The notes under the pieces: generated by a model
Database searches by the model: none
What the model was told of the DNA's origin: nothing
Seen by the model: only the letters and a program-made list of their open reading frames with translations
In this document: one piece after another, positions 1 through 64,000 of the stretch
Layout: each line of letters starts with the position of its first letter
How positions within the stretch are numbered: position 1 is the first letter of the stretch
Origin: Gongronella butleri
Taxonomy: Eukaryota > Mucoromycota > Mucoromycetes > Mucorales > Cunninghamellaceae
Direction: 5' to 3'
NCBI GenBank assembly: GCA_025201375.1
Contig: JAIWZP010000043.1
Span: 62,001 to 126,000, forward strand
Length of the DNA stretch: 64,000 bases
Translations under genes and position numbers: made by a program

Positions 1-1770
1 GGGCAAATTCTAGGATGGGCTCACTCCTCCGTCCTCCCGGGCTCTCGTATATTTCAAAAACACATCGAATGCTCATAGAATGTCCATCAAGGCTAAAATT
101 GCAATGTTTCAACTTTTGCTTGCCGCGCCACGGTGTTAAAATAAAAACGGCTGAATTTGGCCCTCAAAAACTCATAGAATGTCCATTGAAGGTGGGTTTA
201 GAATGCTCGTCTAAACTCTCAAAGCAATCAAGCGCCTTCTCGCTCTATGAATGACATTGGCTAAATTTGCTTTTTATTGTCGCCTCTTGGGTAACCATTT
301 GCCTCGTCACATGTTAGCGCATGCGCCGGATGCTCTTTTTTCACGTTGCCTACTTGATAAACGCTCAAAGATCACAAATCCGACCGCTCTGGCGCCGGTA
401 ACGTTGAATCATTGCGCTTTAATGCTAAAATTGCTTTTACTTTTATTTCCCAGTCCTGCTACTGTATGATATCATACCGCATCCAACGTGCTCCAAGGCG
501 TACTAAGAATCTGATGACCGCATGTTGTGCCAATTAGAGATGGCGATCAGGTATGAGCGTGTCGTGAGCGTCATGACTTGACCCTTTTTACTGTGTTTTT
601 GGCCATTGGTCAATCAAATGACAACCAGCGATGAAATTCAATCGTTGGGCCATCAATTCCGAGCCCTCTCGTTCTAATAAGCCTATATTTTCAGCATTGC
701 AACCACTGGATGACTTACAATGACATTTTTCAAAAATCACTGATTTTCCAAGGCGTAGAGTCGATGGCATAAACATCGTCATCAGATCACCTTACCATCC
801 ACACACAACATCAACCACGCTTGTTCACCGATAAAAAAAAAAAAGAAATAATAAAAACGCGACGTCTATTAACAGGTATTGGCGAACAAAGCGTTTAAGG
901 CCAAGTTTTCAACACGAGGCTATTGTATCTCGACCAAAATTGGTCGAGCGCCCTTAAAGGCATCTCATCGGAAAGAGCACGACCCGATGCATTCGTTTTG
1001 ATTGATGATCGCTTGTAGTAGTCGAGTTTTGGCAACCCCGGCATGAGGGTTGTGTTCGGCAGCATTTGTGGATACGTGATGAGTCGCGCTACATAGATCG
1101 TGGCCGCCGTCTTCCTGCATCGATCAGGTGCATGTGGACCGTGCCTTCTTGGCGTCGGCGAGCTGTGCGGTTGTAGGTACAGTAGTTAAAAAAAAGATGC
1201 CGCAGGTGGTAACGTATTCAAAAATCGCAAAATATAGCATGCTGCAATTTGTGGACGACTTTACATTGCATATTAGTGCTTACAGATCATCGTTTTTGTG
1301 GAATGAGATGAATTGATCAAATTGTCAGTGTCGACAGGGTTCGATTTACTGGCAAACAGCTCTGCATCGAGTCTTGTTCATCCTTTCCGTTCATTTTTTC
1401 TTTACATTCGCAACCGGACCTCCGATTCTGCTCCAAATAGTACCAAATGTCACACATTCGCTTATTATTGCCATCAATAACAAGCAAAACGTGTTTTCCA
1501 AGCCCAATGACCTGTGATTGCAGGGAAAGGCAAAATTGAAAACCTTTGCAAAAGTGTGCCTGTACCTTCCTTTTTAGGCAAGTCGACGCGACTCTCTTTG
1601 AGAGGAAATTGCTTGCTGGGGTCTCGGACCTCCAAATTTTGGCCCTAAATTTTAGCAAAACGCGTGTTGGACTCGTGTGCATCAAGTTGAATGCTTAAAA
1701 TACGTAAAACTCTCGAAAAAATATTTTTAGAAGGCCTGTAGAGAATGGGCCGATTTCCCTTTCATTAAAT
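1..1770. other. Gene-free, repeat-rich stretch
   Basis: I see no convincing gene here. The open frames are short, have no recognisable domain and lack good splice-site patterns. Positions 170-473 carry a diverged copy of a repeat that recurs inverted at 9085-9400. The rest (474-1770) is AT-rich non-coding sequence ending at a tRNA gene. Confidence 0.6.
170..473 (-). repeat. Dispersed repeat A, left copy
   Basis: The reverse complement of this segment aligns by eye with 9085-9400 over about 300 bases. Shared blocks include TAAAAGCAATTTTAGCATT, ACGAGGCAAATGGT, CATCAAGTAGGCA and a TAGAATGCTCG-type stretch. Identity is clearly below 90% and small indels are scattered, so this is an old element. 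No transposase frame or terminal inverted repeat is visible. Confidence 0.7.
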
Positions 1771-1844
1771 GGTTCCGTGGTGTAGTTGGTTATCACGTCT
1801 GTCTAACACACAGACGGCCTCCGGTTCGAATCCGGACGGAACCA
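1771..1844 (+). tRNA. tRNA-Val (anticodon AAC)
   Basis: The 74-nt sequence folds as a cloverleaf. The acceptor arms GGTTCCG and CGGAACC pair, with discriminator A. The anticodon stem TCTGT/ACAGA encloses the 7-nt loop CTAACAC, which places anticodon AAC (valine, read as IAC after editing). The A box (TGGTGTAGTTGG) and B box (GGTTCGAATCC at 1823-1833) are canonical. CCA is not encoded, as expected for a nuclear eukaryotic gene. There is no intron. Confidence 0.96.
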
Positions 1845-1847
1845 TTC

Positions 1848-1855
1848 TTTTTTTT
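1848..1855 (+). terminator. Pol III terminator of tRNA-Val
   Basis: A run of eight T residues begins four bases after the discriminator base of the tRNA. This is the standard RNA polymerase III termination signal. Confidence 0.85.
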
Positions 1856-2383
1856 GGTTTTTTTGCTCATTTTGTTTTAAAATTGGGCATAATTTGCCTT
1901 GCGTAAAAGCTGTCATTAAGCCATGGCTTTCAATTTTGCTGCCTGGACAAGGTGATCGATAGCTTCAGGGTAGAGAATGAGCCTTTTCAATCTTAAATCG
2001 AGATGAAGTTTATTTTGCGCACATCATTCAGCAACCTCGGGGCCATCCATGGGTTCATTGGAGAGCCCGGATGCTACTCTTTCTTTTGCGCCATTCAGCG
2101 ACACCATTGGGCATTTCGTCTTGGAGCTGCTTCGTTTTGAAACCAAAAAAGATCGATTTTGATCTTTTTCATCTGCTCAAGGGCATCCGCGTGCCGTTGC
2201 ATCCCTTGTCAACGTAGTGCCCTATCATAAGGACCAAGGCGTTGAGAAGAAAAAAAATTGCAAGGAAGAGGCCGGGACCGAAAAACGAAAAAAGCAAAGC
2301 GAGACGCGCTTTTTGGCTACTGTATTAAATCGGGCGCGGAGTGGCAAATTTGGATTTTTTGCGTTTCTTTTCTGCTTTGCCTC
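1856..2383. other. Intergenic upstream of FANCL
   Basis: About 530 bases with no coding support. An open frame runs into FANCL from upstream, but its first ATG is at 2384, so the rest is presumed promoter and 5' leader. I see no clear TATA box. Confidence 0.5.
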
Positions 2384-3871
2384 ATGTCGTTTTTGCATGC
2401 TTTTCCGTACATGGCGCCTGCCGATGAGCGAGGGCTATTGTATCGAGGATTTATCACGCTCCTTGTAAGTGCGACGTCGTGCGACGCATAGTGTTGGGGA
2501 GCGAGTGGGTGACAACTAGTATCGAATTGATCTTTATGTCTTTTTTTTCTTTGTTCTGGTAGGGGCAAGAGCATTATCTGGAGGTACAGCTGCCAAGCCG
2601 GCAGCAGTCATTTGCGCTTTACGGGAGCCCAGAGCTGAAAGCACTGTTGCAGCCGCACGAAAAGGCATTGGAGACGCGACTCGCGCAGAGCCAAGATATC
2701 GCATGGTGCCTGAACGATCTCAAGTCGCTCCTTGTAAGCCAATTGGCCCCCCTTTTGCTCTTTTTGTTCCTCTGACTCAATCGATCTCTGTCTTTCGCTT
2801 TTTCTTTCTTTCTTTTATAGGAGCAGGGTGAAAAGGACAAAATAGCAACAACAAGCGACCGTGAAGCGACAAAGGGGGTGTCGGCGCAGAAATGGAAGCA
2901 GGTTTATTCGGAATTGTCGGTCATTGGGTTCGACAAGGTGCACGAGATGAGTGACGCACTTGACGCGTTTGTGTTTCGGTATACGGACGAGAAAGGGCGC
3001 GCGCACGATATTCAAGCGCGTCTCACGGCCATGTACCCCTTGCATCCACCGGTCATGACGCTCGACCTGCCGGCAACAGCCACAATTGGCCAGCTACTGG
3101 CATCTGCGTCTTCCGACGCGTCCAATGACGCGTCCATGCTGCTTGTCGCGCGGCTACAGGACGCATACGTGCAAATTGAGCAATTGAGCGCGTTTTTCGA
3201 CGCGATGGACGATGTTGACGCGCATGCAAGGGTGCTTGCGCCTGTGCCAGTGAAGCGCGCAGACGTGTGGCGGCGCCTCGCGCTTGGCAACCATTGCTCG
3301 GTCCAGGTGCACGTCGATCCATCGCATCCGACAGCACGACCCGCGCAAACCCAATTTTTTGGCCACGAGAAGCACCTGAAGCCGTTTCAAACGGCCTGGA
3401 GCGCGTACACTTGGAACCCGGACGCGTCGCTCTTTGCCAATCTGTCTGCGGCGCTGCCCACCATTGTATCATCGTCGGCCAATGCACCCGGTGGTCGCCG
3501 CACGGACGAGCAGGACGAGATGGCCTGCGCCATTTGCTTTGCTTACACGCTCGCCGGCTCCAACGACGTTCCCACTGAAATCTGCAACAACCCGCATTGC
3601 AATCGTGGCTTCCACTCATCATGCATTGTCGAGGTAACCCCCCCAAAAAAATGGAGAAAAAAAAAGAGAGCTCACCTTCATTTTTAGTGGCTCCAATCCA
3701 ATCCTGGGACGACCATGAGTTTCAATATTCTGTTTGGCCAATGCCCGTATTGCAGTGAGGTGAGAAAGTGCATCCATTTTTTTTTTTTTTTACAAAAAGG
3801 GGTCGATTTTTAACTCATTCTTTTTTTTTTTTTTTTTTAATCAGAAAATCACGGTGAAAGCGCGTATCTAG
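2384..3871 (+). CDS. FANCL: FANCL-type E3 ubiquitin ligase
   Basis: Five exons (2384-2464, 2563-2733, 2821-3633, 3688-3759, 3845-3871) give a protein of about 387 residues, close to human FANCL. FANCL is the RING subunit that monoubiquitinates FANCD2/FANCI in interstrand-crosslink repair. The N-terminus has the ELF-type opening (LLYRGFITLL), the middle matches the UBC-RWD region, and the C-terminus is the PHD-like RING. That RING starts CAICFAYTL, continues CNNPHC and FHSSC, and ends GQCPYCSEKITVK. All zinc ligands are present and the RING is split over three exons. The start at 2384 is the first ATG in frame with the ELF motif. The stop overlaps that of the convergent arrestin-like gene. FANCL is absent from yeast but known in some basal fungi. 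Family assignment is strong; activity is inferred. Confidence 0.9.
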
Positions 3872-5124
3872 CAACACGAGATTTGATCATAAGATGGCAA
3901 TGCTGGTTGGCGAGGTAAGCAGACGTGCCAGGGCGCGACCGAGGCACTAGAGGAGGCGGATGATGATGGCTGATTTCCGTTTTTCTCGTTTTTCTCGTTT
4001 TCCTGGTAGGATGGCAGGATGGTGAGCAAGTTGTCGTGGCCAATGGCGTGCAGAAGGTCAAAGGGGCACTCAAAGGTGAGCATGCGGCGCGTGCGTTGGA
4101 TGAATTTGCCGGATTGCTCTGGGAAATTGATGACAACGTGGATCATCAGGGCGTGCTCGACATGGACGGGCCCATTGGGGTCCTTGAAACTGGGTATAAG
4201 CCAACTGGAAGGCGCGATTTGCTTCTTTTTGTCGTTTTCGTCATTTTCCATTGTGGGGTCAGCGTGCAATTCGTTCCCTTCGGATGGCCAATCAAATTGA
4301 AAGTCGCAATCCCAAGGGATGCCGCCCTGGTGGACGGACGACAGGTAGCTGCGTGTCTGGCCCTTGCAGGGCAATCGAAGCTTGCGATAGGTGATTTTGC
4401 TGGCGTACATGCATCGCTGTGTAAGCTCGACGACGACTTTGGCGACTTTGAGCCTTTCGCAATGAGGGGCCATGCTGACGTGGACGTGCAAGGGTACGCC
4501 AATGGGCGCCATGCGGCGGTCGACAAGCACGTGGAACGAGCACCACTCGGTGCTCTGCTTTTGCGAGTCAATAGTGGCCATCATATTGTCGATCCAGAAA
4601 TCGTCGTAGGATGGTAATTGCACCAGATGTACCGCCTGCGACGCGCACTGGACCATGGTCTTTTGGTCATTCACCCATTGATACTCGAGACCGGCTTGGA
4701 GATCATAGGCAACACGCATCTGTGGGCCAGCCACCGTGGATGGAAGCGTGCTGCTCGCCTTGAGCGGCATATCAAATGTGAATGTGTGTGTCCCTGGCGG
4801 CAGGACTAGCTGTGTGCCACCATCTTGGTCATACAAGTGCTGATGCTGGTGCCCAAAATGATGATGGTCATGATGGTTTCCCCTTTCATCGTCGTAAAAT
4901 AAAAGATGACCTGCAAAAGTGATGGACAGCCGCTTGACCACGACAGCCACATCGAATTGCACGACAATGGAACCACGCACCACCGCGGGCATCGGGTTGT
5001 AGATCGACAGCATCGGCTCCAACAGCTGAACATACACATTTTTCGTCTTTTTTGCCGCTTTGCCCGCCGTCATTGCTTTGCGCGGCCCAAGCAGCGACCA
5101 TGTCCTCTTGCCTTTGAACACCAT
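3868..5124 (-). CDS. Arrestin-like (alpha-arrestin family) protein
   Basis: An intronless frame of 418 codons starts at the ATG at 5124; a frame extension upstream has no ATG. The first ~180 residues resemble an arrestin N-domain (LSITFAGHLLFYDDE, and LPPGTHTFTFDMPL, the strand that commonly precedes the alpha-arrestin core). A C-domain follows (RRMAPIGVPLHVHV, then HALMIHVVINFP). The tail holds LPSYDQ, typical of the C-terminal end of the arrestin core in fungi. A His-rich loop lies near residues 85-100. Alpha-arrestins link Rsp5/Nedd4 ligases to membrane transporters, but I see no clean PPxY motif, so a ubiquitin adaptor role is uncertain. It is the only long intronless gene in the window. 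Confidence 0.78.
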   Translation of the reverse strand: MVFKGKRTWSLLGPRKAMTAGKAAKKTKNVYVQLLEPMLSIYNPMPAVVRGSIVVQFDVAVVVKRLSITFAGHLLFYDDERGNHHDHHHFGHQHQHLYDQDGGTQLVLPPGTHTFTFDMPLKASSTLPSTVAGPQMRVAYDLQAGLEYQWVNDQKTMVQCASQAVHLVQLPSYDDFWIDNMMATIDSQKQSTEWCSFHVLVDRRMAPIGVPLHVHVSMAPHCERLKVAKVVVELTQRCMYASKITYRKLRLPCKGQTRSYLSSVHQGGIPWDCDFQFDWPSEGNELHADPTMENDENDKKKQIAPSSWLIPSFKDPNGPVHVEHALMIHVVINFPEQSGKFIQRTRRMLTFECPFDLLHAIGHDNLLTILPSYQENEKNEKNGNQPSSSASSSASVAPWHVCLPRQPALPSYDQISCC

Positions 5125-5401
5125 CCGCCAAATAAATAAAATCAAGAATAAGAAGAAAAAGGGGCCCCTTTATTACTAGGCCGAGTCGATGCAAAAACAA
5201 AAAGCAAAAAAAAAAAAGAAACAAAAGGGGAAAAAAAAGGGGAGTTGGGCAAAAAATGGATGAGAAAAATAGCAAGGGGGGCGGGGCCTGATCGTCCACG
5301 CGGTTTAGATTACTGAGGCAATTTTGTCGACAATCCCAGGAACGGATGATTCCCCTTCGTTGCACCAACCAGGACGCACCGGGCTCTGAAATCCTTGAAT
5401 C

Positions 5402-6188
5402 TTAGCGCCCTGCCGCGGCATGGTTCCCCGCCGCCACGGCTCCGCCCGCTGCACCATGCTCGTCATCCTTGAGCAGCTTGGCTTGCCGGAGAACAGCGGC
5501 CAGCTGGCCCTGTGCATGCATTACCTCCAATTCGGCCGCTCCACCGATCGATTCGCCATGCAAAAACACATTGGGGAATGTAAACCGGCCCGTGCGCTGC
5601 CCAAGAGCTTCCTTGACTTCGGCCGCATCGTCTAATTACAAAAAAAAGACATCAATTCAGAGCACCGACTCGCCTATTTTGCCGAAAACAGGCACTTAAT
5701 TATTTACCCATGAGATCGACTTCCACCACTTCGTACGGGTGCACCAAGGCGTAGGAATTGAGGATGGCTTTGGCCTTTTTGGAATACCTACAGTAGAAAA
5801 AATAAAACAGCCAAAATGAGCGATTTTTATGTTGCACAAAACGATCTGCACATTTTGAGGGGAGCTCATGGCTTGCTTTTTTTTTTTTTTTTTTTTTTTA
5901 CGGGCAATAGGTCTTTGAAAACACAAGCAGGCGGTGCGCCTGGATAAGCGAGTCGACGCGGTCCTTGGTCGAGTCGACAGCGGGTGGCGCGGCGCCGGCG
6001 CCTGGCGCGTCGATAGGGCCGTTTTGGTCCTTTTGGTCAAACACCGGTGCGTCCCTGGCCGTGAGCAGCTGTAGCACGCTCAGCCCGACCATCAGCACGA
6101 GTGCAAGGAACCCGAACCGCAGGTACCGCTTGCTGAACCACGGCTTTGGCGCGTCGTGCAAGTCCGACGCGTGTAAAGGCAACACCAT
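5402..6188 (-). CDS. Membrane-anchored monothiol glutaredoxin (Grx6/7 type)
   Basis: Three exons (6188-5902, 5787-5708, 5631-5402) encode about 198 residues. A short N-terminal cytosolic segment is followed by one hydrophobic helix (YLRFGFLALVLMVGLSVLQL, about residues 20-40), then a linker and a glutaredoxin domain. The active site is CPYS, with a single cysteine; its codons are split over the first intron. The glutathione-binding stretch TFPNVFLHGESIGGAAEL is complete. A type II anchor plus CPYS matches the yeast Golgi/ER glutaredoxins Grx6 and Grx7, which handle glutathione-dependent redox in the early secretory pathway. The C-terminal tail is Ala/Gly-rich. The family is well supported; the compartment is inferred from the anchor. 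Confidence 0.9.
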
Positions 6189-6365
6189 AAGAAAAAAAGC
6201 GATAAAAAAAACGAAAAAAGAAAACACGGTGGCATCCGCTCTTTTTCATGCCTCTTTGTCCCCATGCAAACGTGAATTAATTGAGACTCCGCATTCTCGC
6301 CTAAAAGACCACGAAAAAGTCTCTAGCATGCCCAATCTTTTTTATTCTAGTTTTTTTTTCTCGAT

Positions 6366-7742
6366 CTAAATGGGGACCATGACAATGGATTCACTGGTCA
6401 TGTCGGGGTGTTCAATGTGATTCTTTCCCTGGATCAATTGCAGCTCGCAGGCATGGACGTGTGCGGGGTCGGACGGCTTGCCGAGCAACGTTCGCTGCGC
6501 GCGCTTTTGCTGATGCAGCCACGTGAGCCTTGTGATGGCATTGACAGTGCACACGACCTTGAACACAGCCTGCGCAAGCGAATGTGGATAATCTTGCAAG
6601 CGTGCGACCGTCATGGCTGAGAAAAGATCGCCAGTCCCCGTGAAGTACCCCTTGTACGTCGGAAACGCGATCAATTGCTGTTCGATCGTGCCATCCAGGT
6701 GCCGCTGGCTCGTCATGCAATACAATTGCTGTCCTTCTTCCTGTTTGAGCGCGTAGCTCGCGTCAGACGGGCGCAATGCCTCGGGCGCCTCACCATCGGG
6801 CAGCGTCAGCGTCGTAATTACAATGCGCGCCACGCCATCGTCGTGCAGCTTGTTGGCGGCCTGCTTGGCCGACTCGAGCCCAGAGATCTTGATCCCTGAG
6901 AGCGTTCTTTCGTATCGAAATAAAAAAAAATAGGTCAATTTGCTGAAAAAAGCAGGAAAAAAGGCAAAAAAAAAAAAGCCGTGACGCGCTTACTCTGCTT
7001 CGAATTGATTGGGCGTGATGACATCAGCGACGGACAAAATGTCGCGATACAGGGGCACAACCTCTGGCGACACGTACAGCTTGCCATTGTCGCCCATCAC
7101 AGGGTCGCACACTGCCAAAAGATAAAAAAATAAAAAAAATAAAAAATGAGCCTAATTGGCACCCAGCGAGCTCGTTTGGTGGTGCTGGTGCTGACCATAG
7201 ACAAGGCCGGGTATCTTTGCCTTGAGCTTCTTGACTTGGCTCTCAATGACTTTGAGAATGCTGACATTGCCAATGTAGCCGGTCAGCACATGAGTGTATT
7301 GATCATCAAGACCATTGTTCTCCAGACCGTCAAACAGATGATGCACTTGCTCAGCATCAAGTCGTCCACCAGTCCATGAAGGATAACCTTGAAACAGAGC
7401 AGAAAAATGAGGTCAGCAAGCTTAATTTCCTTTATTCCCCTTGCAATTTACCAGTGTGATTGGAGAATTGTACCGTGTTCAGCACGTCAACGTCGTAGCC
7501 AAGCGTTTGAAGTGGAAAAGCGGCCGCCTTGTTGCCTAAAAGAGAGGGTGAGCTCCAATTTAAAAGCTGTCAGTGCGCCCGTACCGCAGTAGCCAGACAC
7601 CTAAAGTGCCAAAAAAATAAAAAAAAAGAGGAAAAAGCGCGTGAGACAAGCAATTCGTCAAACGTCGGCGCTTACGTACCATGTGCGACTGAATACTCAA
7701 GACGCGGTAACGCTCGGGCTCGTGTTCGCTATCGGGATGCAT
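6366..7742 (-). CDS. Pyridoxal kinase
   Basis: Six exons (7742-7680, 7600-7585, 7535-7452, 7387-7196, 7111-6994, 6906-6366) encode about 337 residues. The enzyme phosphorylates pyridoxal, pyridoxamine and pyridoxine with ATP to make PLP and its relatives. Diagnostic stretches are [72 protein letters not shown] and [11 protein letters not shown]; the last carries the catalytic Asp of the ribokinase fold. Exon 2 is only 16 nt and supplies the conserved VSGYCG segment. The start ATG at 7742 lies 146 bp from the start of the divergent 5-formyl-THF cyclo-ligase gene. Yeast names for homologues are BUD16/BUD17. Confidence 0.95.
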
Positions 7743-7888
7743 GGCAAAATGGGTGCAAAAAGGTCAAGAAGGCGAAAGAGAGACAATGAAAATGGCGGGG
7801 CTTGAAACGAGATAAATATCATGCGCGCCGGGCTTCGTTGTGCACCTTTTTCTTGCCCTTTTCATTTTTTTTCACTTTTTGTTTTTTA
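7743..7888. promoter_or_regulatory. Shared divergent promoter, pyridoxal kinase / MTHFS
   Basis: Only 146 bp separate the two start codons on opposite strands, so 5' leaders and promoter elements of both genes must fit here. The MTHFS side ends in a T-rich stretch just before its ATG. I see no clear TATA box. Confidence 0.6.
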
Positions 7889-8916
7889 ATGTCGGCTACC
7901 AGTATCAAGCTGCTGAAACGAGCGTTGCGCAAGGACGTGGCAGAAAAGCTCAAAGGGGTCACCAATATTGACGCCCAGTGTAAAAGCCCAGGTTTGAAAT
8001 TTTCAAGCGTTTTTCTCACTATTTTTTTTTCGTTTTTGGCACAGCTGATCAAGTTTTCCAGCGTCTGCAGCAATTGGAAGAATTCCAGCAGTGCCGCAAC
8101 GTCAGTGTGTATGTTAGCATGCCTACACAGGAGATCAACACGCGTAGTATCATCCAGCACATCTTGGAAGCCGGTAAAATTCAAATTGTGTGCGACATGA
8201 TTGGCGAATGGCTTGCCATTGACACCCATTTTTATGATCCCTGTTTGCAGGCAAGGCTTGCTATATCCCTCGGTGTACCAAGGACACCATGGACATGGTG
8301 CGCGTGGCGTCGTGGGACGATTATCTTGCGCTGCCGCGCAACAAATGGGACATCCCTGAGCCGCCCTTGGATCAACCGCGCGAAAATGGTAATTTTTAAA
8401 AGGTTGCCACAACAACGTCACCCCTCGGATATCCATTGGGCAGCCGATTGTCTTGTTGGTTGGCATTTCAACTTTTTTTTTCTATTTTAGCGCTTGATAA
8501 GGATGGTCTGGACCTGATGCTGGTCCCCGGCGTCGCCTTTGATACACAAAAACAACGCATTGGCCACGGCAAGGGTTATTACGATCGCTATCTGCTAAAG
8601 TACGCGGCGTGGGCCGAGCAGCACAGCAAGCCGCCCTTGAAAACAGGTAAAAACGCGATTTCAAAATGATTCGACGCGTTTTCATGCGAATGGACGCATG
8701 TTTGTGTGCCTTGACGGACTTGCGCGCGATGGGGCGAGGTGTAGGCGCGCTTTGACGCGCTTTTGACACGCGTTTGACGCGTCTGACTTGATTTTTTTGT
8801 TTTACATAGCGGCGCTGGCGCTGCAGGAGCAGATCTTGGACGTTGGCGTGATTCCCCTGGAGGAGACAGACCAGACGCTTGATTACATTGTGACGCCATC
8901 GCAGTTGATTCAGTGA
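7889..8916 (+). CDS. 5-formyltetrahydrofolate cyclo-ligase
   Basis: Five exons (7889-7991, 8045-8173, 8251-8388, 8491-8646, 8810-8916) encode about 210 residues, the usual size. The enzyme (MTHFS; yeast Fau1) uses ATP to convert 5-formyl-THF to 5,10-methenyl-THF. Evidence is the N-terminal [15 protein letters not shown], the [16 protein letters not shown] segment, the ACYIPRC junction, [11 protein letters not shown], and the ATP/folate loop [13 protein letters not shown] near residue 145. The C-terminus ([17 protein letters not shown]) is typical. All four introns are phase 1. Intron 4 is filled with repeated GACGCG-like words. There is no targeting signal, so it is probably cytosolic. Confidence 0.95.
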
Positions 8917-9084
8917 AAATGTTGCTGGTGATATTGTACTTTTTTTTTTTTTGCTATTTATTTCCAGTTTGTCGGCACTGGACCACGCAATGCGACCGCT
9001 CTGGTGTTGTGACTGTGCAGACTATTTGTGCGAGAAAATAAAAGCAGGACGATCAAATGGCGAATAGATGGAGCACGTTTGACG

Positions 9085-9400
9085 TAGTACCTACTGTAGC
9101 AGCACTGGAAAATAAATGTAAAAGCAATTTTAGCATTTAAACGCAACGATTCAACGTTGCCGGTGCCAGAGCGGTCAGATATGTGGCCTTTTGAGAGTTC
9201 ATCAAGTAGGCAGTGTGAAAAAAAGGGCATCCTACGCATGCGCCAACGTATGACGAGGCAAATGGTGGCCCAAGTGGCCTCAATAAAAAACAAATTCAGC
9301 CATTGTCATTCAAAGAGCGAGGCAAGGGCAGCAAAAACGGACGCTTGTTTGAAAGTTTAGGCGAGTATTCTAAGCGCGTTCAATGGTGGGCATTCTATCC
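9085..9400 (+). repeat. Dispersed repeat A, right copy
   Basis: This is the inverted partner of 170-473, about 8.9 kb away. Matching words include GTAAAAGCAATTTTAGCATT, CAACGTTGCCGGTGCCAGAG and GACGAGGCAAATGGT. The two copies are diverged and show no coding potential. Confidence 0.7.
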
Positions 9401-9471
9401 CACCAATCTCTCTAATGGTGCTTGTGCGCGCGCACCAACGTATTTACACTTATCTGCGGTCGCTAATGGCC

Positions 9472-9800
9472 TTTTGAAATTTTCAATTTCTCGATTTTGG
9501 CATAGTGCCGGCCAGCATAAATGGCAACTTCAAAGAATTTGCGATGTCCAAGAGACCTCTTCTGGGATCCCATAAGTGAAATTCTGAAATTTCCAATTTC
9601 TAGAATTTGGCACAGAGCTGGACAGCATAAAAGACAACTTGGAAGAATTTGTAGCCTAAGAGGCCTTTTCCGGAATCCGGAAATGATTATATTCATACAA
9701 GGAGCGGTACGGAACATCGAAATTCAGCTGTTTTCGATTTTAAAGCGCGGTGTGGCCAGCAAAAATTGGTATTCGACAAGATTTGTTGAGCCAAAGAAAT
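9472..9800 (+). repeat. Tandem ~120-bp repeat, about 2.7 units
   Basis: Units begin at about 9472, 9592 and 9718. The first two share TGAAATTTTC/TCCAATTTCT, TTTGGCA.AG.GC.GG.CAGCATAAA, AACTT.AAGAATTTG and AAGAG.CCT.TTC.GG. The third is shorter and more diverged (CGAAATTCAGCTG, then TGGCCAGCAAAAATTGG). The repeats are not open in a shared frame. Confidence 0.65.
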
Positions 9801-10233
9801 TATGAGGACTCATTCATCGATCAATCACCACCACCACCACCACATGATGAGGCACAAAGCATTGAATTGCTCCCCAGATCATGGGACAAAGTGGCTAAAA
9901 ACACCAAAATGTCTCGAGTTTCATCTTCTTTGATGCTGACGCGCTTGAAATTGGCGCTAGGTGGGATCACTGGAACGACAATGCACTGAACTGAGGGCGT
10001 CAAGAGTGGATTTCCTTGCAAGTTACGGAAATCGTCAACAAAGCGACCATTATATAGTAAAATGTTCAAGTTGCAATCATCTCGGCATCCACCTCATCGA
10101 TTGTTCATTTTTATAAGCACCGGGTTGTGGCTAGCTACAGCAACGGATTCTCAAAAAAATATGCAGCGCGATGAATCGGGTCCAGCGTAAGAAAAAAAAA
10201 GAAAGGTTTATTGGAAAGAAAGATGATGCAATG

Positions 10234-12106
10234 CTAGAGGAGGGCGACGACGATATGTGATTCTGTGAGAATCATGAGGACGCGCTCGTTGATGAGCTGG
10301 ACGCCGAGGATGTCAGTGTCGTTGCCCTGGGTGACGTCGATAAGAGTTTGCGTTTCGTGCAGGCGCTTGTCGTCGTGGTGGTGATACACGTAGGCATTGC
10401 GGCTGCTCTCGACAATGACGGCGAATTGGAGGCCGGGGTCGTGGAAGACAAAGCGCCTGTCGCGCTTGGATGCCTGGATGTAGCCGAATGCGTGCAGAGA
10501 GGCTGTATGTGCGAGATTTTGATCTCGCCATGTGTACACGAGGCCATCGACGTCCATTTTGCACACGACGGACGGCAGGACGTTGCTGGCGCCAAGGCGC
10601 TGCAAGTCAAAGGCGCGGCCGAGCCATTCTTGACCGCTGGTGATGACATGGGTGCGTTTTCCGTGGATATCGATGATGTCAAAGTGGATTGGCTGACCGA
10701 ATTCGTCGATATCCTCGTCCATGTCTGTGGCGGCAGGGTAGGTGGTCAATTGGCCGGTTGTAGACGCGGTGGTGGCGACGTCCGAGGTGAATTTGTCGAG
10801 AGATTGAGAGATGTTGGCCAATTGTTCTGCACTGAGTGTTTCTAAGACGCCATCGTCCTTGTCAAAGACGTGTGGCCAGCGCGTGTGGACATCGTGCTTG
10901 ACGAGGAACAGCGTGAGCACGCCAGACTTTGTTTCGAGTGTCCAAGTGGACTGATCGGCTTTGATATTTGTCCACCACTTGCGATACGGGAATGACAGAT
11001 CGACGCCCTCGGCGCGCACAAGCAGCACAAGATGCTCGTTTGTGAATTGGCACGAAATCGCCGAGATGGGTGTTCCTGGTGGCAATTGGTATTGCACTGT
11101 CACATCCTCGCCTTCCTGCGTCCATTGATACGTCGCTTTGTGAGGATGGACTGTTTCTTCTTCTTTTTCAACCTCACTGCCATCGTCTTTGAGCGTGACA
11201 AACGGTCCCTCACTGCCAAGGATGGTGCATTGGCCATCTGCCGTCAGGTCGCAATAGACTGGCACCTCGGTGCCTTGCTGGATATGCCTGATTGTGAGCG
11301 TGGCCGTGTGATTGAGTGCTTCCGGCAGCGACAATTCGAGCGTGGCAATGTTGAAGCGTGTGGCCTTTGTAGGTTCCTGGCTGCACACCACAAGCACAAT
11401 CTTGGTGTGGACGCGTCGCGCGGCCAACAATGTGCATGGTACAGGCTCAATGCCTTCCTTGCCCGTGCCATTGTAGCTGTACGTGTCGAGGATCGTGCCT
11501 GCCCATCGACCATCCTGCAATTCGAGCCCAACGAGCTCAATGTGGCCCACGCCATTCGCCGCTACGAGCAAATCCTTGCCAATGCTCACCACAGACGGAT
11601 ATTCCGGCTCCAGTGGCACATCATCGCTGGGACGCGTAAAATTGGGCACCGCGTCCATGGGTCGTGTCAATTCCACCACCGCGTCATAGGTGATTGTCCT
11701 GGAGGCCTTTTTTTATAAGAATGACAGGTAAAAATGTTGCATAAACGACCGAAAAAAACGCGTCAATGACTGTGCTTTACTCTTTTTTTTTCGTTTTTTC
11801 TTTTTTTTGTACCTTGTCAAAGGTGGCGGCAATGACGGCATATTGCTCGTCCACGAAAAAGCCTGTGCCGTGGGTGCTGTCAAGCGGTGGGGCGACGGCT
11901 AGGTGGTTGAAGCGCACACGAGCCTGCAATTGACGGAAGCCCAGCCTGCTGTGGTGCATCTGCCCTTGTCTTCGCACTTGCAGCCCGCCCGAGGGCAGAT
12001 CCGCACGCACCAGGCAGGACGCTTCGTCAAAAGGCGCCAATTTGTATCCTTCAAATTTGGCGTGGATATGCTGCTGGTCGATGGTAAGCCGTGTCCTTGT
12101 CGTCAT
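10234..12106 (-). CDS. NUDCD1: NudC domain-containing protein 1 homologue
   Basis: Two exons (12106-11813, 11706-10234) encode about 588 residues, matching animal NUDCD1 in length. The central CS domain (about residues 290-385) starts YQWTQEGEDVTVQYQLPPGT and continues through VDLSFPYRKWW, and is followed by FLVKHDVHTRWPHVF. The flanking regions look like beta-propeller halves (EYPSVVSIGKDLLVAANGVG on one side, QFAVIVESSRNAYVYHHHD on the other). NUDCD1 is an HSP90-associated cochaperone-like protein; its client in fungi is not known to me. The exon 2 junction gives TITYDAVVELTRP, a conserved family stretch, which fixes the splice site. The ATG at 12106 is the first in frame. It is divergent from the RINT1-like gene. 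Confidence 0.88.
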
Positions 12107-12490
12107 GGCCAAAAAATATAAAAAAAAAAAGAAACGAAAGAAAAGAGCGGCAAAAACGAAAAGCTGCGGGGAAGGCTCTTCCCTTTTTAAGCGCGCGGCG
12201 CGCCTTACATGTTGCTTTTTGATGATTTTTTTCTATTTTCTTTTTCTATTCCCAACAAACAACATTGAATTGGTATAAAAGAGATATCATTCGATTGCCA
12301 GGAACAAAATGCGTCAAATACATTTTTTTGCTTTGGAATTGGAGTTTTTTTGGGCGAGTTTTGGCTGATTTTGTGCTGCAAAGGCCTTGTGTCGGGATTT
12401 GAATTTGCGCACAAAGGGGGATTTCGGTGCCACGTCTTGGTCTGCTGCTTTTCTTTCACGTTCGTTTCCTTCTTGTCTTTGCTCCCTGCC
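12107..12490. promoter_or_regulatory. Divergent intergenic, NUDCD1 / RINT1-like
   Basis: The 384 bp between two opposite start codons should hold both promoters. It is AT-rich with A- and T-runs; GGTATAAAAGAG near 12272 is a candidate TATA element in the orientation of the RINT1-like gene, though it lies far (about 215 bp) from that ATG. Use of this element is untested. Confidence 0.45.
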
Positions 12491-15319
12491 ATGGATGCTG
12501 TTGTGTCTTATATCAATGAGCAGCTAGAGCACAAGCCCATCGACACTGCATCGCTGGAGGCCCTGCTAAAGAGCGAGACTGAGGCATACACGCTTGCCAA
12601 TAAAAAGGTATGCCAGCGTTGCCTTTTTTTTTTTATTTCATTTTGCTTTTACAACGAGGTGCTCACTTTTTTGCCTTTTTTTTTTTCTTTCGTGGCAGCA
12701 CCAAGCAGAAGCACGGCGAATCCATCAGGGGCTGCAACATGCGCTCCAAAAGGCATTGTCAGACAAGTCGCAGCTGGATTCGCTGTACGTCGAGCTGACC
12801 AGCACCAAACACGAGCTCGCCGAGGTCAGGGACACGCATCGCGAGCCTTTGCACGACAGCGTCAACGACACCAGCTATGCACGCCTGTTTCACTCGCTCA
12901 AAGACCTCGACCATCGCCTCCGTCTCGTCGACAGCGCCATCTCTTATATAAAAGCCGTCCTTGTCGCGCTACACCTATGGTAAGAGCCTTTTGTAACCCT
13001 TCGTATCGGCAAGCAAAAGCGCCAATCTATTCATCGAATTGAATGTTTCTAGGGACAAGAGCATGGCGGCAGTCAAAGATCATCCATTGCAGGCTGTGCA
13101 GATGTTTCATCAATTGGGCCGGTTTGTCGACATGGTGGGCGCCCAAGACGTCGTTTCTACGGGTCCGTGGCGCGATCTAGGCGCGTATTTGCAAAAATGC
13201 CACCAGCAGCTTTGGTCAAATCTCGACATTCTGCTCCGAAAGTATGCTACTTTCCCCTTTTTTTCTTTTCGAGCCATTCTTATGCCCGTTTTTTTTTATG
13301 CATTTCAACAGAGATTTTGAAGCCAAGCTGGACGAACTCAAGTGGCCCGTGCCGCTGCAGCCGCCCTATGGCCCCGATGTCAAGAGCAAGATCGATCGAT
13401 TCGAAGCCAGCTTCCACACACTCCTCGAGCTCGGGGCAGGGCCCAACCCAGACACCAATTCGTGCGCCCCCATCCACATCATGCTTGCCGCCATCGAATT
13501 GCGCTTCCGATTCCACTTTGAGGGCAAGAAGCCGACGAATCGCCTGGACAAGGTAAAAAAAAAAGAAAGAAGATCAATCGAGGTTTCACTGAATTTTTCT
13601 TTTTCCTTGTCATTTATTTAGCCGGAATGGTACCTGAAGCACATCAAGACACAGATCGAATCGCATTTGCCGTTCCTGATGACGACGGTGCAGCCATTGA
13701 TGCGGCGGACCGACGCGTCGGCGTCTGCAAAAGACGCGTTCATCGAAGGTCTGCTGAAAAATGTCAAGCGCAAGGTGCTGCGCACCGTGCCAAAGTTACT
13801 TCCTCAGCCGCAGTGGCTCAGTCACACGATCCACGAGCTGTTGCAATTCGACCATGATTTGCAGCAGGATTATGGCTTTTTCCTCACGTTGCCCGACGGA
13901 TCGTCCAATGTTGCCGACCTCATCATCGAACATGACGACTGGTTCGGCGCCTGGTTTTCCTCGGAGCGCAATTGTAAAGAAAAAAAAAGGAGAAACACAC
14001 GCGTTCAATAACTCACGGCTTTTTTTTTTGTATTTTTGTCGCGTCTAGTCGTGCAATCGCGTTTCGACGCGATGATGGCGGAGCCGGATGCTTTTGATTT
14101 ATGCTCACACGAGGACGACCATGCGATGGAGGACGACACGCCAGTGACGACGCGGTCGGCTGTGCAATTGACGCAATTGCTGGAAGGCGTGCTCGACACG
14201 TACCGGCTTGTGCCTCATTTGCGCGCCCAGTTGCACTTTTTTGTACGCGTGCAATTGGGTCTCTTGTCGCTGTATCACGAACGCATCGACGCGGCGCTCA
14301 ATTCGTTCGAGGCACGGAGCCTCATTCGTAGCGTCAATGTGCCAGGCGCGTTGCCCGACGCTGTGACCGGCGTCATCACCGCCAACGAACACTCTGGCGC
14401 CCTCGGTGTGCTGCGCAAACTGTACCGCTGGTGGGCAAGCGCCAAGCGCATCCACGATTTCATTAAATCATGGCAGGACGAACCGGTAAGTCCTCATCTT
14501 TTTGGGTTTATTTTTTTCGCGATTTCTCATTCCTCCCCCTTTTTTTTCAATTTTTCAGTTCTTTTTGACAATGCAGGCGGCGCTGGCGCAGTCGCCCGAG
14601 TCGGTGGCGAGCATTGGGGCCAAAGTGCCAGATACACCGCTCGTGTCGCTGTCGTCCATGTCGCAAGATCTCTTTGGGTCGATGGTTGGCGGATACGCGT
14701 CTCTCATGGAACGCACGCAGCAATTGTCGATCGATCTCCTTGTGCGTGACTGGGCAGCCAACACGCGCCATTATACCAAGAGCGACCAATGGTGGCAAGT
14801 CATGGATGTCTCCGACAAGGATGTGTCATCGTCGCTGTACCCGGCACTACAGGAACTCTGGACTGGCTACAAGTACCTGCATCGCCAATATCCAACGCGC
14901 ACCTTCATCCTTATGTACAAGCACATCGCCCACGGCATCGAGGACCATCTCTGGCGCAGCATCATCACGCGAAATCAGTTTTCACAGGAAGGCATTATGC
15001 AACTTGCCATTGACCTGGAATTGGGCCTGTGGAAGGTCGGCAAACGCGTCGTCAACAAGCCAGAGAATTACACTCGAAGGTACAAAGAAAAAAAAAGCAG
15101 AAAATTCGCGTGTTCTGACACCCTTTTTGTCCAAATTCCAGACTCAAAGAAGCCCTGCTCTTATTCATGCTGCCATTGGAGGACGGATTACATGTTCTAG
15201 AGCAATTGGCCAGTACGACACGCGACCAGCAGGCAGACCTTGGTCTAGGTCTCGATACGCTGACGGCCGGTGAGATCAGAGACGTTCTGCGACGCCGCAA
15301 TGACATCCTGAGTCGCTGA
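12491..15319 (+). CDS. RINT1/TIP20 family vesicle tether subunit
   Basis: Eight exons (12491-12607, 12699-12979, 13053-13241, 13312-13552, 13622-13973, 14049-14485, 14559-15079, 15142-15319) encode about 771 residues. The family (yeast Tip20, animal RINT-1) is part of the Dsl1/NRZ complex that tethers Golgi-derived COPI vesicles at the ER. The N-terminal ~100 residues are a predicted coiled coil. The RINT-1/TIP-1 domain covers roughly residues 230-765, with PEWYLKHIKTQIESHLPF, HTIHELLQFDHDL, GSMVGGYASLMERTQQL, DLLVRDWAANTRHYTK and LMYKHIAHGIEDHLW. It ends in a short helix (RDVLRRRNDILSR). An AATAAA signal overlaps the stop region. It is more like RINT-1 than yeast Tip20. Complex membership is inferred from the family. 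Confidence 0.88.
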
Positions 15320-15693
15320 AATAAAAGAAAATAAGCCACGTGTTTTTTACCATTGACGCAAGATGCAACGAGACGTCATTGACTTTTTTTTTTGGCTGGG
15401 TTGCGATCGTCTGGTTGCACAGCCAAGCCCAAAAAAGGCGAATTGCTCTTCTATGTCGCTTTTTGTTTGTTGTCTCTCCCCCCTCCCTCCCTCCCTCCAT
15501 TGCCTTTTCGCTTTTTTTTTTTTTTTTTTTTCGTTCTTCACCCCCTTCCTCTTTCGCGCTTGCTTTCCCCATCTCTCCACGTATTCACAAAGAGCTGCTT
15601 TTAAACACTTTCTTTGCTTGATCCGTCTTTTTTTCCCCTTCCCCCCGCTTTCTTCGCCCACGTTCACGTCAAAACTTTCCTACTCACGCCACA

Positions 15694-15734
<41 letters not shown>

Positions 15735-15907
15735 TTTTTTTTTTTTTGGTATGCCGTCGGATCTGACGCCTCCATTCAAGACGCGTCTTTTTTTTAACAA
15801 TTGGCTCGTTTGTACACTGAACTCACGTCTTTTTCATTTTTTCGATGATGATCCTTTAGGTCCCATATTTTTTTCTGCATCCACCCCCCCTTTTTTTTTG
15901 TCGCGCC
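15320..15907. promoter_or_regulatory. Pyrimidine-rich TUP1 upstream region
   Basis: This gap is strongly C+T-rich on the plus strand. It has runs of CCCTCC repeats near 15480, long T-runs, and a (CT)n microsatellite ending in T20 near 15745. Such CT tracts are common just upstream of start sites in filamentous fungi. No gene is seen. The last 160 bases before the ATG may include a 5' leader. Confidence 0.55.
15694..15726 (+). repeat. (CT)n microsatellite
   Basis: Uninterrupted CT dinucleotides after ACATCTCTCTCG, running directly into a long T tract. It lies about 190 bp upstream of the TUP1 ATG. Confidence 0.9.
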
Positions 15908-16146
15908 ATGTCGGTTTACAATCACCGCCCCATGATGCCCGCGCCATCGGGCCGATTTCTCGAGATTCTCGACAACATTCGTAATGAATTTGACCAGCTG
16001 ACACAAGAAGCCTTTGTTAGCAAGTCGCAGCGCGATGAATTGGAACACAAGAGTAAAGTGTCGGGTGTCGACCCACTTTTGGGGCGGCGATGGCAACACG
16101 AAAATTCATGCCCGCTCACGTACCACCGCGTCGACGCGTCTTTTTC

Positions 16147-16177
<31 letters not shown>

Positions 16178-18400
16178 AGTGAACGCGCAAATCCAAGAAA
16201 TGACGAGCTTCCAACAAAATTTGATTGACCTGGAGCGCACGCAGCAGAGCCTGAAGAAGCAGTGAGTTTTTTTTTTTTGTTGAAGGGAGGAGCTAGACCA
16301 TGTGCTGACAACTCTCCCTTTTTTTTTATTTTTAGCTATGAAGAGGAGATTGCGCGCCTGCGCCAGCAGCTGGAACAGGTGCAGGGTGGGCGGCCTGCGT
16401 CAGCAGCAGCGGCAGCAGCAGCAGCGGCGGCAAACGCGTCTCAACAATCGACGCCCTTGTCATCGACGCCATTGAGCTCGGTCAATTCCACGGCGCCGCC
16501 CAACATTGGTCCCGGCGGGTCCAACTTTTTTGGCGGCATCATGAACGCGCACGGTGCTGGCGCACAACAGGGTGGCCATCCGGGCCTCGTCGCTCCCCCG
16601 CCCATGGCTGCTGCCGCCAACGACCCGCATCACGCACCGCCGCATGGCCCTCCCTCGGGCTCGGCACCGCCATCCGCCACATCTGCACCACCGCATCATC
16701 CATACGGCCCACCACCACCAGGCTACGCCAATGGCTCGCCCGCCGCCGCTCAAGGCCCGCACTCGGGTAATGAAAAACAAGAAAATTGGAACAAAAATTG
16801 CGGAATTGTGGCCCCCTCTCACGTCTTTCTTTCTTTCTTTTTTTTCGCACCAAAGCCGGCTACCCGTACGCGTCGTCGTCACCGCGCGGCTCGGGCACTC
16901 CGTCATCCATGTCGTCGGGTGACGTGAAACGCAAATCCGGCCCGCCATCCGCGCAGCCATACTCATCGGCGCGGTCGTCGACCTCATCGTCGGCCATGAC
17001 AAAGAGCCCCACCAGCCACAGCACCGCGCTCGCCGATATGGACCCCGAAAACGTCCCACCCAACATGAAAATCGAGGGAAAGGACTGGTTTGTCATGTAA
17101 ATCACCATTTTGCGTGGCTGAGAGAGAGGAACGAGGCCCCCAATTCATGCATTTCCCTCCTTTTTTTTTTTTTTTTTTTTTTTTTTACAGCTTCAACCCC
17201 CGCACGAGCCGCCAGCTCAATGTGAATCTGGTGCACACCCTGGACCACCACAGTGTCGTGTGCTGCGTCAAGTTTAGCCAGGACGGACGATACCTTGCCA
17301 CCGGATGCAACCGAACGACGTTTATCTACGAGGTGGCCACCGGCAAACATGTGTGGTAAAAAAAAAAAGAAAAAAAAAAAGACAGCCCGCGCTGCGACAG
17401 CAAATCACTCACGGTTTTCCACTTTTTTTTTTTTTTTTAGCACATTGCGCGACGACAATGCCGGCAAGGAAGAAGACTTGTATATTCGCTCCGCATGCTT
17501 CAGTCCCGACGGCAAATACCTGGCGACCGGCGCTGAAGACAAGTTGATTCGTGTAAGGAAAACACGGGTTAAAAAAAAAAAAAGGAACGAACGATGCTCA
17601 TTTCTTGGTTTTTAAAATATAGATTTGGGACATTGAGAAGCAGCGTATTCAATTCCGCCTGACGGGGCACGAGCAGGACATTTATTCGCTTGATTTCTCG
17701 CGAGACGGCCGGATCATTGTGTCTGGTTCTGGCGACCGTACGGCGCGCATTTGGAGCATGGCCGATGGCAAGTTGCTGCACACGCTGGAAATCACAGACC
17801 ACGACCAAAAGGACCCTGGTGTCACGAGCGTTGCCATTTCGCCGGACTGCCGCCTTGTCGCCGCCGGCAGTCTCGACAAGATGGTGCGCGTGTGGGACGC
17901 GTACGACGGCCGTCTCCTTGAGCAGCTGGAGGGCCACAAGGACAGCGTGTACTCGGTCGCTTTCATGCCCGACGGCGCCATGCTCGTCAGCGGCTCCCTT
18001 GACAAGACCCTCAAGCTCTGGCATCTCGGCTCAAGCAACAAGGACCAGACGAGAAACCAATGCAAAATGACATTTGCGGGCCACAAGGACTTTGTGCTCT
18101 CTGTTGCCTGTACCCCCGACGCCAAATGGGTCGTCTCAGGCTCAAAGGACCGTGGCGTTCAGTTCTGGGACCCGCGCACTGGCCAGGCTCAGTGTATGCT
18201 TCAGGGTCACAAAAATTCAGGTAAAAAAAAAAAAAAAAAAAGAAAAGCAAAAAAAAAAAAAAAATAATGGATGGATTATTCACTCCCTCTCGATCCGTTC
18301 CATAGTCATCTCCGTGGCTGTCAGCCCAAGTGGCCGTCCCTTTTTTGCCACCGGCTCGGGCGACAATCGCGCGCGCATCTGGAGCTATGATCCATTGTAG
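15908..18400 (+). CDS. TUP1: Tup1-type transcriptional co-repressor
   Basis: Eight exons (15908-16052, 16180-16261, 16336-16766, 16856-17096, 17191-17355, 17441-17552, 17623-18220, 18306-18400) encode about 622 residues. Tup1 works with Cyc8/Ssn6 to repress many genes. The N-terminal tetramerisation helix starts [18 protein letters not shown] and continues to [16 protein letters not shown] (about residues 15-95). A Pro/Ala/Gly-rich linker follows (residues 95-280), with an interrupted Ala run. The C-terminal half is a seven-bladed WD40 propeller; WD-type ends are seen at [50 protein letters not shown] and ARIWSYDPL. Introns are full of A- and T-runs. It is a close match to fungal Tup1/RcoA. 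Confidence 0.95.
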
Positions 18401-19531
18401 ATGGACGCCACCTATTGCCCCTCGTTCTTTTTCTCTCTCGTTTTACTCGCTCATTGCCTCATCCCCATCCACCTTGGCTCTTTTCCCCACCTCATTTATG
18501 TTTACATAGTTTCATACGCGTCTTTTTTTAAAGTATATATTCCTGTCCACCCCCCTCTTTTTATTTCGCGTTGCCTTGCTTTGCTGTTCCCTTTTTTTTT
18601 TTTTACATACTTTTTGAAAATTACCCCGTGGCGCACCACCATTCAATCAATCCCTTTCAATGTCATGAAAGAAGCTTTTCTCAAAAAAAAGTCGAATAAA
18701 AATTAAATTTAGTGGCTTTCGTCAATTCTAATCTCGAGATTTCTCGAGACTGAGTGATCCGATTCGCGAAAAAAATTAACACCGTTGGACAATTGGGTTT
18801 GCCATCAGATGGTTCATATTTGGGATCAGATGAGCCAGTTTCTGCGAAAGCGCTAGTTTCGTAGGCGTAAAGGAGGTAAAATCACCACCATTTGGTCTCG
18901 TAGCGCGGCAACAGCTGAGCGCCCCAACGCGTGAATAACCTCAAATGAATCGGCGGCCTAACGCGGTAAATGCGCTTGTAGTTTGGGGACGTCGCATCAA
19001 GTTCTCGGCGAGTTAATCTTCACGGCGTCGATTTGGCCCTGATTTTATGCAGTATGCATGTTTTCAGGGCTGAGTGATTCGATCTCTAAAAAAAAACTCG
19101 ACATCGTCGGCTTTTTGTGTTCAGCATCGTTTAGCTCAAATGCAGGACCCGATGAACAAGATCCGGAGGACGCGCCCAGCAAAAAAAAAGGGGTAAGGTC
19201 TTTTCCATTCTGGTGCCGTACGCAACAACGCATCAACATATCGACGCGCGAGTCATCTCAAATGAATCAGCAGCCAAACGCGGTAAAGGTGCTTGTGGTT
19301 TGAAGAAATCGCGCGGAGATCTCGGCGAGTTGGAGTGCAAAAACTCTGAAAGCTCACATTTTCGATTTTAGTTTGTCACTTTTCAATTTGATTTTTTTGT
19401 GAATGGCGTTTCAAAGGCTAGCACATATAATTTACAACGGCAGATGGTTTATTTTGCAGCTTGCGATAATGCTGCGCACAGTATAAATACAAAAAACATG
19501 CTTTATTGCTAATTTGATGGGTGAAAGAGAT
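18401..19531. other. Intergenic with 320-bp tandem duplication
   Basis: Between the convergent TUP1 and ILV3 genes. The first ~300 bases are the T-rich TUP1 3' region, with AATAAA near 18697. Positions 18750-19370 are two diverged tandem repeat units. AATAAA on the minus strand near 19500 probably serves ILV3. No gene is seen. Confidence 0.6.
18750..19370 (+). repeat. Two-unit tandem repeat, period ~318 bp
   Basis: Unit starts are at 18750 (CTGAGTGATCCGATTCGCG) and 19070 (CTGAGTGATTCGATCTCTA). Later landmarks keep the spacing: CTCAAATGAATCGGCGGC near 18940 against CTCAAATGAATCAGCAGCC near 19257, followed by AACGCGGTAAA..GCTTGT.GTTTG and CTCGGCGAGTT in both. The units differ at many sites, so the duplication is old. 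No reading frame is conserved. Confidence 0.7.
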
Positions 19532-22093
19532 TTAAAAGTCGGTGACCGCGCCGCGGCTGGCGCAGCTGACGGTGTTGATGTATTTTTTGAGCATGCCCTT
19601 GTTGACCTTGGGGGCACGGGGCTTCCAGAGCGATTTGCGGCGCGCCATTTCCTCGTCGCTAACGTCGACGGTGATCTTCAGCGTTTCGGCATCAATGGTG
19701 ACGATATCGCCTTCCTCCACAAGCGCAATGGGGCCACCAACGTAAGCCTCTGGCGCAACATGGCCAACCTAAAGCATTAAAAAAGGTACTAAAAGTGAGC
19801 AATCGCGTAGTGGGTTGCCATTGTCCCCATTCTTACAATGAAACCGTGACTAGCACCCGAGAAACGACCATCCGTGATCAAGCTGCAGTCAGAGCCAAGA
19901 CCAGCGCCCATAATAGCAGCCGTGGGTTTCACTATAAAAAGAAATTAGTACGCGATGCATTGACCATGAGCGCGTTTGCATCGAAATTAATGACTTACAC
20001 ACTAGAAAAAAGACAATTTGATCAGCATTAAAGTCCTTTTTGGCAAGTTCATACGAGTGCCTTTGTCTTACTTTCAGGCATGCCAGGGCCGCCCTTGGGA
20101 CCCTGGTAGCGGATGATGATGACGGAGCCCTTGGAGATCTTGTTGGCCTCCAATGCCTCGAACAATTCTTCTTCGCTGTCGTAGACGCGAGCTGGACCGG
20201 TAAAGTTTAGGCCTTCCTTGCCTGTAATCTTGGCAACAGCGCCCTAGAATATAAAAAAAAGGAGAAATGCATCAGAAAACGCAGGACATTTCATTATTTT
20301 TTTTTCTCAATCCTTACCTCAGGGGCCAAGTTGCCGCGCAGGATATTCAAGTGGCCCGATGCCTTGATGGGGTTGGAGAGCGGGCGAATGACATCTTGGC
20401 CCTCGGTGAAGCCATCGCATTCCGCGAGGTTCTCGGCAATGGTCTTGCCGGTGACCGTCAAACACGAGCCGTCGAGCAAGTCGTTTTCGAGGAGGTATTT
20501 CATGACGGCAGGGACGCCACCGACGGCGTGCAGATCCTGCATTAGGTACTTGCCCGAAGGGCGCATGTTGGCGAGCAAGGGCGTGGATGCCGAGATGCGC
20601 TGGATGTCATCATAAGTAAAGTCCACTTCGGCCGCGTGCGCCGCCGCCAGGAAATGCAACACCGCATTTGTCGACCCGCCCAATGCAATCACCACGCGGA
20701 ACGCATTGCAGAACGCGGCCTTGGTCATGATATCAAGCGGCTTGATGTCCTTTTCAAGCAAAACGCGGATCGCCGCACCCGCACGCAGGCATTCCTTGAC
20801 CTTTTCGGGATCCTCGGCAGGAATGGACGCGCTGTAAGGCAGAGAAAGACCCATCGCTTCAATGGCAGCACCCACTGTGATAAAAAAAATAATAAAAAAA
20901 TCGTGAGTTGCCCCAAAATAAATGTATTTCAATTCCAATTCAGCTTACTTGTGTTGGCGGTGAACATGCCAGCGCAGCTGCCAGCACCGGGGCACGCATG
21001 CTTGATGATATCCTTGCGCTCCTCCTTGGTGATCTTGCCGGAAATGAGCTCGCCATTGCTCTCGAGCGCCGTGGCAATATCAATTTCGCGGTTGGCGCAG
21101 CTGCCGAGCGTGCCGTGGCCACGCTTCATCGTGCCACCATAGATGATCAGCGATGGGCGGTTAAGGCGCGCAATTGCCTGGAGCACACCGGGCATGTTCT
21201 TGTCGCTGCAGATCAAAAAGAAAAAATAAAGACGCGTCAGCGCGCGTGACAGTCTACAGTTCATCCGTGGGGAACCAATCCTTACCCTAAATAAAGAACA
21301 AGTTAAAAACGAATCCAATTCATCTCTAATTTTTTTTTATTGTGTGACTTACAGGCCGGAAGCGAAATGTTGGCGTCGTACCACAACGCGCTCATAACTG
21401 TTTCGATCGAGTCGGCGATGATTTCACGGCTGGGCAGGGAGAAGCGCATGCCTAGGCGTGTGAAAGAAGATGGCAAAAAGCGCGTTAGCGGGTTACCAGT
21501 CATATGATGATGGCGCGGGTCCCACCATGCCAAAGTGGTGCTTGCGAAACTTACCTTCATTGCCCATCGGAATAGCATCCGACACGCCAATGGTGTTGAA
21601 TTGGAACCCGACGAGACCCGCCTTCCACACGCCCTCCTTGACCTTGACCGCAAGGTCGTTGATGTGCATGTTACAGGGGTTGCCGTCATAACCACTGAGC
21701 AAAAACAATCCTGTGTGAGCCATTCCTTCCTTGTTTGCTCTTGTTTACTTGTTCATGGACACTTACAAGCTAGTGATGCCGACTTGCGCCTTTTCAAAGT
21801 CCTCGTCCTTCAAGCCGGTCGCGTACACTATCATCAAATCGCCAACAATTTAGTAAAAAAAACCCCCCCACGCGCGTCCAATTGGCTTACATTGAGCTTG
21901 ACCGGCTGCTGCCGTGTCATTCTGCGTCACGTTGCGGCTGTACTTGTTGAGGGGACCCTTGGCCTTGTCTTGTTCCTGGGCCTTGACTTTACGGCTTGCG
22001 CGCGCGAGGGCAAAAAAAAAAAGTGAGCCTTTACCCAGCCCTGGACGAACACTGCGCCTGTGTTTCATTGCCTTACATTTGAACTTCGCTCAT
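19532..22093 (-). CDS. ILV3: Dihydroxy-acid dehydratase
   Basis: Makes the 2-keto acids of valine and isoleucine from dihydroxy acids using an Fe-S cluster. Exons: 22093-22077, 21994-21891, 21827-21767, 21694-21555, 21451-21353, 21286 (1 nt), 21205-20949, 20874-20318, 20243-20072, 19931-19837, 19768-19532; about 579 residues. Family motifs in order: [98 protein letters not shown] and [20 protein letters not shown]. The three cysteines expected to bind the cluster are present. Keeping the frame between 21353 and 21205 requires a single-base exon that makes the second cysteine codon. The predicted N-terminus (MSEVQIRKVKAQ) is short and not a convincing mitochondrial presequence, unlike most fungal Ilv3, so a further 5' exon remains possible. 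Confidence 0.95.
21286..21286 (-). other. Single-nucleotide exon of ILV3 (proposed)
   Basis: Read on the minus strand, TTCTTTATTTAG is followed by one G and then GTAAGGATTGG. The preceding exon ends at 21353 with an extra T (GCC T|GTAAGT), and the next begins at 21205 with C GAC AAG after TTTTTGATCTGCAG. Joining T + G + C restores TGC GAC AAG, the conserved CDK of dihydroxy-acid dehydratases. Direct joining gives T + CG and shifts the frame out of the family sequence. Both flanks are canonical AG and GT sites. Confidence 0.75.
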
Positions 22094-22185
22094 GGTTTCA
22101 ATGAAGAGAGTGGGGGCAAGCTGTGATATTGCAATTATAGAAGAAAAAAAAAAAGAAAAAGGCTTACCCCACAGCGCGAGATTGA

Positions 22186-22193
22186 TCTTTTAT
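22186..22193 (-). promoter_or_regulatory. TATA box upstream of ILV3
   Basis: TATAAAAG on the minus strand lies about 95 bp upstream of the ILV3 ATG at 22093. This is consistent with transcription starting near 22160. A GTAAGC at 22166 and a CACAG before 22130 could alternatively bound a 5' leader intron. Confidence 0.55.
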
Positions 22194-23245
22194 ACCCCTC
22201 ATTCGACGTGACACAAACATGCATGCAAGTAAGGAGCGTGGCCTGATTGGTCTGATAATTTCCTAGTGGCCCGCGCAGTCCCACGGGGTGCCAGACTCCT
22301 TTTTTTTTTTTTTGTGTTGTTACGCGTTGTACCTTTTGAATGTTCAATGATGCACCTTAATGGCTGCCAATGCATCCAAAAAGCAAGGTAAAAGGTGGTT
22401 AGGAGGAAGGGGTGGCAGTGGCAAGGACCATCGGGCACGGATCCGAGATATCCGTGATTTCGGCCCCTTGCGCACCCCTGCGGAGTGGTGCACCCAGGGC
22501 CTAGCAACACAGACCAAGGTGGGAATTGAGCAAAATTCGATGAAAATGGATGCCATGCCCAGCAACCTGGGAAAATTCGGGGATCATGCTTTTTTTAAAT
22601 GAAGCGCGCGAGTCCTTCGGGGAAAAGGAGTTTTTGGCTGATCTACACCAATTGAATGGCGCGCTTTGCTTGATTCTGCACACAACACCAAGGGGAGCAC
22701 CGCGCAACGACGATGCCATGCCTGTGCATTTTTTTTACGCGCGCCCATAGGTGCCTTCGCGTAAAAAATGACATTGTCATCAGAAAATTTTACTCGAACC
22801 TCCTTACAAATGCAATCGTTTGAAAATTTTCATGGATCTTTCGACCTAAAGAGTCAAAATATTGGTGTAGTCGTGTTGGGCAAGATAGTGTGGTCATCGG
22901 CGCCAGGCGATTTGACTATATTTTGCAAAAAAAAAAAAAAAAAAAAAAATGCGCTTTTCAGGGATTCGAAATGAAACCACTTGCACAAAACGACTACTGG
23001 CCCTGGAACTTTTGCACGATTTCGCTGGCTGTGGTGCCCTCACAGCACGATCAAAAATAGCCTTTTCCAGTTAGCACTCAATGGCCACTTTTTCCATTGG
23101 CAGCAATGCTGCGTGCTTTTCCCTCCCTTCCCAAATTGCTTTAAAATCTGCGCTGATAACACAATACGCTTTATTCTTTCCAGATTTTGAGCACTGTAGG
23201 GTCTTGTAGCAAGCCATTGACGTCGGCTAGGACCATTTTACGCTC
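22194..23245. other. Intergenic between ILV3 and secreted-protein gene
   Basis: About 1 kb. An 80-codon frame beginning MAANASKKQGK at 22360 has an ATG but no recognisable domain, so I do not call it. The rest is AT-rich with a long A-run near 22927. Nothing else is supported. Confidence 0.5.
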
Positions 23246-23659
23246 TTAGCAGCTGCCAAACGAGGACGGGCAGCCGGAGGGGCCAATCGAGGTGCCAGAG
23301 GGGCCATAAGACACGCTGTTGACCCATTCGGTGTTGGAGGCAGAGTGCACCTCGGAGTAAGCACCAGTGCAATCGGCTAGAGTAAAAAAAAAAAAAAGCA
23401 AAATGTATAAGTTTCACTTTTTTTTTCAATCAATTGCAGGCCAATACGCCTTACTGGACGAGAAGAGACGCGTGATGCCGTTGCCACTATCCCCAATGGT
23501 GTGTGTTTGGACATTCTTGACGCACACACACGTGCGACGGGTGACAACAGGCAAGCAGTACGTATTGCCAGCTTGGGTCGTGTAGGCCACATCGTAGTAA
23601 GTAGCCGAGCACGAGGCAATGGCATAGGCAAGGACGAGAGACACGATCTTGAGGTGCAT
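23246..23659 (-). CDS. Small secreted cysteine-containing protein
   Basis: Two exons (23659-23455, 23376-23246) encode about 111 residues. The N-terminus MHLKIVSLVLAYAIASCSA is a good signal peptide with a likely cut after SCSA. The mature part has cysteines in QAGNTYCLPV, RRTCVCVKN, TDCTGAY, SGCPSS and the terminal FGSC, so it probably folds with disulfides outside the cell. The C-terminal third is rich in Ser, Gly and Pro. I do not recognise a family. The splice (TCC A|GTAAGG to CTCTAG|CC GAT TGC) is canonical and extends the frame to a natural stop. It could be a cell-wall or secreted effector-like protein, but nothing in the sequence decides this. Confidence 0.7.
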
Positions 23660-26329
23660 AATGGGAGTCTGACCAACAAAAAAATAAGAAACGCGACGCG
23701 TCAGTCTCTTTCCTGCGTTGAACATGCGAACTCGACGCAAATGTACGCGTCAGGATAGCTTGTTTTACCTTGGTTTAGCTTCGAATGGATAAGCTGGATG
23801 CCGAAAAAGAGGAAACTGGATCGAAAGTTCTTGCCTTTTATACACTTTTTCAATTTCATTTTTTTTTTTTTTTTTTTTTGGCGAGACGCGTCTCCTTTCT
23901 CGCCTAATAACTCTCTCTTTGCACCCCCGCACTCCCTCGCCCTCATGGTGACACCCGGCGTCGTATTACTTAAGCTGCACGATCAAAAAGGAAGTGTTTT
24001 CAATGAATGGTCAAACCGTCCATTTCGCGTCTGCAACCACAAGACATCGTGTTTCACGCGTTTTTTTTCCTTTTTTTTTTATTTTTTTGGAACTTGGTGT
24101 CCGGTGGCACAAAGTGGAGCGGGACAAACTTTGCGCAGTAGAGAGCTCATACCTTGGAAGTACAAAGTGGTTGCTTGCCATACCTTCACACGTCTTGCAT
24201 TGGGCACAAATTGACGTTTTTCTGCTCATCTCCATGAGCTTGTTAGCGCTTATTGTCGTCTGCTTGCCTCGTTTGGTGGCCGAAATACCGAATTCCCAGG
24301 CATTTCGATCCTTTGTACGCAAACGCATCATTTGCATCCCCGCCGGTTGCATTTGACCCCCCCCTTTGCGGCGCGTCAGCGCGTTTTGTCATGGCACAGC
24401 CTCACTCACAACAATTGCCATGTTTGTCAAGCCCAAAAAATTGAACGCGATCCGTGACACGGGCGTGGCCCAGATCAAATTGTGTTCCTGTTCCCATTCT
24501 TAGAATCTAAACGCCGGCACGCGACCGGCGTGATGGGCGCGTGCGTACACACAAAGAGCGATGTGCACTGGCAACAAAGATTGCTGCGCGTCCAAGCTCA
24601 GCTTCTCAGTGTATGCATCCGATCATGTGCAGAAAAAGATAAAATAAGACAGAAACGTGCATCCATGACTCAGCAAGGAAGGCAACTAGACGACGCAGCA
24701 GTGCAACACTTTGCCAATGGAAGGGGTACGAACACAATTGCTCGGCGTCAGCGCGCGAAAAAAAAACATAAACACAAAAAACAAGAAACAAGCGCACCAT
24801 CATTGTACATTGGTGCTACCGGTGCCCAACACACGCTCGCGACCGGCCGCGCGGAGGTCATACCTAGATAATAAGATACATACCGTCATCAACAAGCTCT
24901 CTTTACCTAAAAAAAAAACAGACATGGTGGCGCGCCAAATCGGTTACAAGGTTTCAAGGTTAATGTCCTCATCAATGACGCCGAGTAACATAAGCTTTTT
25001 TACTCATTTAACCCAGAATGATCATCATCGACGATTTAATTAGTCAGACCAGCCAGGCAGGTCAAAAAAATAAAGAATTGTTTCCAATTTTATTTCAAGT
25101 CGATTTAGATAGATTTGATTTTTTGTCAGGGACGATAAAAATATAAGCAAACGCAAGGAGCACAGCGCGTCAATGTGAATCATGCGCAATGGAAATGAAG
25201 ACGTGGACCTGTGCATATTTGGAAAGGAAGAGTGCCACGCGCGCACGTTAATTCTAATGTACTCATACACGACCATGAGTCCATGTACGCTCTTGGTGCC
25301 TTTTCAGAAGCACCTAACAACCAATTCGCCCGCTAAGCCCGCTCTTACGTTTCTATCAAGCATAACAGAGGAACAACCACCATATAGCACTGTAAATGCT
25401 CGCTTTCTCGTCTATTTGAACTGAAATTTCTGTGTTGTAACCCTTTGCGAGAAGACTCGGAAAGCTTGCTATAAAGTCGCATCTTCTCCCCGGTCCACGA
25501 AGGGCTGTGGGGCACAATGCGCGTGGTTTCGCCGCATGATTTTCGCACATTTTATTGCTTGGTTGGACAAGCAAGAGCGCGCGTGCGGTGCCATCTGCCA
25601 TGTAAAGTCGTGGCATTGCGACCTCCGTGGGTATCACAAAAAAGCGCACAGCGCAAATAGAGCACACAGAGCAAACGCTTGAGCATCGGTGTACATTGCA
25701 TGCCTGGTACACAAAAAAAAAAGGCGTGGCGTGCAGCTTTTCCGAGTATTTTGAAATGCAATGAGTGCGCACGTGCGACACTCTATGATGTCATTTTTTT
25801 CTAGAAAGAAAGCCTGCGTAGCGATAAATTGGAGTCAACTCAAAAATTGCATTTGTGGATATTTTGTTGTTTTTATAATGTTTATCATCGAATGGAGAGC
25901 ATTCAGTGCATCTATGCTCATTGGAACAATGAGCCCAAGCTTCCTCTTTCAAATAAGCCCACTCTTGCAGCATGGCAGCCACTAGATCACTCGTAAACAC
26001 ACTTTTCAGAATTCGCAGAATTTTCAGGGGGTTCAGTTGAGGATTTGAAAAGTAAAGTATTTGCGACCTCGGATCGCCATGTCATTCAATCACATATTAA
26101 ACGGCCCTCATTCATAAAAATTCAATAAAAATGAGAAGATTTATTGGATGGTTTCGTCGTAAGATGCAAATGTGATCTTATTTTCGACTCAAGGTTATCT
26201 CAACAAAATGTATCTGTATCTCCGAGAAACAAACCACATCAAAAATAGCGAGTCTCACTGCTAAAGTGGACATTGGTGATCGCGGATTTTTTTTCGACAT
26301 TTTTCGTGCTGTTTCAAAATGATAGACAT

Positions 26330-26357
26330 TTTTGACGCGTGAAAAACCGCGTCAAAA
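26330..26357. repeat. Perfect 10-bp inverted repeat
   Basis: TTTTGACGCG and CGCGTCAAAA are separated by 8 bases (TGAAAAAC), giving a hairpin or a two-site palindrome built on the GACGCG word that recurs throughout the window. Confidence 0.6.
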
Positions 26358-26477
26358 GTTGAGTTACAGGGTGCTTGTTTTTAATTCAATCCCTGCAACT
26401 GGGATATCTATAGCCAGCGGACGCGTCAGCGAGGTTCTATGGACGCGTTTTTGTTGTGTCATTTGCTGTTGAAGTTT

Positions 26478-26700
26478 AATCTAAAATCACGAACTGCTCG
26501 TCAACCAACAGGTCAATGCAATTCTTTTTTAGCCTTTTTCGTGGTTTCTCCATGCCGTGCATCTTGTGTGCGAATTTGGCAGAATTCTAGGAACTGATTT
26601 TTCAATTTTGGTTTTGGAGACTTGCCACGTCTAAATTTTGATTTGCATGTAGTGCATCCCAAATATTTTTTGCTGGTTGCAACTTAAGGCATGCTAGAGA
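26478..26700 (+). repeat. Dispersed repeat C, first copy
   Basis: Aligns in direct orientation with 46482-46705. Matching stretches include AATC.AAAATC then GCTCG.CAA.CA, a CCATGC..TGTGTGCGA.TTTGG block, TTTTTCAATTTT..TTTTGGAG and TTTTGATTTGCA. It is strongly diverged, with no coding support. Confidence 0.55.
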
Positions 26701-28494
26701 TTTGCAGCTTTCCATTTCACGTTGGGACGCGCTTCGGGGCGCCAAAGCACCTCGTTGTCGAGAAGATCGCGATTTGGGATTTTTTGGTGTTTTTCAATTG
26801 CTTTTTCAATTCAATCCATTTGAATTGCTAGTTGGCCGTACGTATTTTGTTATGCTAATCTGAAGCATCCATCTGCATCAACTTTGAGGCGATTTGCCAG
26901 CGCCTGCCTTGTTGACGTGAAATGGCCACCAAATCGCTATTTCTAGCCAAACTCTTCTTCTGCAGATTGGTTCCCACTGCTATTTGGCGAGGGTATCTGC
27001 CTCATCATAGACGACGTGATGGACCAGTCAATGGCAAAAAAGCTGCTCAGGGCGTCAATTCAAGCTCCTTTTTTTTCGTTATGCACTGACCTCACGCATC
27101 GAAATTATAAAGACTGCCGCGTAAAGGAAACTCTGATCTCAACAAATCGGTACGATTTCTCGTTAAAATGGCTTTAAAACTGAGCCCGTCAAGATCAAAG
27201 TGCGCGCAAATATAAGACACACGCGTATCATGCAAAAATTTAACTTTTTTTTTTTTACAGCATGGAAGCCTGGACGGGCTAAGCATCAGGGACACGCACC
27301 CCCTTAGGATACAACAGGAGATTTATTCATGTTGCAAGTCGAGTTTCGACAGGGCAGCACGCCCTCGTTGAGAAGCAAATTGTTTAAAACTCGGACATTC
27401 CGCAAATTGAAAGTGCCCATTTCTCAGAAATGTTCTGTATTCTATGTTCTGTCGAAATTCCGCGCTGTTCAGCTCATTCTGCAGTGGTCATGTTGTAAAG
27501 TTCTTCCAATTTTAAGGAGAAACGGGCGACTTGCGGCAACGTTCGACGTGTTGTTCAATGAAAAAGGGACAGAATAGCATTTTTCGCGACCAAATTGTTG
27601 TACAGATGCGATCTCGGGCACTAAAAAGAAGAGGGTTAAGCCAGCTTTTACTTGCGACATTGTAAAGAGCGGCGGCGCGACATTGAGGTCACGCTTAATT
27701 AAAAAAAATGCGGGGAAAGCAGGTCAAAGCACTTTTGCGCGGCGCGCAATAATTCTGCCCAGCGGCGCCATTTTAACTTTTTTTAAGCAATTTAGATCGC
27801 GCTGTCCACGTGGACAAGGAATATCCATCGGTTTCAGCCGAAAAACAAAAAGTAAAACGAGAGCCGTCTCACGTTGGATGTGATCATCCACATCACCATG
27901 CTTTTAAATACATTGTGAGCCGTTGTCAATCACGGTGCTATAAGATTTGATAGGGGGTAGTAGTTTCGATGGGATCGACAAAGAGAGAGCCTGGTTCTTA
28001 GGAAACGTCGATCCTTTTTTTCCCTTTTTTCGTCCCGAGCGTAATTTTTTCCCTTTCAATGGATACCCGAGTGCCCGAGTAAGTCTCAAACGCAATTAAC
28101 TTGACAGCTCAAACACTGTAGACGGCTCCAGACCAAGTGTGCGATTTTTTGTCTGGATGACAGGTCGGGAAAAAGGGTCAAAAGTGCATAAATGGATTTA
28201 TGTCACACAGACCAAAGGAGGCATGGCAGAACTGATTGGTGTGCGACCACCGATCTCCTGAAAATCATCCATTTTTCCACTCGCTGTACTTGACTGGCTT
28301 GATTTGGTTCCTTTTTTTTTTTTTTTTGCTTTTCTTTCTTTATTTTCAGCCCTTTTTTTTCTCTTTTTCACTCGCGCTCGTCGTGCCACTCCTTACTTCA
28401 GCCGCCACGGTCGACGTGTCTCGTTCTCCCCGTCATCCCCTTGTCTCCCCCTCTTTCTCCTTTTGGTCACTTTCTATTTATTTTATTTCAAACT

Positions 28495-30709
28495 ATGGCT
28501 TTCCAAGATGACACGGAGAAACAAAAAAGTCTTGAAGAACGAGCCTATGTACGGCGACTTGACAAGCGGCTGCTCGTCTTTGCCATGGCTGGCAATATCG
28601 TCAAAACCATGGACAGCACCAATTTGTGTAAATGCAGGCAACCACAAGCGGCAAAAAAAGTCGCCAAAACTCACGTTTTTTTCGTTTTTAGCGAGTGCCT
28701 TCATTAGCGGCATGGAAGAGGAGCTGGAAATCACAGGTCTGCAGTACAATTGGATGAGCGTCATGTTCATGGTGGGCTATCTATCGTAAGTTTCGCAAAC
28801 AAAAAGCCAAGTATTCGCGCTTAAACCTCGTTTTTATCGATTTGTCCGATGGCAGCATGCAGATCCCGTCGAATATCATCCTGTCACGGCACCGGCCGTC
28901 CGTGTATTTGCCATTCTTGGAGGCGGTGTGGTGCGTGCTGACATTGTGCATGGCGTGCGTGCGCTCCGTGCGAAGCGTGTACATCATTCGTTTTCTTCTG
29001 GGCTCCTTTGAGGCCGGATTTTATCCAGGGGTAGGGGACGGCCGCCAATGGACCATTTGATCCAGAAACGACGCGTCGTCGCGCCTCCTTAACACCCTTT
29101 TTTATAATTTTTAGATTGTGTTTTTGCTTGGCACATGGTATACCAAACGCGAACTCGGCAAACGGATGGCCCTGCTGAATTTGTGCGGCGCGCTTGGCAC
29201 AGGTATCAGTGGCGTTGTCCAGGCTGTCATGCTAAAGACAATGGACGGCGTCATGGACATCAGTGGGTAAGTAAAAATGGCTTAAAATAAACAAAACGGG
29301 CATCTGACACACTTGTTTTGCATTAGATGGCGCTGGATGTTCATCTTTGACGCGCTGGTGACGATGATCCTCGCATTCTACGGCTACAATTATCTGCCAG
29401 ACTACCCTACGACGACACAATGGCTCAGCAAAGCTGTAAGAAACAAAGAAAAAAAGAAAAAAAAAGAAAAAAAAAAGAAAAAAAGAAACAAAAAAGAAAC
29501 GCGTTGCGGCCGTGTTACTCAGACAACGCGTTTTTTTCTCACAGGAAAAGGACATGGCGGTGCAGCGGTCAGGCGGGTCGGAGATGAAAGAGCTGAAAAA
29601 GGACGTGGGCAGTGCATTGACCAAGCTGCGATCGCTTGCTGGGAATATTTACCTTTACCCGTTCATGGTGGGGTGGGCGTCGCTGCACGTGGCTTTGAGT
29701 GCATGTCACGTCCTGGGAATTGTTGCCAAAAAGCTTGGCTATGATGCCGTTACTGCGAATCTCCTCTCCACGGTAAGGGCTGTTGCAAAAACAAACAAAC
29801 AAAAATAGCAAAAGCGAGCTGCGAGAAGGAAAAAAAACATCGAGTGACGCCATGCACGTGCTCATGTGACACTTTTTTTTTTTTTTTTTTGCATTCTCGG
29901 TAGCCGGATACGCTGATCACCATGCTTGTTGGCCTTGCGAATGGTTTTATAAGCGACCGGCTTCAATCGAGGATATGGTGCCTACTGATACCCGCGTCTT
30001 TTGGCCTCATTGGTTGCTTGTAAGCGCGTCGCGTCGACAGCGGCTTCTTTTTTTTTCTCATTTTCTCATTTTTTCATTTTTTTCGTCTTTTCTAGGATGC
30101 TTGCCTCTTTTGTCCAGCCTTTCCAGGCACTGTATTTTGCATTCATATTGACCCATGCCGGGTTTGGGTCAGTGACATCCGTAAGTGCTCAAATATAAGA
30201 GAGAAAAAAGACAAAGACGCGACGAAGTGCGTGTTTTGACGCGTCGCGCGGAGTTCTATTGGCGATTTCATCCTGATTTTGTTTCTTTTGGACAGGTTGT
30301 GATGACATGGGCGAGCGAGATCATCACCAGCAGCACGGAATTGCGCGCCATGGCCATTGCGTGCATGAATACCTTTTCGTCGCTCATGTGGACTTGGACA
30401 CCGCTTGTTCTTTGGCCTGTGACAGAGGCGCCTTATTATCGTAAGTAAAAAACAGAAAAAAAGAAAAACAAAAAAGAGGCACGCTCTCATGTTTTTTTTG
30501 TGCTAGATCTCGGCTTTCGCGGCGCGACGGTGGCAGCCATCATCTTTTTGATGTGCATGACGTTCATTTACTACTTGTACCAGGACGGCGATGCACGCGG
30601 CAAGTATACGCGCGTGGACGAGGAGCCACCGGTCGCGATGACGACCATCGGCGTCGGTGGTGATCATTCTTTGCACCTGCGTAACACCAATGAAAAGCTT
30701 GTGGATTGA
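28495..30709 (+). CDS. MFS transporter, allantoate permease-like
   Basis: Ten exons (28495-28627, 28692-28785, 28856-29030, 29115-29266, 29327-29435, 29545-29772, 29904-30019, 30096-30180, 30296-30440, 30507-30709) encode about 479 residues with roughly twelve membrane helices. The anion:cation symporter branch (Dal5, Tna1, Vht1) is indicated by the N-terminal RRLDKRLLVFAMAGNIVKTM, the YNWMSVMFMVGYLS helix, the RFLLGSFEAGFYPG motif, GTWYTKRELGKRMALLN, and GWRWMFIFDALVT. These carry organic anions such as allantoate, nicotinate, pantothenate or biotin; the substrate cannot be read from sequence. It lies alone, not beside purine-degradation genes. A pyrimidine-rich stretch precedes the ATG. Confidence 0.9.
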
Positions 30710-30947
30710 AAATAAAAAAGCTTGCTCAACGGGCCAAAAATCCTCGTGTTACCTTTGGAGAGGGGGCGAGAGAAAGGAAAAAAAAAAGCACAAGAGCTTC
30801 CCTTTTTTTTTTCCTTTCCCCTTTTTCTTCACACCTTTTTCTTTCTCTTTTTCTTTTTCATATTTTTTTTATTTGCGTCTCTTTTTCTCTCCATTTTTTT
30901 TTTCTGCGCTTTTTGTCCTTTTCCGCCCTTGGCTCGCCTTTTTAGTT
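30710..30947. promoter_or_regulatory. Pyrimidine-rich leader of the WWE-like gene
   Basis: This 238-bp gap is almost pure T and C from 30800 to 30940, ending TTTAGTT just before the ATG. It must contain the MFS 3' end (AATAAA at 30710) and the next promoter. Confidence 0.5.
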
Positions 30948-31635
30948 ATGTACCCGCTGCCGACACACGAGCTGACGCCGATTCCTACGCCACCTTCGAG
31001 CTCTTCCACGCTGCATAGTCCACGTTTGCGGCCACCACTGCCTCTGCACGACTCGCAGCCTGCGCAAGGGTCTGGGTCCACGGCTATGGACGCCGCCTAC
31101 GATAGCCAGCCGTCCGAGTCCATGACCGAGTATCCGCAGGAGGTGACCTGGCTCTTTTTCCGTGACAACCAGTGGATTCCGTTCCAAAACGAGAACCATT
31201 ACAAAATAGAGCAGGCGTTTACATTTGGAGGTAAGAATTAAAAGGTCATTGGTGTGCCCTTTCCTCTCCGCCCCCGCGATTGGGGTGCGCGCCGCGTGTT
31301 CCATGTGTCTGTCGCTTGCCAATTGCACGCGTGAATGGCGCGTTTTAACAAAAAAAAAAGGGGGGCTTCTCATTATTTTATTCATTTGTTTTTCCGTCCT
31401 TTTTGGGGGATTTTAGGCATCTATGTCGACATCAAAGGTGAGTTGTGGAAGCAATTGAAAGACAATTGGGCACCGTGGAAGGCAATTGGAGCAATTAAAA
31501 ACAAAAAGCTGACTTTTGTCTTTATGATTAGACAACAACTTTCCACAATTGAAAAGCATCCGTGTCTTCCCCACTCGATTTTACCTCTCATACCTTGGCA
31601 TGAAATACCGGCTCAGCTGTGTCATTCAAGGCTAA
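30948..31635 (+). CDS. Small protein with a WWE-like domain
   Basis: Three exons (30948-31230, 31417-31437, 31532-31635) encode about 135 residues. Residues 1-60 are Pro/Ser-rich and look disordered. Residues 65-135 (EVTWLFFRDNQWIPF, then YKIEQAFTFGGIYVDIKD, ending YRLSCVIQG) resemble a WWE-type module: an aromatic-rich first strand, a W.PF turn, an I-E-x-A-F helix and a basic C-terminal strand. WWE domains in larger proteins bind poly(ADP-ribose) or mediate ubiquitin-pathway contacts. Here it stands alone. The middle exon is only 21 nt and is needed to join the domain. The WWE label is by eye and moderate; the gene model itself is well supported by splicing. Confidence 0.65.
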
Positions 31636-32784
31636 ACCGCTCGCTTATCATCCTCCAACTTTGTACTTTATAGCTTTTTCTCCATTTCGCGCATACTTCC
31701 GCCCTCTCCGCAGCATTTCTGTGCACTTCATTCCCCCCTTCCTCGATAGATAGACAAGATGACCTTGAACAGGTTGTATAATTTTACCCATTTGATCTTT
31801 TTTTTTATTTCATGATCCCCCACGTCTCTTTTTTTTTTTTTTCTTTGTGGCAACCCGTGTTCCTGGCCGCACCATAAAGAATTGCGCATCCCAAAGCACA
31901 AACTCGTGTGGTCTGTGATGTTTTTTTTTAATGCAAAATTTGGGGTGCACGATTCGTGAAACAAATGACAACAAACAAATAGGTCATTGGCATTTGTTGC
32001 TCGCGCAAAGATGGGGGCAAATCTGGCTTTGGCGTGTTGTTTGGAGGCCCTTTGGGCCAGGGCCATTGTATGCGTGTATTTGGTTTTCCATTGCTTTTTT
32101 TGTTCTCTCCGTCTCAAGATCACGTTGTCCATGTGGCTCTGACCAATCGCAATGGATTCATCCTTTGCCGATCTCGTTTGTGTTTCGACTTTTGAGCGTG
32201 TTCGCATGACCTTGTTGCTGGGGAAAAAAGGAAATTCGAGGCTACACAGGGGGGAACGAGTACTTTTTTTCTTCTTTCTGAACCCTGTTCTGACTGGTCC
32301 GTGGGCCGCTAAATGGTCATCATCACCATGCGAAGCAAGCCTGAATCAGCACGTCATGGCGCCCCAATTCGTTCCAATTGGCCGCAATCATGCATGTTTG
32401 CCAAGGGTTTATCTACAGTACAGCTTGCTCCTGAGCACGCTGGCTTTGCAACTGCGCGGCGCGTAAAATAAAAAAAAAAAGCAAACGCAGCACTAAGCGC
32501 GTTGATTTTTTTTTTTTTGGGAGGGGGAATGCAAGGCACAAAGAGGGGAAGATGCAGTGGCATCCGTCATGCACGGCATGCGAATGACGGTCTCGATCTG
32601 CTACAGCGCGACGCACATCCTGTATTTAACAAAAGTGAGTGACGTGCGGCACGCCATTTCAATGTCATCTGAAAGAAAGAAATAAAAAAGCCCACTTTAT
32701 TTTGGCGCGTTGCACCAGGCACACAAACACGTAGATAAAAGAGATCAAACGATGCGAATTGTTTATTTCAAGCCTCAAAATTGA
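31636..32784. other. Intergenic, possible unresolved small gene
   Basis: Between the WWE-like gene and the 3' end of TFB3. Two exon-like blocks with acceptor-like ends are visible (32416-32465, after TTTATCTACAG, and about 32523-32634 followed by GTGAGT). A third in-frame block follows a CACCAG at 32719. I cannot join all three in one frame or name a product, so no CDS is called. 31640-32080 shows only T-rich and AT-rich sequence. Confidence 0.35.
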
Positions 32785-32973
32785 TCAAGAGGGGATGGTC
32801 ATGCAAGACAAGCCGGAAAAGGCGTCGGCCAGTGCACGCTCGTGCGCAAATCGGGCGGCATATCCGCCTGCACGCGCCGCCCTGTTATCCTTTAGATAGT
32901 CGGTCGACCTAAGTAGAGAGGAACAAAAAAAATATAGGGAGGGGCGAGGGGGGAAGATGAATGCCCATTTTTG

Positions 32974-33004
<31 letters not shown>

Positions 33005-34184
33005 TATTTTTGATTTCTTACGGGTCAATGTAGTCGTCCCAGACCGTGTAGCCGCTGGGATAGGTATATATGAGCTGGTGGGCGTCAAAGTCACGTGCGT
33101 GGGCGGCGTCGTTGGCGGCGTGGTCGGTATCCATGGCGGAAGTGAGCCAAGAGGGGAGTGACAGGCGGTCGGACGCGGACGAAGACGCCGGCGATTGCTG
33201 CTGTTGCTGCTGGCGTAACGCCGACGACCTCTTGAGTGACGATGACCGCGCCGCGAGGATGGCCTGCGCACTTTTGTTCGTGTTGGCAAGCTCCATGAGC
33301 AAATCCGACTTTTCGTGCGCACGTTGCCGCCGCTCGTCCTCCAATTGCTTCAAGTAATCCTCGCGCCGCTGCTCACGCTCGCGCTTTTGCAACTCCTCTT
33401 GGTAAGTCTGATATCGGCTCTCGTTCATCTATGCAAGAAAAAAAAAAAAAAACGTAAGCGGTGTTTTCTCGTGTTTTCTCGTGTTTTTCAAAAACGTACG
33501 GAGCGCGCCTGGTTTTCTGCAATGTTGTCGCGGTTCTCCATCTCGTACGCGGTGATGCGTGCCTCTGTCTCGTCGACATCCACGCCATTCATCAGATTAA
33601 ATGCTAAAAAAAACGGGTCAATTACGTGAATTTCGATCTTTTGGCCTTAGCTTACTAATATCTTCGACCTCTTCGAGGTAATCATTGTACAAGCGCAGAC
33701 TGGGAAAATCCTCGGGCCGCTTGTTAAACACCTTGGCGACGCGCTTGCGGATGCGCACCTCCTTTTCCACAGAGAGATCCTCAAAGATTTGCGATACAAA
33801 TTGATTTTTACGGAGCACTTGGTGGCATTCGGGGCATGGCGCAGGGCCAGCGGCAAACAGCATGTCGATACACTGCTCGCACCTATGAAAATATGCCATG
33901 GTCATTATTCCGTCAATTGGTTTTTTTTCGTGCTTTTGCTTACATTTTATGAAAACAGGGCGAAACAAGCAGTCGCAGATCAGGATTCAGATACTTGTCG
34001 CTCTTGCATTGTGGACATTGCGCATCGTCCTCCTGGAAAAAAGGAAAAGAAAATGTTTATCGTTAAGCCAAACAGCTACAGACGTGCGCAAAAAAGCTTG
34101 AAAACCTACCTGATACGATACGACCGTGGATCCTGTGCGGCCTATCTTCAGGGTTTGTGTGCGAAGTGCAGCGGCGGCGCTCAT
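32785..34184 (-). CDS. TFB3: TFIIH/CAK assembly subunit TFB3 (MAT1)
   Basis: Six exons (34184-34110, 34032-33944, 33882-33656, 33603-33500, 33428-33022, 32908-32785) encode about 341 residues. MAT1/Tfb3 holds the CDK-activating kinase on TFIIH and stabilises Cdk7-cyclin H (Kin28-Ccl1). The N-terminal RING finger has CPQCKSDKYLNPDLRLLVS, PCFHKMCEQCIDMLF and APCPEC. Next come the conserved FEDLSVEKEVRIRKRVAKVF and the charged coiled coil (QTYQEELQKREREQRREDYL). The C-terminal GGYAARFAHERALADAFSGL is the MAT1 cyclin/kinase-binding region. A short Gln run sits before the C-terminus. The last exon is fixed by a canonical junction and stop at 32785. Confidence 0.94.
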
Positions 34185-35551
34185 GAGTGAATAAAAAAAA
34201 AAAAAAAAAGTAAAAGAAAGGGGAGGGAAAAAAAAAGAAAGGACGAAGCTGCCATTTATGTTTATGCTGCCGCCCTTTCCGCGTCCTGATTGGTCAAAAA
34301 TTGACCTACGCCGCCGCAGCGCCATTCCACACAACCGGACGCGCTCACGTCGTTTGTATTTTCTTTGAAAAGCGTGGATGCAAACCGCTTACAAGCCAGT
34401 TTTTCGCAAAAATAGCATTTAAATGACTTTCGTTTGCTTTCGGCCATGTTCTGCCAATCAGTTCGTTGTTTCTGGGGCTGGATGTCTTCAGGTCGCGCCA
34501 GGCTTTCATTGAGCCCTCAGACACATCTCTAGGTCGCATAGATGGCGAGCAATGGCCAGATCAAAAAATGGCCAAAATCCATGGATGAACCCCTGGCCAA
34601 TTTTCAAAAATCAAAAAAGGTCAATAGATCGCTGCGAAACTTGGGGGATAGCAGGAACGTGCTACGCGCATCAAATAGTGTGCTGGGAAGTCTGTAGGTT
34701 GTAGCGCTGATTCGCGAGAAAGTCGACAAAAACGCACCAAAATCACTGTATTTTGCACTCAATGCCATAAATTGATGACGTGCTTTTAGCGGCCTAAAAC
34801 GAATATATCTCGCGCATATCGATCGTGCGCACTCGTGGATGTCGGTGATCACGAGAAAAACGCGCGCGGCGCGTGAATGGCGACGCGTCGAAACCGCGTT
34901 TTTAAATGGTGATTTTCGACGCATCGATACTCCAGATTGTACACAAAACGCGCTGCTCAAATGATACATATCAAACAGTAAGCTGTTCTCTCCGAGGAAA
35001 TGTCGACGTTTTGGTTCTAGATTGGGTTCTCGTCGAATGGCGAGTATTTGAAAACGTGGCCTTTTGATCATAAAATTGCTATTTTTTCGACACCTACAAG
35101 GTCGATTTCCCTGAAACTTGCTTTAATGTATATTCCCAGAGAGCGCACAACTTCCCTACAAGTTTCGCCGTAATCTGAGGAGTTGACGTTTTTTTTCCAA
35201 AAATTGGGCCAGCTCCAGCGCAGAAATTCAAACGGGCATTACTCGCGATCCAGTGATCTGATCTCTATCAAGTTTGAATCAGTTATTCCTTGTCACCGTT
35301 GAAAGCAATGGACCAAATTTTGAGGTACAAGCATCAACAGCAGAGGAAATTTGATCAAAAAAACGGTATTTCAGGCCTTTGTTCCAGGATGATCACGCGC
35401 GTCGAAAAAAAAGACGTGCCCACCCAGCATAGGAGCGGAGCTTGGATTCTGGAAGGTTGAAGAAGAAAGACAGTGAGATTTTCTGGGGAGAAATTTGTTC
35501 CTCTTTCTTGTTTTTTCTTGATCCACCTTTGATTTTTGTCTTTTTCGTACA
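34185..35551. other. Intergenic between TFB3 and SRP19, mostly repeat B
   Basis: The divergent promoters of TFB3 and SRP19 flank a ~820-bp repeat (34505-35325). Apart from it I see no features. A 155-codon minus frame (34604-35071) lies wholly inside the repeat and is not called. Confidence 0.6.
34505..35325 (-). repeat. Dispersed repeat B, first copy (~820 bp)
   Basis: Its reverse complement aligns along its whole length with 58262-59090. Examples are CCTGGCCAATTTTC.AAAATCAAAAAAGGTC, GATTTTGG.GC, TTTTAGG...AAAACGAATATATCTCGCGCATATCGATC (written here in short blocks), CGACGCGTCG and TTGAAAGCAA.TGAACCAA. Copies are similar in length, so the edges are probably element ends. No terminal inverted repeats, target duplication or transposase are visible. 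Confidence 0.78.
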
Positions 35552-36571
35552 ATGTCGATGCTTAACAATCTGAAGAAGACGCAGAAGAATGCGGTGTTCC
35601 TGGACGATGATGACGACATGGACATTGACAATATGGATTTCCCTCTGCCCACGGACGCGGATATGGCGTCGTCGTCGTCGACATCGTCATCTGCACAACA
35701 ACAGCAACAGGCCATGGCCGACCTGCAGCGCCGTATGCAGCAAATGTCGACCAACACACCGACCAGCCATGTGACGGTGGCGTCCGGGCCCAATGGCGCT
35801 GTGCGACGCATGGACCCCTCGGAATACAAAGAGTAAAAAGGGCAAAAAGAATGGTTCAAATGGCCATGGAAATCGCACAAAGGGGTTTCTCTCACACGCT
35901 CAATTTTTTTTTTCTTTATTCATCTAGTTGGGTGTGCGTGTACCCATGCTATCTTGATTTGGAGAAGTCGGTCAACGAGGGACGCAAAATTGTGAAGGAA
36001 AAGGCGGTCAAGGCGCCGCACGCATATCATATGGCGGTTGCTGTGCAACAGCTTGGGTTGAATGTCGTCTACGAGGTACAATATCCATTTCTTTTTTGCC
36101 CCGCCCCGCAATGCATGTAAATTGACTCTTTTTTCTTTTTTTTAAAAAAAATCATAGAGCAAGCGACACCCGCGCGATTGGGCGAATCCCGGCCGGGTAC
36201 GCGTGGAAATGAAGGGGCCCAACAGCTTTTATCGAAATGCCAACATCACGTCGCGTAAGGCTACCTCAATTTAGGTCCTTGAGATCGAGAAGACTCATTG
36301 GATCCTTTTTTAATTTGTTTTATTAGGAAAAGAGCTTTTTTACGCGATTGCAGCGCGTTTGCCCGAGGTGCAGAAGCAGCAGGATATTCCCAAGGGCATT
36401 GTGTCGCCCATGACGTCGTTGGCCGAGGTCGAGGCGCTTGCCGATGAGCAGCGCAAGGCGCAGGGCCTGCCCACGCTTGCCGAGCTCAAAGCGCAGGATG
36501 CCGCTCACCAGGCGGCCGCACAGCGCAACATGCCACCCAAAAAGCAAAAGGTCAAGTATGTGCGCGGCTGA
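35552..36571 (+). CDS. SEC65: Signal recognition particle subunit SRP19 (Sec65)
   Basis: Four exons (35552-35832, 35928-36075, 36158-36254, 36327-36571) encode about 256 residues. SRP19 binds the tips of SRP RNA and lets SRP54 assemble. The SRP19 fold is at residues ~94-175: DWVCVYPCYLDLEKSVNEGR, KIVKEKAVKAPHAYHMAVAV, then SKRHPRDWANPGRVRVEMKG. As in fungal Sec65 there are long extensions: an acidic then Ser/Gln-rich N-terminus (FLDDDDDMDIDNMDF, a Gln run) and a Lys-rich C-terminal tail ending KKQKVKYVRG that probably contacts RNA. Two ATGs lie three codons apart at the start; the first is used here. Confidence 0.93.
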
Positions 36572-36799
36572 TGGACTCTTTTTTTTTCCCTCTCCTTTGC
36601 TTCCCCCTCCACGTGATTTCCCTCTTTTTTTTCTTTCTTTGTTTCCATCGCCCCTGCACGCCGCTTCCCCCCTTTTCCGCATCATCTACGTATTCGCCTT
36701 TTTTGTAGATAGTTTAGAATGCTAATTGAAAAAAAAATCAAAACAGGACGCGGCGCGACGCGTCATTTTTATTGTACAAATTGGGGGGGGGAGACTTTT
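36572..36799. other. Convergent 3' gap SRP19 / CoA-transferase
   Basis: 228 bp between two stop codons on opposite strands, pyrimidine-rich on the plus side, with a run of eight G near 36785. Both 3' ends must lie here; nothing else is seen. Confidence 0.5.
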
Positions 36800-38420
36800 C
36801 TATTGACCAATTGCCCCTTCAGAGCGCAGGTCATCTATTTGTTGTTTATTATAGCCGAGGACCGAGGTGAGGACCTCGTCGGTGTGTGCGCCAAGGGTGG
36901 GTGGTGGCAGGCGCACGGACGGTTGGAAGCCGCTGAATTTGGTGGGTGGGCCGACCATTTTGATCTTTCCTGCGCGCGGGTGGTCGACCTCGTGGACGAG
37001 TCCGCGTGCCTTGATCTGCGGGTGGTCAAATGTCTGAGCAATGTTGTTGATTGGGGCGAATGGGAAGCCTGCGCCTTGCAATTTGTCGAGCCAGTGATTA
37101 TTTTCGTGCTGCGTGAGCGCTTCTTCGATCAGGTTGATCAATTCGGCGCGGTGCGCGACGCGGTCCTTGTTGGTCTTGAAGCGCGCGTCATCTAGCAGAT
37201 GCTGCAGACCGACGCGCTGGCAAAACTTGACGAATTGGCCGTCATTGCCGGCGCCAATCATGATGAACGAGTCCTTTGTCGGGAACACCTGGTACGGCAC
37301 AATGGATGGATGCGACGTGCCCATGCGCTTGGCCTCGCGCTCACCCACAAGGTAATTGGACGCAATGTTCGCGAGCGACGCCACCTGCGACTCCAACAGC
37401 GAGCAATCAATGTGCTGGCCCTGGCCTGTGATCCCACGCTGCAGCAGCGCTGCCAGAATCGCGCCCTTGGCGTATAAACCCGTCGTCAAGTCTAATGAGG
37501 AACACAAATAAAAAAGCAAAAAAACGAGAAAAAAAATCAATGCCTCGTTTTCATTTTTCAACTTTCAATTTTTTTTTACCTGTAATTGCGACGCCGACCT
37601 TGACAGGCTGGCCATTGGGCTCACCGGTGATATGCATCAGACCAGCCTCAGCTTCGATGATCACGTCGTAGCCTGGGCGATCCGCATAAGGACCATCTTG
37701 GCCATATCCTAGCGAAATAAAGAAGAAATCAATGCCAATGAAAGCCAATTGTGCCTCTTTTTTTTTTCTCGTTTTCTCGCTTTTTCTCTGTCTCTCGCTC
37801 TCTCTCTCACTCACACGCACAATCTCTCGTTTTAGGTTCTTACCGGTGATGGAGGCATAGACGAGGCGTGGGTTGATTTTTGACAATTCTTCATAGCCCA
37901 TGCCCATGGAGGCGAGTTTCCCGGGCAAATAGTTTTCCACGAGGACGTCTGCCTGTCGTACGAGATCGTGCAACAATTTGCGGCCGCCCTCGGCCTTCAT
38001 ATTGACGGTGACCGACTTTTTGTTGCGATTCACGCACAAAAAGTAAGCCGACTCGCCGTGCGCAGTATCCTCGGGGTCCAGATTGTCAGCAAAGGGTGGG
38101 CCCCACGCGCGCGTGTCGTCGCCGCCTTTGGGGTGCTCAATTTTGATCACATCAGCGCTAAAAAGTAACAAAAACGACCCAATATCAGCCATGAACGCGT
38201 TGTTTTTCCTCTCCCTTCCACCTAAAACATACCCTAGATCGCCCAACATCATGGTGCAGTAGGGGCCGGCAAGCACACGCGTCAGGTCGAGCACGCGCAC
38301 GCCTGTCAGAGGCGCGGGCGGCGCCGTTTTGGCAATATAGGTACGGCGAAACGCAATTGCCGTCGCCGCAGCAGCGCGTGGTGCGCGTGTTTGGCGTAAT
38401 AAGGTCAGAGACTGGAGCAT
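36800..38420 (-). CDS. CoA-transferase family III, SUGCT-like, mitochondrial
   Basis: Four exons (38420-38233, 38157-37844, 37708-37580, 37491-36800) encode about 440 residues. Family III enzymes move CoA between carboxylic acids. The closest pattern I recognise is SUGCT (succinyl/HMG-CoA:glutarate CoA-transferase): [84 protein letters not shown], then [17 protein letters not shown] and [17 protein letters not shown]. The first ~33 residues ([20 protein letters not shown]) are basic, hydroxylated and free of acids, as in a mitochondrial presequence. In animals the enzyme clears glutarate from lysine and tryptophan breakdown. The exact acid used here cannot be read from sequence. Confidence 0.9.
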
Positions 38421-38749
38421 AGCTTCACAAGTTTGTCAAAAAAGGGGAAAAAAGGGGGAATAAGGGAAGAATATGGGGGTGAGAGGAAAGAAAAGCGATT
38501 GAAAATCAAAAAGTGTGGGGTAAGCCTTTATCCTTGCTCTTTTTGAAACTCCTCTCGTCATCTCTTTCATCCTTGCCCATCTTGTCATTGGTGCGGCGCA
38601 TACGAAAGATGACTAACAAGCTAAAAACGTGTAAAAAAAAAAAAAAAAGAGAGAAAAAAGATCGTAGCACTGCGGGGGGCAGGCAGCCAAGAAGCATGTC
38701 CACGGCCACCCGTCCTTCTTTTTTTATCATTTTAATTGAAAATATGGGC

Positions 38750-40799
38750 TCATTGCAAGCTGAATTGGGGGAAGAGTTCGGGGACATGGCCGATTTGCTT
38801 AAAGTAATTGACTGTTTGCAGAGCGACATGGGCGACATTTTCGGGCGTGATCTTGAAGAAGGCGTAGACATCCTTGTATTGGCCCGATGAGCCAAAAGTG
38901 GTCATGCCGACCTGGGCGTGGGCATATTTCTGCCATCCAAAAGTAGAAAGAGCCTCGACGGAGACGGTGGGCACACGAGGGAGCAAGACCGAGTCTCGGT
39001 AGGAATGCGCTTGCTCATCAAAGAGCTCTGTGCAAGGCATGGACACGAGACGCACTTTGAGGCCCTGGGCGCGCAGGATCGGGCACGCGTCGGCGGCAAT
39101 GCTGACCTCTGAGCCGGTGGCGACGAGGATCACGTCGGGCTTCTCGTCCGACATGGGCTCCAGCACGTACCCTCCCTTGCACACACCCTCGATCGACGAG
39201 CCGTTCAATTGAGGCAGATTCTGGCGTGTCAGCGAGATCACGCTCGGGTGGTCGTCGCGCACAAGCGCCACAAAATACGCGCCAGACGTCTCATTGCCGT
39301 CCGCAGGTCGCAGCGTCAGAAGATTGGGTGTCGCACGCGTCAATGCCAGTGTTTCAATCGGCTGGTGCGTCGGCCCGTCCTCGCCAAGCCCAATGGAATC
39401 GTGCGTCATCACGTAAATCACACGCAGCTTGGAAAGCGCGCTGAGTCTCACCGCGCCCCATGCGTACCTATGATAACAGGGGGGAAAATAAGCCCCATGA
39501 GTACCTTTTTTTTTTTTTTTTTTTTTTTTTGGTTACTTACGTTATAAAATTCAAAAAAGTGCCGCCAAAGGGGATGATGCCCTGGTAGGCGGCAAGTCCG
39601 TTCATGATGGCGCTCATGCCATGCTCGCGGACGCCGTAGCGAAGGTAGCGTCCGGACCAGTCGCCTAGCCCCGTGCTGGGTGGCTGGAAATCGACGGCGG
39701 ATTTCCATCGCGTGTTGTTTGAGCCTGTCAGATCGGCCGACCCGCCGACAAGCTCCGGGATGACCTCGGCCAGCTTGTTGAGCGTGGCTTCGGAGAGCTT
39801 GCGCGTAGCATTGGGCGCGTCGATGGCTGTGTAGCGCGGCAAAACCGATTCCCAGCCCTTTGGCAATGTGCCTTGGATGCGGCGCTGAACTTCTTTGCCC
39901 AGGTCGGGGTACTGCGCCGTGTACTTGTCCAAAAGGGCCAACCACGCCTGCTTGGCCGCGTCGCCACGCGCCGTGATCTTATGATACACATCGTACACTT
40001 CCTTGGGCACAACGTACTTTTGTGCAGGATCAAACCCGAATTTTTTCTTCAATTGCACAATATCGTCCTCCTCCAGAGGTGCACCATGCGTCTTTTCCTC
40101 ACCCTGGTTGAGCGAGCCGAAGCCTACGATTTTTTTTTTGAAACTCATTGAGCGCGTCGCGTAGATTTTAACTTTTTTTTTTTTTGATTCTTGATTTTTT
40201 TTTTTTTTTTTTACCAATGATGGTGCGGATCTTGATGAGCGAGGGTTTGTCGGTGACCTGCTTGGCAGCCTCAATGGCACGCTGAATGCCTTGCAAATCA
40301 TGGTTGCCGTCTTCAATGACCTGCGTGTGCCATCCATACGCCTCAAAACGCTTGATTACGTCTTCCGTAAAGGAAAGGGCCGTGTCGCCATCGATGGTGA
40401 TCTGGTTGTCGTCATACAGCGCGATCAATTTGCCCAATTGAAGATGCCTGGTGTGGGAAAAAAAAAAGCGCTTGCATCAGGCTTACAAACAAACAAACAA
40501 TAAAAAGCAAGCTTTACCCGGCCAGAGAACACGCCTCGGACTGGACGCCCTCTTGCAGACATCCGTCGCCCAGCATAACAAAGGTGTAATTCGTAAACAA
40601 GTCATAGCCAGGCTTGTTGAATGTGGCGGCCATATGCTGCTGGGCAATCGCGAGCCCAACCGCCGACGAAATCCCTTGACCAAGCGGGCCTGTCGTCACC
40701 TCAATGCCATCCGTGTGCTTTGTTTCAGGATGGCCAGGGGTCCTAAGTGCCAATTTTTTTTTCTGTTTTTAGTGGAACTTGTTTTGCGCTCTCACACAC

Positions 40800-40833
<34 letters not shown>

Positions 40834-41159
40834 CGTTTTGCCCAGTACCCGGTTCTGCCCTTGACTTACAAGCTGTTGACGTGACGGAACTTTTTAAGGT
40901 CGTCCATGGACACCTTGTACCCCATCAAGTGCAAAAGGATGTATTGCAACGCGCAGGCATGGCCATTGGACAGGACGAACCGATCGCGATTGGGAAAATG
41001 CGAGTCATTGCCTGTGCAAGTGACAAACTCCTTGAACAAAACATGTGCGAGCGGTGCACAACCCATGGGCGCGCCAGGATGGCCCGAATTGGCGCCACGC
41101 ACGACATCAGCAGCCAGCGTGCGGATCGTGTTGATGCAAAGAGTGTCAATGTCAGTCAT
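38750..41159 (-). CDS. TKL1: Transketolase
   Basis: Five exons (41159-40870, 40742-40518, 40447-40215, 40123-39541, 39467-38750) encode about 682 residues, the usual fungal length. The enzyme moves two-carbon units in the non-oxidative pentose phosphate pathway with thiamine diphosphate and a divalent ion. Seen in order: [47 protein letters not shown], the TPP-binding [46 protein letters not shown], and the catalytic-Glu block [17 protein letters not shown]. Then [17 protein letters not shown] and [13 protein letters not shown]. There is no organelle signal, so it is likely cytosolic. One intron contains a 28-base T run (minus strand). Confidence 0.96.
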
Positions 41160-42195
41160 GAGGATAAGAGAAAAAGAGAAAGAGAGAGACAGGGAAGCAA
41201 GGTCAAAAAAAAAAAAAAATGCGTGTCCTCTCTTCAACCCACGAAAATAATGCCGAAACAGGCTGCATGATTTCCCGATCGCGGGTTCTCCGCGGCCATC
41301 CTCTTGTTTCACCCTCCAAAAGCTAAAAAATAGCACGCTTTGGCCATTGCAGCCTAATTTTTTTTAGATGTGGGCATAACGCACACACGCGACGCATGTC
41401 GTATCTACGCATGCCACGTCGTGTGGACAAAAACAAGTGGCGCCAAATAGCAAAAGATGGCATTTTCCAGTGTCTTTCCTTTTCCGTAGCCATTTTCTTG
41501 CATCTACAAGCGACGTGACTTCTGCGGCCAATCGTCAATCAATGTACAGACGGCACTATTGTTATCTGGGGGGGGGGAAATCATTGATTTCTCTCAAACA
41601 TCATAAAAACGCACTTTATGCGATTTTCATTTCATAAGCGATCCTTTTTCGCGTGACGATGCGGCGCAAGTGAAAGTTGAAAACGTCCCCGATCAAACAA
41701 AGGCAGAGGTCGACAAGCTGTCGCGCGTGGCGAACGGATCATGGTCCACGAAGCGAAAAGGACCGATTTGGGCAGGCAACGAGCGGATGTTGAAATCTTT
41801 ATCCAATGGCTCGCTGGTTTTATTTGAAGGGGCGACACGTCCCACTGAGCTCTTTTTTTTCCCCTTTTCTTCTTCATATCAACAGGAAGTCAAGCAAGCC
41901 TTTGACCTTGCCCTCTTTTGTAGGTAAAAGTGCGCTAGTGTCTCGAGATGTTGGTGCGATGGACCAAAAAAGGGCTGCCTCATGGGATGATGGGAGTTGC
42001 AGGGCGCGTGAAGAAGCAAGACAAAAGAAATTGGGGAGACAGGAGCAGGGGGGGGGCAGGGCATCGACGCCTCTTGTTTTTTTTGTTGTAGTTGTAGATG
42101 GTTGTTGTGTTCGCCTTTTGAGCGGCGGATGAGCAGATGAACAAGTTTATTTATTTGGTTTTTGTCGTGTAGTTTGCCTCTCCTTGCTTGATCTG
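41160..42195. promoter_or_regulatory. Divergent intergenic TKL1 / SEC24
   Basis: About 1 kb between opposite start codons. The SEC24 side may include 5' leader introns: TTTTGTAG directly followed by GTAAAAG at 41918-41932, and TTTTGTCGTGTAG shortly before the ATG at 42196. The rest is non-coding with a G9 run near 41570. Confidence 0.45.
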
Positions 42196-44625
42196 ATGCA
42201 GCCTTCCCAGCCTCCTATGCAACCGCGGCCTCCCATGTCGCCCGGCGCCATGATGAATGGGTACGGGCGTCCGCCCGCGCCGTATGGCGCTCCGCAGGGT
42301 CCTCAGCAGCAACAACAGCCGCCTTACCCTCCATTCCGCCCTGGGTTCCAGCCACAAGGCGCGCCGTCGCCTCAACAAGGCTTCCGCCCGGCGCCCAATA
42401 TGATGCGCCCTGGATTCTCGCCTGGTCAAAGGCCCCAGCAGATGCCGCCTCCCCCCGGTGACGTCCGTCCGCAAGGAATGATGCCGCCACCCGGCCAGCG
42501 CCCGCCCAATGGTATGCCCTTTCATCCGCAACAGCAGCCATCGCCATTGCAGCCGCAACAGGCACCGATGCAGCAACCAATGCAGCCATTGCAGCCAATG
42601 CAGCCGCAACAACGCCCGCCAACGAGCCCAATGGCAATGCGCCCGCCGCAACCAATGCAACGACCGCCTATCCAGCCATTCCAGCCATCGCCTCAGATGA
42701 ACACGGCCCAATTGCCCCAATTGACCTCCCAGCCGTCTCCCATGCAGCAGCAACGTCCTCCTCTTCCCCAGCAGCAGCACCTCCAGCAGCCGCAACAACA
42801 GCAACAGCAGCCACAACAGCAGCCGCAACAACAGCAGCAGCCAATGGGCCAATTTCAACCACCCATGGGCCAACAACCGCCCGTGAACATCCAACACCAG
42901 CAACAATTGCCTCCACAGCCTTCGCCACAACTTCAACAGCAGCCCCCTGCGCAACCCGCGACCCCTGAGCACCAGCAGCAGCAACAACAGGAGCAATCAC
43001 AAGCGGATCAACAGCAAGGTCATCAACGAAGAAAGAGAATGTATCCCAAACAGGTGTTTTTGGAAGACACCAATGCTGCCGCTCAACAACAATTGCCTCC
43101 CACGCCCACCGCCGCCCAGCCCTATCCCCAGCAGCAGCAGCAACAACAGCCTCAGCAGAACCAATTCATGTCGCCCATGGGCGGTCAGCCCAATGCCCCC
43201 GTTCAACCCATTCAACAGCAACAGCCGCAGCAGCAACCGCAACAGCAATACAATCAGCAGGGTGTGCAGTCCCTTACCAATCAAATGGGCCAAATGAACC
43301 TTGGTGGTGCCCCGGGTGCTCCGGTAAAAAAAAAAAAAAAATGAAAGAAAAAGCGCGAAAAAAAAGGTCAAAAAGGTCAAAAAGGGCCAAATCTCATCCA
43401 TTTTTTTTTTTATGTTTCTAGTCGATGGCGTCCGTGTCCTTGATGGGCACGCCACCTCCAGTGACCGCGCTGGCCAATCCCAGCCCTGTGCCGCATTTGC
43501 CGCCCAATGTGTCCATCACAAACTCGCCTTTTGCCAATTGCGACGAGACGTACAAGTGCTGCACCATCAATGCTGTTCCTGCCACCGAGTCCTTGCTCAA
43601 AAAGTCGCGCTTGCCTTTCGCGCTTGTCCTTGCGCCATACCGCTCGCTCGATCCCAATGAGGAACCCGTCCCCGTCATCAGCGACAGTGTCATCTCTCGC
43701 TGCCGCCGCTGCCGCACCTACATCAATCCCTTTGTCACCTTTGTCGAGGGCGGCCAGCGATGGAAGTGTAACATGTGCTTCCTGTTGAACGATGGTAAAA
43801 ATCAAAAAAGAGCAAAAAAAAAAAAAAGGCGTAAAAACGGGCCAATTCTCATTTTTTTTCTTTTTGCTTTGCAGTGCCGGCCGCATTTGATTATGACGCG
43901 CACACGCAAAAGCAGGCGGATCGCTGGAAGCGGCCCGAGTTGAACTATGGCGTTGTGGAGTTTGTGGCACCGACCGAATATATGGTGCGTCCGCCGCAGG
44001 CGCCCGCGTTTGTCTTTGTGCTGGACGTGTCGTACTCGGCCATCCAGTCGGGCATGTTGGCCACGGCCGCGCGCACGCTGCTCGACACCCTCGACCGCCT
44101 GCCCAACGAGGAAAGCCGCACAAACGTCGCCATCATCACCGTTGACAGCGCCCTCCACTTTTACAATTTCGACGAGACTCTCGAGGAACCCCAAATGCTC
44201 GTTGTCGCCGACGTTGAAGACGTCTTTTTGCCCCAGCCAACCAATCTCTTCACCAATCTCACGCAAAAGAAGGACGCCATCAAGGCACTGCTCGAAAAGT
44301 TGCCCGACATGTTCAGAGACACCGCCAACGTTAACAATGCGCTTGGTCCCGCCCTCCAAGCAGCCTACAAGATGCTCGTAAGAAAATGAGAGAGAGTGTG
44401 TGCGTGTGTGCAAACGAGCCATCGTATCTCACGTTTTCTCTCGTTTTTTTTTCGTTTTTCTCGCTCCAGTCGCCCTCTGGTGGTAAGATTGTGTGTCTCC
44501 AATCGACGTTGCCCAATGTCGGCATTGGCGCACTCACGTCGCGCGAGGATGTCAAGCTGCTTGGCACAGCCAAGGTAAAAAAAGAAAAAAAAAATAGAAG
44601 ACCGCAAAATAGGGACTCATTCCTT

Positions 44626-44656
<31 letters not shown>

Positions 44657-45940
44657 GATCTCTCTAGGAAAGCACCTTGTTGGCGCCTGCATCGCCGTTT
44701 TACAAGTCGTTTGCCGTCGACTGCTCACGCTCGCAGGTTGCGTGCGACATGCTCATCTTTGGTGGACAATATGCGGACGTGGCAACGCTCAGCTGCTTGC
44801 CGCACTACACTGGCGGTCAAACGTATTATTATCCTGGATTCAATGCCAGCCGCTCTGAGGACGCACTCAAGTTTGCACACGAATTGTCGGAGCTGCTGTC
44901 GGAGCAGATTGGTCTCGAGGCCGTCATCCGCATCCGCGCGTCGCGTGGCCTGCGCATGAACGCGTTCCACGGCAATTTCTTCATCCGCTCCACGGACCTG
45001 CTCGCCCTGCCCAACGTGCCGCGCGACCAAAACTATTGCGTCGAGGTCGTCATCGAGGACGACCTGAAGACGCCCACCGTGTGCTTCCAGACCGCCTTGC
45101 TTCACACCTCATGCACCGGCGAGCGCCGCATTCGTGTCGTCACCTTGTGCCTCCCTGTCACCAATTCGGTCTCGGAGCTCTATGCAAACATTCATCCCAA
45201 GGCCATGGTCTCCTACTTGGCTAACAAGGGTAAAAAAAAAAAAAGGAAAAGAAATGGAACCAATGGCTGACTTTTTTTTTTTTTTAGCTGTGGAGCGCGC
45301 TTTGTCGTCCAAGCTGGATGATGCGCGTGACGCCGTCGTGAACAAGCTGGTTGATCTCCTTGGCGTGTACAAGACGCACATCCTCGGCTCTGCCCAGGGC
45401 TCGACACCGCAATTGAACGTGCCTGACAACCTCAAGCTGCTCCCATTGCTCGCGTTGGCCCTCATCAAACACGTAAGAGCGATGAAAAGACAAGAAAAAG
45501 GGGGGACGGTTTTTGATTGAATTTTTTTTTTTTCAATGCTCCACAGGATGGTCTCCGCCAAAGTTCTCAAATTCCCACGGACATGCGCGCAAACGCGATG
45601 AATTTGCTGCGCACCATGCCGCTGCAGCTGCTGATTCCCTACATTCACGCCAACTTTTATTCGCTGCACAACATGCCGCCCGAGGCCGGCGAGCTGTCCG
45701 AGCACGGCGTCATGTTCCCGCCCGTCCTCAATCTCACCGCCGAGCGCATCGAGGCCCATGGCTGCTATCTTCTTGAAAACGGCCAGCACATCTATCTCTG
45801 GGTCGGCCGTGGCGTCGTTCCCCAGCTCTGCATGGACCTCTTTGACGTCACAAATTACGAAGCCCTTCGTGGCGGCAAGGTAAATTGATGAAAGAGCGAG
45901 AACAAAAAAAAAAAAAAAAAGGATCATGCTCACGTTTTCT

Positions 45941-45980
<40 letters not shown>

Positions 45981-46223
45981 TAGTATACCTTACCGGTGTT
46001 GGAGACACCCTTAAATAGAAAGGTGAACCTGTTGATTGGCAAGATTCGCGAGATGCGCCGTGGCGACTATTATCCGACGCTGTACTTGGTCAAGGAGGAT
46101 GGCGACCCGTACCTCAAGATCTGGTTCCTTTCGCACTTGATAGAAGACCGCACCGAGAACGTCATGAGCTACCAGCAGTTCCTGCAATTCATCAAGGACC
46201 GTGTCGGCTCCACGTCATTCTGA
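42196..46223 (+). CDS. SEC24: COPII coat cargo-binding subunit Sec24
   Basis: Eight exons (42196-43323, 43422-43794, 43875-44377, 44470-44574, 44668-45229, 45288-45472, 45547-45879, 45984-46223) encode about 1,142 residues. Sec24 pairs with Sec23 in the inner COPII coat and selects cargo at ER exit sites. The first 376 residues, all in exon 1, are Pro/Gln-rich with many Q runs. The structured core starts near residue 400. The zinc finger is at ~470-492 (CRRC and CNMC), followed by the trunk ([17 protein letters not shown]), beta-barrel and helical domain ([20 protein letters not shown]). A C-terminal gelsolin-like domain ([20 protein letters not shown]) ends the protein. The Gln-rich part is much longer than in yeast Sec24, but the core is complete. 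The start is the first ATG of the open exon 1 frame. Confidence 0.95.
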
Positions 46224-47071
46224 TCTCCTCCCCCAATTCCTCACCTCGCCTTTTTCTCAAGTTGTGCATCTTACATGGAAAAAAAAAATCAATGTTTTGT
46301 CCCTCCCTCGTTAATTAAAATTATTGTTTACGTAAAAAGTACTCTTTTTTACCGTATCATATTGCACGCCGCTCTCTACCCGCATTGAATTCAAGCACCT
46401 GGCGCGTCTCTTGCTCGTGGAAGCATTATCCACGACGCTGTAGCGTATTCTTGCTATGATACACTGAATTCACCCGGAAAGAAAATCAAAAATCGGTAAT
46501 TGCTCGCCAAACAGCAGATGGATTAAATTTGGCACTTTTACAGTATTGGTTTGTCCATGCGGCCACGCGCGTGTGCGAGTTTGGTGTCATTCTGGCGATT
46601 TGGTTTTTCAATTTTTATTTGGGAGCCTGTCATGGCTGCTTTTGATTTGCAAGAGGTTTTCCTAATTCTACAGGCAATCGCCGTGATTTGCATTCCTTTC
46701 GGTGTTTTGGCGAGTTCGTTCGCGTTAACGACGCGTGTCGCGCTTTACAGTGCTTCTTTGACCCTCGAGCAAGTCACGATTTTAGCCATTTTTCTTAAAG
46801 TCCGGCGCCTTTGCTTTAATTTTTTATTGCACATCCATACTTGTGTTGCTGTTATTCGACGCAGCCGGGATTTCTGCATTTTTTGCCATGCCACAACGTC
46901 AGGCGATGTATGATTGTTTCGCCCTTTTTTTTTTTTTTTTTTTTGTGTCATGCTGGGCAATTTTTGGCAGAAAGGCGGGCGGGGATTAAAACCGGGAGCT
47001 CCAAAAGAGGCGACGAAACAGAAGGGACACGCAATCGTCTTTCTTTTTGCTGTTTTTTGATTTTTCCAATA
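46224..47071. other. Intergenic with repeat C copy
   Basis: About 850 bp between SEC24 and RPN9. AATTAAA sequence near 46310 may end SEC24. Positions 46482-46705 are a diverged copy of repeat C. A 120-codon frame here lies largely in the repeat and is not called. A T20 run precedes the RPN9 leader. Confidence 0.55.
46482..46705 (+). repeat. Dispersed repeat C, second copy
   Basis: Direct-orientation partner of 26478-26700, 20 kb away. The best-conserved part is GTGTGCGAGTTTGG, then TTTTTCAATTTTTATTTGGGAG and TTTTGATTTGCA. Divergence is high and the edges are approximate. Confidence 0.55.
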
Positions 47072-48635
47072 ATGTCTCAATCTGGTGCTATGGACGTGGA
47101 CTTTGATGTCCCTCGTTTTCTGATGGAGGAACGCAAAAAGGCGCCTGCCAGCTTGCAACATTACTTTTCGACGTTTGAGGATCTCTATGAGCGCAAGTAA
47201 GTCGGTTGCCAGGCACGAAAAAGGACGATGCGAAGCATGGCGACACGTCAAAAAAGCAAACGACATGCTCATGAACGTGCTTTTTGTGTTTATTTTTTTG
47301 TCCAGGCTATGGCACCAGCTGACACAGCAGATCCTGGATCTGTTCAAGCAGCCCGAGTCGGGGCCCTTGCAGGTGCCCATCTACCAGCAGTTTGTGGCCG
47401 AATGGGAGAGCAAGATCAACCGTCTTGCGCTTGTCACCATTGCTTTGCAAGCTGCGCGCCAATTGAACGGTAAGGGAAACGCAGGCACAATTGCCAAAAC
47501 AAAAAAATAAAAAGGAACCCATTGGCTGACAGCGGTGGATTGCACCCCCTTTTAGACGCGCAAGGATCGGTTGATTTCCTGCAACACATCATCGAAAAGG
47601 TGAACACGAGCGAGTCACAGGACGTGTATGTGCTTGCGGTGATGGAAGCCGCGCATTTCCAACTTTTGCTTGGCCAGGTGGAACAGGTCAAAAAGGTGAT
47701 TGAGTCGTCCGAGAAGATCCTGGACAGCTTTGACTCGGTCGAGACGGACATTTACGCCGCGTTTTACCGCGTCAGCGCCGAATATCACAAGTCACAGGCC
47801 GACTATGCGCAATACTATCGCAATGCCCTGCTTTTCCTCGCCTGCGTCGACGTCGACGACATGCCACAGCAGGAAAAGGAGGAGCGTGCCTACGATCTCT
47901 CCATGTCCGCTCTGTTGGGCGACAGCATCTACAATTTTGGCGAATTGGTACGCGACAGACGAACAAAAAAAAAAAAATGCTCAGGGCCGCGTCAGCATTA
48001 TTTATACCGTGTTTTTTTTCCTTTATTGCGGCATCTAGTTGATGCATCCCATCCTGGACTCTTTGACCAACACACAGCACGACTGGTTGCGCACGCTGCT
48101 TTTCGCCTTCAATGCCGGCGACATTGGCAAGTACGAGGCACTTGTCCCCCACTTTTCCTCGCAGGTGAGCAAAAAGTGACGCGTCGCGTCCATTCCAAGT
48201 GCTCACACGTCGTTTGTAGCCATTATTACAGAAAAATGCAGAGGCCCTGAACCGCAAGATCTGCCTCATGTCCTTGATCGAGGCTGTGTTCCGTCGTTCC
48301 GCCGACAACCGCGTCATTCCCTTTAGCGAAATTGCGTCCGAGACACGATTGCCCTTGGAGGAGGTAAGAAAAAAAATGAGCAATTGGCGCGTGGAGTGCT
48401 CATTTTCTTTTTTTATTAGGTTGAGCACTTGGTCATGAAGGCTTTGTGGCTGAACTTGATCCAAGGATCAATAGATCAGGTGGACCAGCTGGTTGTGGTG
48501 ACGTGGGTGCAGCCGCGCGTCTTGGACAAGACCCAGATCGACGGCATGCGCCAAAAGATTGAGGACTGGAACAATCAAGTCAAGAAGATCGGCACCTTTG
48601 TCGGCCAGCAAGGCGGCGAGGTGTTTGCCCAGTAA
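47072..48635 (+). CDS. RPN9: 26S proteasome lid subunit Rpn9
   Basis: Six exons (47072-47196, 47306-47469, 47556-47947, 48039-48164, 48220-48363, 48420-48635) encode about 388 residues, the size of Rpn9/PSMD13. It is a structural lid subunit of the 26S proteasome. The N-terminal helical repeats contain SLQHYFSTFEDLYERKLWHQ, VDFLQHIIEKV and EAAHFQLLLGQVEQVKK. Next are SAEYHKSQADYAQYYRNALL and the PCI domain (roughly 240-365): LMHPILDSLTNTQHDWL, LNRKICLMSLIEAVFRR and IPFSEIASETRLPLEEVEHL. The tail QVKKIGTFVGQQGGEVFA fits the family end. Assembly role is from family knowledge. Confidence 0.95.
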
Positions 48636-49038
48636 TCATCCCCATGTTTTCTTACTCTCTGTCTGTCCTTTTTTTGAACCCATCCCTCAAAATGAATTAA
48701 AAAAAAAAAAACAAAAAACAAAAAAATGACCTGTTTGCTGCGTCGCGGAATTTTTTTTCCGCCCGCTTTGGCGACATCTTGGGGATATGCCAATGGCCCT
48801 TCCCCACCGCTTTGTTTGTTTAGCTCCCCATGTTTCGGAATCAAGTGAAAAAAGGTGCAAATCATCAAGGGGAGGAAAAATCAAGGCATTGCGTGGCGTG
48901 GTATTGTATTTCCCGTGGAAAGGGACGCGCATCAATGCACAGCAACAAAGCGCTGCATCGTTGAAGAATGCGATCTTTATGCAGCGCCGCCTTTTTCTTT
49001 TTTTTAATCTGCTTTTTCTTCATTTTCATTCTCGTGCC
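48636..49038. other. Intergenic RPN9 / GH3
   Basis: About 400 bp with the RPN9 3' end (A-rich near 48698) and the GH3 promoter. No coding support and no clear TATA box. Confidence 0.45.
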
Positions 49039-52016
49039 ATGAAATACAAGTCCTTGTTCCGCACGGCCTCGTACTTTTTGACGGCGCTGTCGATGGCGCA
49101 CGGGTTTGAGCCGCTGAGTTGGGACGACGCGTATGCCAAGGCGGCCGTGCTCGTCGACCAGATGACGGTGCCGCAAATGATCAACATCACCACGGGTGTC
49201 GGCTGGGGCAAGACGCCTTGTGTCGGCGCCACGGGCTCTACGAGCAATCCGGATTTCCCATCTGTAAGCAAATCATTGATGAAATCGCCCTTTTTTTGTT
49301 CATTTCGTCCTTTTTTATGGCGCAGCTTTGCTTGCAAGATGGTCCTGCTGGCGTGCGCTTTGCTGAAATGGTGTCTGTCAATGTCGCGGGTGTTAATGCG
49401 GCCGCGTCCTTTGACAAACGCGCGATGCGTCGGCGCGGCGAGGTCATGGCTGCCGAATTCAAGAAAAAGGGCGTCCATGTGCAGCTGGGGCCTGCTATGA
49501 ACATCATCCGCACGCCCGACGGCGGCCGCAATTGGGAATGCTTCTCCGAAGACCCTTACCTGTCGGCCGTCGCTGCCGTAGAGACAATCAATGGCATGCA
49601 AAGCCAGGGCGTCGTAAGATCATGCGCAAAAAAAAAAGAGCCAAAGAAAAAACGCGAGTTGACGCGTGTTTTCTCCTTTTTGATAGATGGCAACCGCCAA
49701 GGTGACAAGAAAAAAAAATAAATAAATGCGAGAGCGATAGATGGCTAACTTTATTTTTCTTGATGCTTTAGCACTACATTGGCAACGAGCAAGAGCTGAA
49801 TCGCGAGACTGTAAGCACAAAAGAGGCAGAATTCGAGATTTGATCGCTGATTCTTGATTTTTAAAAAGATTTCGACCGTGATGGACGAGCGCACGCTGCG
49901 CGAAATCTACACGTTCCCATTCAAAAAGTCGGTGGAGGCCGGCGTGGCCTCGATCATGTGCAGCTATAACAAGATTGGTCCCAATTGGGCGTGCGAGGAC
50001 GATTACACGCTCAATCAAGTGCTCAAAAAGGACCTTGGCTTCCGTGGGTACGACCAGGACGCGACGCGCTTTTTTATGTAGCGCGCGGCGCCGCTCAATT
50101 CTTTTTTTTTTTCATAGTTTTGTGATGAGCGACTGGCTCGCGACGCACTCGACGACCAAAAGCGTCAACTCGGGCCTGGACATGACCATGCCTGGTGGCA
50201 TTACTTTTGAGTCGGCCGAGTCGTACTTTGGCTCGCGTCTCTTTGCAGCCATTGAGCGGACCGAGGTGTCCGAGGAACGTCTTCGCGACATGGCCATGCG
50301 AATTGTTGCCGCTTGGTACAAGGTAAGCTCTTTTTTCTTTTTAAAAAATATCAAGACGCGTTTTTTAATCTCCCCCCTCTTTTCATCTCTCAGCTTGGCC
50401 AAGACGCTGTAAGACGAACGCGTGCCAAACAGCGAGATCTCGCTGGATTCAATTGACACACCGAGACGCGTCTTTTTCTTTTAATCTTTTCATAGATGGA
50501 CATCCCTGAAGTGAATTTGCACAGCTTTTTGCCTCATTTGAACCTAAAGGTGGACGTGATGGAAGACCACAGCGTATTTATCCGCGAGCTTGGTGCCGCT
50601 AGCACCGTGCTGCTGCGCAATCAAGATAATATCTTGCCATTGAAGACCAGTCTTCGCACGTTGGCCATCATTGGCGAGGACGCCGGCGCAGACCCTCAGT
50701 AAGAGCTGATCAAACGAAAAGGAGATGAAAAAAGACATCTGACATTGATGAATTACGTCTTTTACTTCCAGAGGCTTGAACTCGGCACCCGACGGTGGTG
50801 CCAATCGCGGCACGCTCGCCCTCGGCTGGGGATCCGGGTCCGTCAAGTTCCCCTATCTCGTCACGGTAAAAAAAAAAAAAAAAGAAAAGAAAGAAGAAGG
50901 ACGGCGAGAATCATCTACAAAATCCATTTTTAATCGTTTCTCTGTCTTTTTTTCTTCATTTTTTTTTTCGCTTGCAGCCCCTTGATGGTATTTCCAAGCA
51001 GGCCTCTGAAACGAAGCTGTATACGTCGCTCAACAATGAGGATCTCGAGGAGGCTGCACGGCTCGCGCGCAAGGCGCAGGTTGCGATTGTTTTTGCCAAT
51101 GCCAATTCGGGCGAGGAATTCATCACCGTGGAAGGCAACAGGGGCGACCGCAGTGATCTACGATTGTGGCATGGCGGCGATCAACTGGTAATGCGGCTGA
51201 ATTGACCGATGAAAGCTTGCTTATCTTGATTTTTTATTAATTTTTTTTACAGATTGAGACGGTAGCCAATAATAACAACAACACGATTGTCGTCATCCAC
51301 TCGGTCGGCGCCGTCGAGATGCCGTGGCTGGATCATCCCAACATCAAGGCCATTGTGTGGGCGGGTAAAAAGCAATATGGCACTATGTTTCAATCATTTT
51401 TCTCATTCTTTTCTTTGTTTTTATAGGTCTTCCTGGCGAGGAATCCGGCAATGCGCTTGCAGACGTGCTGTATGGGCACGTGAATCCTTCCGGGCGGCTC
51501 CCATACAGCATTGCGAAGCAATGGGACGATTACCCGGATCGCGCAAGCACTGGCGCGACGGCGGAATACCACGAGGGTCTTGCCGTTGGCTACCGATGGT
51601 TCGATCAGCAGGAAATCGCGCCCAACTTTGAATTCGGGTTTGGTCTGTCGTACACATCCTTCCACTACCGCAATCTTGACGTAACGGTGGCGCAGCAGGG
51701 CGCCGATGATCCGCGTGTGCGCGTGTCCATCGATGTGTACAATGATGGCCGCTACGACGGGTCCGAGGTCCCACAGCTGTATCTCACGTTCCCCAAAGAG
51801 GCCAATGAGCCGCCAAAGGTGCTGCGGGGATTCGAAAAAGTGTTTATCAAGCGCGGCGGCAAGGCAAACGTTCAATTTGAGCTTGGACGTGACGAACTCA
51901 CGTATTGGGACGACAAGGAGCACACCTGGGTTGTCCCGCAAGGCGACTTTGTCGCGCACGTCGGCGCAAGCAGTCGCGACATCCGCGGAACCGTCCATTT
52001 CAGCGTCTTGAGCTAG
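49039..52016 (+). CDS. GH3 family beta-glucosidase, secreted
   Basis: Twelve exons encode about 724 residues: 49039-49263, 49326-49613, 49687-49701, 49772-49810, 49869-50047, 50118-50322, 50394-50408, 50496-50698, 50772-50865, 50978-51187, 51253-51364, 51427-52016. Two exons are only 15 nt. The first ~22 residues ([20 protein letters not shown]) form a signal peptide. The GH3 N-domain shows [49 protein letters not shown] and the nucleophile block [10 protein letters not shown], whose Asp is catalytic. The second domain ([20 protein letters not shown], then [20 protein letters not shown]) and the C-terminal fibronectin III-like domain ([20 protein letters not shown]) follow. The family hydrolyses terminal beta-glucosyl residues, typically cellobiose. 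AATAAA is at 52079. Substrate preference is inferred. Confidence 0.94.
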
Positions 52017-52322
52017 GCGAAAAAAAAATTCAAAAAAACAAAAAAAAGTGAAAAAGACGTACAAGGATACAATTTATAATAAAGAGACCTCGATTTTTTT
52101 AATGCCATCGTGTCCATTGTTTGTCGCGTCGAATCGGGCGGTCATGGGGATGCAATGCAATGTACAAGATTGCCGGATTTGGCTTATTTGATCGGAATTT
52201 CAAGCTTCTGTGTCTTTTTTGGCCCTGAAAACCTTGATCCCTCAAATTGTCCCCTTTTTTTTCCTTTCTCTTTCTCTGCTGTCACTCCTTTTCTTTCTTT
52301 TTTTTACTTTTTTTTCCACCTC

Positions 52323-53482
52323 ATGGACGACCATTTTGTGCTTTACCGGCTGCCTCCGGCCGTCGTGGTGGACCCACTGCCTATTTCTGCCATGTACGTG
52401 TGCCTGTTGCTTGTTGACTACTTGCTGATCAGCCATGTGCGTCGTCGGCCGTCGTGGTGGGCGTCCGGGTATCTAATGCTGCTTTTTATCGCGTACCACT
52501 TGCTTATACCCATGTTTATTATTTCAACGTCGCCGGGGTTGAATGTTTTCTTCACGGCGGGGCCGCTGTATCTTGCCGTGTTCACGGCGAGTCTGCCTGC
52601 GGGCGACCTTGGCAATGTGCGGGTGTGGGCGCACAGGCTGAGCACCGATCTATTGGATGCCGATCAATCCGGCGGCATCCGCGTGCATGGCCTTGCCAAG
52701 GTGTTCCGTGGCGTCTTCAAGCTTGCATTCAACCAGGGCGTCCTGGATCCATTCTTTCTCGCGGCCGTCAAGGACGATTTAACAAAAATCCTGGAAATTC
52801 CCTTTTACCATCCGCAGGCTATGGTCTACCATCTGCTTCTCGGCATTAAGGCTTACTGCTTGCTTGGTGTCGTCGATATCTGCCTTGGCACGGAGCAATT
52901 GCTCTTTGGTGTGCGCTACATTGATCTTTTCCAGTCCCCCTTGCTCTCCTCCAGGTAAAAAAAAAAAAAAAGTGTGAAATGCGTAAAAGAGAGGCCATTC
53001 ATTCATCCGATTTCTTTCTTTTGTGCAGCCCACGCGACTTTTGGAGCCGGCGATGGAACATGGTGATGCGCAACACGTTCCATAGCAAGGTGTTTTCCGT
53101 GAAAGATGAGATTGTGGCGTCGGACGAAAAGAAGATGGCTGCACCAGCGGAAACCAAGGCGTCCTTTTGGTCGTCGGCCAACGGGCGTGGCCTGCTCGTA
53201 TTTCTGATGAGCGCGATTCTGCATGAAATGATTGTCTGCGCCAACAGCCGCGAGATCACGCTTGAGAATTTCGTGTTTTTCCTGCTGCACGGTCTGGTGA
53301 TGATGGCCGAGGTGAATTTGACTCGTCGGCAGCGACGCAGCACGGCGTCGTGGTCATGGGCACTCTGCGTCGCGATCAACCTCGTGTTCATGTCGTTCAC
53401 GGCGCGTCTGTTTCTCGCTCCATTCATCCGTTTTGACTTTTTGTCGCCCCTGCCGCGCACACACGCGCTGGTGTTCGCTTAA
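52323..53482 (+). CDS. MBOAT / wax synthase-like membrane acyltransferase
   Basis: Two exons (52323-52954, 53029-53482) encode about 361 residues with about eight hydrophobic helices. The motif SPRDFWSRRWNMVMRNTFHS across the intron is the wax synthase/fungal acetyltransferase signature of the MBOAT superfamily. A helix with the likely catalytic histidine follows (LVFLMSAILHEMIV). Members use acyl-CoA to acylate alcohols or other hydroxyls in the ER membrane. The acceptor cannot be told: fungal relatives include triterpenoid and trichothecene O-acetyltransferases and wax ester synthases. It is convergent with ILV6 (127 bp between stops) and not in a biosynthetic cluster. Confidence 0.82.
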
Positions 53483-53609
53483 AAATCCCTTCCCCATTTG
53501 ACCATTTGCATTAAACGATTCCAAGGTTACACAAGACGCGCTCTGACACGCATTTTTTTTTAATTTTTCCTTTCAATTGAGCTCGTTTAGCAATAATCCA
53601 TAATTGAAT

Positions 53610-54771
53610 TTAACCAGGGGGCAACATGGAGGCATCCACGGCATCGTTATCTTCGTACGAGTGGTCGGTCTGGGCCTCGTAATGGTCGTGCACGGGCGAT
53701 CGGGGCATGGCCATGACACCTGCAAAAAAAAAAAAAGAAACAATGAGTATCCATTTGCTGTCATGCAATGTATATTTCTTACCGGTTCGCGAGGCCTCGA
53801 GGATACCAAAGGGCTTGCACAGCTTCATGAACGCGTTGATGCGGCTGGGTTTGGCGCACATCTCGACAACGACCGAGTCGGACGACACGTCCACGACCTT
53901 GCCGTCAAACAGACGCGTCAATTCGGTCAAAGCACGCAAGTGCGAGAATGTCTCGCGCAGGGTCTCGGATGGGGTGACTGGCTTGTGCGACTAGATGGGA
54001 GGAGGGAAAAAATTGAGCCCTCGCCATTATCCAATTTTTCCTCAATTTTTTTTCCTGATCTTACAATCTGCTGGTGGACTTGCTGTGCGAGGTTCTCATC
54101 CTCAAATTGGGCAGAGTCGTCGAGCTTTGCGGTAGGCAGCTGCTCGTGGAGGTGCTCAGGGCCGAGGATGGAGACCTTGATGAGGAGCAATTCGCGCTCA
54201 ATGAGCTTGGTCTTGGTGTAGTCAAGGACGGCCCAGACGGGGACGAGATCTTCCAATTGGCGGCGGGCCTGCTCGATCTGGACGTTGCGGCCATTGAAGA
54301 CGACGGTCATGCGGCTGAGGTCCGGCACCTCGGTGTTGGCAACGACAAGCGACTCAATGTTGAAGCCGCGCGCAGCAAGCACACCCGACAGACGGCTCAG
54401 CACACCAGGCTCGTTTTGCACAAGACAATTGAGGATGTGGCGCGTCTCAGGCACTTTAGGCGGCGTCGGGGTATTGTACAAAATGTTCGTCACCGCATCC
54501 TCCACCGTCGGCTCAGCCATCGTCGGCACAGGCCCAAATCGTCGCTGACGAATATGCTTTTTAAACGCAAGCGCACTCGTCGCAGACGAAGGCTCGGAAG
54601 ACTTGAACCGCACAACTTGCGACAAAGCGCCAACTGATCGAGAAGGCTATGAAAAAAAAATGAGAAAATAACAAAAGTGTCAGCGTCTTTTTCCCTCTTT
54701 CCTGCAATGCGTCCTTTTTTTTTTTTTTTTTTTACCAGTCGAGAGCCAAGGGTGGTCACAGCACGCAACAT
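53610..54771 (-). CDS. ILV6: Acetolactate synthase regulatory subunit
   Basis: Four exons (54771-54736, 54646-54065, 53990-53783, 53719-53610) encode about 311 residues. Ilv6 binds catalytic Ilv2 in mitochondria and confers valine feedback inhibition and its reversal by ATP. The first ACT domain is clear: RHILNCLVQNEPGVLSRLSG, VLAARGFNIESLVVANTEVP, RMTVVFNGRNVQIEQARRQL and PVWAVLDYTKTKLIERELLL. The second ACT-like half includes LTRLFDGKVVDVSSDSVVVE and PSRINAFMKLCKPFGILEAS. The N-terminus (MLRAVTTLGSRLPSRSVGAL) is basic and hydroxylated like a mitochondrial presequence. The ATG at 54771 is chosen because it gives this presequence. It is about 32 kb from ILV3. Confidence 0.95.
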
Positions 54772-54966
54772 ATGGATAAATAAAAAAAAAAGAATAAAGA
54801 ACAAAGAAAAAAAAAAAAGGAAAAGCGGGGGGTGGAGTGCATCTTTTTATTTGACAACCAGACAATCACACATCCTGATTCAACGGAAAGACCGCCCATT
54901 GATTGGTCGATGTCTTTTTCGTATCACGAGCATGTCAAACGGGTCCAAAGTACAGAGGCAGCAGCT

Positions 54967-56175
54967 CTACGCGTTTATGCCCATGCGAACAAACATAAAA
55001 ACAAGCCAGATACGCGTCAATTTCGATTTTTTCTTGTTTGCCTCCCAATGATCGCTCTCAATTGCTTTTTCTTGCATTTTACCTTGATAAATGGACACGT
55101 CTTCCGGATTGAACAAGCAAAAGACGACGTCGTCCACCTGAAAAAGGAAATAAAAGCGGCGAATGGGTCAGCGAGCCGCCGCTTCCCAATCATGTTCCCC
55201 TATCCATGACTCACCGCGCTGCCTTGATCTGTCTCCAAGAATTCTCGCACCGTGCAGAGCGCCACATTGGCTGCCCGCTCCTTGTTATAGCCATACACGC
55301 CGGTGCTGATGCAAGGAAACGCGATGGACCGCAATTGATTTTCCACAAGCACCTCAAGGCATCGCCGGTAACAGCTCGCAAGCGCCTCCGGCTGCTCAGG
55401 CGGCGCAATCGGCCCCACAGTGTGAATGACGTCTAATTTTTTTTTTTCATTTTTTCATTTTTTCATGCAAAAGAAATTGCGGTCATTCATGCGCGTTTCT
55501 CGCTCATTTTTATTTTTTATTTTATTTCTTACGTTTCGCTGGCAATTGATAGCCTGAAAACAACAGGGGATGAGCCGTGTGTTTTTTTTTTTGGCTTGGT
55601 TCTATTTACCTGGAGTGATTTTTGCGTCCTAAAAATGAAGAATTGAGCACGAATTGGATGGCAAAAACACGATTTTTTTTCCATCTCCTTACGCCAGTGT
55701 CGCAGCCATTCAGTGGGCGGCACGCTTCCAAAAGCTTTGGCCCTGCCGCACGGTGGATGGCTCCGTCGACACCCCTGTGTGTGGTCACGAGAAAATCAAA
55801 AGTGTGAACTGGCCGAGCCCAAGTGCTTTTTTTTTTAAGTGCGACGCTTAGCGCTGAAGTCGTCTTACCCGCCTCCAGCCAGCCACTTGTTGGCCGCGTT
55901 GGCTAATCCAAAGATCAGACAGAGAGTGAGGAAAAAAGGCGCGGGAAAAGGAAAAAAAAGCTAAGCATTCTTACCAATGGCATCAACTTTGAGCGCCGTA
56001 ATGCTCTCTTTTCTGCAAAAAAAAAGCCGATGAAAAACGCATAAATGACGCGACAAATTGAATAAAAAAAGTTGCATCCTTACGTGATTCTCACTTTTTT
56101 CATCAATGCGGGACTGGGGTCCGCTTTGAAATGCTGCTTGATGTGCTCAAGGGCGCGCGTTCGAACAGACGACAT
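54967..56175 (-). CDS. Macrodomain protein (ADP-ribose hydrolase type)
   Basis: Eight exons (56175-56084, 56012-55975, 55902-55869, 55774-55693, 55628-55610, 55553-55533, 55432-55215, 55137-54967) give about 224 residues; exons 5 and 6 are 19 and 21 nt. The MacroD-type macrodomain has [20 protein letters not shown], then [55 protein letters not shown] and [16 protein letters not shown]. The NAAN and GGGVDGAIH stretches line the ADP-ribose pocket and match enzymes that remove mono-ADP-ribose from proteins or deacetylate O-acetyl-ADP-ribose. The last exon is read through to a stop at 54967; an alternative donor at GGTAAAATGC would shorten and change the tail, so the 3' end is uncertain. It is divergent from MET22. 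Confidence 0.85.
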
Positions 56176-56405
56176 GGTTTTTTTTTTTCGTAAAAAAAAA
56201 AAAAGGGAAAAAAAGAGAGATGTGCGGGGGGTGAGAAAGAGCCCAAAAGACGGCCGGATGAATTCACGGCCGGCGCTGGGCTCATTCAAAGCCGATGGCG
56301 TCATGCATTGCGCAAATAAAGGCCGCTATGATTCGCTGCTGATTTCATCTTCTTTCCCGACTTTTTTTTTTTACCTCTTTTTTTCTTCACTTTTTTCCTC
56401 TCGCC
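56176..56405. promoter_or_regulatory. Shared divergent promoter, macrodomain / MET22
   Basis: 230 bp between opposite start codons. It contains A- and T-runs on both sides and a small palindromic GCCGGC-rich stretch near 56255-56275. No TATA box is obvious. Confidence 0.5.
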
Positions 56406-57804
56406 ATGGCCTGTACGTGACCGAGCAAAGCGTGTAAACGGCGTCCCACTGACTCGTTTTTTGAATATAGTATACGCAAAAGAGCGCGCCGTCGCTATCC
56501 AAGCCGTGCTGCAAGCCAGCAAGGTGTGCCAGTCCGTCTTCCAACACCTCGTCGCCAACGAGACCCTGACAAAGGGCGACAAATCGCCTGTCACGGGTAA
56601 GCTAAGCGCAAAACGAACGCGCAAAAAAGGTTCATGTTCTCATTTTTTTTTCTTTTTTTTTTTTGCGTGTTTTATGCTCAGTGGCCGACTTTTCTGCACA
56701 GGCCATTGTCAACACGTACCTGACCAAGGCGTTCCCCGAAGACCCCATTGTCGGTGAAGAGGATTCCAAGGATTTGCAGGGCGACACCGGCAAGATTTTG
56801 CGCGACAAGGTGTTTTCCTTGACCAATGGTGTGCTGGACGCCCAAGAAAAGATGACCGAGGACCAGGTAAACGCGTTGTCCATACCAAAAGAGTACCGCG
56901 TGGCGCACAGGGGGGTTGCATGATCGGCAAAAAGCTCATCATCCTTTTTTTTTGACAGATTCTCGCTGCGATTGACCGCGGCAATTACGAGGGCGGTGCC
57001 AAGGGCCGCCATTGGGCTTTGGACCCGATTGACGGTACCAAGGGTTTCTTGCGTGGTGGCCAGTATGCCGTGTGCCTTGCCCTGATTGTCGATGGCGTTG
57101 TTCAGCTTGGTGTGATGGGCACGCCCAATTTGCCCGTTGTTGCCGCCAACCCCGATGGCGAGCGCGGCTCGCTCTTTGTCGCCGTGCGCGGCCAAGGCGC
57201 CTTCCAGGTAAACTACTCATAAAAAGGGATAAAAAACGCGTCCATTGGACCTCTCTGACGCGTCTTTTTTATTTTTATCTCAATTTAGCGCGCGTTCTCG
57301 CAAGACGTCGAGACACCCATTCACTTTGCCGAGATCAACGATACCAAGGAGGCGACGTTCTGCGAGTCTGTCGAGGCTGGCCACTCGTCGCACGGCGATG
57401 CCGCCGACATTGCCAGCTTGCTGGGCATCACGCGCCCGTCCATTCGCATGGACAGCCAGGCCAAATACTGCTCCATTGCACGTGGCGACGCCGATATTTA
57501 CCTGCGCCTGCCCACCAGCAAGACCTACGAAGAAAAGATCTGGGTAAGTAAAAAAAACGCGAATTGGACAGAAAAACAAGAGAGCAGAGCCCCTAATTAC
57601 GCATTTTTGCTATAAAAGGATCACGCGTCCGGCAACGTGTTGGTGACTGAAGCCGGTGGCAAGGTGTCGGACATCAACGGTCTGCCCTTGGACTTCTCTG
57701 TCGGCCGTACCCTGGCCAAGAACAAGGGCGTCATTGCCGCCAATGCCAAGATTTACGACAATGTGCTCGCTGCCGTCCAAAAGGTCCTGTCGGCCAAGGA
57801 TTAG
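56406..57804 (+). CDS. MET22: 3'(2'),5'-bisphosphate nucleotidase
   Basis: Six exons (56406-56412, 56471-56596, 56682-56866, 56959-57207, 57289-57543, 57619-57804) encode about 335 residues. The enzyme (yeast Met22/Hal2) removes the 3'-phosphate from PAP and PAPS and is needed for sulfate assimilation and lithium/sodium tolerance. Only seven coding bases are in the first exon, giving MA plus one base; splicing yields MALYAKERAVAIQAV, like the start of yeast Hal2. Metal and substrate motifs of the IMPase superfamily are intact: IVGEEDSKDL, ALDPIDGTKGFLRGGQYAVC and WDHASGNVLVTEAGGKVSDI. Exon boundaries keep these whole apart from the Trp-Asp pair. It shares a promoter with a macrodomain gene. 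Confidence 0.94.
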
Positions 57805-57934
57805 CGTTCTTTTATTTGATGCCCCTCCCTTTTTTCGATTGTAGAACCACGAATAAACATGTTGATAAGATGACTTTGCCGTGTAAAATCGTGCTGATTT
57901 GTTCTTTTATGTGATTATTTTTTTTTGTGACGCA

Positions 57935-58080
57935 GCTCCACGAGAACCGCAAGATGCTCGTGCTGCAAGACAAGTCTAGCTGGCTCCCGAAGCTGAACCA
58001 GATGATGCCACCGGCCACCGGCCATCATAGCTCATTCAACGTGCTTCTACAGAAAACTCGGGGGCAAATTAGTCTTTTAC
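57935..58080 (+). pseudogene. Isolated exon-like fragment
   Basis: After TTTTTTTTTGTGACGCAG the frame LHENRKMLVLQDKSSWLPKL continues NQMMPPATGHHSSFNVLL. It is open for about 70 codons and has coding-like composition, unlike the flanking AT-rich DNA. I find no partner exon, no start with context and no family. It may be a relic of a duplicated or moved gene, or the end of an unrecognised one. Confidence 0.3.
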
Positions 58081-58261
58081 ACATTTCTCCTGTTAAAATT
58101 GCCCAGATGGCTCCAAATTTGGACGAGATGTCGCTACATGTTTGAGCTAGTTGATGATGGAACACATGGCGCAAATGTTTCCAAGTTATCCTGGTGTCTG
58201 GACAATGCACAGTTAAAATTCAATTTTTTTTATTAAATCGCCTCCGCAGTAAACATTATCA

Positions 58262-59090
58262 TTCTCAAACTTGGTTCATTTGCTTTCAATAGCTACCTGG
58301 AACAATCGGTCCAAATTTGACAGAGATCGGATCACTAGATCGCACGCAATACCGCTTCGAATTTCTTTGCTTGGGCTGGCCAGATTTTTGGAAAAAGAAG
58401 GACAATTCCTCAGATTAGGATGAAACTTGTAGGGATGATACGCACTGCAGAGAAATGTAGAATGAAGCAAGTTTCAAGGAATTCTGCCTTATGGGTGTCG
58501 AGAAAATAGCAATCCTGCGAGCAAAAGTCCTTTGTTTTAAATGCTCATCCTTTGACGAGGAAACGTGCTACAGCCGATCAGTTGACGTCTCCACGGAGAG
58601 AATCAATTAACGTTCTATACATGAGTTTTGCGCAGCCCAGTTATTATACATGATCTAGATAATCGACACGTCCAAAAATCATCTTTAAAAAACGCGGTTT
58701 CGACGCGTCGCCATCCACGCGCAAAGCGCGCTTTTCTGGTGATCACGGGCATCCATGTGTGCGCATGATCGATATGCGCGAGATATATTCGTTTTAAACC
58801 CCTAAAAGCACGTTGTCAATTGATGGTATTGGGTTCAAAACGCGGTGATTTTGGTGCTCTTTTGTCTTTTGTCTCGCGAACCAGCTTGACAATCCGCGGC
58901 CTTGTCAGCACGCTATTTGATGCGGCCAGTGCGTTCCTGCTACCCTTCAAGCTTCACGGTGATCCATCGACCTTTTTTGATTTTCGAAAATTGGCCAGGG
59001 GATCGTCCAGGGATTTTGGCCAATTTTTCATTCTGATCATTGCTCGCGATCTACGCGACCTAAAGACACGTGGGTGAGCTCAAATGAAAG
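58262..59090 (+). repeat. Dispersed repeat B, second copy (~830 bp)
   Basis: Inverted partner of 34505-35325. The match runs the full length, from TTGAAAGCAA-type sequence at one end to a CATTGAGC/CATTTGAGC block at the other. An open segment within both copies (DFGALLSFVSRTS here, DFGAFLSTFSRIS there) shares residues, but both frames are interrupted and I treat them as repeat, not gene. Confidence 0.78.
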
Positions 59091-59858
59091 CCACGGCCGA
59101 TGTTGAGACCCCCACTATGAACAACAAGTGGCTTGGTCGTCATGGATACCTTGAATGAAAAGAAAACAAGGTTTTCGCAGAATTTGCCGATTTTCGTATG
59201 GTCTGTACGAGAACAAAGAGTGCACCAAAGCATGAAGATGACGCGTCGGGTGTTCACGCGAGTCCACCGCCAAGTTCCGTGGCGCTGCTTTGCATTTCCA
59301 TCGAGAATTCGCTCGCTGAAAATGGAAACTTGCAGGATTGCGCAGCTTACGCACCTTGTCTCTGCATGCAAGCAGCATCTAGGCTTGCATTTTCAATCGC
59401 GGACCGTGCGAATTGACGTACGTATGAAGGGAAGCGCACGAAATATTGAGCAAAATGAACTGCATTGTCCTGAAAAAAAAGCGAAAAAAGCGAAAAAAAC
59501 GCAAAATGCATATTTTCATGTCTGTTTTCTCTTGCGCACAGCCGCACTTCGGTCTCGTTTTATTTTGTTGGCTTCCTTGTGATTTTCATGGTGTCCCTGC
59601 TTGCTGGTTTGGGAGCGCGAGTTCGGGTGCCCCTGGCAAGGCAAGCCAAGCGGAAATAGGGGGATCCAGACTTTTGCAGCGGGTGTCGCAGCGCCTTTTT
59701 GTTCAGCCCGATCGACTGTGTCAGACGAATTTGGCAAGTCTGTGTCACTTTTTGGGTTCATTCCCCAACGTTTGAAAGGCACAACAATTTTTTTTTCTGC
59801 TCTTTCTTCTCTTTTATTGTCCTTGACACGTCGTTTTTTTTTTTTTAACAAAAGTACC

Positions 59859-61412
59859 ATGAATCCCCTTGTTAGTCAGTTGGACGCCACGCTTCGCCGT
59901 CGCCAGGAGATTGCCAAGCTGCGCCGCCTTGTTGTGAATGATCCCAAGGCTATTGACTTCTCGTCCAACGACTTTCTCGGGTTCTCTTCCAGTAAGGCGA
60001 TGCGGGAGCAATATATGCACGAGCTGCAATCGATGCCGTGGGTGCTTGGGTCGACGGGGTCGCGTCTGTTGGACGGCAACTCGGCGTATGCGGAGGAATT
60101 GGAGCGCACGATTGCGCGTTTCCACGGCTCGCCGGCGGGCCTGATCTTTAATTCCGGATTTGACGCCAATGTGGGTCTGTTGAGCACGGTGCCGCAAAAG
60201 GGGGACATTTTGTTTTTCGACGAATTGATCCACGCCAGCTCGCATGAGGGCATGCGACTGTCGCGCGCGACAAAGCGCATCCCCTTTAAGCACTCGGACG
60301 TCAAGGATCTTGCCGCCAAATTGGAGCCCTTTAGGCACACCAAGCAAAACGTGTTTGTTGCCGTCGAATCTGTCTATTCCATGGATGGCGACGTCGCTCC
60401 TCTCGCGGATATTGCCGATCTGTTGCTCGAATTTTGGCCGGACGAGTCCAATGGCTTTATGGTCGTCGACGAGGTAAATCGAACTTTTTGCCCGCGCCCG
60501 AAAAAAAAACCGCGTTTGTTGACGCCTCTCTCCCCTTTTTGTAATAGGCACACGCGACCGGTGTGTTTGGGGATCATGGCAAGGGTGTTGTGAGTCAGAT
60601 GGGCCTGGAGAACAGGGTGTTTGCACGCATTCACACGTTTAGCAAGGCATTGGCTGGCAATGGAGGTAAAAAAAGGCAGCAGCATGGACGCGAGAATCGC
60701 GATGACTAACCCTGCGACGCGCATGATTTTTTTTTTTTAAATCAGCTATCATTTTGGGCAGCGAGACACTTCGTCAATACCTGATCAATTACGCGCGTCC
60801 GCTGATTTACTCGACATTTATGACATACAGCAATTTGGCCATGATCCAGACGGCCTATCATCAATTGGCATCTGACAACATCAACAAGGTGCGCAAAAAC
60901 ACAAAAACAAAAGGGCGGAGGGTGGGGGGAACGGAAGCCGATCTCACGGGTGAGGGGCAGAACAATTGCTTTGGGGGTGTGACACGGGATTTGAAAAAAA
61001 AGAGGCACGCGTGCATGACTGATTGCTAATTTCTCGGCAAAACCTTTCATTTTTTTTTTTTTTTGGTGGCTCGGGCCCTTTTTTGGTATTTTAGATTCAG
61101 CATCATTTGAATACGCTGGTGCAGCGCTTCCGTGGCAGTGTGCGCCTTCCGGTGGGTGAGCTGTTGCCGTCGACCAGCCCGATCCAAGGTGTCGTACTCA
61201 ATGGCAATGAGCCGGTGCGTGCTCTCGCGCGCTTCCTCAATGAGCGTGGCTTTATTGTCAAGCCCATCTGCTCGCCGACCGTGCCAAAGGGTCAAGAGCG
61301 CGTGCGCATCTGTATCCATGCCAACAATTCAGCCGACCAAGTGGACGCGCTCGTGTCGGCGATCCACGCCTTTTTCGCCAAAGACAATACCATCATAGAG
61401 TCAAAATTGTAA
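59859..61412 (+). CDS. 7-keto-8-aminopelargonate synthase (biotin synthesis), peroxisomal
   Basis: Four exons (59859-60473, 60548-60665, 60746-60888, 61095-61412) encode 397 residues. The family of PLP-dependent alpha-oxoamine synthases joins an acyl-CoA to an amino acid. Length and motifs fit AONS/KAPA synthase (BioF): DFSSNDFLGFSSSKAM, GSTGSRLLDGNSAYAEELE, GLIFNSGFDANVGLLSTVP, DELIHASSHEGMRLSRA, DEAHATGVFGDHGKG and the PLP-lysine segment HTFSKALAGNGA. The C-terminus SPTVPKGQERVRICIHANNS is also typical. The last three residues are SKL, a canonical PTS1 peroxisome signal; KAPA synthase is peroxisomal in Aspergillus and Arabidopsis. Serine palmitoyltransferase and ALA synthase are unlikely given the small size and lack of membrane or heme motifs. 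Confidence 0.9.
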
Positions 61413-62322
61413 ATAGCTTTGTATCTTTTTTCTTTCTTTTTTAGTGTGCAGAATAGAAGCATCCAATTATGCGATATCCCCTTTTTTTTTTCAAAAAAAA
61501 GTAAATGAATGAAAAAAACGTGTCTTTTTTTTTTGTGCCCGCAACTCTTTTCATTTGGCAGCCAGCCGCTGTCGATTGGATCATTTTTTTTCGCAGCTTG
61601 ACGCGCATCACGTGCTTCTGTACTGATCATCTTGGCTCCTTGACAGGTGAAAGGGAAAAGGGGGTGAAAAGAAATGAAAAAGGTTAAAATATGAGCCATT
61701 TCTCTCTTTCTTTTTGCCCATTTTTCGCTTGTTTGTTGGACAGGTTTGTGGTGGATGAAAGGTTCAATGCTCAGGTGAACATTTGTCAAATGGAGAAATG
61801 GTTGTCGGCAATTGGCTGAAACTAAACTCTTACAATGCCCAAAATGGGGCCAGGAGGCTTTCAGGGCGAAAGGCTCAAAAAAGAAAACATGACCCCGCCC
61901 GTGGTTTTGCACCTATTTTTCTTTCTTTCTTTTCTTTTTTTCACCTGTAGTCACCACCCCTTTTTTCCTCACCCCTCTCTTTTATCCCCCTCTCTCGCTT
62001 CTTTTGCAAGGCTCTTTTTGCACAAACGCCCTTGCCTCGTCTACTCTTTCACGCACTCGCTCTCTCTCTCTCTCTCTCGCTTTTTGAATAGACGGCGTGC
62101 CACCCCCTTTTTCCCCTACTTTCTTGGTTGTGTGCTCTTACGTTTGTTCGTGCACCATCTTTGAAAACTTGTCACTTTCTTCTTTTTTGGTAAGCGTTTC
62201 TTGTTTTTTTATATTTTGCTTGTCAGAACGATAGGCACGAGGCTGATCAGTGAAGGTATTCATGTATCATTGGCTGTTTTTTTTATCGTTTTACATAGAC
62301 GTTTGGCTGCATTTGACGAGTA
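61413..62322. other. Intergenic upstream of the carrier gene
   Basis: About 900 bp. The first 500 bases look non-coding and AT-rich. The part from 61920 to 62170 is a C+T-rich tract with a (TC)n run near 62060-62078, as upstream of TUP1 and the MFS gene. No gene is seen. Confidence 0.55.
62060..62078 (+). repeat. (CT)n microsatellite in promoter region
   Basis: CT dinucleotide run within a larger pyrimidine-rich block, about 245 bp before the carrier ATG. Confidence 0.8.
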
Positions 62323-64000
62323 ATGCCCGGTAGTAGCAGCAATAGCAACGACCCGCCGGAGCGACATCCTTATTATGACGAAAAGGCGAATGAGCGAGAA
62401 GCGCGGATCCGCAGCCTGTTTGATTCGCTGGACATCGACAATACGGGCGTGCTGGATGCTGAGTGTATTCTCAATGGGTTTCTCAAATTGACGCATTTGC
62501 CGGCACACACGCGCTACGCGACGGACCTGTTGGCCATGTGCGACACGGCACGCGACGGGCTTATCGACTTTGGCGAATTCAGGGCCTATGTCCTTGAAAA
62601 GGAGCGCGATCTATGGACACTCTTCTCGCAAATCAACAAATCAGGCGATCATCGCATGCATCCCAACGAGCTCGAGCAAGCACTCACGTCCGCTGGCATC
62701 CGCGTCACAAAGGACGATCTTGAGGAGTTTATCCAGGCCATTGACACCGGTAAATGGGGGGCATGGCGACAACAAAAAAAAACAAAAGGAAAAAGAGGAG
62801 GGAAAAACAAAGGCGACTGACGCGTTTTTTTATTTTTATTTTTTTTAAAAAAAAGAGGGCAATGGGTATATTGATTTCCAAGATTGGCGCGACTTTTTGC
62901 TGCTGCTTCCGCGCGAGACGACGATCACTGAGATTTATCGGTATTATCAAACGTCGACGCAATTGACGCACGACGCGGAAGTGGTGTTTCCGCACACGGA
63001 CGAGGCGGCACGCAATGCGTACAAGTATCTTGCTGCCGGTGGCATTGCTGGTGCTGTGTCACGCACGTGCACGGCGCCCTTTGACCGCCTAAAAGTGTAC
63101 CTGATCACACAGACTGCCTACAAGGGCGAGGCTGCTGCTGCCGCCGTTGCCCGTTCCGCAGCTGTCGCGTCATCATCGTCGTCGTCGTCCAGCAGCATTG
63201 CCCAGGCGGTGAGAAGCATCTACAGCCAGGGCGGGTTCCGCGCTTTTTTCGTCGGCAATGGCCTCAATGTCTTTAAAATCGTCCCTGAATCCTCGTAAGT
63301 TCACTTTTTTTTTTCGCTTTGTGTGTGTGTGTGTGTGTGTGTGTGTTTGACGCGTTGCAATGGGGCCAATTGACGTGTTTTTATCTTTTTGTATTTCATT
63401 TTCAGGATCAAATTCTATGTTTTTGAGACGGCCAAGACAGTTCTTGCGGAATTGACCAACTCGGAGGACAAGAACGCAATTCCGGTTGGCGCGCGCTTCA
63501 TTGCCGGTGGTGTTGCGGGCCTGTGTTCCCAGTTTTGCATTTACCCGGTCGAAACACTCAAGACGCGCATCATGTCCACGGCATCCACACCTGGCGTCGC
63601 CGCCACTGCCACCGCCGCAGCCTCCAACATTGCATCCACGTCATCGACCACGGGCTCAAGCCGAAATCTCACTACGGCCGCCGCGTCCGCCGCGTCTGCG
63701 TCCGCTTCTGCATCTAAAGCCGCTTCATCCGCTGGCCGATCGCTTGTCCTGTCCACCGCCAGGCAAATGTACCAGTCACAGGGCATCCGCGCCTTTTGGC
63801 CAGGCCTCACACTAGGTAAAAAGAAAAGAAATGCAAGATAAAGAAAAATAAGAGGGATCATTTGACTCATGCCACTTGCTCTTTTTTTTTTCTAGGTCTT
63901 CTCGGCGTGTTCCCCTACCAAGCGCTGGACATGGGCATCTACGAGACATTGAAGGTGACGTACCTCCAGTACATGAAGCAGCAAGCCACCGGCCGCCCCG
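62323..64000 (+). CDS. Ca2+-dependent mitochondrial ATP-Mg/Pi carrier (SCaMC/Sal1), 3'-truncated
   Basis: Exons 62323-62749, 62856-63294, 63406-63815 and 63896-64000+; the window edge cuts the gene near the start of the third carrier repeat. The N-terminal half is a calmodulin-like domain with four EF-hands: FDSLDIDNTGVLDAEC, MCDTARDGLIDFGEF, INKSGDHRMHPNEL and AIDTEGNGYIDFQDW. The fourth is split by intron 1 and fixes its acceptor. The carrier domain has AGGIAGAVSRTCTAPFDRLK and AGGVAGLCSQFCIYPVETLK, the P-x-D/E-x-x-K signatures. Such proteins exchange ATP-Mg for phosphate across the inner membrane when Ca2+ rises. Two loops carry long Ser/Ala-rich insertions (about 25 and 50 residues) not usual in the family. 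Confidence 0.93.
63321..63346 (+). repeat. (GT)n microsatellite in intron
   Basis: Thirteen uninterrupted GT dinucleotides inside intron 2 of the mitochondrial carrier gene. Confidence 0.95.

Follow-up and report, generated by a model that had tools for sequence, protein, structure and literature searches.

Whether a single nucleotide can serve as an exon, and supply the middle base of a cysteine codon that binds an iron-sulfur cluster, is the question raised by the dihydroxy-acid dehydratase (DHAD) gene ILV3 of Gongronella butleri. The gene occupies positions 19532..22093 on the minus strand of the window, the whole 64,000-nt stretch of DNA analysed here, which belongs to a 33-Mb genome in 110 contigs. 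Its model comprises 12 exons running from 22093 to 19532 and encodes 580 amino acids (580 codons plus stop, 1,743 coding bases in frame), with GTAAG donors in 11 of 11 introns and AG acceptors in all. The predicted product scores 781 bits against NCBIfam NF002068 (cut-off 644) and 730 bits against TIGR00110 (cut-off 618), exceeding both curated cut-offs and placing it in the DHAD (IlvD/ILV3) family, and its closest listed relative is the DHAD of Hesseltinella vesiculosa (84% identity), a member of the Cunninghamellaceae within the Mucorales, followed by that of Absidia glauca (77%). The model also contains a three-nucleotide exon 10 (TGT, 19999..20001, minus strand), which completes the Met-Leu of the motif MPEMLKPT. 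Because this motif is garbled or altered in 10 of 28 related fungal proteins (rows P0001-P0028 of the alignment), the comparison suggests that exon 10 is old and frequently missed by annotation.

The site at issue lies between exon 5 (21353..21451, minus strand, 99 nt), which ends in CTT CCG GCC T, and exon 7 (20949..21205, minus strand, 257 nt), which starts with C GAC AAG AAC ATG CCC. With splice junctions marked by slashes, the minus strand reads GCC T/gtaagt, followed by tttatttag/G/gtaagg and then ctgcag/C GAC AAG; re-reading the sequence reproduced exactly the positions given by the first-pass annotation, namely the T at 21353, GTAAGT from 21352, the lone G at 21286 and the C at 21205. 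The proposed exon 6 is this G (21286..21286, minus strand), the middle base of the Cys141 codon TGC. It separates intron 5a (21287..21352, minus strand, 66 nt, GTAAGT to TTTATTTAG, with a TTAAC branch-like element 16 nt before its end) from intron 5b (21206..21285, minus strand, 80 nt, GTAAGG to CTGCAG, with a CTGAC branch-like element 31 nt before its end), so that each intron has a canonical 5' splice site, a branch-like element and a 3' splice site of its own. The TTAAC of intron 5a is weaker than the CTNAY found by eye in most other introns compared. The single base stands between canonical 3' and 5' splice sites, TTTATTTAG/G/GTAAGG, which score 10.2 and 8.9, and all four splice-site scores of the two introns fall inside the training ranges (7.0-11.3 for the 19 training donors; the acceptor range is wide).

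The base is needed for the reading frame and for a conserved residue. With the lone G included, T, G and C join into TGC, the coding sequence is a multiple of three encoding 580 amino acids, and the block PACDKNMPG is intact. Joining exon 5 directly to exon 7 brings a stop after 159 amino acids, while retention of intron 5b or of intron 5a brings one after 141 or 156 amino acids, respectively. The first-pass annotation had claimed that the direct join breaks the frame, that the G restores the cysteine before DKNMPG and that skipping would be harmful, and all of this is borne out, with truncation predicted both when the exon is skipped and when either intron is kept. Its placing of the G in a metal-ligand codon also holds, since Cys141 aligns with the cysteine of the CDK motif in Arabidopsis DHAD, Cys139, which crystal structures describe as an Fe-S ligand (PMC11528067, PMC9543379). 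Every one of the 38 aligned DHAD proteins (of 120 listed) has CDKNMPG. The same translations separate the site from two related arrangements. Stwintrons leave no exonic base, and removal of all 147 nt here shifts the frame, with the stop after 159 amino acids; nor is this a recursive splice site with a zero-length exon, one needed base standing between AG and GT.

Could an ordinary single intron do as well? Every model placing one intron with GT/GC-AG or AT-AC ends between exons 5 and 7 was enumerated, the proposed arrangement being the one two-intron model covered, and 174 of these single-intron models were in frame and free of stops. None of the 174 leaves the protein unchanged, and no donor among them reaches a score of 7, the lower bound of the training donors. 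CDKNMPG survives in one, at the cost of a ten-residue deletion and with a donor score of 2.3. The least change among the 174 comes from joining a donor TAA/GTCACA at 21348 to 21205, which is in frame, keeps the cysteine and yields P-A-C-N-D-K; its donor scores -0.6 against 7.0-11.3 for the training donors, and the one inserted Asn falls between the Fe-S ligand and Asp-Lys, the Mg ligands, at a point where 38 of 38 aligned relatives have no insertion, so that this junction has a next to negligible probability. The comparison thus supports the one-nucleotide exon as the only arrangement, among the models tested, predicted to preserve the conserved block in full while using good splice sites.

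A single non-canonical intron of 146 nt, with GT...CA (or TA...AG) ends, would give the same TGC mRNA without any one-nucleotide exon. The G present on both sides makes its products identical to those of the one-nucleotide exon, and therefore cDNA alone could not tell the two apart. Ordinary U2 introns are not known to use GT...CA or TA...AG ends. Such an intron would also leave unexplained the good AG/G/GTAAGG inside it, as well as the RHO1 exon pairs described below, and it is considered very improbable.

The arrangement of signals is also unusual for its surroundings. YAGGGTAAG occurs once on both strands of the window (128,000 strand-bases), at the ILV3 site, and none of the other AG-N-GT sites in the window (271 in all, counting this one) matches it in both acceptor and donor score. 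When the 147-base region was shuffled with dinucleotides preserved, 7 of 20,000 shuffles held a YAG-G-GTRAG lying 40 nt or more from either end. The length of the region carries less weight. Elsewhere in the two DHAD genes the introns, 19 in number, measure 63-103 nt, all below 147 nt, and the length had first been taken as strong support (z 6.8). This was withdrawn, and the length is now counted as weak support and no longer leaned on, because 3 of 30 introns in a wider set from the same genome are 147 nt or longer. An origin as a repeated intron (introner) was also rejected, the 147-nt stretch matching only itself in the genome in a search that passes over simple repeats and very frequent words.

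The second of these DHAD genes lies on contig 56 (L009 2368-4947, minus strand), is complete and encodes 596 amino acids in 11 exons. It has a single intron at the same codon, TG/GTAAGT...CAG/C, and no one-nucleotide exon. Since the paralog reads exactly TG/GTAAGT here, one more G would make the window copy an ordinary gene as well. It could accordingly be asked whether the exon 5 donor has lost a G through an assembly or sequencing error, the genomic DNA being GCCTGGTAAGT (extra G, 21352) rather than GCCTGTAAGT, with the real junction GCCTG/GTAAGT, one intron some 147 nt long and AG-G-GTAAGG as a decoy within it. Introns of that length do exist in this genome, as the 3 of 30 above indicate. 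This explanation nevertheless needs an error at one of a few bases together with an intron in which good acceptor and donor sites happen to flank the very base required, the latter as rare among shuffles as given above, and YAGGGTAAG is itself scarce, with 188 occurrences in 66 million strand-bases. No frame correction is needed in the rest of ILV3 or in the paralog. The error is judged quite improbable.

Alternatively, the window gene might be a real one-base deletion allele or a decaying copy, frame-shifted, unrescued and tolerated thanks to the second DHAD gene, which is full-length and has the longer, presequence-like N-terminus. Apart from the base in question, the 1,743 coding bases (stop included) show no lesion and the 11 introns are canonical, and both the 84% identity to the Hesseltinella enzyme and the exceeded family cut-offs speak against decay, leaving this reading extremely improbable. 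The lone G at 21286 is, with high probability, a real and constitutively included one-nucleotide exon of a functional DHAD gene, as judged from the sequence, and its two flanking introns would be spliced in succession.

With a single base separating an acceptor from the donor downstream of it, the spliceosome can hardly occupy both at the same time. Because the intron 5a acceptor and the intron 5b donor could not be occupied together, the two introns would be removed stepwise by intron definition. If intron 5a left first, CCTG/GTAAGG would serve as the donor of intron 5b; if intron 5b left first, TTTAG/GCGAC would serve as the acceptor of intron 5a; either route would end in TGC. Both intermediates look spliceable from their sequences, and either order would be possible since the intron 5b donor scores about equally before and after removal of intron 5a (8.9 and 8.4).

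The paralog also bears on the origin of the exon. Its single intron has the position of intron 5b (TG/C), which makes either the upstream intron 5a, or a loss of the donor-side G with later rescue, the derived step. In the first case intron 5a would have been gained one base upstream of the TG/C intron. In the second the donor-side G would have been lost and a ready AG/G/GTAAGG inside the intron then recruited, much as donor-base loss with rescue has been proposed for a Fusarium gene by Nelson and Syed (PMC12940212). The ILV3 exon looks young, given that the aligned DHAD relatives all keep CDKNMPG, although intact proteins in relatives are no proof of its absence there. The N-terminus of the paralog is longer and presequence-like, and the window copy has no such extension and may be cytosolic. 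As the genome carries another intact DHAD gene, the window gene may not be individually essential. The suggestion of the first-pass annotation that the exon could act as a splicing checkpoint finds no support, nothing in the sequences pointing to regulation.

One-nucleotide exons are not numerous in this genome, as the motif counts show no genome-wide excess. The 188 occurrences of YAGGGTAAG compare with 533 of the reversed pattern, and AG-N-GTAAG likewise shows no excess over reversed controls (13 versus 29, 15 versus 28 and 4 versus 101 with branch motifs; 18 versus 31 in a further count). A scripted screen covered 111 distinct YAGGGTAAG sites out of the 188, and at 10 of the 111 the best open model used a one-nucleotide exon. 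Two were kept, in an ATO-type gene (L010) and in a RHO1 gene (L095). L065 and L105 proved on reading to have ordinary longer exons, L086 was judged to have one from the script output alone, and L046, L119, L013, L055 and L096 had low coding scores. No defensible one-nucleotide exon was seen at C48:244651 or at three non-G sites (in L131, L132 and L134) examined beyond the 111, nor at either of the two remaining YAG-N-GTAAG sites in the window. Weak sites would escape the screen, and RHO1 surfaced only through an initial model that was wrong.

The ATO/GPR1-FUN34-YaaH family gene (contig 1, PF01184 match of 250 bits) has a candidate one-nucleotide exon, G, at position 1507 of L010 (1188048 of contig 1, plus strand), which would complete a Thr codon. 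The layout is ATC CTC AC/gtaaag...tttacag/G/gtaagt...ttatag/GGT ATC, the G giving ACG, and the joined protein aligns without gaps at the junction with solved SatP-type structures. Skipping the exon brings a stop after 146 amino acids, just beyond the junction. Among 44 in-frame single-intron alternatives with GT/GC-AG ends, even the best costs the protein 18 residues. Shuffles equalled the arrangement in 24 of 20,000 cases, a figure biased by selection in that the gene was found by a motif search.

In RHO1 the candidate exons come in consecutive pairs. The copy on contig 56 (C56), found by the motif screen, has one-nucleotide exons A and G at L127:1129 and L127:999 on the minus strand (L127 being positions 465700-468300 of that contig). 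Exon 1 ends in GTGACGGTGCCTGTGGCA and is followed by tttag/A/gtaagt, cattag/G/gtaagc and gattag/ACTTGC, so that the product reads GDGACGKTCLL, with the P-loop Lys spelled A/A/G over three exons. The 351 bases concerned contain no AG-NN-GT/GC, that is, no canonical two-nucleotide exon, and the model (168 amino acids, the C-terminal end lying outside it) aligns without gaps over residues 2-168 with solved Rho1. Intron 2 of this copy also holds an additional GTAAGC donor (L127 1066, minus strand), accompanied by a CTAAC element of its own, which could allow a minor alternative exon. The paralog on contig 67 (C67), then located by a RHO1 protein search, follows the same plan in its P-loop Lys codon, with A at C67:310848 and G at C67:311034 (L128/L098), reading cgtacag/A/gtaagt, ttcttag/G/gtaagc and tcatag/ACG; these are the sole AG-N-GT sites in its 361 bases. 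None of 20,000 shuffles did as well for either copy; selection biases the C56 figure, that copy having come from the motif screen. A blastn comparison of the introns of one copy with those of the other turns up nothing beyond 10-12-nt matches in T runs, and exon 4 encodes the same peptide in both with 14 of 43 third positions changed. The motif GKT is kept in 120 of 120 listed RHO1 proteins (118 by motif pattern, 2 by reading). With the annotated DHAD (CDK) and RHO1 (GKT) proteins intact, the orthologs give no sign of one-nucleotide exons. Two further Rho-family members (C34 and C53), in which AGGGTAAG occurs nearby, have introns that look ordinary by eye.

These further genes weigh against a missing base as the explanation of ILV3, since ATO and the two RHO1 copies show a like deficit made good in a like way, each RHO1 copy lacking two bases that a pair of one-nucleotide exons provides. 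It is quite likely, on the genomic evidence, that one-nucleotide exons form a recurrent and faithfully spliced class in this Mucorales lineage, single in ILV3 and ATO and even back to back in RHO1, where the Lys codon AAG would be assembled from A/A/G ahead of a further intron in an arrangement predating the gene duplication despite the lost similarity of the introns. Any fixed order of splicing in RHO1 would be speculation.

Nuclear one-nucleotide exons have been reported in plants and in one fungal genus. In Arabidopsis, the constitutive one-nucleotide exon of APC11 lies between two introns and was shown experimentally by Guo and Liu (2015, PMC4674806), who regard intron definition with stepwise removal as most plausible; it is described as widely kept in land plants (PMC8831610). 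ILV3 resembles it in the two flanking introns and in the proposed stepwise removal, while APC11 is a plant gene with experimental proof. The one-nucleotide microexon of VPS55 in land plants is reported to have a conserved GTRAGT donor and to be absent from reference annotations; it differs from ILV3 in being a plant exon confirmed by RNA-seq and RT-PCR, with duplicated genes that differ in having it (PMC8831610). Closest in form is CYP621A of Fusarium, confirmed by transcript reads, shared by 20 orthologs and called by its authors the first case in a fungal gene (Nelson and Syed 2026, PMC12940212). As in ILV3, a G between AG and GT (AGGGT) forms the second position of a codon belonging to a conserved motif, with phase 1 before and phase 2 after; unlike this transcript-confirmed case, the ILV3 exon, which differs in gene, phylum and residue, is predicted from DNA and protein comparison. 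Its neighbouring U2 introns, spliced in succession, also recall the [D]-type stwintrons, in which one intron disturbs the donor of the other (PMC12403724, PMC9024468, PMC6616335), except that stwintrons leave nothing between the introns and ILV3 must retain one exonic base. Mitochondrial one-nucleotide exons are also on record (PMC5436844, PMC12308204). The extreme rarity claimed by the first-pass annotation, with Arabidopsis as the known example, is thus overstated, since VPS55 and CYP621A join APC11 and at least five more such exons apparently occur here in three other genes.

Because nuclear one-nucleotide exons are known in APC11, VPS55 and CYP621A, the ILV3 exon by itself is very probably one more member of a small known class. 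The back-to-back pairs of RHO1 look new and beyond the printed cases found; no such pairs appeared in the literature searched, which mostly excluded subscription papers. They would present a codon with each base in a separate exon, within an invariant motif of a core GTPase and alike in two paralogs, which would make them a demanding test of models of exon definition and of steric limits at splice sites, and a natural substrate for measuring splicing order. They also illustrate how gene prediction in Mucorales genomes could drop key residues.
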